Assembly: GCA_036426205.1 (NCBI GenBank)
Contig: CM071574.1
Location: 9,472,864 to 9,536,863 of the forward strand
DNA: 64,000 bases
Direction: 5' to 3'
Origin: Ascaphus truei
Taxonomy: Eukaryota > Chordata > Amphibia > Anura > Ascaphidae
The position numbers were made by a program, and so were the translations under genes. Below the pieces are notes generated by a model. It had not been told where the DNA came from and ran no database searches. It saw only the letters and a program-made list of their open reading frames with translations. Shown here one piece after another: positions 1 to 64,000 of the stretch (its first letter is position 1; every line of letters begins with the position of its first letter).

Positions 1-137
1 TTAATTACCTTATGGGTACTAACCGCAAAGGTTAATTAAGGGGTTAAGCCATCCTGGGCACATACCCACCCTTCACACACATTCCTTTGTACAGTGGCTT
101 CATCATGAAAAAAAATAAAATAAAATAAAGGATAAAC

Positions 138-198
<61 letters not shown>

Positions 199-660
199 AT
201 GATAATAGATATAGATACATATATATATGTATGTGGTAGGCCTCCCTTGTGGGTAGTGGGTGAGGGTGGTTAGGCCTCACGGGGTGGGGGTTAGTGTGGG
301 AGGGTATGTAGTACTCCCGAGTGGTGGGTGAGGGTGGGTTAACCCCTTAATGACTGTAGCGGTTAATAACCACTATGGTGATTAAGGGGTTAGGGGACAT
401 TACATTGGATGTTTTTATTCTTGTGTCTGTTTTGCAGAAGCGGATGGGGCATTAGCAGGATGAAGATGAGGATGGCCTTCATCGTGGCAGCCGGACATGG
501 GTGAGTGCTATATGTATTTAATATATTTATTGTTGTTTATGTATTTTAAATGGACAACTGCACTATTATCCATTTGTGGATAATAGTAATGTTGCCCATT
601 ACTGTTTTGTATGTTGTGTATTGCAATGTTTAATGGGGGCAATTGTCCCCAATTAACATA
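1..660. repeat. Diverged repeat with TTAACCCCTTAA motifs
   Basis: Apart from the TA microsatellite, this stretch carries short inverted copies of GGTTAATTAAGGGGTTAA-like sequence near 30-47 and 331-397, and a GT/GGG-rich block at 235-335. No gene is evident. Confidence 0.5.
140..191. repeat. (TA)n microsatellite
   Basis: About 26 uninterrupted TA units, followed by further AT-rich sequence to about 230. Confidence 0.97.
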
Positions 661-671
661 CTATTATGCGT

Positions 672-1075
672 TAACCACTTTGTTGCCTTAGCGGCTATCC
701 GCTATGGTAATGAAGCAGCATTAATGTATTTTAATAATATTGTGCGGGAGCAGGGGGTCCCCTGAGCTGAACCTATTGATTTGTGGCTCATAGACCCCCT
801 GCTTCCCGAGTTACAGGCCCCGGTTTGGGGCATCGGTTGCAGTGTCGACGCCATCTTTATTGCGGGCACGTAGCGTATGGGACGCTATAAACATGGCGGC
901 GACACTGCCCACCCGATCACACATACCGGGGCCTGTAACTCGGGAAGCAGGGGTCCCTAGTCCACAAAGCAATGCGGTTCAGCTCAGGGGACCCCCTGCT
1001 CACTGTACAGTATTATTAAAAATATATTCATGCTGCTTCGTTACCATAGCAGATAGCCGCAAAGTAAGGAATGAT
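672..1075. repeat. Long palindrome 1 (foldback, ~170-bp arms)
   Basis: The left arm, about 672-824, pairs with about 916-1075 around a 90-bp CpG-rich spacer. Matching landmarks are GCGGCTATCCGCTATGGTAA with TTACCATAGCAGATAGCCGC, and ACCCCCTGCTTCCCGAGT with its complement near 929-947. A transcript would form a long hairpin. Possibly a foldback transposon; no clear target duplication was found. Confidence 0.75.
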
Positions 1076-1086
1076 TGTGTATTGAT

Positions 1087-1384
1087 ATGTGTGTTTTATT
1101 CATAGTGTAGATGTGCAGAGGGTCTCCGGAGCTGTACCGCTTTGGTTTTAGGTCCAGGGACCCCCTGCTTCCCGAGATACAGGCCCCTTTATGGGGTTCT
1201 GGTATCCCTCTGCTTTGTTTACATTCCGCGGTCACGTGATCGGGACCTTTAAATGCAGAGGGATAATGGCACCTCATAAAGGGGCCTGTATCTCGGGAAG
1301 CAGGGGGTCCCCAGACCTGAAAACAATGCGGTTCAGCTCCGGAGAACCCCTGCACATGTACACTATGAATAAAAATGTATATAA
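1087..1384. repeat. Long palindrome 2, related to palindrome 1
   Basis: The left arm, about 1087-1221, pairs with 1250-1384 around a roughly 30-bp spacer. Both palindromes share GACCCCCTGCTTCCCGAG and TACAGGCCCC, so the two hairpins are paralogous and lie about 12 bp apart. Confidence 0.75.
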
Positions 1385-1385
1385 A

Positions 1386-2119
1386 ATAATTTTTAATATG
1401 CCGATGTTTGCGCCGAGAGAGCAACGGATCTCTCTCTGCTGCAAACACATCTCGGCAGGGGACGGCTTCTCGGCAGCTTCTCGCCAGGCAGCCGTCTCGC
1501 CACCGGTTACTCGCCATTATATCAAATGGTGGTGGCGCATTCATTCGCCAGGGATTTGGCCCTTACAGCATACAGCAAGTTTAACACGCCAAAAACATGG
1601 CTAATTGCAAAACTGACTAATGCATTTTTTCGCTGCTTAGTGCATAGACCCCTAAATGTTAAATGTAAAGATGTTCATTTCGTATGGTAAACAGGTTCAT
1701 TATGTTGACTTTGTAGTGGGACGTGAGTGGACATTACATTGAATGTTCATTAGGAGGCCAAATCATTGACAGGCCATCTGAGAAAGGGCACTTACTGTTT
1801 CTTGACAAGAGACATAAGCAACATTTCAAGCAGTGGTTAAGAGCCCTGAAGCTTTCTATTCCTAGGGAGTTGTCATCTTGCAAGACAAAGGGCTAATTTA
1901 CTAGGATGTGTGAAGACCATGGAAGATTGTGTCTGCTTCAAATGCCTTTAGTGACATCTCTTATGTCTGTGATTGAGGATCATTGTAAAATGACCTACTC
2001 TGTGTCACTGTGTCATGTAATATAAAAAGGGGGGTGGGGGGTGAAACAATTCAATTGTTTTAATCAAGTGAATTAAATGTACTTGTACCGTTTTATTATT
2101 AGTATACTGAATGAGCATC
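1386..2119. other. No gene recognised
   Basis: A GC-richer patch at 1420-1545 with short inverted GGCGAG/CTCGCC motifs, then AT-rich single-copy-looking sequence with a G-rich run at 2029-2042. No coding exon or RNA gene recognised. Confidence 0.6.
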
Positions 2120-2127
2120 GAGTAAAG

Positions 2128-2385
2128 CAGGGGTGCTCAGCTCCAGTCCTCAAGACCCCAGCCCCCCCCCCCTCCACCCCCTGCCCTCCACCCCCCGCCC
2201 TCCAACAGGTCAGGTTTTCAGGATATCCCATCTTTAGCACATGAGGCTTACTGACTGAGCCTCTGATTGGGCCACCAGTGCTAAAGCAGGGACTGATTGA
2301 GCCACCTGTGCTGAAGCTGGGATGTCCTGAAAACCTGACCTGTTGGGACAGGGGGGGGGGGGGGACTTCAGATGAGCACCCCCTG
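2128..2385. mobile_element. hAT-type palindromic MITE, copy 1
   Basis: Terminal CAGGGGTGCTC and GAGCACCCCCTG. The interior is palindromic: AACAGGTCAGGTTTTCAGGA with its inverse, and GAGCCACC...GTGCTGAAGC. Flanks GAGTAAAG (2120-2127) and CAGTAAAG (2386-2393) agree at 7 of 8 positions, which fits the 8-bp target duplication of hAT elements. Six other copies or fragments lie in this window. Confidence 0.75.
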
Positions 2386-2393
2386 CAGTAAAG

Positions 2394-3133
2394 TATAAGG
2401 TGATGGATAAGGAGAACTGGCAAAAAAAAGGTAATTACAGATATATGTTGTACTCACTGCAGTTGGCAAGATATTTACAATGATTTTGCAATAACAACAT
2501 CTGGAATGCCGCTGAGGCATTTGTATATCGCTAATTATATTGTGCTATTATCCTGTTTTCAATGCACTCAATTTGTACTGATATAGACGCATCCCATGTA
2601 CAGTATAATTCTTAAACCATACAGTTTGTCATTTTGCCAGTCTGCAAATCAGCGAATCTTCACCAGATAATACAAACCCGAAGGATAACTTATTGTTGCT
2701 TCTTTCAATATTGATTTAAAAGATTTACACAATACTAAAGAGATTAAAATCTGCATAATATATAGTTCCATATGCAGCAAGGTATCTTTATAATGTAATA
2801 ACTTAGAACACTCTTCTGTAATATGTATGTAAATGTGTATTTACTTGTTTTTGCAAATAAATAAAAACAGGTTTATTTGAATTTGTGTATAAAGTTGCAA
2901 CATTGGATAAAATTATTTTCAAATAATTTTTAATTGGATTCTAAATACAAAGCTCCTCTAAATGTTTTCATTTGACACGTGAAGACATAACAGACATATT
3001 TAACATAATCAGTTTCTGATTCTTGAACTTTGTGAACCAACCAATTAAATAAACAGACAAACTAGTGGGGTATAAAATAAATGATGTTTTACAGTATGCT
3101 TAACAGTAGGCAAAGATGTAGTAGAAAAGTTAC
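2394..3133. other. AT-rich sequence without recognisable features
   Basis: No splice-flanked coding block, RNA gene or repeat family recognised on either strand. Confidence 0.5.
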
Positions 3134-3310
3134 ACAGTTACTGTACATAGTTACATAGTAGATGAGGTTGAAAAAAGACATACGTCCATCAAGTTCAGCC
3201 TATGTTAAATTTAGATGACAGATACTTATATTATATTTACAGTATATTGATCCAGAGGAAGGCAAACAAAAAATCCGACAATCAGATTTCTCCCTGGATA
3301 AACATTCTTC

Positions 3311-3546
3311 GCATAAAGTATAGGATATAGGCAGCACTTAAAGGGCTAAGGAATCTATAAAAAGTAGTGATGGTGGTGCAAGGGGAACAAGAGAGGGACT
3401 ATAGACCCTTACAAATATCTGCACAAACACCCAACTGGGTTCCCAGCACACATACTGTAGCTAAATAATTAATATATTTTATTTGGATATGCCATGTATT
3501 CATTATTTACCAATGAATGCTGGGCACCCAGTTGGGTGCTTGTGTG
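3311..3546. mobile_element. ~236-bp insert in CR1 with 10-bp duplication
   Basis: Flanked by AACATTCTTC at 3301-3310 and 3547-3556. The interior has an inverted pair, ACACCCAACTGGG near 3427 and CCCAGTTGGGTG near 3528. Family not recognised. Confidence 0.65.
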
Positions 3547-3645
3547 AACATTCTTCCCATTATTACTTATTGGGTATATCCCTGTGTACCTTTCCTTTCA
3601 AAAAAGATGTCCAACCATTTTTGGAATGTATCTATTGTATCTGCT

Positions 3646-4673
3646 GTAGCGCTGCTTCTCCCACCCTATGTGAGATATTCCTGCTACCCAGTATGTAATG
3701 GTGCATGATAACTGTTGGCTTGCAGGAGAGCTGAGGTTCCGACGGTGGTGTTGGGGAAACAGGACAGGCTTTTGAGGTAGCTGCTTGATTCATTCTCTGG
3801 GTGCTAGTGCCTCCATCTGCCGTATGCTTCAGCTTTGCTGAAGACAGTCCCTACGGGAGAACTAGTCCATACACCCCCTGATTGACTGTAGACGCAGGCC
3901 AGGAGTAGTTTTTAAACAAATTGTGTAATGCTCAGCATGTATGCAAGGATCTTCAATTAAGATGAATAATGCCCTTTAGAGGGAATACCCTTAAGGTATT
4001 GATGTATGAGGCAATCTCTTAAACTACCAATCAACTGGTGGTAAGGTGAAGTGGGGGCTTGTGTCCCTGTGTATGCTGCTTGCATCCATTCTGATAATAA
4101 ATTACCTTCATTTTTTAATGGGAATGCTCTCCTTTTGCTTTGTTTGATCATTTCTTGTTCACCTTTGGGAAGTAGTGCTTGGTCTTTTTGGCTACTTTTG
4201 TTCAGGCCAGGAGTAAATTGAAACAGGAGCATCTTTATTCAGCATCCACTGATGCAGCCTATTAATACAGCTTTCTCTCTAAGTCCCAGACCTCTGGATG
4301 GTCCCTGTAGTAGTTAATATGATTGAGGCCTTTTCCCTCCTCCTTTGATATCTCACAGTCCACCTATGGGACTGATCATATAGTCCCACCCTGCAGGGTG
4401 AGACAGCAACACAGAGTACTCACTCCATAGCTAGAGTACTCACTGACTGACTAATTTAGGGTTGCGTCTTCCCTAGTACAGAGGGGGAGGATAGAAGGTC
4501 TGCACCCAGGATTGAGCAGCACACAGACCATATCCCGCCTCCACCCCTGTCACTTGGAGAAGCTGCTTGTGGGAGGGGGGGCAAACCCAAGATTGGGCCT
4601 GACACGGCCTGCACTTACCAGGACTTACATGACAGGGAGGGCAGACGGGTAACTAGAACCAGCCATGGCTAGA
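3646..4673 (-). mobile_element. Solo LTR (family B) inside CR1, CTGC duplication
   Basis: Ends TGTAGCGC and CCATGGCTAGA, with a 4-bp target duplication CTGC (3642-3645, 4674-4677). Homologous to LTRs at 18209-18966 and 23338-24029. The polyadenylation-type AATAAA lies on the minus strand, so the element reads leftward. Without its own nested insert it is about 720 bp. A retroviral or Gypsy-like origin is open; only the LTR remains. Confidence 0.8.
3908..4202 (-). mobile_element. ~295-bp insert inside the LTR, 13-bp duplication
   Basis: CAGGCCAGGAGTA occurs at 3895-3907 and again at 4203-4215, and the intervening sequence is missing from the two sister LTRs. The minus strand has an open stretch (3957-4232) of unknown identity. 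The long target duplication suggests target-primed retrotransposition. Confidence 0.65.
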
Positions 4674-6578
4674 CTGCCATCATAGTCTCCATGGGTAATG
4701 AATTCCACATTTTAACTGCCCTCACTGTAAAGAACACTTTCCTCCAACCTTAAGGGATGACTCTGTGTTGTTTGTATTACACTTGAGATGAATAGTTCTT
4801 TTGAAATCTCTTTGTATTGACCCCAATATATTTGTATATAGTTCTCATATCTCCTCTTAGATTCCTCTTTTCTAATGTAAACAAATCTAATTTAGCTAGC
4901 CCCTTCTCATAAATCAGATTTTCCATTCCCTTTATTAATCTGTTGACTCTTCTCTGCAGTGCACTCTGAGTGGTGGCCAAAACTGTACTCCATTTTTGAG
5001 ATGTAGTCTTACTAATTCTGTATACAGTGGCATAAGTATGCTTCCATTCCTTCCATCCATACACTGTTTAATGCAAGATAAGATCTTATTTGCCTTTGCA
5101 GCAACTGTATGACATTGGGCACTATTGCTAAGCCTGCTGTCTACAAGCACTCTTAAATTCTTCTCCATCACTGATTGATCTAATTTTGCCCCATATAATT
5201 TGTAAGTTGCCTGTTTATTCTTTTTTCCCAGATACATAACTTTACATTTATGTTTATTAAAACTCATCTGCCATGTAGCTGCCCAAGTTTCCAGTCTGAG
5301 TCCTTCTGGAGAGAAATTACATCCTGCTCTGATTTTACTACCATACTGTACATAATTTAGTATCATCAGCAAAGATGAAGACTTTGCTCTCTATGCCAAC
5401 TTCAAGGGCATTAATAAACAAGTTAAAAAGCAGGGGTCCCAGTACCGATCCTTGAGGTCCTCCACTTAATAGTTTAGCCCAACCTGAAAAGGCTTAAACT
5501 CTCATTTGTCGATCCTTCAACCAGTTTTCAACCCAAGTGCAAATTTTTGTTACCGAGTCCAATTTGCTTTATTTTGTACACCAACCTCTTGTGTGGAACT
5601 GTATCAAAAGCATTTGCAAATTCCAAGTAGACCACATCAACTGCATTACCGTGGCCTAAATTCCTACTTACCTCCACAAAGTAATTAATGAGGTTAGTTT
5701 GGCACGATCTATCCTTCATAAATCCATGCTGACTATTACTAATAATTGTATTATCCATTAGGTATTCCTGAATATTGTCCCGTACTAAACCTTCAAGTAG
5801 TTTCCCCATTATTTATGTCAGGCTTATAGGTCTGTAATTCCCCAGTAGTGATTTAGCTCCCTTTTTAAATATAGGAACCACATCTGCTTTATGCCAATCT
5901 TGTGGAACTGAGCCTGTGGAAATGGAGTCCTTGAATGTTAAATGTAATGGTTTGGCTATTAAAGAATTTAGCTTCTTAAGAACCTTTGGGCGCATGCCAT
6001 CAGGGCTAGGTGCTTTATTTACTTAAATTTTATCAAGCCGCCTATGCACTTCTTCCACAGTTAGATGTATTACCCAAAAGGTATACACTGGTAAGTGTAC
6101 TTATCTAACAATATTTTAGACTGCCCATTTATCTTCCACATTTCTTTCCTGCAAAAATTGAATCCCAATGTATTTCGTGTGGATTATTCCACTGTTTATT
6201 AACATCTGCCTTTCTAAAATGTTAAGTCTTTGTTGAACCCGTGTAATATGTTTTTTGATAATTTATTTCAAATGAGACCATGTTATGACCACTGTTTCCC
6301 AATTGTTCTCGGACTTGAATATTTTATATTATTTTTACATTGTTTGATATTACGAAATCTGATAATGCCCCTCCCCTGGTCGGTTCCTCAATAATTTGTA
6401 TCATGTAATTGTCTTTTAGCACCCACCAAAAAATGGTTTCCTTTAGTTGTAATGCTAATCTCATTGCTCCAGTCTATGTCCGGATAATTAACATCTCCCA
6501 TTCTGCAAACATGATCTAGTTTTGATGTGTTCTTCATTTCTAAAAGTTTCATTAATCTCACCAAAAAAAAGTGGGGAC

Positions 6579-8884
6579 TGTCACAGTAGACCAGATCTTT
6601 TAACACATTTATATTTTTGGGATCATTCAATAGGCAAAACAAGGCAGTGAAATAAAATGGGGTTTATTTGGATAAAACCTTGGAAATACAACAAAACACA
6701 AAATACAGAAATATGCACACTTACTGGGGTCTGGGGTTTGCGATCTAACCTTTCCTTGGTGCAGGGTGCCCGCTTGCAAGGACTTACCCCGATCAGAACC
6801 TAGTTCACGACATCATGGACCGAGATTCAGCAGAAAATCCTGACCGGGACCTAGTCCCGATAGTCCTGGAACTGTTTTCAGCAAGAAATCCTGACCGCGA
6901 CCGCTACAGTACGTTATAAAATGAGAACTTGGTCCTCATTTCTGGCTTAGTCTCTGTAGGGCAGACTTTCCTAGCTTCAAATGAAGCCTGTTGCCCTGCT
7001 ATTTGGAACAGAGCAACTTTGAAAATCCCACCCTAACTTCATCGACTCAAGCCACAAAATCGTCTGGTTCTCTGACTGGGCTTCTCCTTACATACCTTCC
7101 GCTGAGCTATGTTCAGCATGGAGGAAGGAGGAGCGACCAATCAGAGCGTGGGAATTCCTCCCCGCCAGCCAATAGAAACAGGGGCTCGTCTCTGGGCTAA
7201 TGTCAGAGGAGGAGGTGGCATGCCAAGCCAGCTCGACAAGCCGGGTGAGCGGGAAATATGATTTAGCCAATGGGAGAAGTGCCTACGAGCTGTATCTCCC
7301 CCAGCTAACTCATTGCCACCCGCTGGGCAGGCTCCACCAAGTCTGACAGATATATAAGGTGTCCCCACAGGGTGCCCTTTGTTATCCGGACTTGGCAATT
7401 CCCCCTTCCTCGCCCACCAAAGGTCTTCTCGCCCCCTGGACATCCTCTCCTCTTTGAACTACAGACTCATTACAGACATTGCAGACATGCCGGCATCTAT
7501 GCTGATGCCCTGGCTGACTGTATAGGGTTGTAGCCCCTGTAAGTAAGAGCAGGCTACTTCTCCTTCTCCTACTGAAGTAAGCCCTGGTAAGGGCAGGTGC
7601 CAGTAGTAACCATGGGTTTTCCCCCCTCACCAATCCCTGCCTGGAGTGATAGAGGTAGGCCCCTGACTCTGTAGCAGGCCTGAGACAGAGGAGAGGGTCT
7701 GCTGACATCACAAGGGGCAGGGCTGGATCTATTTAGTGGGCTGTCCTGTGTGTGTCTGTGTCAGTCGGTGGATGTCAGTCTGTGGAGTTGGTGTGTCAGA
7801 ATCTGAGAGGAGAGTGGCAGTCTTGTATGGTGACAGGAGAAGCCATGCTGAGAGTGCTTGGAAGAGATACTCAGAGCCCCTCTGAGTAGAGCGGACAGAA
7901 CTATGTAGGTGGACCAATGCCCCTCAACCTGTTCAGGGGGTGAGGGGAAAGACATCTAGCCTCACCCATAGGGCCTACCCTGGGGGTGGAGGCAGGGGTA
8001 TTGCAGCCCCAACCAGGCCATCCTGCAGGGTACATTCCTGGAGGATAAGGAGTGGAGGAAGAGACCCTGTCGTGTTCCTACATTTGGAGTTACTGCTGCC
8101 AATGAACTGCTGCTGTGTGTTTTCTAAGAGACAATAAAGACACTGCTGTTTTACACAAAGAGACTGTGTGAGAGTTGGATCATTCGCCCTGGGACCAGGG
8201 TTTTCTCTATAAGGGTCCTATCCCACATCCCTGGGACTTATAGAGATGGAGCCACTAAAGAATGGAGGCAATTACCCCAGAAGCCTGGCCCTGTTATTCC
8301 CCACACCAACGCAGGAGACTCAGGCCCTCCTGTTCCAAGCAGGTATGCACCACCATACACATGTAGGCAGCCCTCAATACACCTTAGAGGCACGATCTGT
8401 GCCTGGTGGGGGGACGGACGGACATGGGCTACAGGGTCTTATAGCAAATGTCTAAAACATTATAAAGTACACTTGAATAAAGTATACACATTGGGGAACC
8501 TTCTACTTATAAAGGAAATGGATTTGAGATATTTGGGTGAAATCCAGGAGTCTGGGGGACACTGGGTTGCCCCGGTGTAATTCACCCCACGTACCGGCAA
8601 ATCATACCTGCTCACCGGGGAGAATTAAAGGACTACCGGTAACTTTGGCCCCCGAACTCCTGCAAACAGAATAATTGTATTTCTACCCTAATAGCCCCCC
8701 TAAAACTGACACATATGAACATGAAAGCAGAAAAAAGCAGGGGTCACTTTATTTTTCACATCTACAGTATTATCCCTGGTCCCTGGATTATGATGCTTAT
8801 GTAGCTACCAGGGACCCCATGGTTTCAGGGATAACCAGAGGGCTTAACCTTTATTATATAGCCTAGCTACCCCCTACCGTTACA
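6579..8884 (+). mobile_element. Solo LTR with GGGAC duplication, itself interrupted
   Basis: Starts TGTCACAG and ends CCGTTACA, flanked by GGGAC at 6574-6578 and 8885-8889. Two CCAAT boxes (about 7137 and 7170), a GCCAATGGG at 7265 and TATATAAGG near 7350 form a plausible U3 promoter. AATAAA at about 8474 is a plausible R/U5 signal. Without the nested LTR (7529-8433) it is about 1.4 kb. No internal retroviral genes are present. Confidence 0.7.
7529..8433 (+). mobile_element. Solo LTR (family A) nested in another LTR
   Basis: Begins TGTAGCCCC and ends GGGCTACA, flanked by GGGT at 7525-7528 and 8434-8437. AATAAA is at about 8142. A second family member lies at 24237-25096. Length 905 bp; no coding content. 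Confidence 0.85.
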
Positions 8885-8889
8885 GGGAC

Positions 8890-9957
8890 GTTTAAACATG
8901 TTTTGCTAGTAAATTCAGTGCGCATAAAGTGCAATATGGAGAGCTCTAGATAATGATGAAGAAAAAATATAGGTGCTCACTAATTAAGCATTAAATGCTT
9001 GGATTTACAGTGCGGCTCATTACCAGGCAGTGAATCTATCATCGTATACAAACTGAACTCTACACTATTTGCTGCATAATACCCACATTTAAATGAATTC
9101 GTGTGGCCAATTAATGGGGACTGATCATCGTGGAATATTTTTAGAATCAGCTCGATTATAGAAGTTACATGATGAGGTAGTTTGGTGCTTACTGGAAAAC
9201 AGCTTGCTCTCTCTAGTACATTCCAGTATAAATAAGCATATTGCAACAACCTACATATGAAATAAAGAACTCATGTTGCATCTTTTCTACAATTGATTAC
9301 ATTTTTATTTTTATTTTCGCCATGGAAATCAATTTGCATATTATCAAATATTGAGACCTTTAAACTCACGTTTTCTAAAGTAGCTGCATTCTTAAACATT
9401 AATAGAGAAAGTGCAACGGTGGCTGGAGATCAGCCATGCATGGATGGTTTTAACCACTTGACATCAGAGAAGGCATCGTTTCCGACATGTAATTTGCATT
9501 AGCACTTGCCTCCCAAAGGTAAGGCCGTGGTAGCATCAAAAGATGTTGAAAAAAACGGTCACATTAGCAGCTGTGTGTTATAGTAAAAAGCATTGTGAAG
9601 TGGAGGTTAGTCTGACACTTTTAAAGGTGAGAGAGTGCTATAACCGTAGTGCAGCTTGTATAGTTATTGGGATGACAAGGCAATTAGCAACATGCAAAGA
9701 AACATCTAGGAAGTGTCACTAGTGTAATTTTTGCCAACATTTCCAAGTTATCAGCAGAGTGCAGAAGGTGGGATCATGTTTTATTTGGGCGGGAGATGCG
9801 AGCGCTGAAATGTGAATTGGGAATTTAGAGGACATGAATTAAAAGCTTGGACTAAAATGTTAGATTCTGGATTATTTCGTTAAACGAGTGCACTCGTAAT
9901 TAACTATCGCCCCAATGTCCTGAGAACTGGTTAATAGTTAGAGAAATAAGTTCTACA
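8890..9957. other. No gene recognised
   Basis: Moderately AT-rich, apparently single-copy sequence. No splice-flanked coding block or known repeat seen. Confidence 0.5.
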
Positions 9958-10735
9958 AAAATTCAAGTCAAGCACGTATGAGGGAATAGAGAGAAATAGC
10001 AGTGGGACTTTGCTGAAATTTATAAAGGCCCCCAGCCCTGATTGGCCAACGCAGACGAGCCCCCGGCTCCTGACTAGTTCGTGAGCAGCATCCACACTGT
10101 GATTGGTCGCCAGCCACTCTACGATGCTTACCTATGGCAGCAGGGAAGCTAGATACGGGTAACCCGATCAGCGCTCCACAGCTCATTCGGATCCTAACCT
10201 GTACGTGATCCTCATCGGAGAGTTGAAGCCTTTGATGTGGCACCCAGCATCTAGCTAGCTAAGATTCCCCCCGTATGCCCCTGTTTTAGTGAGTATAGCT
10301 CTGATTTGTGTTTTTGTGTTGTGCTTGCTGGCTCCGGCTGGAATAACATTTCTTTATTGAGCTGCTTTGTCCTGTCCGGTACCTTGGTCCCTGGGTTCTG
10401 GTCTCCTGTGACACCACCAACAGGTCAGGTTTTCTGGATATCCCTGCTTCAGCACAGGTGGCTCAATCAGTCAGTGATTGAGCCACCTGTGCTGAAGCAG
10501 GGATAGCCTTAGAACCTGACCTGTTGCTGGCCCTTGAGGACTGGCGTTGAGCTCCCCTGGTTTAAATGATATAAATGAATAAGACGTCTGTATGCACTCT
10601 GGTATTGTTTGGATTTATAGGCAGATCAATCCTGCCTCTGATGACTACTCTAACAGGGCTCTGGTGGGTGATCATATACCCCTACCTTAGCTCTGCGGGT
10701 CTGCTTCCTATCGGAGACAAGCATTGTTATATAAT
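9958..10735. repeat. Repeat G copy with inserted hAT MITE
   Basis: The 3' block CTCTAACAGG...ATACCCCTACC (10650-10735) recurs at 13757-13855 and 16385-16440. The upstream part contains CCAAT-like GATTGG elements (10040, 10103). Possibly LTR-derived. A hAT-type MITE (10418-10561) interrupts it. Confidence 0.45.
10418..10561. mobile_element. hAT-type palindromic MITE, copy 2 (5' truncated)
   Basis: Contains both halves of the CAGCACAGGTGGCTCAATCA palindrome and the 3' end GAGCTCCCCTG. The 5' CAGGGGTGCTC end is missing. Confidence 0.65.
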
Positions 10736-11893
10736 ATATATATATATAGTGCTCGGGAGAAACATGGACCCTGCAGAGATAGGGAGGGTCGTATCCCTCT
10801 GGGACCAACTCCTGGTAACTCATTCCAACCACCTAGATACATTGCAACTGAAGTAGCACGCCATCACTGCTACTCTGCAGACCCTCTACAGTCAATTCAG
10901 TGCATCAAGTCCTACGCCTAACCTCCTTGGGATACCCCTTTCTTTTTCTTGGGGTCCCCAAGCTAACATTGTCCGAGGAGCCAAGAAACACATTTTTGAC
11001 GGGTCCTGCTTCAAAATTACCCTGCGCTGTTTGATGTCCCTATTACTGATTCTAAGGTTCCTCTTTCAAAATGTCACTGTTCTTTTCTGCAGTACCTGAT
11101 GTAAACCTGGTAGTTATAAAGCCCTAGATTTAACGACAGGTCTTCCTTTCTTTGAGTCTCCTGCAGTGTTTGATATCTCTATTACTAATTCTAAACTTCA
11201 TCGGGGGTTCTTGGTAGAACGAAACGCGCGTCGGGTGATGATGAAATCACCGTCATCAAGCTTTTAGCGCGAATGCAACATAAGGTTGCAAACTATGTAG
11301 CTATGCTGCAATTTTCCACCTATGAATCTAGATAGTTAAACTATGATGTGGGCTGACAAAGCATCCACTGGGTCTTAGTTAGAGTTGCCGGAATATTTAG
11401 GTATAGCGTGGTACAACCTCAGAGACACTGTCAGCTGAAGCTGCAGCTAATCAAGCAGACACGGTGTCTCCGCCGCACTGATCAGCAGCGGGTACTTTTG
11501 GTAACCACATGGGCTTACAAAATATTAATTACAGGTCAGAAAGACGTATGAAGTGACTATATGCCATCATTGTGTTTCCATATTACAACAAATTAACTGT
11601 TGATGTGTTTTTGTTAATGCCGATTAATGAGCAATATTATTTCATCAACACATTTTGACCGCAAGAATATATTTCTAACTGAATAAGATTAATGACTATA
11701 GGCGGTAAACTATTGCACTACGTTGTAAACAATCTTCTCTAAAGCCGAGATAGTTCAATCAAGATGTGGGCCATCAAACCATCCACTAGAGACCAGTGGG
11801 AGCTGCCGGGTTACTTCTATATTGAACAGCAGTAACAAAAAATAGCAACTTTGTTTACTATCACACTGACCAATGGTAGCTACATTTTGTAAA
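10736..11893. other. Diverged non-coding sequence
   Basis: Holds the hammerhead-like remnant near 11.2 kb, plus a weak duplication of CTTTCTTT...TCCC-type sequence at 10940-11160. No gene recognised. Confidence 0.45.
11197..11245 (+). ncRNA. Hammerhead-like remnant with palindromic helix III
   Basis: Helix II is GTTC 11207-11210 with GAAC 11217-11220, followed by GAA 11221-11223, the self-complementary ACGCGCGT 11224-11231, then C11232, which gives a GUC-type site. Helix I could pair CATC with GATG. The 5' core (CTGANGA) is replaced by a G run, so this is a remnant rather than an active ribozyme. Confidence 0.45.
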
Positions 11894-11895
11894 TA

Positions 11896-12270
11896 CAGGC
11901 AGTCCTCAGTTATCCGACACAATGCGTTACTCAAAATGGCGTTGGATAGCGAAACGTCTTAAAGCGAAACACGTTTTCCCATAGGAACACTGTTTAAATG
12001 AAAGGTTCCGTTCCTGAAGGCATTTTTAACACTAAAATACACCAAATATTTTACGCAGGCAATAAGATATGCAGCACACACATAAATTATATAGTGTATA
12101 TACTGTATTATATATGTAATATAACATAATATATAATATTATATAAAAAGCGTTGTAAGAGCGTTGGATAAGCCGTTTAGGCGTTGTAAAAATGAATATA
12201 GGTATGCATTGCATAGCGTTGGATAAGCCATTCGTTGTAAAACGAAACGTTGTAAAACGAGAACTGCCTG
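11896..12270. mobile_element. MITE with CAGGCAGT ends and TA duplication
   Basis: Inverted ends CAGGCAGT and ACTGCCTG flanked by TA (11894-11895, 12271-12272). The interior repeats GTTGTAAAACG and GTTGGATA/TTATCC motifs in inverted order. Tc1/mariner-like TA target use is inferred. Confidence 0.7.
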
Positions 12271-12272
12271 TA

Positions 12273-13530
12273 CCTGAACTTGTAATACACACATTGGAGT
12301 TTGGAGTATGTTGTGATGTGAGGATTTGCAACAATGTATAGGCCAACTGTGTCCCCACACCGCAACAACTTATGACTGCAGTTGTGGCTTCACAGTAATT
12401 TGTGGCAAATATATCTTCCCAAATATAAAGGGCAGAAAGTACCAACACCCTATGCCACAACTAATTAGCTACGTCTATGTGAAGGCAAATATTAGGATTA
12501 GCTTACGTATACTAACTTCACACAGTTAGGGATATGGGTTACTATAACATCTATGAGTAACATTACTCCATGGTAGGAGTTCAACCTGCCATCTGGAATT
12601 ACACCTTCTGCCACATTTCTTTTCACTAACTGCAGACTTCATTTTAGTTATTACTGCAGTTTAAACATATCCCTTAAAAGTGCATATCTGCTTGAGCATT
12701 TTCATTCTGCAGGTATCCTTTTCTGGGATTCTTTTCACACACATTTATATGTATATAGGCACTATTAACTTATGAGCAGTAGGATGTGGTGCTCAGATAA
12801 TCCAACATGGTTTGTGTGCATACATGAATGTAGTAATAAGTGTCCAGATACTTATGCGACGTCCACAAATGAGTGTTGTGAATAACTGAAATGGGTATGC
12901 ACCTAGCGATGTCCACCTGACAACCGCAACTGATGATGCACAAATATAAACCCAGACAGTATGATATATATTTCTTCCTTATCTTTTTCCTGCTCTGGAT
13001 GTCATTGGACTGTGCTCTGCCTACCTACTTCGACTATTAACTTATGGCATTAGGAATATACCATCCCTTCCATTTGTGATATTACACACTAGGTGGTGAT
13101 TTATTCCAAATCACCCATAGAAAGGGCAGCATACCTAATAACGAGTCCACTAGACTATATGTGGAAACTTGTTTTCAAAGCGCTAACGTCGTATAGGTTT
13201 TAAAACTGATTTCTTTTGTTTAAATAAAATTAATTATGTATTAATGGAGATGGAATTCCATCTCTTTCCAGTAAAGAGTCCTATTATTAGAGAGGTTGAG
13301 TGCATGTCTTTGAGGGAATACTTTGTGTCTACTATCATATTTTATCCCCATATGCACCCCCCACCCCTACATTATATATATTAGCAGAGCGGGAACTGCC
13401 TCCATATCTAACAATTTTTCTGGAACAAGCCTTTACATGGCCATTGCGGCCATCTTGGTACCTGACAAACCTCTTCCTGGAGTGAGTAATTGGCTACACC
13501 TGCTCCATGGTCTTAAATAGCAACCAGCCT
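12273..13530. other. No gene recognised
   Basis: AT-rich, with no recognisable repeat family, exon or RNA gene. Confidence 0.45.
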
Positions 13531-13539
13531 CAGCCCGAG

Positions 13540-13930
13540 CCAGAACATGGTATTCTATTCCGTGGGTTCCGGTACTACATCAGTTCCTATGCCCTGTACA
13601 CTAGTCCTGTTCCTCTATACTAGTCTTGTTCCAGGTTCCTGTTTGTCTACAGGTCTGGCTGTGTTACCTGTGGATTCCCTGTTGCCGACCCCAGCCTGTG
13701 ACCCAGATATTGCATTTCTGCAGCCTGCCTTGACCTTTGCATGCATCCCGACTACAACTACTCTAACAGGACTCTCTCCCCTGGCTCCGGTCGGTGATCA
13801 TATACCCCTACCATAGCTCAGCAGGTCCGCTTCCTATCATAGACAAGCATTGTTATAGGAATACTTTCAGGCACCAAAGGGGTTAACATACACCACAAAG
13901 CTCCCTACAAATAAAACACAGAAAGCATAA
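13540..13930 (+). repeat. Repeat G copy
   Basis: Shares CTCTAACAGG...ATACCCCTACCATAG and the ACAAATAAAACACA tail with 10650-10735 and 16385-16490. AATAAA on the + strand hints at an LTR 3' part, but no target duplication was resolved. Confidence 0.5.
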
Positions 13931-13939
13931 CATTTATCA

Positions 13940-15240
13940 TTTATATAAAGCCTTTATTAGCCCAAGCAGTCAGTTAGTCATGGGTTGACCATGGCTTTCT
14001 GGCTACTGAGGGATTAATTTATTATTTTGTTCTGCAGTATTTATACCTGTATTATGTATTTTTATCACTTGTTCTAAGTTGAGTAGTGTTATTCTGCCTG
14101 TGTATATGGTGGCCATTATATACATTGGTAAGATAGGCCTAACGCCAGCCTGGGAAAGGTTATACAAATGTGTCAATATTTTTGGTAGTAGTTTGATATC
14201 TTCATTTTAGTGAATAACATGTAAATAAGTAATTTGGTGTTAATTACTCATTTCCACACACTGCATTAAAACTAACGCTAATTTATCACCACTTTCCCGG
14301 CGATATGGCTTTAGGAAATAGATTTAAGAGTAAAATTGGCGTTAAAAGCTGCTAACGCCAATTCGATCATCCTTTGTGAACGTAGGCCTTGCTTTCAAGT
14401 TTTATCCTGCCGCTTCACAGCCCTGTACGTAGTTATTATTAAATCTGTTGCCATTGCCATATCCATCAGGATAACTGTAAAACAGAGGGTGGCCAAGACT
14501 GCATACAATCAACAGAGGGAATGCTTACGGCACCTAAAGTGACAGATGCTACAGATATATTAATTTTCTGGGCCAAGTCACATTGCGGTTCACAGTCACA
14601 CCCTAACTAAGCTACTGTAACTACATCTGCTTTCTTGATCCTCAATGTAAAGTGACATACGACTCGATAAGTAGGTTTGGGAGGCACAACGACTTAAATT
14701 GCCCTGGCAAATTGAGACAGAGACTGATCTGAACACCGGCTCTCATTCCGCTTTGTTGTTGCATCATCAGTGACAGTCGCCATTCTTTAACATATCTTTA
14801 TTCATCATTGCGCAGTTGGTAAATATCGATAAAGCCACACGAGGTTGAGCACAGGATCTGCCATGTTCACAGAGATGTGCCAAAGTTCTGCATGAGGTTG
14901 GGAGGTGGGAACTATGCCAACATTAACCCCATCATTCACTTTGCAAATAAAGCTGAGGCTATGTGAGAGTTTGCGGGCAATCTGCCAAGCATTAAATCAA
15001 TGTGCATTAGAATTTAATTTATCACGTGAGTTCACGAAGTCCTGTAAAATCGATAGATTTGTTTAAAGTTGAGACTATAAAGAGGGCACACACCATGTTT
15101 CCCTCACGTTCTGGAGATATTCTGCTGAAAGCTTTTCTAATTTAGCACCATTATTAGCCCTTTAAGACTTGTCAAAATGTTTCTCGGGGAATCAATTTTT
15201 TAGGGAAAATGTTTAAAATGTTCTAAATGCATTTTGAATA
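13940..15240. other. No gene recognised
   Basis: No exon, RNA gene or known repeat identified. The open stretch at 14336-14542 has no recognisable domain. Confidence 0.45.
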
Positions 15241-15259
15241 GTTTTGCACTAATATATAT

Positions 15260-15960
15260 ATAGTACAAAAAAACCACAAAAGGCACAAATCAGAGACACA
15301 GGTGCATGGATATACAAATACGTGAACAAGTCCTATATTTGAATTCCACAACGAGATGCACCTATAAATGAAAACAATACCAATATGGTGAAGTACGTTT
15401 ATGAATAAAATTATTGCGAAGGCAACAGAGGCTACTTACAATGTAGCAGAAATAACAGGCATATCAGTAAAATGCTTTCAGATCGCTGCATCAAAGGGGC
15501 TGATAATCTCAGGAACCGCTCACTGCGTCTGTGTGCTCGGACGCGGAAGCTTCACTGCTCAGCTGTAATGCGCGGGTCCTCTGATGGTGACGTCACTCCC
15601 CTAAACGGGGATACTTCTGGCTCCGTTCACTCAGTGCGATTAGCCACAGGGCTCAATTCCGAGATTGATATAACAGTCCCAATAGCCTTTAAATAAGGCT
15701 TTGTAGCAAATAGAAAGACAGTTAAAAAGTCCTGAATATAACAGAAAATAGGGAGATCTATTAAGAGATCCTTACCTTACTAGTATCGTCTGAGTTTAGA
15801 CTTCTTCTGGGGCATGACTCAGACATCCCCTGAACATCATAAATAGTAGATTGCAAGGTCCTGATAGGCTATGCAAATTAGAACTAGTCTCTCAACTAAG
15901 ATAATCAGGTGCTAAGCCAATTAAAATAGAAAATAAAATAGTTAAGAACCTGGTATCAAT
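15260..15960 (-). repeat. Probable diverged repeat with hammerhead-like motif
   Basis: A higher-CpG patch (15490-15640) and the degenerate hammerhead-like motif at 15784-15824 suggest a decayed mobile element. Boundaries are not resolved. Confidence 0.3.
15784..15824 (-). ncRNA. Degenerate hammerhead-like motif
   Basis: On the minus strand: CAGAAGA (one core change), extra A, GTCT paired with AGAC around AAACTC, then GATAC carrying self-complementary ACTAGT. The same arrangement of extra A, helix II and palindromic helix III occurs near 29.7 kb, which supports common descent. Not expected to be active. Confidence 0.3.
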
Positions 15961-16221
15961 ATAAAATATACAAATATTATATAAAAATGATCTAATACAA
16001 TTGAACATATATATAAATTCAAAAGACAAGAAATGGAACTGAAAGACTCAATTTTATACGTCCAATATAATAAATACATTATACACAGTTATTGATCATG
16101 AGCACAGTTGTTTAGCAGCACATAATATTTTACATTTAGAAGAAACATACACGGATGCACAGATTGATTTTTATTATCAAGTTAATTAAATTCACATTAA
16201 CTCACAATTTTTTTTGGTTTA

Positions 16222-16380
16222 ATGAAGAATTATTTTTTACAGGTTAAGGGCATGGCGATGTGCACTAGGTTTGCCTCTAGCTATGCTGATCTATTGATGG
16301 GGATGTGGGAAGACCAAAATATCTGGTCTCAGCATGGCTATGGTGAAAACCTAGTGCTATGGATGCAGTCCTGCTTTATG
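16222..16380 (+). pseudogene. Penelope-like element reverse transcriptase fragment
   Basis: Translates to LQVKGMAMCTRFASSYADLL, then MGMWE and YGENLVLW. This matches the Penelope-like RT block around KGTAMGTRFAPSYANL. Only about 55 residues remain, followed directly by a repeat G fragment, so it is a truncated relic. It shows that the element class associated with hammerheads is present in this genome. Confidence 0.7.
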
Positions 16381-16384
16381 GGCT

Positions 16385-16520
16385 ACTCTAACAGGACTCT
16401 CTCCCCTGGCTCCGGTCGGTGATCAGATACCCCTACCATAGCTCTGGAGGTCGGCGTCCCTACAAATAAAACACAGGAAGCATAACATCAGTCTGTGAGA
16501 TTATAAAGCCTTGCAGTCCT
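16385..16520 (+). repeat. Repeat G fragment
   Basis: Matches 13757-13855 nearly base for base over CTCTCCCCTGGCTCCGGTCG and then the ACAAATAAAACACAGGAAGC tail. Confidence 0.55.
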
Positions 16521-18204
16521 GCTTTATGGGAACTATTGTTTTAGGTAGAGTACAAAATAAATAACTACATCTCTATAGATTTGTTATAATATCTAGCTCC
16601 AGCCGCAGTAATTACAAGTGTTTTTGGAAAATATGAGGGGAAAATATTTGGCAATTCTGTAGCTATCACCATCTTCAAAAAAGGCCTAGGTGAGTTTTAA
16701 ACTATTTAAACAATTTTTTTGAGTCCATCTGTTACTGCTATCATAAATCCTCCTCAGTTTAATTGATCTGTGTAGCAGAATCTTCTGAGATTGACCTTTC
16801 TCCAGAAGAAGCGATCTAACATGAAAGCCAGTCTTAATTAGTTCTGACTTTTAGGACTTTTCTGGTGTTCCTCTAGTTCACTCCATAATAATTCCATTCA
16901 AATGTCATTTTTGAGTTCCAAAAAAAACTGTAGGTTTTTGTATAGAAAAGAAATGTGACAGGTCCCGAGAATGGCCTGGAAGGGATTGTATTGATGGATG
17001 AAAGCAAGAAACATACACTAAGTTATTAACTGGATTGCCATGTATTTGGGCTCATAACAAAATCATGTTAATAAACAAATGTTATTTTTTTTTAACACAA
17101 AACCAAATTGTAGTAATCGACTACTATGTAAAAAGAAACAAGTATATCTATTTTATTGAGGTTAGCAACTACAATTAACTTGTAAAAATATAATCTTCAC
17201 TCTCCTGTGTTGGTAACCCTTCAAATAGTTTTCTGTAATACATAACCGCTCAGATTTCACTTGATATGTTCTATGTAAAATACTTTATTAAAGCAGACAA
17301 CCAAATGATTAATAAAGCAATTGCATACAGAGCATGTGCTGTATTAAGATACTGTCATTACTCTCCTAGTGACACATACATCACCCCAGCTAGTATGTGA
17401 CAGCATTTCATATGGTGCTTTTGACAGTCCATTACTGTTCATTGCCAAGGAATTCTTAAAGTTGCTACTTTACTATCAAATAATATCTTTTAAAATGTAT
17501 TCAATTTCAAGGTAACTGTAAAATAAAGGTTATTTTTTTTTTCCACAACACATTATACTCTTCTATTTCCCACTAAATGGGAAATGAGTTAGTGCATTTG
17601 CTCTGCATTTTCTATGAAATGGGCATGTCTTAAAATAGCAACACGGTGACAGTAAAATTAGGTAATTTATCAAACAGACAAGGTACAGTGAAGTCATTGC
17701 ATAATGTTAGATCGATCCCTTCACTGGTGAAGTGGGCCTGAAAAACGGTGTTGCCCTGCAATTTCACATTCCCTGCAGCATCCAAAGAATGAATTAATTA
17801 AGATGCACCCATATAACTGGCAGTAATGGGAATGTGGAAATACCTGGAAGACAGCAGCCAAGCCCTCCATTAAGTCATTACAGTGTTTTTTTTAGTGCTT
17901 CACAGAGCAGATTAAGATCTGCCCATACAAGTATATCAGAAGAAGAAGCAAATACTGAAAACGCAGATACATTTTAATCCCTTGGCTGCCAGAAAGGCTT
18001 TGCAATGCGCTGCTCACCCCTCTGCCAACTGGGGTGAAGATCACTTGCTTCCAAGAGCCATGTCCGTTGTGGAATTTGTATGCACAGAGACTCTGCCTAC
18101 AGATTGGGTGGTGCATCCAATGATAAATTCCGCTCAGGAAGAGCGCAATCACTATGCTATACCATAACCTTCGAAGCACAGTATAGATTTAGGAAACCTT
18201 TATG
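16521..18204. other. No gene recognised
   Basis: AT-rich with short homopolymer runs. No supported exon, RNA gene or repeat family. Confidence 0.45.
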
Positions 18205-18208
18205 TATC

Positions 18209-18966
18209 TGTAGCACTGCTCTCCCCTCTCCTCTCCCTCCCCCCCTCCCCCCCTGGGAGATTTTGTCTAGGCTACAGGTCTGTGGGGTGCAGGTTACCTG
18301 TGAGGGTCCAGGAGAGATGAGCTCCTGTGATGTTGTGGGGAACAGGACAGGCTTTAGGTGATCCTCAGGTTCTTTTCATTTGGTGACAGCGCTTCCAGTC
18401 ACAGCAGGCTACAGCAGGGCTGCAGGCAGTCCCTACCATGACATTTCTTTTCCCCTATACTTCTGTCCAATAGACTGCGACATAGTCAGAAGTATATAAA
18501 AATAATCTTTATTTGATGCTGCCACTGCAGATGGGATAACAGCGTTGCATTTAGTGGATAATGGGTCTACCTGCTGGTGCTGGCCAGCAGATAATGTTGA
18601 GGCCTTGTGCTATGCACAGATCTTGGTTCAATCAGACCCAGGAGGGGCTAAGCTCCTCTCGATTCCCTGACTGGGAGGGAACACCAACTGATACTGCCTT
18701 ACCCCAGGACGGGAAGGGCTTGACTGACTATCATTTAGAATGCATCCTCCTTAATGCAAAAGAGGAGGGCACATGGTCAGCACCATGATTGGCTGCAACA
18801 CAGACCTAGTATCACCTCCTCTCTTGCCACTCAGGGAGGCTGCGTGAGGGGGAGGCGGGGGGGGGGGGAGGAGGTTAAACCCCACAGGATAGCCTGTCAC
18901 TGTCTGTAGCTATCAGAACTAACTAACAGGAGGGCAGAAAGATTGTCTGGACCAGCCATGGCTATA
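18209..18966 (-). mobile_element. Solo LTR (family B), TATC duplication
   Basis: Starts TGTAGCAC and ends CCATGGCTATA, flanked by TATC (18205-18208, 18967-18970). Homologous to the LTRs at 3646 and 23338. The minus-strand AATAAA at about 18510 sets a leftward orientation. Length 758 bp. Confidence 0.85.
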
Positions 18967-19599
18967 TATCATAGACATTAATGCACATTTTTTACAAGTG
19001 TGTTAAATCAATACAACATATGTTTGAGGGTTAGATAATACATTTTCAGTTTATACCAGGATTTTTGTAAACAGGTACAGAAACACGTTATGCTGAGTTA
19101 AAAAAAAAAGCCACAAAATCTTTTGAAAATGTTTAATTTCAGTTTATTTTTGGCATTCCTGAGCAATGTAAACTTTCACATGATTGCTGAATCCTCAGTA
19201 CACCTTAACAGAAGCTGTCACCACCCAACACCATAGTAACCAGTCAGAGAAGTATTTGGATGAAAAAAAGCCATAGCATTTTATTAAAACCAAGATAGTC
19301 CTTGCCATCCACAACCATTTTGAACACATTTTAACATATGTCAGCCACTGGCTTCAAGGCCAGCGAGCATGTATCAACTTTATTCATTCAAAGGTTTGCA
19401 CCACACAAGTCGCAAAGCTAAAGGCGTTGCACCACCTTTCCAAGGCCGCATATGACCAACAAAAACCCCACCAGCTTTTAAACTCATACAACTGGCAAGG
19501 ACATCCCGCCATTAGTGAGTCCATGATACACCTGGAATAGACTCAACGCGCACACAGAGCCAACGCTCTCTCAATAACATCCTATAGACCCGTTTTAAA

Positions 19600-20085
19600 T
19601 ATGTCCAATCCGATATCATTCAGATGGATCCCATCCCTCTTCAAAATATTTCCATTCTCTCCCTCTAACTCCGTGTGTCTGACAACCACTCAACCTACTT
19701 TGCGTACAAAGTGCGATATTGTAGTGTTGACCTTCCATCTACATTTTTCTAGAGCTAGCCAGTTCCGTGCCTTCTACCAAAAAAATATTCTGGATAACAT
19801 TTCCAAACATCTTGCTAGGTCATGTCTGATTATATTTATTAGCTCCACTATCTTAAATTGGCCCAAATCATTTACCCCAGCATGAATAACTACAATCACC
19901 GGACCCTTGACTAACAGTCTAATACCCGGGACTTCAGGTAATAACTGAAACCAACGTAAAGCCCTAATTCTTCTCCATATTACCCTAGCTTCATCTATAC
20001 CAAGATTCCTACAATATCATCGTCTTTCGGCTCTTTTTGCTGCCCAGTAAACGTAGGAATGCCCGATAATCCACACCGAAGGAGA
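19600..20085 (-). pseudogene. Ngaro SGNH/GDSL-type hydrolase remnant
   Basis: Minus-strand blocks: VWIIGHSYVYWAAKRAERR (block I, GHSY), then VIHAGVNDLG (block III, G-x-N-D) and DGIHLNDIGLDIF (block V, D-x-x-H). These are the SGNH hydrolase signature positions; interrupting stops and shifts show decay. Ngaro elements are known to carry such a hydrolase of uncertain role. Confidence 0.7.
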
Positions 20086-20140
20086 CTCCCTTCCTAAATG
20101 AAAAACCATTTACCGATACAAAAAATAAACTACTATTATA

Positions 20141-21300
20141 TCAAGTGTGTCCGGACATAACTCTTATTCCTCTTTGAGTCCCACTTTCATAACCTCCCAC
20201 TCTTGCGCCTTCTGTTGCTGCACCAATCCTAAACGAATGAGTGCCGAAATCATCCGGACACACTTCCAATGCTTTTAAACAGAATCTAAAAACTCTCTGG
20301 AACTGATACTTTGTTAACCGTAGAACTATCGGAATGCAATAAGAAAGTACCTTCACTGCTGGCCATTTTTTTGCGTACCATTCTCCTGCAAGATATGCAC
20401 CAAAACCAACTGATCCTGCTGCATTTGTAAATAAATCCTGATCACTATTTCTACTTGTTGAAAACAAGATCACCCATTGTAGCCTGCCAAGAAAGTCTGC
20501 CACATGCTCGAATCCTCCTTCACCTGTTTTTTCCACCGAATAAAATTACGAGGACTCTTCACATCTCTTGTTACCAACGACAAACTCCTACAGCAAACCC
20601 ATCCCATAGGCATTACCCTGCATGCAAGCATTAAATGCCCTAAAAGCGACTGCACTTGCTTCAATGTCACCTTCTTTGAACCTTTCACCTTCTCTATGAG
20701 AACTGTCAAGTTAGCCGACTTGTCCGCCAGAAGCCTAAAAACCATTGAAATACCTACAGTAAGAACGATAACATAGGACCTTTTATTTTTTCTTCTGCTA
20801 GTGGTACAGTACACTGAAACGCTTAGCAACGGCTTGAAACGTACACATCAGCTGATAACACAGTGGGCTTCCCCCTGATCCAACAAATAAGAAATCATTT
20901 GGGTAATGTAACACTGACGGATTACCCACTTCCTGTCGATCAACCCATTCAATAAATGAGCTACTATAAAAACTTAAAAGTAATAACATGATATAGCACA
21001 ACCCATAGGTAAACACTTATCAACAAAAAATTCTTCTGAAATGGAAACATTCTGGGTGCACTGGTAACAAACAAAAGGCTGACTTAATATCTGTCTTGGC
21101 TAACATAGCTCCTTTTCCAGCACCTCTAACCAATTCTAAAGCCCTGTCAAAATATGTATATTTAACTGTGCAATGTTTGCTATCAATCTCATTGTTGACT
21201 GACTCACCTCTAGGATATGGTAGGTGCTGGATTAACCTTTACTTTCCTGCTTCTCTCTTTGGTACCAAACCCAAAGGTGAAATCCTCAAATTATAAATTG
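20141..21300 (-). pseudogene. Ngaro RT/RNase H fused to recombinase remnant
   Basis: RT palm residues HYPNDFLFVG at about 20885-20908 replace the usual Y-x-D-D with Y-P-N-D, losing a catalytic aspartate. TLKQVQSLLGHLMLACRV and the RNase H block DLFTNAAGSVGFGAYLAG follow. The next residues are already the recombinase C-terminus (QRVFRFCLKALEV...HSFRIGAATEGA). The N-terminal part of the recombinase is missing, so an internal deletion has fused the two. Frameshifts break the frame near 20500 and 20830. It cannot encode active enzyme. Confidence 0.78.
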
Positions 21301-21802
21301 GAATTTCCTCAAAAGGACCAGCCATTCTTCCTAACGCAACTTCTGCAAACCATTTATTCTCAACAATTTTTCTCATTTTTATAAATTGACTTTACATAAT
21401 CTGCAAAATACAGGGGCTGCCTTTCTTCAAAATGAATCCAAAAACCTTCCCTTATGATCCTTGCTTCCACCCTCTTGGGGTACGTCTAGCCATGGCCCCA
21501 TCTCGCAGACGTTCACTGGTGGCATCCCCTTTTCCATAAGTATTCCTAAATCCTGTCTTTCTCTTCCTGAAACATATGGTCGCTGATTGTGCCCCGCCTC
21601 AGTGTGAACATTTGTGCCTACAAGTAAATTTGCATGCAGTGCACCACCTACTATGGTTCTCGTCAAAGAGCCAGCAAACCCTGACTTTTCCCCTTGCCGA
21701 CCCTCCTTAAACTGAGGTGCTAGAAACAACTGGAAAGGGAGACAGCCTCTGAGACGTCATCAATGACACCATAATTCCCCGTCACTTACGCCGCATCTTA
21801 AA

Positions 21803-22076
21803 TTAGGCTTTTCTGCTAATCTCTGGCGAAAATGTCACCATCATATTTCCACCTGGCCATACCACTATAGACTTTATAGGCACCCCAAATCCTATCCACA
21901 TAGCAAAACATTGCAGAGCACTTTTCTGGAGGGTTTTCACCAATAACCCTTGCCAAAATTGCAAAGCCTTGCAACCAATTTCCAAACGTCTTTGCCAACT
22001 GCTTTTTTCTTTCACCTCGATCAGACTTAACCTCTGCTCTTATTTCAGGTACTCCAAGCAATATTTTCAATACCAA
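21803..22076 (-). pseudogene. Ngaro Gag-like C-terminal fragment
   Basis: Minus-strand reading frame of 70-86 aa with ...GMARWKYDGDIFARD, resembling the W-x-Y-D end of Ngaro Gag proteins. Two overlapping frames share the block, so a frameshift is likely inside it. Confidence 0.5.
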
Positions 22077-22099
22077 ATGGTGTTTATTTTACATAAAGA

Positions 22100-22235
<136 letters not shown>

Positions 22236-22239
22236 ACCC

Positions 22240-23333
22240 TGAACTGCACCCCTGGCTGGATTACCCCCTCCACTCATGATAGGGGAAAAGTGTGGGAATA
22301 TTGTAATAATAATGTGATTTATATATAGATATATAGATAATTCACAGTAATATTAAAAGATTTCATGAACACACATATGTGTGTGTATGTATGTACTGTA
22401 TATGTGTATATATATGAAAGCTGTGAAACTTACTTCTCCTGGTGCTAACCTAAAATGGTTGACACCGACTCTGTCAGTTAGCCCAACTGTCCTTTTAGCT
22501 CCTCCCACTTATCCAAACCTGCCAATAGCAACAACTTTCCAGAACATTCCATGTGCCAAGCTTTCCTGCCCAAATGTATTAACCCCTTACTAAATAAAGT
22601 TATTCCTCATCAGCAATCATGATCCCCGATCCCTATTGGTACATGGGGCTCTGCTAAAAAATTATGCACAACTAACAATTAATTTGAGGTGCCATGCTAC
22701 TTAGCCCTGTTTAGTCATTCTGGGCCCATACATGTATTTCAGCAGATTAAGCATTATTAATGATTATTCATTATTATTCAGTCTTTTCTCAAATAGTTAC
22801 CAAATTTATATTATTAAAAAATCATCAACATTACAGATGTAGCACGTGACATTGTTCGACAGATAACACATCCAGTTATAATGCAAAATATCACTGAGTT
22901 CCCATAGTTTTCAGTGGTTTAATGTAGAACATAACAAAATATTCCACAATATCGCTCCAGAGGGAACAATTAAGGATGCCACATCTTTATGTAAAAAAAA
23001 CCCATGCACCTGCTGAACACATGCAAAACAAAAAAGGAACTGATCTTTCATTGTGCTAAGAGTACATTTTTGTTCTGTATAATTTTAATCCAGCAGTGCC
23101 TTATTTTCAGTCATTTGAGGCATTCTCATTCTCTGCATGATTTTACTTCTGATTTATCATTACAATGTTTTTTCTTTGTCCAAAACTGTAACCGCAAAAA
23201 TAGGTTATCGTCATGTGCTCATAGCACAAGGTAATATAATACAACCAGCAGGTAAAACGCCAATTTAAAAGGAATTTGTTTCACCCTGAATAAAATATGC
23301 TGAACAGTTATACAGCAGTTTGAAAACACATTA
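22240..23333. other. No gene recognised
   Basis: AT-rich sequence with a short TATATA/TGTGTA stretch near 22320-22420. No coding block recognised. Confidence 0.45.
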
Positions 23334-23337
23334 TACA

Positions 23338-24029
23338 TGTAGCGCTTCTTCCACCCCCGCGACCCCCCTCTGGGAGATCTTGCTAAAGCTACAGGTGTCA
23401 TGGTACTAAATACCTGTGAGGATCCAGGCGATGCTGAGGGTCTGCGTTGGTATGGGGAAACAGGACAGGCTTTTGGTGAACCTTCAGGCTCTTCTCATGG
23501 TGACAGCGCCTCCAGTCATAGCAGGCCCCAGGTGTACTGAAGACAGTCCCCACCATGACAGTTCTCAAGCATACCTCTACCCAATAGACTGTAACTTAGG
23601 CAGAGGTACAGTATATAAAACAGGATCCTTTATTGAGACAGCCACTGCAGTTGTTATTACAGCGTATGCATAGGGTTTTCAGGATAGGCCCCAGGCCTCT
23701 GGATGGTACCTGGCTTCTCTCAATTGAGGCTTTGCAGTCTGTTAGATCTTTTCACCTCAACCTCCTAAGGGGCTGAGAACCTGTCTCACTCCCAGCCGGG
23801 AGGAACTAGAACTGCCTATAATTTAGGCTTCCTCCTCTCTAGTACAGAGGGGGAGGGCACAAGGTCTGCACCGATTGGCTACTCACAGACCCAGTTCACC
23901 TCCACCCCTGTCACTCAAAGAGCCTGCATGAGGCGGGTAAACCCCACATGATAGCCTGCCACTGCCTATAGCTACTGGGACTTATGTGACAGGGGGCAGG
24001 AAATATAGCCTAGACCAGCCATGGCTACA
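23338..24029 (-). mobile_element. Solo LTR (family B), TACA duplication
   Basis: Starts TGTAGCGC and ends GGCTACA, flanked by TACA (23334-23337, 24030-24033). AATAAA on the minus strand at about 23621. Length 692 bp. Near-complete homologue of the LTRs at 3646 and 18209. Confidence 0.87.
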
Positions 24030-24236
24030 TACATAAAACCTTTGATACGTTCCACAATAATGTACTGTAGTGTCTGTATGAAGGTTTGTAATATACAAAT
24101 TACTATAATCTTTAATTCATGATCCTTTTACTACTCTGGAAAAGGTTGCATGAAGGCGGAGGTGGCTGGACCTATTAACAATTTCAAACACTTGCTGTTT
24201 GTCATAATTCAAATGTAGCTATTATGTACATGTACA

Positions 24237-25096
24237 GTAGCCCTGGTAAGAAATTAGGCTACATGTCTTTCCTCCTTCTGGTATAAGCCCTGGTAAGGGC
24301 AGGCTGCCAGAAGTTATCATGGGTTTCCCCCACTTCAAGCGCTGCTCTGAGTGGTGGAGGTAGGTCACCTGACCCTGTGTCTAAGGCAAGAGACACAGGG
24401 GAGGGGCCTGCTAAGATCATAAAGGGCAGTGCACAGCCTATTTAGTGTGGCAGTTGAGAGTCTGTGTCAGTTCTGTCACAAGAGAGAGAAGTGTTAGTAA
24501 GTCTGCAGAGAGTGTGACACTGGCGGGCCCAGTGTAATGAGCTTCCAGTTGGAGAAGGAGCAGCCTATGAGTAGGGCTGGTAGAACTACAGCGTAGGGAG
24601 GTGGACCAATGCCTCTCACCCTGCTTAGGGGGTGAGGGAAGAGTTAGCCCCACCCTGGGTGCCCTTGACCTGGGGTGGTGGCAGGGACAAAGATACCATC
24701 CTGAGGGAGAGCAGACCTGTGTGGAAGAAAACCCCCTGTACCTGAGTGACAGTCTTGTTGCTGTTGTTGCTGCTACTCTGCTGCTGTGACAATAAAGAGC
24801 TGCTGCTGCTTTTAAGAAAGACTGTGTGAGACTGGAATCTCTCGTCCCCGAGTGGGGGACTCCCTTGAAGGATTCCACCCCTCATCCTTGGGGCTTACCA
24901 GAGATGGAGGCGCTGCACCATTAAATGAGACGGAGGCAATCACCCCAGAAACCTGATCCTGACATCCCCCATACCATCGCGGGAGACTCAGGACCTCCTG
25001 TTGCCAGCAGGTATGCACCACACTAAGACACGTAGCCAGACCTTAGTACACCTTAGGGGGTCCGATCTGCGACCGGTTGGGGGTCTATGGGCTACA
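24237..25096 (+). mobile_element. Solo LTR (family A), TACA duplication
   Basis: Starts GTAGCCCTGG (first T apparently lost) and ends GGGCTACA, flanked by TACA (24233-24236, 25097-25100). AATAAA at about 24791. Homologous over its length to 7529-8433. Confidence 0.85.
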
Positions 25097-25215
25097 TACA
25101 GTAACACCGTAATAACACTATTCTGCATTTTTAGCTGTTCAGTATACCTTTTGAAGCATAACCCCTTTGATATTTCAATTTCTGCTTCTTAAAACTTATT
25201 TAATGTGTGGTTGAA

Positions 25216-25530
25216 ACACAGCTTCACAGTGCAGAGCCAGTATAACCAGCTTCACACTGATGAGACCCAAAAGGTCGAAAAAAACTCTGTGAGTAGGGTT
25301 ACTGGCTCTGCACTTCTTTAACTCAGGCTGTGCTGAAAAGATGTGTAATAAGGCAGGCATTAGTTTATAGGGGTCCATGTTAAAATGATTTGAAGGGAAA
25401 GGTGACAATGTGTGCCGATTTGCATGTCATTTCCCAGAATCCCTAGCTGCAGTAGAAGCATTGTATGCTGGGAGATAATGGTGAAAAGCAGGGTTGCAGA
25501 GATGTGAATGTGCTCACAAGTGATCTTTTT
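25216..25530 (+). repeat. Hammerhead-bearing ~310-bp repeat, copy 1
   Basis: Begins with the ribozyme and runs into about 220 bp shared with copies at 54982-55280 and 56641-57240. Shared blocks include GTCATTTCCCAGAATCC near 25427 and a GCTCACAAGTG-like end near 25512. Its size and 5' ribozyme resemble ribozyme-bearing satellites and retrozymes known from animals. That is a comparison of architecture, not proof of relationship. No coding sequence is present. Confidence 0.6.
25231..25311 (+). ncRNA. Hammerhead ribozyme copy, slightly decayed
   Basis: Same repeat family as the copy near 55.0 kb. Core CTGATGA at 25257-25263, helix II GACC 25264-25267 with GGTC 25273-25276 around CAAAA, then GAAA at 25277. 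Outer helix I is a perfect 11 bp (25231-25241 with 25301-25311). An inner part pairs TCACA with TGTGA next to the core. The palindromic helix III has decayed into an A run ending in CTC, so this copy is predicted to be weak or inactive. Confidence 0.7.
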
Positions 25531-26800
25531 TCTTGCTGTTTGCTTCTTAAAAGGAATTATAAATTGTGATGGAAGTATTTACAAAGGCGTGTATGTCTGG
25601 CTTCAGGCTTAGGGGAGATCCCCAGCAGCAGGAAGGAGTAGATAGAGGGTGTGAATAGAGGTTTTGTATAGGTGTTTTTTATTGAGGGGTAAAGAAGTTG
25701 TTGGGAGAGGTGTATAAATAATGGTTCAGTTGGGAGTGGGGATGTTGGAGAGAACAGAGACGTTCACAAAGGAGTGAGGAAACAGTAAACAGAAAAAGCA
25801 GCAGGGAGGGCATAGTGAGATGCAGGAGGAGAGACTTCGCAGGTACTGGAGGATAGAAAGAGTACAAAGAATCACAGCTTTTGGAAAGTTAAATTCTCAC
25901 AGTTGCAAAGTTGCTGTTGTGCAGAGTCCAGATCTTCCTCTAATATACACCTCCAACTGCAACTCCAAAATTAACTCTGCCAGACACTTTAAATGTGACA
26001 CTTAAGATGGACACACAGCCAAATGGATTCACAGCCTAGATGGATGGTCTTAAATACTCTAAAACACAACCACTTGACTAACAATTATGGGAGGGGTTTG
26101 CCTAATCTACTCTCACAGACATACTGATTAGATTTTACATTCTGTAGCAATTGATGGTATAATTCAGCTCAGACACATACCTGTTTGAAGAAATAAATCA
26201 GAATGTTAGTCCAGATATTCAGAATGCATCCATGATTAAAGATATAGAAAGAAAACATCCAGATATGATACATTTAAACAAGTAGATCTTTTAAGCATTT
26301 GATAAGATGACCCGGAATTACAAACAAATGTAACTTCAACGACATATCTTCACAAATATGGCGGCTGAAATGGGATCTGGGTTGAGACTGCTGTTCATTT
26401 ACTTTACTCACTAACATAATGTGAGTACGCTTATCACCTTGACACAAGTATCTAACATTGCTGTATGGTACATACATATTAGCACAAGTACAATTGTTAT
26501 AACAGATTCTAGCACAATATACTGTACTGTATTTATAAGAAAAACAGAAAGTGAATCCCTGCGCTTCTCCCTTTGGGATAGCAATAATTGGGGAATATTG
26601 TAATAAAGAACTGTATTTAAAAGAGCCATTTTAGATTCTCTCCCACCACTTCCTGCAATATTCACCAAAGTTGTGTTACAAAATACAACTACAATTCTTC
26701 ATAATGATGTCCTGCACAATATGTTCCAGGCAATCGCCTGCTCCTGAGCTTTGGTTATTGTTCAGTAGCAAAGTATTCTTCATGGGCTTAATCCAACCCA
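25531..26800. other. No gene recognised
   Basis: Mixed AT-rich sequence. No supported exon, RNA gene or repeat family. Confidence 0.45.
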
Positions 26801-26804
26801 AGTA

Positions 26805-27034
26805 CAGCTCAACCCCCTTATAACGCTGTGCTTGGGGTCCAAAGAATCACATTGCGTTATAAGCGGATCGCGTTAGAAATAATGTACACTTGTATGCATT
26901 GTACAATAAAGTATTTAAGATACCAATAATCGTGTTGTAAAGTATTCATAAATACGAAAAATGGGAGCCACCCTTGCATCGCGTTATAAGCGGATCCGCG
27001 TTGTAACGGATCGCGTTATAACGGGGTTGAGTTG
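26805..27034. mobile_element. MITE with CAGCTCAACC ends and TA duplication
   Basis: Inverted ends CAGCTCAACCCCCTTATAAC and GTTATAACGGGGTTGAGTTG, flanked by TA (26803-26804, 27035-27036). The interior repeats GCGTTATAAGCGGATC. Similar in plan to the element at 11896-12270. Confidence 0.72.
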
Positions 27035-27036
27035 TA

Positions 27037-27825
27037 TTACTATTGAGAGATTCTGCAAATGAATCCCAAAATGTGCATTCCATGTGAAGTGGATGCGATT
27101 CCTGGATGACTTTGGAATATACTTGAGGTAGCAATACACAATCAGTTTTGGGGATGAGGAAAGTATCTGAAATCCTATTTACAATAACATAGAATGTCTT
27201 GATTTTCCATACAGAGGTACTGCAACAGACCACTTTGTTTATTAGAACGTCAGTGAATTCAGTATTACAGATGTTTGCCCCTATTAGATGTCCTTCATCT
27301 CATTAGCCGAATAAAACAATTGCCGTTTTTGCTTTATACAACCAGCTATTTGCACCATCATTATAAATGGGAAACTGCAGGTACAATATCATGGTGTCGT
27401 TTTATGCTATGTAACCTCCAGTTGAAAGTATTTTCCTTCACATGCAAATGGTAATTTTTTTCCTTAAAGAAATCTCAAAAACAATTAGATAATAAAAAAG
27501 GATACAAATCGCATATGAAAAGCATCCTATGATTTTTTTTTTCTTCTTCAAACAATTACAAATCCACTAAGTTTTCACTGGAAAATGAATAATAATGAAT
27601 AGGAAAAAGAAATGGCTTAAAATTTTATTTATTGTCAATACTGAACAATAATAAACCAACATAACAGACTTTCACTTGAATTGTTTGAATTCTCTTAATT
27701 GTGTGTTTTGTGAAATGATTGTGAAATGATGGCCATTAGGACATTCTAGATTCAATATGTGACTTCACAAATAGTCAATTAAAAAAATGTGACGTCTTAT
27801 GCTCGATTCAAACTTTTAGGGAGAG
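27037..27825. other. No gene recognised
   Basis: AT-rich sequence; nothing recognised. Confidence 0.45.
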
Positions 27826-28045
27826 GGAGTGGCTCACTGAGTAACGACACTGACTGAGGGGAGCCTGGTTCAATTCCCAGTGTCTGCTCCTTGTGATCTT
27901 GGACAAGTCACTTTATCTCCCTGTGCACAAAAACATAGATTGTAAGCTCCACAGGGCAGGGACTGTGTCTGCAAAATGTCTCTGTAAAGCGCTACATAAA
28001 ACTAGCAGCGCTATACAAGAACATATTATTATGATTATTATTATC
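27826..28045 (+). mobile_element. tRNA-derived SINE, copy 1
   Basis: A-box-like TGGCTCACTGAGTAACGACA and B-box-like GGTTCAATTCC (about 27869), then a body containing AACATAGATTGTAAGCTCC and GGGCAGGGACTGTGTCTG, and a (ATT)n tail. Reads as a MIR/CORE-like SINE. A second copy is at 62690-62968 and a 5' fragment at 46675-46790. Confidence 0.75.
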
Positions 28046-28177
28046 TGTGTGTGACACTCAGTGTCTACTTCATACTCCAGCATACAAACCTCATATTATC
28101 CATTTGCAAATATCCTGGTTGCAGTCATATTAGTATCTAGTGACAAAGTCTGTGAGGGTAACTCAACATTTTGTTTG

Positions 28178-28267
28178 GGTAAACCCACAGGATAGCCTGC
28201 CACTGCATGTAGCTACTAGGGCTTACGTGACAGGAAGGCAGAAAGATAGCCAGGACCAGCCATGGCT
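28178..28267 (-). mobile_element. Family B LTR fragment
   Basis: About 90 bp matching the right end of the family B LTRs (ACCCACAGGATAGCCTG to CCAGCCATGGCTATA). Truncated on the left. Confidence 0.7.
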
Positions 28268-28300
28268 ATAACTATATCACATTTGATGGCCAAAAACTAA

Positions 28301-28732
28301 TGTTACACCCCCCCCCCCCGCATTGGGGTTACTAGGCAGAGTGAGAACTGAGATGGCCCAATCACAGAGGAAGTGTTAACTACGCCCCTGACTGAACTGA
28401 AGGATGACTATGGGGAGGGAAGAGAGTTACCTCAGTCTTCTGGAGAGTATACTGAGGGGAGGTCTCACTGTAATATAGTTATACATGTACAGTTAAATAG
28501 GAATAGATTAATAGGTATAGCACCATAGTAAGAGTTTATATATTTAAGGGGTAGAAGTTAGGCCATTGTATGCCAGTGTGAGGTAGGTGCCCTAGGTAGA
28601 GAGGGTACTGATATTATCTTATATGCATTAAAAGCCGCAGGAACCATCAGTATTGACTAAGGTATGCACTCTGAGAAGCTAGTACCACCCTAACTTGTAA
28701 ACTCCATTGGAGCCGGGCAGGGAAGGGTTACA
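28301..28732 (+). mobile_element. Possible solo LTR (TGTTACA...GGGTTACA)
   Basis: Inverted TGTTACA/GGGTTACA ends and an internal ATTAAA (about 28626) suggest an LTR of 432 bp. The flanks CTAA and CAAA match only 3 of 4, so target duplication support is weak. Confidence 0.35.
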
Positions 28733-29217
28733 CAAAAATTGACTTTTCCTTTGCAACAAAGTATATGAGGTCAGTGGGAAAAGTCAGACTGAACATTTGA
28801 CTAAAAGAACATTTTTGTGTCCGTAGGCGATGCACGCAGAGGTAATGACAGGAGACTTGCATTTGGAAAAGTACATTTAGGCTTTTAATCAGCAACTCAA
28901 AATCCACCTCTTTCTCAGCTCCAGCAAGTAAAAGTCCATATATACAAACAGGACATATTAATATATGTCACAGTCAAACCCAGTGCCCCTCTGCCATCAA
29001 GGCATAGCAACCCTGTCGGCTGCACAACCCTTGCATTTTAAAGCTTTACACACCCAGCTGGGCTTGTTAATCCTTCTTTCTCCAGGCAGGGATTAACTCC
29101 TTGCAGGCTGATACCCTTTTGCCCCTGTTACAGTGTTCATCAGTGTGTCTATATGAGAGCACAACTTGACTACAGTAACTTTTAAAAGCACTGAATCGTA
29201 CGTATCTGGTTTGAAGC
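28733..29217. other. No gene recognised
   Basis: No exon, RNA gene or known repeat recognised. Confidence 0.4.
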
Positions 29218-29429
29218 AGCAGTCCAAGCTGCAGTTCCACCCCTCCCCACTTAAATTTGTGCATCAATACAATCCACACAATGATAATGCTGATCAGTCC
29301 ATTCTCCTCTAAACGATCGGCAAAGATTCAGCTCGGGGTTCACTAAATGTCTGACAGTGCAGCAGAAGAGGACCAAAAATGCAAAGTTCTGTGGGGAAGA
29401 TCATGTGACCTGGCAGTCACTAGATACAA

Positions 29430-30427
29430 GCAAGGGGTCAGGAGCGCACTCTCATCCGAGAATATATAAAAAAGCAAAAACAAACACATATAGTGCAAAA
29501 AAGTTTGGTTGCCTGTGATAGATTAGACAATATAAAGAACCACTCATATTCTCCGTGAGTGATCAAGGCATTTTGGTTATCAGGAGTTACCACCTCAGGG
29601 GTAGGTTTCAGCAATGATGTCCGTCAGAATACAGTCGTGCAGAGGGACAAGGGGAGGAGAATCCCATATGTGAAAAATAGAATACAGACGTTTAGGTCTA
29701 AACCCCTGAGGAAGATCCAATTTCGAGCGAAACGCGTAGGGTGGACAGCACAGACCATAGAAGGACTATCAAGCTGCTGGTAAACTTTGGTGACACTTGG
29801 CAAAGGAATAAGTTCCCTCTTCCTGTATAACTCCATTGTGGACGGCCGCCATGGGTAGAATACCAGTGAAGGAGGAAGTGCTGCGTGTCCCCATTGCCTG
29901 ACCCTGGGTGGTCCCAATGCCGGAGTCCATTATATGTTTGTGAGTGTAAACTTGTATATTTATTTGTATCTGTTATAAAGCATTATTGCGAGTTACTATC
30001 TCTGTGTTCTCCCATTTTTCACATATGGGATTCTTCTCCCCTTGTCCCTTTGCACGACTGTATGCTGATGGACATCATTGCTGAAACCTACTGTACATCT
30101 GAAGTGGTCACTCCTGATAACCAAAAAGCCTTGATCACTCACGGAGAATATGGGTGGATTGTCATATTGTCTACTCTAATCATATCACAGGCAACCAAAC
30201 ATTTTTGCACTATATGTGTTTTTTCTTTTTTATATACTCTCGGATGCGAGTACCCTCCTGACCCCTTGCCTCTATACCATTTTCTGGACTTGGATCGAGT
30301 CCATTCAAGGAGCAGCCCCCTTTCAGAGGACTGTATGAAATATTATTTGCTTTAATATTCACCCTTACAAGTGTGGTCACTTGATATAATACGATACGGT
30401 ATTTGCGCTTGTTATTTGTCATCACAT
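29430..30427 (+). mobile_element. 998-bp inverted-arm insertion, Penelope-like architecture
   Basis: Flanked by a 15-bp target duplication, AGTCACTAGATACAA (29415-29429) and AGTCGCTAGATACAA (30428-30442). The left arm, about 29430-29690, is the inverse of about 30003-30280. A hammerhead-like motif lies at 29703-29745. The host repeat has an uninterrupted copy at 36940-37290 that shows the empty site. A long target duplication plus inverted partial copies and a hammerhead fits Penelope-like retroelements. No reverse transcriptase remains, so the assignment is inference. Confidence 0.6.
29703..29745 (+). ncRNA. Hammerhead-like motif inside inverted insertion
   Basis: CTGAGGA at 29706-29712, then an extra A and a poorly paired helix II, then GCGAAAC with self-complementary ACGCGT (29732-29737) and A29738. 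ACCC before the core can pair with GGGT after it (helix I). The layout matches hammerheads carried by Penelope-like elements. Helix II is damaged, so function is doubtful. Confidence 0.45.
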
Positions 30428-30600
30428 AGTCGCTAGATACAATTGGTGCATTGCTAGAGAAAGGGCAGGGCTCAAAAAGGGGTGTGCCAGAAGCCTATTT
30501 CAGAAGAGGAAGGGGATGTGACTTTGTAAATGGTTGCTATAGAACCAAAAAATCCTTATTACATTATAGTACATAAAAAAATGTCATTCAGAGTTTGTTT

Positions 30601-31540
30601 TTTAAATGCTACAGTATTTTCTCATAGTACAGGACTGATTTATTTAAAAAAAACAACACATGTAGGATATTGCTTGGCATGCAACTTTAATAGATTGAAA
30701 GAGTATATTCATACACAATTCAAAATGTGCAGTGCGTGGTTTAATTACAGTATGATTATAATCAAGGAGACTGGAACATTTAGGTTTTCTAAATATTGAA
30801 GTAATTTACCGGTATACCATTAACAGCAATCATTTGAAGTTTGTTTTCTAGTTGAAACAGAGAGAAATTATACATATACACATAAAGACAATCTGGGCTA
30901 CTATTACAAATAATTGGCGGATATCAATTTATGATCAGTGGCTATCAGTTCATAAAAATAGAAAAGGATCTACATTGGCATTGGGAACCCAAACCTCATA
31001 GGTCTGCTTTAATAAACATGGCGGCCATGTTGTGTGTATGTATGAAATACTGTACTGTATGCGAACAGCACCGATTTTGTGCCATCGCAGGGAAAACCCC
31101 ATTGACTTCCGTGGATCTTTTTGTGCGATCGTACCAAATTTGCACTATTCATCCGTTACAGATTAAGGGCCTTAAATGGTATTTGAATCCAAAATTGACT
31201 TGTTTTTTTTTTTGTTTTTTTTTACATTAAAAGTAAAACTTCAACTTGTTAAACAAAAACATATTGGTTACAGGGATGATTCCTTCACAGTGAAAATCTG
31301 TACGTGTTTCCTCCTTACTGTGGAGCATTTCTTATGTCTCGGCTTTGTTCGTAAGATATCTGAGCTTTCAAGTGAGGAGTCTTTTCGTTTGTAACTTCAC
31401 AGACTCCGTTCTTTGTGCATTTCAAAGAGGAGTATTTAAAGATCTCTTCAGGTGGCTTCTTAAGATATGTTTTTTTTTAGATATATTTTAAGGATTGTAT
31501 GTGGGGGTCTTATTATAATTGACTTCGGAAAACCTGTGTT
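30601..31540. other. No gene recognised
   Basis: AT-rich with T-run (31202-31221). No supported coding block. Confidence 0.45.
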
Positions 31541-31546
31541 GAAGAA

Positions 31547-31775
31547 CAGGGGTGCTCAACTCCAGTCCTCATACCTCCACCCCCCAACCCCCAATAGATT
31601 TTCTAGTATGTCCCTGCTTCAGCATAGCTGTCTCAATCAGTCCCTGCTTTAGCACAGGGGGCGCAGTCTTTGACTAAGCCTCTGATTAAGCACCTGTGCT
31701 AACGCATGGATATCCTGCAAACATGACCTATTGGGGGGGTGAGGGGGCTTGAGGATGGGAGTTGAGCACCCACCC
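31547..31775. mobile_element. hAT-type palindromic MITE, copy 3
   Basis: Starts CAGGGGTGCTCAACTCC and ends GTTGAGCACCC, with the shared palindromic interior, though diverged (CCCCC/GGGGG stretches expanded). Confidence 0.7.
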
Positions 31776-31855
31776 CCCTCCACCCCCCAGTACAGTGTGA
31801 CCACCCCCCAAGTCCTATGTCTAACGGAATAACACAATTGGGACCTAAAGCATAA

Positions 31856-32128
31856 GGCTGAGTCCCCGCTGGCGCTGAGTGCGCTCATACTTGGAGAGCG
31901 CTCCAAGCATGAGCGCCGGGTGTCCTGGTATTTACGGTGCGCAGGGGGGGGGGGGGCATTGCGTGTAGTTGAGCGCGCTACAAAGTAAGTTTTTTTTGTT
32001 TACCCGAGCGCCGGTGAGCGTGTGTGCCCACGCACGAGCGCGCACGGGGACTTACATATATCTATATATATATATGTGTAAGTAACCGCGGCAAGCGCCG
32101 CCCGCTCAGCGCTGGCGGGAACTCAGCC
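31856..32128. mobile_element. Harbinger-type MITE, TAA duplication
   Basis: Inverted ends GGCTGAGTCCCCGC and GCGGGAACTCAGCC, flanked by TAA (31853-31855, 32129-32131). GC-rich arms with GAGCGC motifs and a (TA)n core. A 3-bp TWA duplication and GG ends are the PIF/Harbinger pattern. Confidence 0.72.
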
Positions 32129-32131
32129 TAA

Positions 32132-34715
32132 AGATGGAATAATAGTATCCAATTTGTTGGCTGTAGCATATTTTATTTAGATTTGTGTGCAGCACTTTAC
32201 AAAGAACCATCCAAATATGTTAACAATGTATTAATATATTCAATTAGTCTTTTTAATGTAATCATTATTAAAAATGATCTAGTAATGCTTAGATACTCAA
32301 AGTGCTGTTCAGTCAACTCTATACCTTCTCTGCTGCCTTTGTGGATGCTTATACCAATACGAGTGGGCATCTGGAACTCTAGCTCAAAGAGTCTGTCCTT
32401 TGTCCTACGATGTGGCTTTCTAATAAATAAACGCATATGATGATAATATGCATACAGATACAAGAACTGGAGATGCACCTGTTCGCTGGTTGGAAAAACG
32501 AAGTTCGCTGGGAAGTTTGAATCGAGCTTCAGAAAGCACCAACCAATCTGAGTGAAATTCTAGGCAAACCGCAAGTCTCGTCCCCTCATTTTATTTTTAA
32601 AGGCAGGTGAAACTTTTTAAAAGAACCCCTAAACTTTTTTTTAAAAGGTTCAAAGTCCACCCAAATTTTGAAAGAAAAAAAAAAAGAAGTTTGAGATATG
32701 CCATAATTTTGGTTGGTGCTTTCTAATTATTTTACAGGTTTTCTAATGAAGTTTGCAGAATTGTCAGGATTGCATGTAGAAGATTTTTCCACCCCTCTAC
32801 TGCCCTGTCACATCTAAAACCTTTTTCACTCACAACCCCCTCTAGAATGTTACTTTTACCCTCAGTACTTGTTGCAGAGCACTTTTTTGTGTGCCAATCT
32901 TCAAGCCCAATCTAAAATAAGCATCTCTTCGTAACCTAGACTCCTAAATACTGCTCTGGCAGCGCACTGCTAGTACACACTCTGATATACCACCTAGATG
33001 TCCTTTGGGGAAGAGATTCCATTTCACATCTAATTACTGTAGCTTATATTATCTGCACTTATTGCATCCAACGTTCTGTGAAATGTGTATATTGTAAGCA
33101 CTATATAAATAAATGTATGCACACATACCGGTATACAAGAAGCCAGTGAATTGTTCATGTAGCTCTAAAAAAAGATGTTAGAAAATACAAAACTTAAAGT
33201 AGCATCTTGCCTTATAACTGTATACACTACTATGAAATAGTTAACAAGGGACATTCATGCATGATTCTCTTCAATTTTGCTGAAGAAGCATATGAATGGA
33301 GTGTACCTTGCAGCCCAAACTACTGCTTGATTAACCCCCCAATGTGAGGTTAATGTGTGCGGACACTGTCAGCATTCTCTAGGGAGAGTAAATAATAGAA
33401 CCAATCCAGTGTTTCTCTCTCAGCCTTCGTTTGATAATAATGGGTTTAAAGATTGGAAACCCACATACAAACACCCATTTTTAGATGTAAAACCCTAGTG
33501 GGCTCACATTGCAATGCATGGCATGCCCCTATGCCGTTGAAGAGATTAAATTGACTTGAAAACTATAGTTAGCACTTTATTTTATGCACAACTGAAAATG
33601 TTCTTTATAGAAGGGGTAAAACTGAATCCTAAAAATATCATCTTTAGGCCAGCATGACAAGTGATAGTATTTACAAATGCTGGGAAAGATAGTTGTATTT
33701 TCCTAAAATTTTATTTATTTTGGGGATTTACACATCATCTGATTTTTTTGTTCTGTCAAAATTGGATCCATCTGCAACCCCGATTACTTCATTGTAACAT
33801 TTTATTTTTAATTAAAATGTAATTTTAATTTTATAAGTAGAAAACATACTATTTCTTTGCCCTTCCGTCTGCGTCTCCAGGGTACAGTATGTGCACTTTG
33901 TCTGAGGTTTTGCAGATTCTAGTCTCCATGAAGCCAACTTGAGCTTACATTACACATTGAGCTGTATACAGCCACATCTCACTCTCTAGAGCACTGGACA
34001 GCATGTACGATTTTCAAGAATTAAAAACGACATTGTAATATGGAGGGAAGTTCTGTCACTTTATTGCAAAGCCAATATAAGGATGAACTGGACTTTTAGG
34101 GGATTATTCTAGATCAGCCTAAGATGCCAATCTGGATGCTTTCTAACAAAATTCCCTATTGACTTCAATGGGACGGTTTGGCCAAATTTGTAGACAACCT
34201 CAATTGTAAATACTTTGAGAACTGGTATGTAACAATGCCATTGATATAGAGCCATTGGAGGTTCTGCACATTTATTTACATAAGAAATCCCAAGAGACAA
34301 AGCAGATGGCCTTGAGAAGATTCTAGGTAATGTGCTTTCGCAAGGGGCTACCTTCAATTCAGTATTCCTTTATGGTACAGAAAGGGGTTCAGTTATGTGT
34401 GTTGCTAATGGGAAGAGTGAACTCACATCTTTAGAACCTAGGTCCATGGATTCTGTTGCACTGTATCTGTTTTGTGATTGGTTGGGGGGGAAAGAGACAC
34501 TGCAATCTTATTGGTTCTAAGGAACAAAACCAGTGTGTTACTGTACATTGAGGTACTAGTGTGGTGATGGAGATGTGATCTGTCTGTAGAATCGCAGCAT
34601 ACATGGGAATAAGCAGTCAGTGCGAAAGAAGAGAGACCGTCTTTGTTAGTCATCCAGAGAAATAATTGCAAGCATAGGATATAACCCGAGAAAACATCTC
34701 TAAATGAGGGAGGGG
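32132..34715. other. No gene recognised
   Basis: Mostly AT-rich. An inverted pair AGAAAGCACCAACC (32531-32544) with GGTTGGTGCTTTCT (32713-32726) encloses about 170 bp and may be a small foldback element. The stretch near 33040-33110 (GTAAGCACTATATAAATAAA) resembles an L2-type LINE tail. Confidence 0.4.
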
Positions 34716-34717
34716 CC

Positions 34718-34751
<34 letters not shown>

Positions 34752-34813
34752 GGGGAAATATCCCAAAAACCTGACCTGTTGGTGGCCCTTGAGGACTGGA
34801 GTTGGCCACCCCT
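34716..34813. repeat. (GT)n run and hAT MITE 3' fragment
   Basis: A GT microsatellite (about 34719-34748) and a G run lead into AACCTGACCTGTTGGTGGCC...GGCCACCCCTG, the 3' third of the hAT-type MITE family. Confidence 0.7.
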
Positions 34814-34819
34814 GATCTA

Positions 34820-35780
34820 GGGCAATTGTTTGACTATGCCCGTATGCTGGATAGCTGCTTTGTTTAAGCGCTGTATCAGTATGGTGTCTGAATCAGGCTT
34901 TTGAATCTTTTGTAAGTTACAGTACATGGAGATTTTCATGAGTGTTTTTCGTCAGCCTATATAGTGTATAGTGGAGTGTTTTTGTTTTTTTTTAACTCAT
35001 CATAAGATTCTAGTCCTTAAAAAGACATGATTCAGAAGTGAGCGGTTACCTTGTTACCTGTAGGATCAATATATAGATGCAATAAATGAATTCTGTCTTT
35101 ATTGCACTTTGCTAGTGGGGTGGCTTTAAGGGGATCCCAACATTTTTGATATAGCCATTTTCCCTTTAATGCTTCCCAGGCATTTTTCATATTTATGTCG
35201 TAACAATGTTATTCATGCATGTCTTTGTTTTATATTGGAGTGGGGAAATTGCTGCCATATATATGGTATCTTGATTGATTGTACTATACATAAAATACAT
35301 TTTTAGATTTTTTTTTCACAATACAGTATTTAAATATTTTTTAACATGCTTTGATTTTCGTTATTTTGTCAAAAGCCTTTTTTTTAAATAGATTTCAACT
35401 TCAAATAATTCCTGAGCCTCAAGCTAATAACTAGAGCCAGTTTAACCTTGTGTGGTCCTTGTAGTACAGTGGTGAAGAGCTACATTTCAGCCCTGAGGAG
35501 GTTAACATATAGATCCTCTAGCCTTTATTATATATCATGTCACATATGGCCCATATTTTCTAAGGGGTGCTATGCCATAAGACCCCTATTGGTACCGGAA
35601 GACCCCTTACAGACCATTCACTTAAAAGGGCCTTCTGTTTCTTCTGTTACTGAAAGGTGTCGTATGGCTTAGCACAGTTTAGTAAATATGGGCCACTATC
35701 TTTATATTGAATTATTAAGGTTTCTAAACTTCAATTAATAATATATTCTTTAAATATGATCTTTTATGACTGGTTACATT
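34820..35780. other. No gene recognised
   Basis: AT-rich; no supported features. Confidence 0.4.
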
Positions 35781-35784
35781 TATT

Positions 35785-36830
35785 CATTTATAAAATGTTT
35801 TACCAGGAAGTAATACATTGAGAGTTACCTCTCATTTTCAAGTATGTCCTGGGCACAGAGTTATGATGACAAATAATACATGGTTACAAATAAATACTTA
35901 CATTAAGTGAGCAGGGTTAAACATTATATAGAAGACATTGCATGCACAGTAAGAGATAACATAGATAATATATATTAATATAATATATATTATAGGTGTA
36001 TGTAACAGTTACAGACCAGATTAAAATGTGAGACAGCTTTAGTTTTGAAACAACTTCGACTGGTGGCGGCTGTGAGAGTCTCTGGTAGACTGTTCCAGTT
36101 GTGGGGTGCACGGTAAGAGAAGGAGGAACGGCCGGATACTTTGTTGAACCTTGGGACCATGAACAGTCTTTTGAAGTCAGATCTCAGATGATAAGTGCTG
36201 TGTGTGGTAGGGGTGAGGAGCTTGTTCAGATAGGCAGGTAGCTTGCCCAGAAAGTATTTGAAGTCAAGACTGGAAAGATGAACTTTGCGCTTCAGAGTGA
36301 TGACCAATCTAGTTCTTTGAGCATTTCGCAGTGATGTGTGTTGTAGTTGCATTGGAGAACAAACCGGCATCTTCAATTGTAGAGGGTATCAAGTTTGCTA
36401 AGGTGGATTTGGGGTGCCGAGCCGTATACTATGTCCCCATATTTGATCATTCGCGACCATCTGCTGTGCGATACGCTTTCTGACCAGCAAACTTAGGGAG
36501 GATTTTTTCCTATAAAGTACACCTAGTTTGGCATACGTTTTGGTTGTCAGGGTATCAATGTGCATCCCGTATGTTAAATGGGAGTCAAACCATATGCCCA
36601 AGTATTTAAAATCAGTAACATGAGTTAGGGTGGTATTAGCGTTGGTTCTGATCTGGAGCTCAGTCATTGGAAGCTTTAAAAATGTAGCCTTGGTCCCAAA
36701 TACTGAAGCAGCTCGGACCGGTATTGCATTTTTGGCTAATAATGTCCCAAATGACCACATTGGGCTATATAGAATTACCCCCTCGGTGTAAAAATGATTT
36801 GTGGCTGTATATAAACGTGACATCATAACT
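35785..36830 (-). mobile_element. L2/Rex1-type LINE, 3' part
   Basis: The minus strand encodes RT C-terminal sequence: ...LGIWFDSHLTYGMHIDTLTT, VLYRKKSSLSLLVRKRIA at 36398-36826, then RLFMVPRFNKVSGRSSFSYR and APHNWNSLPETL at 35990-36376. The SFSYRAPHNWNSLP motif is typical of L2/Rex1-clade LINEs. A frame break near 36390 separates the halves, and the 3' UTR runs to about 35785. Not functional. Confidence 0.8.
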
Positions 36831-36939
36831 TAAGGCTGCAGACCAAACAATATCCCACATGTTTATTTTTTTAAATAAATCAGTTCTGCACTACAAGAAA
36901 ATACTTGTAGCATTTTTTTTAAACAACTCTAAATTACAT

Positions 36940-37290
36940 TTTATATATATTATGAATGTAACAAGCATTTTTTGTTTCTATAGCAACCATTTACAAAGTC
37001 ACTTCCTCTTCTGAAACAGGCTCTGGTACACCCCTTTTTGAGCCCTGCCCTCTCTCTAGCAGTGCACCAATTGTATCAAATGACTGCCTGGCCACATGAT
37101 CTTCCCCACAGGACTTTGCATCTTTGGTCCTCTTCTGCTGCACTGACAGCCATTTAGTGAACCCCCAAGCCGTTTTTTTCCGATCTACAACTTAGATAAT
37201 TTGTCATCATTGTGTGGATTGTATTGATGCACATATTAAAGGGGGGAAAAAACAGCAGCTTGGACTGCTACTTTAAACCTACATGCCTGT
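36940..37290 (-). repeat. Uninterrupted copy of the 29.2-30.6 kb repeat
   Basis: Inverted relative to the copy near 30 kb. It contains the continuous sequence TTGATACAATTGGTGC at the position where the other copy holds its 998-bp insertion, so it defines the pre-insertion site. Confidence 0.6.
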
Positions 37291-38020
37291 ATTACACAGC
37301 ATAATGCAGATTCCCATAATCAAACGGGTAATTGAATTCCTGCGTCTGTGCTGCTACACATATGGTCAATTAAATTAATGTAACAAGCAATTACTGGCTT
37401 ATTGTTTAATTCAGTTTAGTTACAGTATTCTTGCGGTTTGACTTGAAAGTTATAAAATGTACAGTGTGCAAAATATTACAGTGACGTCTCTAGAGGGGAA
37501 GAGGGGACATCCAACGCCATGCTTCATGAATAAAATGTTGCTTTCATGTCATTTACGTAGTGTAAGGAGAACCTTACCGTTTTCTAATTCTATGGGAAAT
37601 GTATAAGCATCTGGGCTGCATCATCCAATCAGATTGCTACATTGGGGAACACGCAGTATACAGGCCCACTTCATTGTGTGAGGCAGGAGGCATGCAGCAT
37701 CTTAATTCATTTAAAATATTACCGTAGCAAATGTTGGAAGCACATACCGTACCATGCTGTGAGGGATGTCTCTTACGGTTATAAGAGGCACAGTTTGTGA
37801 AGCAGACTGATCTTCTTCAATTTCAAGTTCTTTCGTTCACACAGCATGAGAAATGACATGCCTCAAAGCGTGTAGCGGTCCCTAGTTTGTGTAAGTTACA
37901 TTCATTCTCTTAAGTACTATCCAAGCTGCACAGATACTTGGGCTAAGATGCGATATAGGACGCGACATTCTATGGCTTTTGTGGTCTAAAAAAGGACAGA
38001 CCCCCAAAGAATGTACTCAT
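37291..38020. other. No gene recognised
   Basis: Single-copy-looking sequence; no coding block recognised. Confidence 0.4.
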
Positions 38021-38464
38021 TGTATGTATGTATGTATGTATATTTTTACTTGTATAGCATCATCCATGTATAGGGTGACCAGATTTTGAAAATGAAAAAC
38101 CGGGACACTTTTTTTTTTACACAACAGTTTATTTATTGTAGTACACTTATACTTTACTACCATTAGTCCCTGTTACGTGCGTGTGTGCACGTGCGTCGGA
38201 TGACCTCACTAATCGAAAAAAAAAAAAAAAGATGTGAATGATTCTGAACCCATTAACCAGTGTCAGGATGCCCCCTCTTCACAATTTCTAAAGCAGCAAT
38301 CCCGCCTGGGATCTTACCTGATCCGCAGTCCCTCAAGGTACTATACTGGAGGGGAGGTGTTCCCTACCTGTCTTCCGATGTCTCCCGCGTGAAACTTGAG
38401 TCAGATCTGGAATAAAGAAGGGTAGGTTACTTCAATGTAGGTATACGGCAGTTAAGATAAGACA

Positions 38465-40795
38465 AAGAGGGTGAGGGAGACAGGGAGGGAGACGGAGAGA
38501 GAGGGAGACAGGGGGAGAGAGAGAGAGGGAGACAGGGGGAGAGAGAGAGGGAGACAGGGGGAGAGAGAGAGGGAGACAGGGGGAGAGAGAGAGGGAGACA
38601 GGGGGGGAGAGAGAGGGAGACAGGGGGAGGGAGAGAGAGAGGGAGACAGGGGGAGAGAGAGAGGGAGACAGGGGGAGAGAGAGAGAGAGAGACAGGGAGG
38701 GAGAGAGAGAGACCGGGAGGGAGAGAGAGAGAGACAGGGAGGGAGAGAGAGACAGGGAGGGAGAGAGAGACAGGGAGGGAGAGAGAGACAGGGAGAGAGA
38801 GAGACAGGGAGGGAGGGAGAGAGAGACAGGGGGAGACAAGGGGAGAGAAGGAGACAGGGAGAGAGAGAGAGAGACAGGGAGGGAGAGAGAGAGGGAGACA
38901 GGGGAAGAGAGGGAAGAAAGGGGGGACCGATGAGTAGAGGGAGACAGGGGGGAGAGAGAGAGGGAGGAAAGGGGGGAGAGAGAGGGATGTAAAGGGGCCG
39001 AGAGAGAGGAGAGAGCCCAGGGCGGATGAGAGACGGAGAACCCAGGGGGAGAGAGAGAGAGGACAGGGGGAGAGAGGAGAGAGACAGGGGAGAGGAGAGA
39101 CAGGGGATGGAGAGAGACGAGAGACAGGGGGAGAGAGAGAGAGACGGGGGGAGCAGGGGGAGAGAGGGAGACAGGGGGAAGAGAGAGGATGACAGGGGAG
39201 AGGCGAGGAGGACAAGGGGGAGAGAGGAGAGAGGGGGAGGAAGAGGGGAGACGGGGAGAGAGGGGAGACAGGGGAGAGAGAGAGGCAGGAAAGGGGGGGA
39301 GAGAGGGGCAGACAGGGGGGAGAGGGGGAGAAGGGAGACAGGGGAGAGAGAGAGGAGGGCGGGGGGGAGAGAGAGATGGGAGGATAACAGGAGGGTGCGC
39401 GAGGAGAGAGGGCGACAGAGGGGAGGAGAGGGGAGGCCCGGGGGCAGAGAGAGCGGAGCAGGAGGGGCGATGATTTTGAGAGAGGACGGGGGGGGGGACG
39501 AGACAGGGAGGGAGGACCAGGAGGGAGACGAGGACGTTGAGATGATGTGAGCTGGTGAGGGTAAGGAGTACAGGAGGGCGGGTAGAGACAGGGATGGAGA
39601 GAGCGGAGAGGGGCTGTAGCACAGGGGAGGGAGAGCTCAGGGAGGGGAGTGACGAGGGCGGGATGGGGATTTTGTCCGGATTCGAGCACAGGCGGAGGGA
39701 GGCGGGAGTCAGAGACAGGGAGGGAGGGATGGGAGTGGTGACGATGGACAGGCGTAGGGCGGGGACGACGAGAGACTCAGAGACACGGGCTAGGGATTCA
39801 TTTGAGGTCGCGGAAAGAGACAAGTGCGACGGGTTTTGATGAGGGAACGAGGCTCCGGAGAGGCTTGGGTAAGAGGAGAGACGAGGCATTTTGTGCTATT
39901 AGGGAGGGAGAAAGGAAGGGCGTGAGAGACAGGGGAAGGGAGAGAAAGGATATGGGACAGGGGACGGAGGGACAGACAGTGGAGGGAGAGCAGGGAGGGA
40001 GGAGTAGAAGGGATGGGATGGGAGGTAGAGCAGGGAGGGAGGGTAAGAGACAGGGTGGGAGAGACAGGGAGGGAGGGTGGGAAGAGAAGGGAGGGAGGGA
40101 GAGACAGGGAGGGAGGGAAGAGATCTTTGGCGAGGGAGAGAGCAGGAGGGTAGACGGAGGGGAGGAGGAGAGGGGAGACAGAGGTGGAGGGTAGAGGGAT
40201 GAGACAGGACGGAGGGAGAGAGAGCAGGGAGGAGAGAGACAGGGGGGAGAGACAGAGAGGTGAGGAGAACGCAGGCAGAGAGACAGGGGAGGGAGTGGGA
40301 CAAGGTGAGGGAGGAGAGACGGGGAGGGAGGGAGGACCAGGGAGGAGGGAGAGGGAGGGAAGACAGGGAGGGGGCCAAGGGGAGAGGAAGGAGACAGCGG
40401 AGGATGAGGGAGAGAGACAGGGAGGGAGGATGGAGGGAGGGGGTGGAGAACAGGGGAGCGAGGAAGCCAGGGAGGGATGAGGAGACAGGGGGGAGGGAGA
40501 AGCGGGGGGACAGGGGGGAAGAGGGAGAGGCGACAGGGGAGAGGAGGAGACAGCGAGGAGAGCGAGAGAGAACAGGGGCGGAGAGGAGAGACAGGGGAGA
40601 GAGAGAGAGACCGGGGAGGGAGGGAGAGAGGGAGAGACAGGGAGGGTGGAGAGGAGAGACAGGGAGGAGGGGAGAGGAGAGACGGGGGAGGGATAGAGGG
40701 AGAGACAGGGAGGAGCAGGAAAGGGAGGGGAGAGTACAAGGAGAGACAGGGAGGGGAGAGAAAGGGAAGGGGAGAGACAGGAGGGAAGGGAGACA
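38465..40795. repeat. Purine-only (GGGAGACAGGG/GAGAGA) minisatellite array
   Basis: About 2.3 kb in which the + strand is almost only G and A with rare C/T. The repeat unit is about 22-24 bp (GAGACAGGGGGAGAGAGAGA), degenerating to the right. Long apparent reading frames on both strands are an effect of the composition. Confidence 0.95.
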
Positions 40796-43700
40796 CCCAC
40801 CACTGATACACACAACACATACACAACACACACACACTGACACACCACTCCAACCCCAGCTGAGACACACACACCAACCCCCACCCAACTATAACCCCAA
40901 CACCAACCAACTCATACTCACACCCCCCACGACACCATTGATACACACCCACCCACTGATACACACCCATCCAACCCACTGATACACACACACCCCCACC
41001 CACTGATACCCACACCCACTGATACCTACACCCAGTGATACCCACACCCACCGAGACTACACACGAGAACCACGGAGACACTACAAACACCTCAGAGAAG
41101 ACCAGATTCTGACCACATCACCCCAAGGGACACAGGAACGCAGCACAACACACACACGACATAAGTCATTATACGGATCGAGACTAGCTACATACGAGGC
41201 ATCAGACATCGAGACGCGCCCAGCAGGCGTGGATCTAAACAACATCACACACACCACGACGAGCACACCAACACACCGGAGACACTCCACACCACACCCA
41301 GCGGAGACACACTACAGCACAGGCTACGGAACCGACGGAGGGACAGCACCGCCACAAGCACGGATCACACAGCCCAACGACGACACTGAGTCACGACACA
41401 GACGACGACACACAACAGTGACATCCACACACAGACGAGCACGGGACACCGAACACTACGACACACACGTTACTACACACGAACAGTACGCCAGCACTTA
41501 GCACACACAGCACGAGAACAACCATCAATTTAAAAAAAAAAAACAGGCTAAAAGCCAGGTGGGATGATTAAAAATATTGTTATACGAAGTTACCTATTAA
41601 ACAAAAGATCCCAAAAAATTTAAAAAACTACCCATTTTAGTTTTACCAGCCTCCCGATAATTCAAAATACATTGATGCCTTCTACCAACAGATCAAATTG
41701 AAAAAAAAACAATAAAAAGAAAAATGACACAAAAAAAATCAAACAAAAGTATAAAATATATACTAAACGAATTGGGTAGCAGACCAGTCTCAAAATAACA
41801 ACAAAATAACCTCTTGGCAGAGGGTAGGGGATGATGAACAACACATAACACGCAAGGAGAGACCCACGAGAAACAAACACAACCACATCACACGCAACAG
41901 GACGGCGACCACAAAAGCCACAGCGGCAGTTAAGGTTGAGGGACTAAGCCAAACCAAGAGGATGGACTACTCAGCGTTAACAACAACGCGGAGGAAAAAT
42001 ACATCACACAACAAGATCGACACCACTACTACACGACCACGGCGACCGACACCCATCGGAGACACAAACACTTCACGAGCCACGGGCGGACACACGACAA
42101 ACACACACAGCCGCCAGTGCACATCACACACCACGCAGGGCAGCACGACTTACAGCACACAAGGACCACAAACACACGACCACACGCAGCTACACACAGC
42201 ACATCACACCAACACAGCCTTACACAAAGCTGTAGAGGACACAGAAACAATCAATATCACCCACAACGGGTAGACACGAACAATAAACACAAACACATCT
42301 AGAGCAGGGAAACCCATGCACACAAACCCAAGGGAGGACACCGAACGGAGAGCACACAGCACCCACACGGAGGACGCACAGCTGGCACATCAGCAGCACA
42401 GCACACGGGAGGACAACACCACATCACATGGGGAGAACACAAAATACCCACGGAGGACTATCCTTCTACACACATGTGATGGGGAAAGAAAGACAGGAGA
42501 GCATCACCTTCGACGCACACATCAACCCACGGTGGGGAGGACTTCATGCACATTTCCACGCAACCACCCACGGTAGAGCATGAAGACTGAGGATGACAGT
42601 CAACACTACATTACACACAAAGAACACGCGGGCCAACGTGCCAGCGACGACCACACACATCACACGACATCAACCAGCCCACCAGCATCAACAGCACAAT
42701 AACGACTTCTAAGCACACACACAGGGCGCGACACAGCACATGGACATAGACCCATTATTTGATCAACACACACAGCTACAACCTGATACACACCCACTGC
42801 ATACAAACACACCAACACATCACAAACACCAATGATACACACATAACACACCACCTGATACACACACACAACTCCGATCACAACCCACTTCCCTGTGATA
42901 CAACCACTCCCTGACACACACACACCCACTCCATGATACACCCACCCTATCTGATTACACACAAACCACTGATACACACACCCACTGATACAACCACCCA
43001 CTGACTTAAACACGATACCCATCCACCGGAGACACCAAATGAATCACATCACATCCCCCACACCTGATACACACACACACACACCCACTGATACACACAC
43101 ACACCCACTGATACACACACCCACACACTGATACACACACACACACCCTGATACACACACACACACACCCCCTGATACACCTACCCTTACGCGGGAGAAA
43201 CCCTATAAACAGACACACGGAAGACATCAGATCCCCCCAGTCACACACAAACACAAACACTGACATCACATCCACACACACACAAACAGTCACACAGGCA
43301 CACAAACATCACCACACAACACCCACACACACCCACCACATCACACACACCACTGATACACACACACAACACGATACACACACAAAACACTGATACACAC
43401 ACACACACGGATACACCACACACACGGATACACACACCACACAAATGAGAAATCACACAACACACACACACAGCCACACACCCCATTCTCTACACACCAC
43501 ACACACACACACACACACCAAACACACACACACACACGATACAACACACACACACACACCACACAACACACCACACGTGCGACACACACACCCACGGGAG
43601 ACAGCACACCAACACACGGATACACACACAACCCCTGATTGACACACACAACCCCCTGTAGACACAACAACACACCCCCGGACACAACACAGCACACACA

Positions 43701-43845
43701 CACACACCATTTCACACACACACATCACCCACACCCCCACACCACACCACAAACGACACACTACATCACACACAACACCCACACCTGATAACCCACAAAC
43801 TCCACACACACCCACACACACCCACATACCACCCCGCCACCCTGC
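40796..43845. repeat. CA-rich arrays with CACTGATACACACAC units
   Basis: Units of about 18-22 bp (CACCCACTGATACACACAC) are clearest at 40800-41060 and 42770-43160. Degraded ACACAC-rich sequence lies between and after, with an A-rich non-repeated island at 41525-41780. Irregular unit lengths suggest either divergence or assembly noise. Confidence 0.92.
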
Positions 43846-43909
43846 ACGACGCACAACGCGCAGCCACCACTGCCCGTACCGGAGCCTCTCTCTCACACAC
43901 AAGTGGACT

Positions 43910-44125
43910 GGGGGGAAGTGAGCGCCGGGGGGCAAGGCGGCGCGCGCGCCAGGGGGCAAGGCAGGCGCGCGCGGCCGGGGGGCAAGGGGCAGGCGCGCGC
44001 GCGGGGGCAAAGGCAGGCGCGCGCGCAGGGGGCAAAAGGCAAGGACGGCACGCGAAGGGGGACAAAGGCAGGCGCACGCGCCGGGCGGGCAAAAGGCACG
44101 TGCCCGCGCGCGCCGGGGGAAAAGG
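43910..44125. repeat. GC-rich minisatellite (GGGGGCAAAGGCAGGCGCGCGC)
   Basis: About eight units of roughly 25-29 bp with long CGCG runs. The highest GC content and CpG density in the window. Confidence 0.93.
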
Positions 44126-44850
44126 ACAGGAGCATCCACGCGACTTACCACCTCCCTACTTCGCGCACCCCCCACCAATCCTTGGCTGGGACCAGGGACA
44201 GAGGGGGGACACTCACCGCACACAGGAAAGCGGGAGCGGGAAGGCAGTAAGTCACGGTGTGCGATTCACAAAGCGGAAAGCCCTGCCCACGGCTTCCTCT
44301 GACATGACTGAGACCAATACCACTGCGGGCCCGGCCGGCATCTAAGTCCCGACCCCGCCATTCTCCTGCATTCAGTCCCCACGGGCAGAATTACAACATA
44401 GAAAAACTCACCGGCGACCGCATTCGCCTCACCGCCGCGGCACCCGAAATACCGGACCCAGGGACAAAAACGGGACAAAACACTGGGACAGACATAAACA
44501 GGGAAGGCCACAAAAAACCGGGACTTGTACCGGTAAAAACGGTGGTTATAATGGTCACCCTATCATGGACATAGCGCTTTTACAGCAAGTAGTCCGTGAC
44601 ATAATGGGAAATAAGCGCTTCAAACAGATAAGTAGTTTATTAGGAAAAAGAAGTTCGCCCCGAAGAGACTTACAATCTAAGTGTCAGGAGGGAGAATTAA
44701 GGGACCGTTAGGAGGTGTTATGCGTTACGTGTGTCTGCAAGGAGTCATGGTAAATTGCATTTGAGATGTATAGTATCCATATGGTTCATAAGACGTGGTT
44801 TTAAGATGGGCTTAAAAGTGGAACGAGAGGGTAGTAGCAGGGCCGGCTTT

Positions 44851-46085
44851 GATGGTAGGTCCATTGGTGCCACGCACGAGCCCGCGCTTTACTAGGCCCC
44901 GCACTCTCTCCCACAACAATTTTAAACTGTTGGCTCGGGGTAAGGCGCAGGGGCATCTTTAATGCCTCTTACCTTATCAGTGGAATTTCTCATGGGGATT
45001 TATTATGGCATCGCAACATCACATGACGTCATTCCTGTAAGACAATGGTGACCATCACTGGCCTTGCATTTTGTCATGCCAACTGGCCAACTGCATTGTA
45101 CGAAAATGTGTACATCAAGGACGCTGCGTCGGTGTGGAAGAGGAGATGCCCGCGCTGGGCGGAAGGTAAGAGGGACCCGCACAAACCACCAAAGCATGAG
45201 CCCGTCAAAAATTCCCAGCCGCGTGGTGCTAGGGTGAATTGGGGGGAGGGAAGTACCTTTCAATATGGGGGTTAGTAAGGGAGAAATGTTTTGTTAAGGC
45301 TCCAGCCCCCAGGTCGGGCGTGCCGGAACGGCCTGGCGGCGAACTGCAACAGTTTCAGCTGAACCGTGGTCTGTGGAGAAGAATAGGAGATGCGGACGCG
45401 GGGTGGGTGGGGGTGTGGCGGAGGGTGCGGGCCATGAGATGTATGTGGTGATTCGCCCTCATTCGGCTAACCACCGCGTGACGTGGACCACCCAGTGAGT
45501 CGCGCGCCAAAAATTCTCATCTTTTGGCAAAGGGGGTGCGCATCGCTCTTTGTGGCGTTTGGCACACACGACAGGCGGGGGCCTTCCCCATACGGGGCTG
45601 TACTTTGTCTACGCCACGCATTGCCGTGCCCACTGCCGCAGCGCGGCCACGGGGACTGCCGCAGTAGCGGGGAGAGGGCTTAGTACAAAAGTGGTAAAAC
45701 AGAAGACATATAGGGAACAGAAAAAACCTTTTCTTTGAAGTCCAATCAGTATGTTTCTTGGGACTTTACAGTAAATCCTGACACAGCCACTAAGAAGTGC
45801 TGTCTTGGAAATCATAAGTAGTTGGAAGCCATCATTAGAGCAATAAATACTGGACATCTTTTTGTAGCTAGCAACTTTAGGGGCGTTCTCTATTTCCTCT
45901 GGAGAATAGAAAGTGGGGTGGAATATTAGAGTACTTTACAACTGGGAGAGGGAAACATGTTAAAAGTTGTGACAGTGAGTGGATATACTTGGTCAATGGA
46001 TATTTTAATATGTGTTTTCTCTTACATTTGCCTGCAAATGACAGAGTCGGCACCATTGCGTGGAACATGAATCTTTTTTCTAAAT
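44851..46085. other. GC-rich then AT-rich sequence, no gene recognised
   Basis: 45120-45700 is CpG-rich and shares motifs such as TTCGCCCTCATT with the Harbinger-type MITE at 48658-49007, so it may include a decayed relative. No exon recognised. Confidence 0.4.
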
Positions 46086-46088
46086 CAG

Positions 46089-46205
46089 AGGGTGGTGCTA
46101 ACTCCAGTCCTCAAGCCCCCCTCTCCATAACCCCCCCCCCCCCCATTAAAGGGTCAATTTTCCAAAATACTCTCTGCTTCCAGCCACAGGTGGTTCAGCC
46201 GAAAG
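46089..46205. mobile_element. hAT-type MITE 5' fragment
   Basis: GTGCTAACTCCAGTCCTCAA then a C run and CAGCCACAGGTGGTTCAGCC match the left half of the palindromic MITE family. Confidence 0.55.
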
Positions 46206-46674
46206 AGAACAGGTTACACTAATGTCAGTAGGATTAAGCAATCACAGTCTAAATTGATGGTTTAAAATATTTCAATATTTCTTAACCTATAACAATAAAT
46301 GCTAAATGAAATTATTGGGGTCTCTTGCTCCGTAAACTTCAGTGGAGATTTCCATCTGAAACTGCCCCACACGACCACTTCAATGTCCAATTTTCACTCA
46401 GCCGTTAGTGGTATAAGAAGTAATGGGAAAAGTTACATGAATACATATATATAAGGTAGATGTGGCAAACTATAAAGACAGTCGCATTGTGTTAATAGAG
46501 GCACCATGATAAATAGGAGGGATTCTATTCTAAAATGTCATGCAGCTGCTCTAAAGCTGCAAATTATTAGGTGAGATTCACACGATCTGTACAAGTGAAA
46601 AGGGCATTAAGGGGGAGTACATTTTCCAAGATGCTTGCATTTTACAACCAGGGAAAGAAGTAAGTAGAAAGCAG

Positions 46675-46790
46675 AGGGTGGCATCAGTGAGCAAAGACAC
46701 TGACTGGCACTGAGAGTTGAAACAGGGGAGCCTGGTTTCAATTTCAAAAGGTGATTTTCTTTATATCTGGGGTGAAAACAGCCTGGATGA
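46675..46790 (+). mobile_element. SINE 5' fragment
   Basis: GTGGCATCAGTGAGCAAAGA and GAGCCTGGTTTCAATTTC correspond to the A- and B-box region of the SINE at 27826. Confidence 0.5.
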
Positions 46791-47255
46791 AGCTTCCTCC
46801 CTTCACTACCTTGTCAATGGAAGGACATCCATCATATAGTATTTATCTGCGCACAATCAGAGTATAGTATACGTTTGATATAAACATGTCTAAATGCTTA
46901 AAAATAAGTGTATTAACGAGCAAGTATTTAGTGGTAAGCAAACACTCCCTGTGACGCAGGTGAACCCACTTTGAATCTCGTATCAGCGCATCAAAATTAG
47001 ATGTAACTCTTTGGGGCAGATACACTAGTGTATGAAAAGTTATACATACAGCGCTTGCATTATTGGCAAGCACATATCAGAAAAATATTTTGAAAACTAA
47101 TTAAGAAAGAAATAATCACATAAAATACATTTCCTGTGTCCTATTTCTGATATTTCTAAACATGTTTATTCACAAGTCACATAATATATGCAAAATAATT
47201 GTCATATGGTTGTTTGCAATATTATTTGTCATGTAAGCATAATATCATTGGAGCT
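46791..47255. other. No gene recognised
   Basis: AT-rich; no recognisable exon or repeat. Confidence 0.4.
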
Positions 47256-47399
47256 GCATATATACAATATTGTGCTGTGTGAGTGAATGCAGTTGGGGTC
47301 AAGTTGCAGTTTGGATAAGTGTGGAGTTAGAACCAGAAGGACAATGGTGTGCCGTTGTGTTTTAATACGGCACTGGTGTGGGAGTGGAGTGTGTGCCGT

Positions 47400-48066
47400 G
47401 AGGTGAGCTGAAGTGTGCCGTGTGTATTACAGCAGTGGTGGGGTGAGCTGAGTGCCAATGTGTATTACTAGCAGTGGTGTGTGAGCTGAGTGTGCAGGTG
47501 TATACTAGCAGTGGTGGGTGAGTGAGTGTGCAGGTGTAATACTAGCAGTGGTGGGTTGAGTGAGTGTGCAGTTGTGTATTACTAGGCATGGTGGTGTGAG
47601 TGAGTGTTGCAGGTGCTATTACTAGCAGTGGGTGGGTTGAGCTGCAGTGGCAGGGTGTGTGTATTACTAGCAGTGGCGTGTGTGAGCTGAGTGTGCAAGG
47701 TTGTTGTATTACTAGCAGTGGTGGGTGTGAGCTGAGTGTGAGGTGTGTATTACATAGCAGTGGCGGGTGAGCTGAGTGTGCAGTGGTATTACAGCAGTGC
47801 GTGGCGTGAGCTGAGATGGTGCAAAGTGGGTATACTAGCAGTGGTGTGGGGCTGAGCCTGAGAGTGGCAGTGTGGATTACTAGCAGTGGGGTGTGACGGA
47901 TGGCAGTGCAGTTGTGTATATAGCAGTGGTGGGTGAGCTGAGTGTGCAGTGTGTATTAGTAGCAGTGGTGGGTGAGCGAGGTGCAGAGTGTGTTATTACT
48001 AGCAGTGGGGGTGAGACTGAGTGCCTGAAGTGTGTATTACTAGCAGTGGTGGGTGAGCTGAGTGTG
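47400..48066 (+). repeat. ~39-bp minisatellite in CR1 5' region
   Basis: About 17 irregular units of TGTGTATTACTAGCAGTGG plus TGGGTGAGCTGAGTGTGCA. Flanked on both sides by related sequence (GCTGCATATAT...GCTGTGTGAGTGAA to GTGTGGAG(T/A)TAGAACC, at 47262-47333 and 48222-48298), which suggests duplication of the element's 5' end. Confidence 0.88.
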
Positions 48067-48383
48067 CAGTGGGCTCATTTATTTTTATTGTGTGGGAATT
48101 GGGAGTCTGTTTCAAACTTTTCTTTCTCCCCTGCCTGGTTTGAACGATTGCAGTGGAGGTGGCTTAGATCATTGCTTACCTACAGTAACACACATGATTG
48201 GTGCGCGTCTCTCTTTAAACAGAGGCCTGCATATATTGAGCTGTGTGAGTGAAATTGCAGTGTGTTTCTAGTTTGACTTAAGTGTGGAGATAGAACCCTG
48301 TTTCAACCCCATCTGGAAGGTGTGAAAGATGGTATATTGAAGCACGGAAAATTATTAGCACTTAATAATCCATAGTTGCAACA

Positions 48384-48557
48384 ATGAGCAGGATTGAGAA
48401 TGCCACTCAATGCACATCTTGCCACATGTATGTGCACTTGGATCAGCTGTTCAGGGACCATACCGGTGTTGAGAAGTGTGAGCGGGAAGTCTCTTTGGAG
48501 TCTCAGATTGCTGATCTCAAGAGGCAACTTGCAACATTGAGGGACTTTGATATCTAG
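48384..48557 (+). pseudogene. CR1 ORF1 N-terminus (zinc-binding, coiled-coil)
   Basis: 57 codons from ATG 48384 to TAG 48555: CTSCHMYVHLD, then KCEREVSLESQIADLKRQL. The C-x2-C-H and K-C cysteines plus a heptad-like tail match CR1 ORF1 proteins, which bind the element's RNA. The stop is premature; ORF1 sequence continues after the MITE insertion. Confidence 0.6.
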
Positions 48558-48657
48558 AAAGGAATTTATTGCGCACTGAGCAGGCACTGGCTGGGACTAG
48601 CGGTGCAGAGGGTGGAGCTGTGAGGACCAGGAAGAGGTAGGTATCTGGTAACAGTTA

Positions 48658-49007
48658 GGCTGCGGCCAGGCTGGAAGTGAGCGCGCTGGCGCTCGAGCGC
48701 CTTGACGTCATGCGCTCTGCTTGGCCGTGCGATTCCTGGCCAGCTAGTTGCGGGTGTTTAGGGGCGTGTCGGGGGCACGTCCATGACGTCACAGAGCTGG
48801 TTCGCCCTCATTGGGTGAACCGCTTACGTGACGCATCAGCGAGTATCAAAATCAAATTTGACTGTCTCGGCAAGCAGCAAGCTCGCGGGCACATGCGCCC
48901 GCACGCGTGCACGCACCCACACCCTGCACAAGCGCATTCAGAGTTCACACCCTGATCGCACTAAGCACGAGCGCACGCGCTCGCTTCTCTTGGGCCTGGC
49001 CGCAGCC
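48658..49007. mobile_element. Harbinger-type MITE in CR1 ORF1, TTA duplication
   Basis: Inverted ends GGCTGCGGCCAGGC and GCCTGGCCGCAGCC, flanked by TTA (48655-48657, 49008-49010). GC-rich, CpG-rich interior with GAGCGC/GCGCTC motifs, related in style to 31856-32128. Confidence 0.8.
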
Positions 49008-49339
49008 TTAGTAGTGGAAGCAGAGGGAAGAGGCAAGCCAGTTCTGAGCTGACCCATCCCAATAGATTTGCCAGATTGAAGGAAGATATTGGATGTCAGG
49101 GCAGGAATGGTAAGGCTGGGCGAGACGATTTCCTTCAGCAGCCAGGGAAATAGTTCCTCCGGAACAGAGGGGACTCAGAATACTCACAGACCAACCAGGA
49201 ATATGGTCTGTGGAAAACATTTTTTCTGCCTCCTTCTGCCATTCTTGAAAGTCAGGGGGACCAGACAGGAAGTGTCTATAGAGTGCTATAAGTTGGGTTT
49301 CTGTTCTTCGTTATGTGTACTCATAGACCAAGACAGATA

Positions 49340-49800
49340 GCAGTGGTAGGGGACTCCATAATTAGGAGGGTAAATAGGGCAATCTGTTACCATGTCCACG
49401 TGAACCGAACAGTTTGTTGTCTTCCAGGTGCTCGGGTACGGCACATTGCAGATCGGGTATAGAGATTGTTGGTAGGGGCTGGGACTGACCCGGCGGTCTT
49501 GGTACATGTTGGCACCAGTGACAAAGTTAGAAAAAGATCTAGGGTCCTAAAAAAATATTTCAGGTATCTAGTCCACAAGCTTAAGGCAAAGACCTCCAAG
49601 GTAGAATTTTCTGAAATACTACCAATCCCATGCGCTACTCCAGGGAGACAATTGAAGCTTAGGGAGGTAAATAGGAGGGTTGTTTTCTTTTTAGAATACT
49701 GGAAGTTTCTCAGAGGTGCTATCTTTATGGTAGGGATGGATTGCACCTCAACGAAGAGCGATCTTCTGTGCTAGGGGGACGGATGTTAAAATGGTTGGAT
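49340..49800 (+). pseudogene. CR1 ORF1 SGNH/esterase-like domain
   Basis: GDSIIRRVNRA (block I) near 49350 and PAVLVHVGTSD (block III; usual G-T-N-D altered to G-T-S-D) near 49491, then KLKAKTSKVEFSEILPIP. CR1 and L2 ORF1 proteins often carry this lipolytic-type domain. A stop (TAG 49458-49460) separates the blocks and a frameshift follows, so it is not functional. Confidence 0.65.
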
Positions 49801-50329
49801 GAGATTTTAAACTAGGAAAGGGGAACAGAATGTGATGGACTTGACAAACTAGATAGGAATAGGGAAATGGCTATAGGTCATGGAGGTAGAATGGAAGGGA
49901 ATGGTAGTTTGGCAAACAGGGCGCCAACCCATATTAAATATGCATAATATTAGAAAACTTCTAAAGACTAAATCCAATTAGTATACGAAGACAGGAGTAT
50001 ATAAAATAGCAATAGCACAGACTGGAAAAAAACTTTAAATGCATGCTTGCTAATGCAAGAAGCGTTACAGATAAAATGGGGGAGCTTGAATTAATAGTTA
50101 CAAGGGAGCAGTATGATATCTTATGAATTACTGACACATGATGAGATGAAACTCATGACTGGGCAGTTAATTTAGAGGGTTATTCCCTTTTTCAGGAGGA
50201 TCAAGCAAATAGAAGAGGTGGAGGAACTCACACATATGTGTCAATGGGGTACACCTGGGGATGGCTGCAAGGGGATTTCAGTTATACATTCGTTACATGG
50301 GACAGCATGAGTGCAGATTCCTATATTTA

Positions 50330-51420
50330 TTTTAATATTCAAGGACTCCATTTCCACAGACTCAGTACCATAAAATTGGCATAAAGCAGACATGGTGCCT
50401 ATATTTAAAAAGGGAGCTAGATCACTACTGGGGAATTACAGACCTGTAAGCCTGATATCAATAGTGGGGAAGCTACTTGAAGGTTTAGTATGGGATAATA
50501 TTCAGGAATACCTATTGGAAAACAAATTATTAGTAACAGTCGGCATGGATTTATGAAGGATAGGTCATGCCAAACTAACCTTATTAGTTTCTTTGTGGAG
50601 GTAAGTAAGAATTTAGACCAGGGTAATGCAGTTAATGTGGTCTACTTAGGTTTTGAAAAGGCTTTTGATACGGTTCCACACGGGGTTATTGTACAATATA
50701 AAGGAAAGTCGACTAAAAATATTTGCACCTGGATTGAAAACTGGTTGGAGGATAGACAACAGAGATTTGTCATAAAGGAAAGGGCTGAGAGGGCTCAGGT
50801 TGGGCTAATGTCGTGGGTGGTGTTCCTCAGGGATCGGCCCTGGAACACCTGCTTTTAACTTGTTTATTAATGACCTTGAGGTTGGCATCGAGAGAAAAGT
50901 TTCCATCTTTACTGATTATACTAAATTGTGCAGGGTGTAAAATCAGAGAAGTATATAACTCCTCCTCTCCAGAAGGACATAGACTGGAATCTTGGGCAGG
51001 TAAATGGAGGTTTAATACAGATACAGTAAATGTAAGGTTATGCATTGGGAAACAAGAATAAACAGGTAACATCCAAATTAAATGAGGCACAATTAGGTGA
51101 ATCCTTGATGGAGAAGGATTTAGGAGTGGTTGTAGACAGCAGACTTAGCAATAGTGCCCAATGTCATGTAGTAGCTCCAAAGGCAAATACGAGCTGATCT
51201 TGCATTAAACGGGGAATGGATGGAAGGTAAATAAGCATAATTATGTTCCTCTATAGCAGACCTTGAATATGGATTTCAGTTTTGGGCACCACTTCATAGA
51301 AAATACATTATGGAACTAGAAAAAGTGCAGAGAAGAGCCACCACATTAATAAAGGTGATGGAAAAGCTGATTTATGAGTAGAGGCTAGCTAATTTAGATT
51401 TGTTTACATTATAAAAAAAG
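50330..51420 (+). pseudogene. CR1 reverse transcriptase, frameshifted
   Basis: GARSLLGNYRPVSLISIVGK near 50410, KDRSCQTNLISFFVEVSKNL and FEKAFDTVPH at 50553-50858, FLRDRPWNTCF replacing the usual G-V-P-Q-G-S block through a frameshift, DLEVGIERKV and weakly TDYTKLC (usual A-D-D-T-K-L) near 50905-50930, then C-terminal pieces to 51420. The catalytic A-D-D is lost. Same family as the minus-strand CR1 at 3.1-6.6 kb. Confidence 0.8.
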
Positions 51421-51425
51421 GCATC

Positions 51426-52553
51426 TGTCATGATAATGTCATGAGGTAATAGGTATTTTTTAATCCCTCTGGTGCTTCAGGGGTTAATGAGCTACACTTC
51501 TTGTAACAAAATGATGAGTTTAGAACTGGTCAGGACTGTTTCTTTGAGCTGCTCTGAACTTCAAAGGAACTTACTTGGGGCAGGGGGAGGGGGGGTGTCC
51601 ATGTGGATGGCCCACTCAAGGTGTCAATTGTTTTAATCAAGGGAGAGCAGCTTCAAAGCATTCTGTAGAAGGGGTGGGCTCCTGCCAGGGCCTAGAGAAA
51701 AAAATGTATTTAAGCGTGGGCCAGGTTGTTAAATGTCAGATGTCCACAGAGGGGTATTTGAGACCAGATACGGGAAATTTCATTGTTTCTTACCAGCGAC
51801 CTCTCTGGGGAAAATCTATGTCATTTGGTAAAGTATAGATTTTCTTTTCTGTTTATCATTTTATTTTAAGAAGCTGTTCTGCCGTATATTGTAACTGTAT
51901 GTTTATTTTGTAATACATTTTCTGTAACCTAAGCACTGTATTTTTATATATATTAAAACATTTAATAAGTAATGCTTTGGGCTCTGAATGAACTGGTGCA
52001 CGCTCTGGAGAGAATAATTTACTAATTCGGGCAGATGTTGCTACTGTACAACTGATTTTGGTGTGTTAAAGTGCATAGGTTTTCCTATCAAAAACAGGGA
52101 CCTGAGGCCCTGGCAGATATTTTAGTCTAAGATCTTTTATCATATTTGCATAACCTCAGGTGGTGGCAGTGGATAGTTATGATGTGCAGTTGAGTAGGGG
52201 TTATTATTAACTCGCTGGTTCCTTGCAGAGGAAAAAGGGGGGAGGGGGGTTGGCTAGAGTAGCCGTGTGTATTAACCCTGGTTGCATGTCTAAGTCACGT
52301 GCTCACTTGTGTGCTGTTCGTGGCGGTGGTATATTGGGCCAGCTTGAGGAGAGATACAACTCCTTTGAGGGACCTTTGCAGGGGTGAAGACTGTGGCAGC
52401 TTGCAGGTTGTGTATTGATCCTAGATCCTGTAGAGGAGATATTGTCCATTTGACGTACCTTTGCGGAGGTGAAGAGTGGGCAAGCTTGCGAGCATCAGTA
52501 TTAACCCTTGTCCCGTATACAGGTCGCGTGCTAGCTGGGGGTCATAAGTGACA
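51426..52553 (+). mobile_element. Solo LTR in CR1, GCATC duplication
   Basis: Starts TGTCATGA and ends AAGTGACA, flanked by GCATC (51421-51425, 52554-52558). Excising it restores CR1 RT sequence (AAAAGGCATCTAAGG). Length 1128 bp. Orientation uncertain; no internal genes. Confidence 0.8.
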
Positions 52554-52582
52554 GCATCTAAGGAGGTTATTTGATCACTATA

Positions 52583-52980
52583 TACAAATATATGTGGGGT
52601 CAATACAAGAAGCTTTCAAAATAACTATTCCTCCCAAGGGCAGTACAAACAACACAGGATCATCCCTTAAGGTTGGAGGAAAGGAGATTTCATCAGCAAC
52701 AAAGGAAAGGGTTCTTTGCAGTAAGGGTAGTTAACATGTGGAATTCATTACCCATGGAGACTGTGATGGCAGATACAATAGATATATTAAAAAAAAGTAT
52801 TTTGGACATTTTTAGAATGGAAAGGTACACAGGGATGTACCAAATAAGTAAACATGGGAAGGATGTTGATCCAGAGAGAAATCTGATTGCCAATATTTGG
52901 AGTCAGGAAGAACATTTATTTTTTCCCTTATGAGATATTTTTGGATAATGTTTCACTGTGGTTTTATGTTTGCCTTCCTC
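52583..52980 (+). pseudogene. CR1 ORF2 C-terminus and 3' UTR start
   Basis: Open frame RRFHQQQRKGFFAVRVVNMW then NSLPMETVMADTIDILKKS matches the CR1 ORF2 end (VVNMWNSLP motif). Continues the RT after the solo LTR. Confidence 0.75.
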
Positions 52981-52989
52981 TGGATCAAA

Positions 52990-53250
52990 ATACTGTAAAG
53001 TATCTGTCGTCTTTAGAAGCTACTGCATGACTTTGGGCACTATTGCTAAGCCTTCTGTCTACAAGCACTCCTAAATCCCTCTCCATCAAGGATACCCCTA
53101 ATTTATCCCCATTTAATTTGTAAGTCGCCTGTTTATTCTTGTTTCCCAAATGCATAACCTTACATTTATCTGTATTAAACCTCATCTGCCATTTACCTGT
53201 CCAAGTTTCCAGTCTCTCCATGTCCTTCTGGAGAGAAATGACTTCCTGTC
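52990..53250 (-). mobile_element. Inverted CR1 fragment inside the CR1 3' end
   Basis: Minus-strand frame LETWTGKWQMRFNTDKCKVM, HLGNKNKQATYKLNG, LGVLVDRRLSNSAQSHAVAS: a later, more intact RT piece than in the host element. Flanked on both sides by + strand CR1 3' UTR (to about 52980 and from 53255). Either a nested insertion or a twin-primed inversion. Confidence 0.75.
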
Positions 53251-53346
53251 TATTTTTAGCATAGGTTGAACTAGATGGATATATGTCTTTATCAACCTCA
53301 TCTATAATTCAACTACTATACTATACAATATCATTTTGTTTTGCAG

Positions 53347-53541
53347 AGATAACGTGTCTCTCGGATAACAACCATTCTACAGATGTGACTACATGTCTCA
53401 AATGGGCCGGTCCAATGCCATCCTTGGTACAGGAATGTCATATATCATGTAAAGATGACTGCACATTTACTTCCTGGTCTACATTTACCCTTTGCTCCAT
53501 GGACTGTGGATCAACTCGGACTAGGAGGCGATCTCTCACTG
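53347..53541 (+). CDS. THSD7B: THSD7B-like exon (thrombospondin type-1 repeat)
   Basis: Internal exon of a THSD7-family gene. These are large type-I membrane proteins with many extracellular thrombospondin type-1 repeats. It follows the acceptor AG at 53345-53346 and ends at the donor GT at 53542-53543. Length is 195 bp, phase 1 to phase 1, with no stop. The 64 complete codons read about EITCLSDNN...TTCLKWAG...LVQECH..CKDDCTFTSWSTF, then CSMDCGSTRTRRRSLTG. The cysteine spacing and the W-x-x-F-x-x-C start of a TSP1 repeat are family hallmarks. Recalled human THSD7B matches better than THSD7A (SDDN, LVQEC, CTFTAWS, LTGK), so the paralogue call is moderately firm. The last codon, G plus GA from the next exon, restores the conserved glycine. 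The sense-strand CR1 tail ends about 30 bp upstream. A functional gene cannot be confirmed from one intact exon. Confidence 0.78.
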
Positions 53542-53609
53542 GTATGCTAGCAATAATTTGTGGTGGACTGACATAAAATTGTTGTTGCCATTACTGTGCA
53601 TGTATTGTA

Positions 53610-54800
53610 TTGTATTGTATTGTATGTCTTTATTTATATAGCGCCATTAGTGTACATAGCGCTTCACAGTAGTAATACATGTGGTAATCAAATAAATAAC
53701 AGATAATATAAATAACAGATCATGGGAATAAGTGCTTTAGACATAAAAGTAACATTTCGGAAGAGGAGTCCCTGCCCCGAGGAGCTTACAGTCTAATTGG
53801 TAGGTAGGGAGAACGTACAGAGACAGTAGGAGGGAGTTCTGGTAAGTGCGTCTGCAGGGGGCCAAGCATTATGTATCGTGTTTAGAATTCCACAGTGCTA
53901 TTCATATGCTTCTTTAAGCAAGTGTGTTTAAGGTGGGTCTAAAGGTGGATGAGAGGTGTGCTAGGGGTACTGAGGGGAGGGCATTCCAGAGGTGTGGGGC
54001 AGTCAGTGAAAAAGGTTAAGGCGGGAGAGGGCTTTTAGATACAAAGGGGGGTAGAAAGAAGACATCCTTGAGAAGAACGCAAGTCTGGATGGTGCATACC
54101 GAGAAATTAGGGATGAGATGTAAGGAGGGGCAGAAGAAATGTAAAGCTTTAAAGTGAGGAGAAGAATGGAGTGTGAGATGCGGGATTTGATCGGAAGCCA
54201 GGAGAGGGATTTCATGAGGGGAGATGCTGAGACAGATCTAGGAAAGAGTGAGTGATTCTGGCAGCAGCATTTAGGATAGATTGTAGGGGAGACAGGTGAG
54301 AGGCAGGAAGGGACGGACAGCAGGAGGTTACAGTAATCAAGACGGGAGAGAATGAGGGCCTGAGTCAGAGTTTTAGCAGTCGAACAACAGAGGAAAGGGC
54401 GTATCTTAGTTATATTGCGGAGGAAAAAGCGACAAGTTTTAGAAATGTTTTGAATGTGAGGGGCGAATGTGAGAGAGGAGTCGACATGACCCCTAGGCAG
54501 CGTGCTTGGGCTACTGGGTGAATGATTGCCAAGTAACGATAGTGGAACAGTGTGGAGGAGGTAGTAGGGCCAGGTTTGGGAGGGAGGAGTATGAGGAGCT
54601 CTGTTTTAGCCTGTTGATGTTTAAGGCGTCGGAGGGCCATCCAGGATGATATAGCAGAAGAGACATTCAGAAACTTTGGTTTGTACAGCAGGTGTAAGGT
54701 CAGGTGTTGAAATGTGAATATATTGTGTGTGTCGGCATAGAGGTGATAATTAAACCCAAAGATGATCATGATATGAAAGTTATTAAGGAACATATAGATA
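53610..54800 (-). mobile_element. L2 LINE fragment
   Basis: The minus strand encodes an L2 RT C-terminal region: SSAISSWMALRRLKHQQAKT and ARCLGVMSTPLSHSPLTFKT near 54440-54700, SLSWLPIKSRISHSILLLTL and APPYISSLISRYAPSRLA at 54003-54215. The 3' UTR ends at a (TGTAT)n tract at 53610-53630. Stops and frameshifts throughout. It lies in the intron between the two THSD7B-like exons, antisense to the gene. Confidence 0.8.
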
Positions 54801-54981
54801 CAAGATGCATTCAGTCTGACTTGGGTTAAAAAAATAAAAATGTATAGTGAATACTCATGCTAATGAAATGTATACAGTTCTAAACATACTGTTAAAACGA
54901 CAGTGAATGTGTATATATATATATATTACCCAGCATAACTTAACTAAATATGGTAAAACCCATCCTCATTGCTTCATTTTT

Positions 54982-55063
54982 GCATAGCCAGTATAACCAA
55001 CCCCACACTGAGGAGACCCATTAAGGTCGAAACAGCTGTCTGTGGGTGGTTTACTGGCTCTGC
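54982..55063 (+). ncRNA. Type-I hammerhead ribozyme, structurally complete
   Basis: Core CTGAGGA is at 55008-55014 (CUGANGA; position 7 is free). Helix II is GACC 55015-55018 with GGTC 55025-55028 around a 6-nt loop. GAA follows at 55029-55031. Next is the self-complementary ACAGCTGT 55032-55039, then C55040 as H17, giving a GUC cleavage triplet. Helix I is CCCACA 55002-55007 with TGTGGG 55041-55046, then AACC 54995-54998 with GGTT 55048-55051, then an outer arm 54982-54992 with 55053-55063 (10 of 11 paired). Predicted cleavage is 3' of C55040. A helix III this short or palindromic is typical of retroelement-linked hammerheads that may work as dimers. The surrounding repeat (to about 55280) has copies near 25.2 kb and 56.6-57.2 kb. 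Activity is inferred, not shown. Confidence 0.82.
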
Positions 55064-55280
55064 ATCTTAGCACTGGCTGTGCTCAAGGCTGTGACCATGC
55101 GGCAAGCTAAGCGCTAGGTTAACCATGTTAAAATGGTTTTGAAGCAAAAGGTGGCACTGTGTGCTCCTTTGCATGTCATTTCCCAGAATCCCTTGCTGCA
55201 GTGGAAGGTGCTGTGTGCTGGGTGGTGATATGGTGAAAGGCGGGGTGCAGACTGTTAAGACATGCAAATGAGCATACAGT
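55064..55280 (+). repeat. Body of hammerhead repeat, copy 2
   Basis: Continues directly from the ribozyme at 54982-55063 and matches copies near 25.3 and 57.1 kb, including GTCATTTCCCAGAATCC near 55177. Downstream, 55393-55430 contains sequence resembling the repeat's 3' end in inverted orientation, so the insertion was probably rearranged after or during integration. Confidence 0.6.
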
Positions 55281-56640
55281 AATATTCCATTTGCTATATA
55301 ATATAATATATATATACACGCACACACATTTTAAGTTTTGGTGGGTGAAAAAGGTTACAAAAACCTCACAATTAGCATATGCCATAAAGAATATCACTTT
55401 GTGAGCACATTCACATGTCTTAGACAGGTCTGCTAACGGTGAAGGTTTTTTTTGCCTTTTTTACCGTTCCATAGAGTTGTGGAAATTAGAGATAAAAGAA
55501 TTCATTATTTGATTTTTTAGTTGCATTTTTGAGTGTATTGAACATCCTGGGGTGAGTGAGTAATCAAGTAACCTATCATTAACTAATATTTTATTCTGGC
55601 TCTGATTGCTCATATGACACAATTTAATTTGACAAACCTATTTGAAATAGTTGAATCCAGGGGAATTCATTTAAAAGAAATTAAATGTGGTTTGAAAAGT
55701 TAATCTAAAAATACATTGTTTTTGTAAAAATACATTGTTTTCAGTGAATTTAAATATGGTTTTATAAAAATACATTGTTTTTCAGTGAATTTAAATATTC
55801 TCCTCTCTGATTTTTTTTGGCAAACTCAGTCATATTATTTAACAATTTAAAAAAATGTGTATTAATCTGCTTGTAATCTATCTCCCTTGAATTGTTGCTT
55901 AAATGAATACTCATCTGAACACTTATATTGCGTTCTGGCACGTTTTTACCTTGTATTTTGTTTGCTGCTTTATTTTCAAACTGAATGTTAACACACATTG
56001 TTATAAAAGGAAATCATATATCTTGCATTAATCATCCTTTCTGTCATACTGCCTTTTCAAAGTTACTTTTCTTAGGTCGCGGGCATGGTCAGCGCTAGCC
56101 GCTGAGCCGCGCTCACCTTGTCAGTGAGCCCCTGTAGCCGCAATGAGAGCGGTTTTGCAGGGGCTAACGACGTTTCCGCAGTGCCGAGGAGGATTAGCAG
56201 AAGAAAAAAAATAGTTTCAGTGCTGAGGGAGCGGAGGGCGGGTCGTCACGTGAGCAGTTTGACAACGAAGGCAAACCAGTTCGCGATGTCACTCCCCCCG
56301 CCATAGACACGCCCCCGGAAGGCGCATGTAGTAAGGCCAGGGAAAGCAAACCGCTTTCCCTCAGCCTCTGCGCGCCTCCACATGGCTGCAGTCTCTATGG
56401 ACTCAGCCGTAGGCTGACGTATGAGGTGACCTCACAGGCTTAATGCAGTATAGTCTAATGCACTCATTATCCTCTTCAACCGTGTGATAGTAATTCACAG
56501 AGAATGTGTTTTTAAATGCAGTTTATACATTTTGTTGGCAAGAAAGCATGTAATTGCATTAGAAATTTTTTAAATAATGAATGTCGCTTTTACTCACCAT
56601 AATCTATTTAATGTGGGGTGATACCATACAGCTTCATATA
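55281..56640. other. Intron sequence, no further gene recognised
   Basis: AT-rich to 56040, with a direct repeat of AAAATACATTGTTTT units at 55709-55780. Then a CpG-rich block (56075-56420) resembling GC-rich MITEs (GCGCTAGCCGCTGAGCCGCG) without resolved ends. Confidence 0.45.
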
Positions 56641-57240
56641 GCAAAGCCAGTAACACTCCTGACGCTGACACCCAAATGTAGAGACGAGGACGGCGGGACT
56701 GTCATAATCCATTTCACATGAAATCCCGAGGTTTCAATTCAAAATCCGTTCGCGTTGTAAAATCCATCGACGAATTGCGCCCGTTTCAATTTGTGGGGAT
56801 TATAAAAAAACAATCGCAGATTCCACAATACGCTGTGGATTTTTAAGAATCCAGATTTGAATCCGCGGACTGGATTGTCAATGATAAAAAAAAAAAATAA
56901 TAATCGGAAATGCGGAATTCCCCTCTTTTTTGAGATCGGAGGCAGATCCAAATCGCCCCTGAAATTGTGCCATCTCTACGCAAAAGGTTGAAACAGTGAG
57001 TAGGGTTTACTGGCTGTGTACTTCAATTAACCCACGCTGTGCTGAAAAGCTGTGTAATGCGGAGGTATATACTTATAGGGGTCCAGTTCAAATGGATTTG
57101 AAGCCAAAAGGTGACACTGTGTGCTCATTTGCATGTCATTTCCCAGAATCCTGGCTGCAGTGGGAAGCATTGTGTATAAGAGATAATGGAGAAAAGCAGG
57201 GTTGCAGACCGTCTGAGATGTGAACGTGCTCACAAGTGGT
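56641..57240 (+). repeat. Hammerhead repeat copy 3, split by a nested insert
   Basis: The left part (56641-56675, helix I and a decayed core) and the right part (56978-57240, GGTTGAAACAG and body) match the other two copies. An unrelated stretch of about 300 bp interrupts the helix II loop. The core is degraded (CTGACAC), so this copy is not expected to cleave. Confidence 0.55.
56676..56977. mobile_element. ~300-bp MITE nested in hammerhead repeat
   Basis: Inserted into the ribozyme loop of the third hammerhead repeat. The ends GTAGAGACG and CATCTCTAC form short imperfect terminal inverted repeats. The AT-rich interior shows internal self-similarity (GGATT/AATCC blocks) and no reading frame of note. 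A hAT-type MITE is plausible but unproven. Confidence 0.45.
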
Positions 57241-57800
57241 ATTTTTATTTAAAATATAAATGACACATGCAGCTGAGCAGTAGGAAGAGCCTGACTCTGT
57301 TTGTTAGATCTACCTATCACCTTAAAAAAACTTGGTTTTTAATATGGCCATGAATTTGAAGGGCCTCGTACAAATGCCAAAAGGATTGAAATATTTCCTT
57401 TGATACCAAACCAGCAAGGGAAGCCAGATAACTAATATGCAGCATACGGCGGTGCAAAAGTAATGGACTGATAATACCCAGAATTATTATGAAGAAAGAG
57501 GCAGTATAATTGCTTTAGTTATACGATATAATTAGGATGGTATTAATATGCAATAACCCTCATTATTACTGAGACAGTAATGTGACATCTACAGTAATCT
57601 TCTTACCGTCTTCTCTGTAGTTCTTGGTTTTCAAACAAGAAGCAATTCTAGCCTGCCTTAAAATGTCACTAACGCTGACATATGGAACTTCCCCTTTCAG
57701 ACAACAAATAAATGAGGATTAATAGATTGTGTTTAGATTATGTCCGACTTTATTAGAATTCTACAGTATCTGACATTTCATTAAATCCTATTGTTTTTGT
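57241..57800. other. Intron sequence before the second exon
   Basis: AT-rich, no recognisable repeat. It ends in the pyrimidine-rich acceptor TTGTTTTTGTAACAG at 57791-57805. Confidence 0.5.
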
Positions 57801-57805
57801 AACAG

Positions 57806-58070
57806 GAAAGCAAAAAAAGAGAGACAGGTGTCAAAACACAGAGCTGTATCCTCTGTGAAATTGTGAAATTGAAATGTGTCCTTGTGAAGTTTTTAAAACC
57901 CCAGCCATATGGAAATTGGTCAGACTGCATAATACCAGATGCAAAAATGAAAAGCAATTAGGAGTGAGGAATCTTGGAGACATCAAAGAATGTGGAGCGG
58001 AAGGCGTACGAGTTCGAGCCAGTGCTTGCTATGATCAAAACTGGCAGAATTGTGAATTTGTAGCAGTTCG
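57806..58070 (+). pseudogene. THSD7B: THSD7B-like next exon, reading frame disrupted
   Basis: Follows acceptor CAG at 57803-57805 and ends before donor GTAAGG at 58071. It continues the previous exon in phase: GKQKKRDRCQNTELYPL, then CPCEVF, QPYGNWSDCIIPDAK, GVRNLGDIKECGAEG and ASACYDQN, all recognisable THSD7 blocks. They are not in one frame. TGA 57856-57858 is in frame and lies in a tandem 8-bp duplication (TGAAATTG at 57856-57863 and 57864-57871). A +1 shift falls in the T/A run 57890-57898, a -1 shift near 57954-57962, and a further +1 near 58042 puts a TAG at 58061. Removing the net 7 extra bases gives 258 bp, phase 1 to 1, as expected for an ancestral exon. Either the gene has decayed here or the assembly has errors; the 8-bp duplication is hard to explain as a sequencing error. 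Confidence 0.72.
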
Positions 58071-59630
58071 GTAAGGGGGAAATATCAAACTATGCATTGT
58101 AGTACTGTACATGAAACATTTATCATCTCTATATTCAACTACTATAATATAAAATATTAAGTTGTCTTTTGTTAAAGATGACTTCTGTGAGTCTCAATTA
58201 AAAAAAAAATTTAATGCAATATTTTAACAAACTTTTTTATGCTGCCTGCTTTGATTTTTGACTCTTGATGTTTTAGCACTGTTAAAGAAACATCTCTTTT
58301 ATTCTTCATTTGGGGGGGATGGTACAAAAATATAGAGTGCGCATCGAAGCGTAAAGTAGGGGTGGATACGATGAGGAGGCAATAGTGATGTAAAGGGTAG
58401 AGGTGAGACAAAAGGGTGGAAGGCGCCCGTCCTCCTCAGGTGGTAATCAAACAGGATACGCACGGAAGTAGCAAGGAAGTGCGCAGGGAAGGACTTGCTA
58501 AAAGAGATCAGACATTGATGGCGATATTTCTTTTATGGTATGGATTGTAGCATCCATAACCAGAGAGAACCGCGATCAGCTCTCCCAATCATCTGTTGTT
58601 ACTTGACAAATTAAGCTTGACAATGTGGGCTGGATTCACCCAGACTTCGACCTGCCTGAAATGTCAGTGAATGAGTAAAAAAATAGACGTTATTTTTATC
58701 ACCCTAATTAATCAATGAATGAACGCATAAAGTACACACAACAATGAATGGTTGCATTTAACACAAAATCTCTAAGCATGCAAAGAAGTAATGAAGTGTT
58801 CATCTTATTGATTTGCTGCCACCCCGCTTGCCTCAAGAGCGCGTACGAAGAAGACACCCGGGAATTTCCCTAAAAGTTCCTCCCCCCCACCTACCCACTC
58901 GCCCCCGCTCCCCGAAAGCGAAGGAGAAAAGGGGGGCACGATATCAACCGTATTTAGACAGCCACGGGGGCCTCCCACAGTCAAGGACAATCAACCGACA
59001 TAGGTGAAGGGTTCTCCCATTTCCACCCAAACAGGCACACCACCCTGGGTATTTCAGGCAAAAGGGTAGGACGACAGGTGATCGTCAGTTCACAGTATAG
59101 AGCAGAGATGGGGTTGTTGTTTATAATATAATTAAATATACGACATATAATGACGCATATCATCAAAACACCCTGGTACTACCAAGATATTGCCCTGGAA
59201 ACCTCTCTCCACTTCTAGTCAGAACCCCAAGGAAAAAAGAGAGAGCACAAGAGAAAGGACCGAACACCAACAGAGACGGTCTCGGCGAAACGGAAAGATC
59301 GTCAGAAAGAAGTAAAAGATCCCCTATCAAGAGTAGAAATATATAAGAAATAGCAGAGAGTAAAGAAAAAAGGAAAGTTTATAAACAACAGAAAAAGAGA
59401 AGTAATTCATTCGCCTGGCAGTACAATAAGGCGTAGAGGGCTCCTAAGAAAGGGGACTCAAGAAAAATTGAAGCGAAAGAAGAGGAGAGAAGAAAAGAAA
59501 AGAAAAAGAAACGGAGAGAAGAAAGAACGAACGAGTATACTAAACAAAGAAAGCTCAAAACCGCAGCGCATAGACACAGAACCCCCCCCCCAGAAATAAT
59601 CCAAAACACGAAAAGCGCTCATAAAGACAC
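58071..59630. other. Downstream intron, no further exon found
   Basis: 58124-58176 resembles the sequence just before the first exon (53298-53346), sharing ATTCAACTACTATA. 59200-59600 is an A/G-rich, AAAGAGA-type low-complexity block. The expected next THSD7 exon was not found up to 64000. Confidence 0.45.
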
Positions 59631-59639
59631 TCCATACAC

Positions 59640-60960
59640 CATAACTCGCCTCTAGAGCGAGACCTCCAGCCCACCCTCCCGTGGCCTCGCTACTACAGAC
59701 CTCCCTCCCACCCCTACCCTAGCTCTACAGACACTCCCTCCCACCCGCCCTCGATCATAAGAATCCCTCCACACCACTCCCTGCACTCACGTACAGACCT
59801 CCCCCACCCTCCCTCGAATCTACCAGACCTCCCTCCACCCTCCCTACTCCTACAGACCCTCCCTCCCACCCTCCCCCGCTCACTACAGACCTCGACTCCC
59901 ACTCCCCACCCCTCCCCTCGCTCCCCAGACCCCTCTCACCCACCCCTCGCTACTACAGGACCTCCTCCCCAACCACCCCACTCCACAGGTCCCGCGAACT
60001 CCGTCTAACAGACCTCCCTCACACCCTCCCCCGCGCTCCTACAGACCTCCCCCCCCACACCACAAAATAAAGGAAACTAGAGAAAAAAGAAAGAAAAGAA
60101 CAACAAAAAATTCACACGAGCAAGAATAAAGACATAAATGCCACACACACATGAAAAGCCTACCGAACTGAACTCATATACAGACCTTCCTTCAGCCATC
60201 CCCTGCCTATGACACTCCTGCAGACCTCCCTCCCACCCTCCCTCGCCTCTTACAGACCTACATCCCCACCCCTCCCGCTCTCCTACAGACCTCCCTCCCA
60301 ACCCACACCCTCGCTCCTCTACAGACCTCCATCACAATCCACCCACCCCCGCTAAGAAAGAAAGATGAGAGAAAAAAAAAAAAAAGGGAGAGAAGAAAGA
60401 GACGCAAGAAAATAAGCAACCAACGAACGGGAAGAAAAGACCTACCTCACCATAACTACATCGATAATACAGACCCATCCCTACACACTTCCAGCGCTCC
60501 CCTACCAGACTCCCACCCTCCCCTCCCCTACAGACCTCCCACCCTCCCCTCGCTCTACAGACCTTCCCACCCTCCCCCTCGCCTCCCTACAGGACACCTC
60601 CCAACCATCCACTCGATCCTACAGAACCCTCTCTCCCACCTCCCTCGCTCCTACAGACATCCCACCATCCCATCGCCCTGTCCTACAGACCTCTCTCCCA
60701 CCCTCCCTCTCTCCTACAGATCTCTATCCCACCCTCCCCTCGACTTTCTACAGGACCTCCATCACCAACCCTATCAAAATACACCCTCCCTCGCTCCTAC
60801 AGACCTCCCTCCACCCTCCCCTCGCTCCTACAGACCTCCCACCCTCCCCTCGCTCCTACAGACCTCTCTCCCACCCTCCCCTCGCTCCTACAGATCTCTC
60901 TCCCACCCTCCCCTCGCTTCTACAGACCTCTTACTTGTCCCTCTCTCCTCCAAACACCTC
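59640..60960 (+). repeat. CT-rich minisatellite of splice-acceptor-like units
   Basis: Dozens of 28-32-bp units (CCCACCCTCCCCTCGCTCCT then ACAGACCTC), most regular at 60780-60930. The middle is broken by A/G-rich stretches at 60065-60180 and 60355-60440. Each unit has a pyrimidine tract followed by CTACAG on the sense strand of the THSD7B-like gene. Confidence 0.92.
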
Positions 60961-61675
60961 CTACCGGATCCCTGCTTCTCCCTCCTGCCTACTCTATTAA
61001 TACCCAGAATTTTTACCAATCAGGGCAGGGATTTTAGTAATTGACGGAATTTCAAACTGTTTATCCCATAATTGCGAATATTGGGCTACTACCAACATTT
61101 GTATCACTTAATCCAACCTAGCATGAACCTTATAATGCCTATGGATATAATGGCCACTTACTACATAAGCAAGATAAGACTTTAACATAATATTTAACAT
61201 ACTATTAACATTGTAGAATATACCCATACACATATATAAATATTAACCCCGTAGTGGCCCAATTAGCCAGTTAGTCATAATCTTGGGATCAATTCTAAAA
61301 TCTGATTGGGGTGCAGTTACAGCATCATGATGTGGCGACACCACGTGATGCGGTGTTGTCATGGCATCGTGACGATGATGCAGTGTCACATGACGCCACG
61401 ATGCGCATGGAGGATGGCTGCTCTCCTACAGAGGCCCCGCTCTCCCCCGACAATCTGTTTAATTGCTGTGGGGAAGAGTGCAGGGCCTTTGTAAGCAAGG
61501 TAGCGATTCTTGGGGGGTACAAAGGCACCCTTATAATCCCCCTGGTTGCGCTACTGGTCATAGTCCCCATGGCTAGCTGTCCACTTAGATGTTATGCACT
61601 TTGCATTTTGTTTCTAGGGTGTTTATGTTGTATGTTAATCCCTTTGCAATACATTGGTAGCCTCGGGCATCAAAA
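60961..61675. other. No gene recognised
   Basis: The open stretch at 61311-61682 (about 123 aa) has no recognisable domain, and its start lies in CATGATG-rich sequence. Treated as chance. Confidence 0.5.
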
Positions 61676-61685
61676 GGTTTAATCC

Positions 61686-61835
61686 AGGGATTTAATCACT
61701 GCTTCAGCACAGGTGGCTCAATCAGTGGCTCAGCCGAAGTCTGAGCCACTGATTGAGTCACCTGTGTTGAAGCAGGGATATCCTAAAAAACCTGACCTGT
61801 TGGTAGCTCTTGAGGCCTGGAGTTGACCACCCCTG
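61686..61835. mobile_element. hAT-type palindromic MITE, near-complete copy
   Basis: CTTCAGCACAGGTGGCTCAA and its inverse, ending GTTGACCACCCCTG. The 5' end is short of the usual CAGGGGTG. Confidence 0.7.
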
Positions 61836-61839
61836 GATT

Positions 61840-62585
61840 AATCATTCAGTTCCATATAGTGTTTTCTAAGAATCCTATTTTAACTCAATTTTCAACTCTT
61901 TTCGCTCAAGTGTTACATGTGCTGAGTTGTATGCAACTTTTAGATGTTAGAAATATAGAAATGTTAGTAAATAAAGCAATATATATACAGTGTGCGAAAT
62001 AAATCCAAAAGTGAATCCAGATCCTCATGTTTACATGGAAGGGCGAGATGCGTGCTGATCAGATTTATCCACACTGTTATAAACCATCTTGTCTCATTTG
62101 CACAGTAACTACAATTCTGTAACATTTCACATAAGGTGATTCAGTTCATCAGCTCACACGATATGGTAACATTATAACACGCAAGCAATTACAGCTTAAT
62201 CCAAGTCACTGTATTCGGTAGGTAGGGAAGATGATACATTGTTATCCGGAGATAAAGTATGTTTACATTTCAAGGGTCAGTGCAGAATAAATGGATGATA
62301 GTATTTCAAGGAGCTGTGTCGTGTAAAGTACAGCTATCAATTTCGTATCACATTTGCCTGTGCAAGACATTGGGGCAGCTTTCTCCTATCACGTCATTTT
62401 ATTTCAGAATGGTATATGTATTTATTGCAATTTTATGGATGTATTTGATATTGTACCTAATATTGGCTATTTCTTATTTTGGTAAATTTAGAAGATTTCA
62501 CATCCTGCAAGGGAATCTATCTGAACACTGAAACGGAGCTAAACTTGCACTGTGTGTATGAAAGAAAATCTCAATAAAATCAGTC
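61840..62585. other. No gene recognised
   Basis: The open stretch 62259-62531 encodes a hydrophobic run but has no recognisable family or splice context. Confidence 0.45.
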
Positions 62586-62587
62586 AT

Positions 62588-62682
62588 ACTGAGCCACTAA
62601 TTGAGCCAGCTGTGCTGAAGTAAGGATATCCTGAAAACCTGTCCTGTTTGCGGCCCTCGAGGACTAGAGTTGTGCAGGCCTG
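62588..62682. mobile_element. hAT-type MITE 3' fragment
   Basis: CTGAGCCACTAATTGAGCC to GAGTTGTGCAGGCCTG matches the right half of the MITE family. It directly abuts the SINE. Confidence 0.6.
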
Positions 62683-62689
62683 CCTTACA

Positions 62690-62968
62690 GAATAAGGGCC
62701 AGTAACTTTGTTAACAATGACACTGAGTTTGGGGAGTCGGGGGGAACCTGGTTCAGTTCTCGGTGTCAGCTCCTTGTGACTTTGGGCTGACAATTTATCT
62801 CCCTGCCTCAGGCACCAAAAACATAGATTGTAAGCTCACCGGGGCAGGGACTGTGTCTGTAACAATTCCTATATGCTGCGTTCTGAGCGCTATACTGTAA
62901 TTGTGACGCGCGTTGAGTCCCATTGGGAGAAAAGCGCTGTATGAAATAGTGTTGTTATTATTATCATT
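62690..62968 (+). mobile_element. tRNA-derived SINE, copy 2
   Basis: B-box-like GGTTCAGTTCTCGG, then AACATAGATTGTAAGCTCAC, GGGCAGGGACTGTGTCTG and GAAAAGCGCTGTATGAAATA, with a (TTA)n tail at 62953-62965. Slightly longer than the copy at 27826. Confidence 0.75.
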
Positions 62969-64000
62969 AAAACGAATTCAGTAACATTAGCACCTGATTG
63001 TAAACAGCGAGTTCTGTGTGTTACATATTCCTGCGCTACAACTTGTATTACCTTTGAATAGGTCCCTTGTTATTGAAAATAGTTGTGGTCTATACCTTAA
63101 ATAGTATATGCGATTCTGACTTTGACACCTCCCTATTTCTCTCCCTGCCTAAAGGTTTTTGTTTTATATGTATAAATAGGGTACATGTGATGATAAATGT
63201 AAGCTACTATGAAGCTACTATGAAGAATTGTCTATGACTAGGGCACTGGTGTTTGTTGTCTTAAGGAAAAATTCAAAACCAAATGTGTTTCCATAAACAA
63301 GTTGTCCAGAGAGTTGATTTTGAAAGTGTATTGGAGGATATATTACTTAATGTTGCACGGTGTGTGAAAAGCACTCAGCCCAGCCAGCCATAAATGCACA
63401 TCCATTGGCCTCCTCTACTATTAATAACCGGAGGTAGCTCTGTCAACTGAAAAACAATTTAAAGGTCTCTTTCTCTTCTCGAAGCAGCGGCTTTGTTATA
63501 GATTGATGCTGCCTTTCGATTGTACAGCAAGACGGTCTATAACAGGCTATGGACGGATGCTTCACACCTTATATTGGAATGAGAAACCGTATTTTTACTG
63601 CAGTTATCTCTTCTGCAGAAGCCGTATCGTAAAAATGTCAGGGGGTAAAAAATCTTCAAAATGGAGCTGTAGTTTGTGAAAGTAAGAAATACTGTAGACC
63701 ACCTTCACTGATTGTATTGGAGTCATGTGTCCTGTTTTGGGAATAACTGTAGCAGGTTAGATCCAGTCTTACTTAAATCCTCCATGGTGCCATGAGGATA
63801 CGGTACCAGAACATGAGTTTGGTTGCACATAAGCAGCCGTGCCATCTTCTTTAACGAATGCTTTAAAGCTGTGAATTTGAATACTACAATCAACACAATT
63901 TAGTGGAAACTACTTCTTCAAGTCGCTGCAGTACTGATCAGATCCCTGAAGAACCATGAGAATCCTAATCTAGGACTGCTTTAGTGGGTAGTCTCCCGGG
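62969..64000. other. No gene recognised
   Basis: No exon, RNA gene or known repeat recognised up to the window end. Confidence 0.45.

Follow-up and report, generated by a model that had tools for sequence, protein, structure and literature searches.

The intact hammerhead ribozyme in the analysed DNA of Ascaphus truei (64 kb, referred to as the window) lies in a dispersed repeat of about 350 nt. Three copies of this repeat, A, B and C, are present in the window, all on the plus strand. Copy A very probably represents a small retroelement of the amphibian retrozyme or satellite 2 kind, as a single, diverged copy inserted into an intron. This reading is based on the ribozyme match, the three-copy repeat, a predicted fold that favours dimers and an octamer/Staf-like block common to the copies. 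Against it stand the narrow margin of the model match, the solitary state of the copies, the broken helix I of copy C and the low specificity of Staf and octamer motifs. Coordinates are given in Table 1.

Table 1. Features of the hammerhead-bearing repeat and its surroundings in the window
Feature	Position	Strand	Basis
Copy A, retrozyme-like hammerhead repeat	54939..55302 (ends approximate)	+	Three-copy profile; 5' edge by eye against copy B
Extended type I hammerhead of copy A (two-part helix I, helix II, short helix III)	54982..55063	+	Letters, Rfam, predicted fold
Hammerhead core, Rfam RF00163 Hammerhead_1	55002..55046	+	35.7 bits, E 2.9e-5
ACAGCTGT palindrome, helix III segment	55032..55039	+	Letters, predicted fold
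GUC cleavage triplet; predicted cut after 55040	55038..55040	+	Letters
Distal-promoter-like block	55167..55197	+	Octamer variant CTTTGCAT (55167-55174), 5 nt, Staf/SPH-like TTCCCAGAATCCCTTGCT (55180-55197)
Copy B	25195..25540	+	76% to A over 279 columns; flanking repeats TGCTTCTTAAAA
Degenerate hammerhead of copy B	25251..25293	+	Hammerhead_1, 25.6 bits, below gathering
Copy C	about 56605..57259	+	blastn, profile; insert of about 300 bp, limits by eye
Candidate exon with TSP1-like peptide	53347..53541	+	AG before, GT after; weak TSP1 matches

A preceding sequence-only reading had described a hammerhead with all invariant core positions, a GACC/GGUC helix II, GAA and a GUC triplet, and all of these were confirmed where it had placed them. 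In copy A the core CTGAGGA occupies 55008-55014 and GAA 55029-55031, helix II pairs GACC (55015-55018) with GGTC (55025-55028), and the inner part of helix I pairs CCCACA (55002-55007) with TGTGGG (55041-55046). A second paired stretch, the outer helix I, lies within 54982-54999 and 55047-55063 of the predicted fold; the claimed two-part helix I with paired flanks is thus borne out by the letters and the predicted fold together. The covariance-model search that had been proposed as a check returned Hammerhead_1 at 35.7 bits, against a gathering score of 34. The predicted cleavage position, between 55040 and 55041, agrees with the earlier claim, with the model match and with the letters. That is, with an invariant core, three helices and an open helix I, copy A is a type I hammerhead as judged from its letters and predicted fold.

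Nine Rfam matches with E values up to 1 were obtained in the window (two Hammerhead_1, six microRNA models and one scaRNA model; two overlapping, lower-scoring matches of the same clan are left out of this count). The hammerhead of copy A was the sole match to reach the gathering score of its family, and all seven microRNA and scaRNA matches remained below theirs. One of the sites with sub-gathering matches, a hairpin at 61701-61773 found by the mir-1287 and mir-1269 models, is perhaps a palindromic repeat. Applying a relaxed hammerhead pattern (CUGANGA, 3 or more helix II pairs, GAAA, 2-13 nt, UH and 4 or more helix I pairs), we obtained two plus-strand sites in the window, at 25257 and 55008. 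The same pattern gave a single match in total among 200 control sequences (64 kb each, first-order Markov model) searched on both strands. When letters were matched without pairing, three sites were found in the window (29706 plus, 55008 plus and 22134 minus); 29706 and 22134 were rejected as hammerheads, since they fail the pairing pattern and gave no Rfam match with an E value of 1 or less. A hammerhead-like motif arising by chance in an ordinary intron would fit the margin of just 1.7 bits by which copy A surpasses the gathering score. Such a coincidence is nevertheless extremely unlikely in view of the E value of 2.9e-5, the one match in 200 control sequences versus two in the window, and the second copy, in which the motif recurs at the corresponding position of the unit.

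We then considered the predicted folds of the 82-nt hammerhead. The minimum fold of the monomer (-37.3 kcal/mol) pairs the core CUG to a CAG in the helix III segment and is non-catalytic; it is this fold, not the catalytic one, that has a z-score of -5.15 and is matched in stability by none of 200 shuffles. The active monomer fold is predicted at -32.2 kcal/mol versus this minimum, and its 2-bp helix III would consist of an A-U and a C-G pair with an AGCU loop. The homodimer is predicted to fold best as a double hammerhead (-80.3 kcal/mol versus -74.6 kcal/mol for two monomers), a thermodynamic prediction made without a shuffled-dimer control. In this predicted dimer both cores are open and helix III is an 8-bp ACAGCUGU duplex. 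The hammerhead architecture is therefore seen in the minimum fold of the dimer and not in that of the monomer. Both forms of helix III that the letters had suggested, a 2-bp hairpin or an 8-bp intermolecular stem, find support in these predictions. Amphibian hammerheads have been described as poor cleavers in monomeric form that improve when dimeric (PMC7229834, PMC3088659), and for two axolotl monomers 6% and 22% cleavage in one hour was reported (PMC7229834). If copy A is similar to these two, its monomer should be a weak cleaver. The present-day copy would accordingly cut its host transcript weakly at most and, being solitary, would release no unit-length RNA or circle by itself.

Copies A and B (25230-25500) align by blastn at 76.3% identity over 279 columns, about 280 nt from the hammerhead on, copies A and C (56984-57259) at 70.6% over 289 columns, and copies B and C at 80.3% over 279 columns. 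B and C match in addition at 25197-25271 and 56605-56676, a stretch that lies upstream of the hammerhead and extends into it, and the part common to these two runs from near TATTTAATG to a T-run. A profile built from the three copies recovered all of them (C as two pieces) and reached 54886-55302 for copy A. Its other matches above the inclusion threshold in the window were three, all weak and inverted: two fall inside copies B (25332-25146) and A (55077-54981), and the third (55434-55375) corresponds to part of the unit's 3' end in reversed orientation. An imperfect palindrome of about 120 nt (55344-55465, 67% self-complementary) lies directly 3' of copy A, and its minus strand carries this reversed piece.

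Copy B is flanked by the 12-nt TGCTTCTTAAAA at 25183-25194 and 25541-25552, which could be a target-site duplication; a flanking match of at least 12 nt was found in 44 of 2,000 random placements. The flanks of copy A share AT microsatellite matches only and those of copy C a 7-nt match only. Bounded by TGCTTCTTAAAA, the unit of copy B would measure 346 nt, and that of copy A about 364 nt (ends partly by eye). Animal retrozyme RNAs of about 170-400 nt have been reported (PMC7229834). Two marks of retrozymes, a type I hammerhead within a unit of such a size and the presence of several copies (three in 64 kb), are thus found here. Tandem, that is at least dimeric, copies were not found within the window: neither blastn nor the profile detected a tandem neighbour of A, B or C, and no period near 350 was detected in 53000-58500. 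A tRNA scan of the 64-kb window gave no match.

The ribozyme has fared differently in the three copies, and its core is intact in copy A only. Copy B retains CUGAUGA, helix II and GAAA, its helix III is gone and CUC replaces GUC. All six pairs of its inner helix I are kept, four of them the same as in A, the two changes being one two-sided (C-G to T-A) and one one-sided (C-G to T-G); the hammerhead sits at the same place in the unit as in A. In copy C an insert of about 300 bp interrupts the hammerhead between CTGA and CAAAAGG, the letters of helix III and the triplet are gone, and four of the six inner helix I pairs are broken. The insert itself (about 56674-56980) has ends that resemble, by eye, an inverted GTAGAGA/TCTCTAC and is perhaps a small DNA transposon. 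A cis double hammerhead formed between copies of the window was considered and rejected, with B lacking helix III and C being split and lacking helix I pairs and the triplet.

Downstream of the core, 190 ungapped columns could be compared, of which 126 are identical. Copy A alone differs in 34, copy B alone in 8 and copy C alone in 18, and all three copies differ in 4. Because of these counts of columns differing in one copy only, we regard A as set apart from B and C. At the rate of 34 in 190, the probability that about 15 core letters stay untouched by chance is about 0.05. The intact core of A is thus a weak hint of retention; membership of A in a separate subfamily, which acquired its differences during the active life of the element, would explain it equally well.

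The gene context was examined next. The candidate exon upstream of copy A sits in an open frame at 53265-53573, and its peptide matches Pfam TSP1_spondin weakly (16.9 bits, cutoff 41) and thrombospondin-1 in the PDB (E 0.0059, with no single stretch passing). Since this exon is on the plus strand, the hammerhead would lie on the sense strand, about 1.5 kb downstream of it. The sequence-only reading had placed the ribozyme on the sense strand of a THSD7B-like intron. The strand fits the candidate exon. The name THSD7B comes from that reading and appears in none of the matches; the exon is putatively assigned to this gene. A literature search for THSD7B together with a ribozyme returned no entry. 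The gene-specific role that such a placement implies finds no support either: the ribozyme belongs to a dispersed repeat, and with two sister copies in the window we disfavour a gene-specific ribozyme. Most simply, the intron is the landing site of an element.

Selection on the host gene could nonetheless have kept copy A as a domesticated intronic ribozyme that cuts the pre-mRNA and thereby affects splicing or expression. Intronic hammerheads of amniotes, in RECK and C10orf118, are also named HH9 and HH10; like copy A they are type I and intronic, but they are conserved across species, whereas copy A is a member of a repeat. Their proposed domestication provides a precedent (PMC3088659, PMC6155905), and copy A is on the sense strand of its candidate intron. 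It is also the one intact ribozyme of three although 34 of 190 downstream columns differ in A only, a rate at which about 15 core letters would escape change by chance in about 5% of cases. However, if A belongs to another subfamily, its differences may predate the insertion and stem from a time when the ribozyme was kept by selection on the element itself. Weak activity is moreover expected of the monomer from the predicted fold and by analogy to the axolotl figures, and the hosts named in the relevant parts of the literature are RECK and C10orf118 (PMC3088659) and RECK, CTCL and DTNB (PMC6155905), not THSD7B. We therefore hold domestication to be very unlikely. Even less credence is given to a form of it in which the host recruited copy A as a dimer-type hammerhead, kept intact while the sister copies decay. 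The pre-mRNA would then be cut mainly when two transcripts pair via the 8-nt palindrome, and self-cleavage would thus sense transcript concentration.

Returning to the repeat as a retrozyme-like element, we analysed its most conserved part. TTTGCATGTCATTTCCCAGAATCC occurs exactly in all three copies (25419, 55168 and 57128), and 22 of its letters are an uninterrupted stretch of invariant columns, the longest in the three-copy alignment and followed in length by one of 9. The block resembles an octamer followed by a Staf/SPH site, as scored against a consensus string for each motif. Octamer and Staf together make up the distal element of the snRNA type. The octamer is exact in B and C and has one mismatch in A; the Staf/SPH-like site matches at 17 of 18 positions in A, 16 of 18 in B and fewer than 16 in C, where one base is missing. 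Counting both strands, the window holds 7 Staf-like sites with at least 16 matches and 9 exact octamers, and five mononucleotide shuffles gave about one Staf-like site per strand. Each motif alone is unspecific, and the argument for a promoter-like block relies on octamer and Staf site standing side by side and on their conservation. The exact 24-base pattern of the shared block had no match in collections of viral and of genome contigs, neither of them vertebrate. In copy A, the octamer region (55156-55177) and the 3' part of the unit (55259-55280) form a 22-nt inverted repeat with 91% complementarity.

Among published systems, the axolotl retrozymes come close to copy A. Their repeats measure 330 and 350 bp, with the hammerhead HHR_Amex1 in Rtz_331 and HHR_Amex2 in Rtz_353 (PMC7229834). 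Likened by this published description, they share with copy A a unit of about 350 nt that bears a type I hammerhead. In HHR_Amex1, helix III is described as one pair with a palindromic tetraloop, and dimers cleave better (PMC7229834). Copy A would have the same C-G pair, beside an A-U pair, and likewise a palindromic tetraloop. The axolotl hammerheads work better as dimers, and the predicted fold of copy A also favours dimers. In contrast, axolotl and other published animal retrozymes are tandem, whereas the copies in the window are single units.

Satellite 2 of newts and salamanders is, by its description, also similar, its repeat of about 330 bp carrying a type I hammerhead (PMC7229834). For newt satellite II an snRNA promoter was reported (PMC2220036, citing Coats 1994), and the term 'extended hammerhead' appears for satellite 2 in titles cited by PMC6155905. 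Satellite 2, as described, is tandem and has an snRNA promoter, whereas here we find solitary copies and an octamer/Staf-like block only. In Xenopus tropicalis, hammerheads apparently occur in interspersed repeats, and similar dispersed hammerheads were proposed as ancestral to the RECK and C10orf118 ribozymes (PMC3088659). By description alone, X. tropicalis thus resembles the present case in having a hammerhead in a dispersed repeat.

The terminal repeats of Penelope-like elements are tandem and carry type I hammerheads, and in the animals studied these elements occur alongside retrozymes (PMC7761336, PMC7229834); the repeat in the window might be a remnant of such a terminal repeat. Penelope hammerheads are, however, described as minimal, without helix III nucleotides or loop contacts (PMC7761336). 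Copy A is unlike them in its 2-bp palindromic helix III and its long two-part helix I, and the size of its unit agrees with retrozymes. A Penelope origin is highly improbable. The coding evidence is slight in both directions: the window has 60 stop-to-stop frames with a length of 110 aa or more, and 7 of them, plus the exon frame, were compared with Pfam. One of these frames gave an RVT_1 match (50499-50858; 23.9 bits, cutoff 29.6), which lies about 4 kb from copy A and is probably a retroelement remnant. The 200-aa frame directly upstream of copy A (54003-54605, minus strand) has no Pfam match and looks by eye like the end of a LINE-like RT protein.

How a retrozyme-like family would have been transcribed, circularised and mobilised, we infer by analogy from the published model. 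Tandem source copies would be transcribed from an internal promoter of the snRNA type, and the multimeric RNA would be cut into units by paired (double) hammerheads formed via the palindromic helix III. The units would be circularised after cutting and reverse-transcribed by the enzyme of another element, and the resulting cDNA would be inserted elsewhere in the genome.

Hammerhead repeats have been put forward as the origin of the conserved intronic ribozymes of amniotes (PMC3088659, PMC6155905), and copy A adds to them a well-preserved example that retains most of its unit and a promoter-like block. Copies that landed in introns are the raw material that this domestication idea requires. For annotation, an intact intronic hammerhead should first be checked for membership in a repeat. 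Elsewhere in the window, 38427-40980 and 59600-61040 have repetitive translations in several frames and look like low-complexity or minisatellite DNA.
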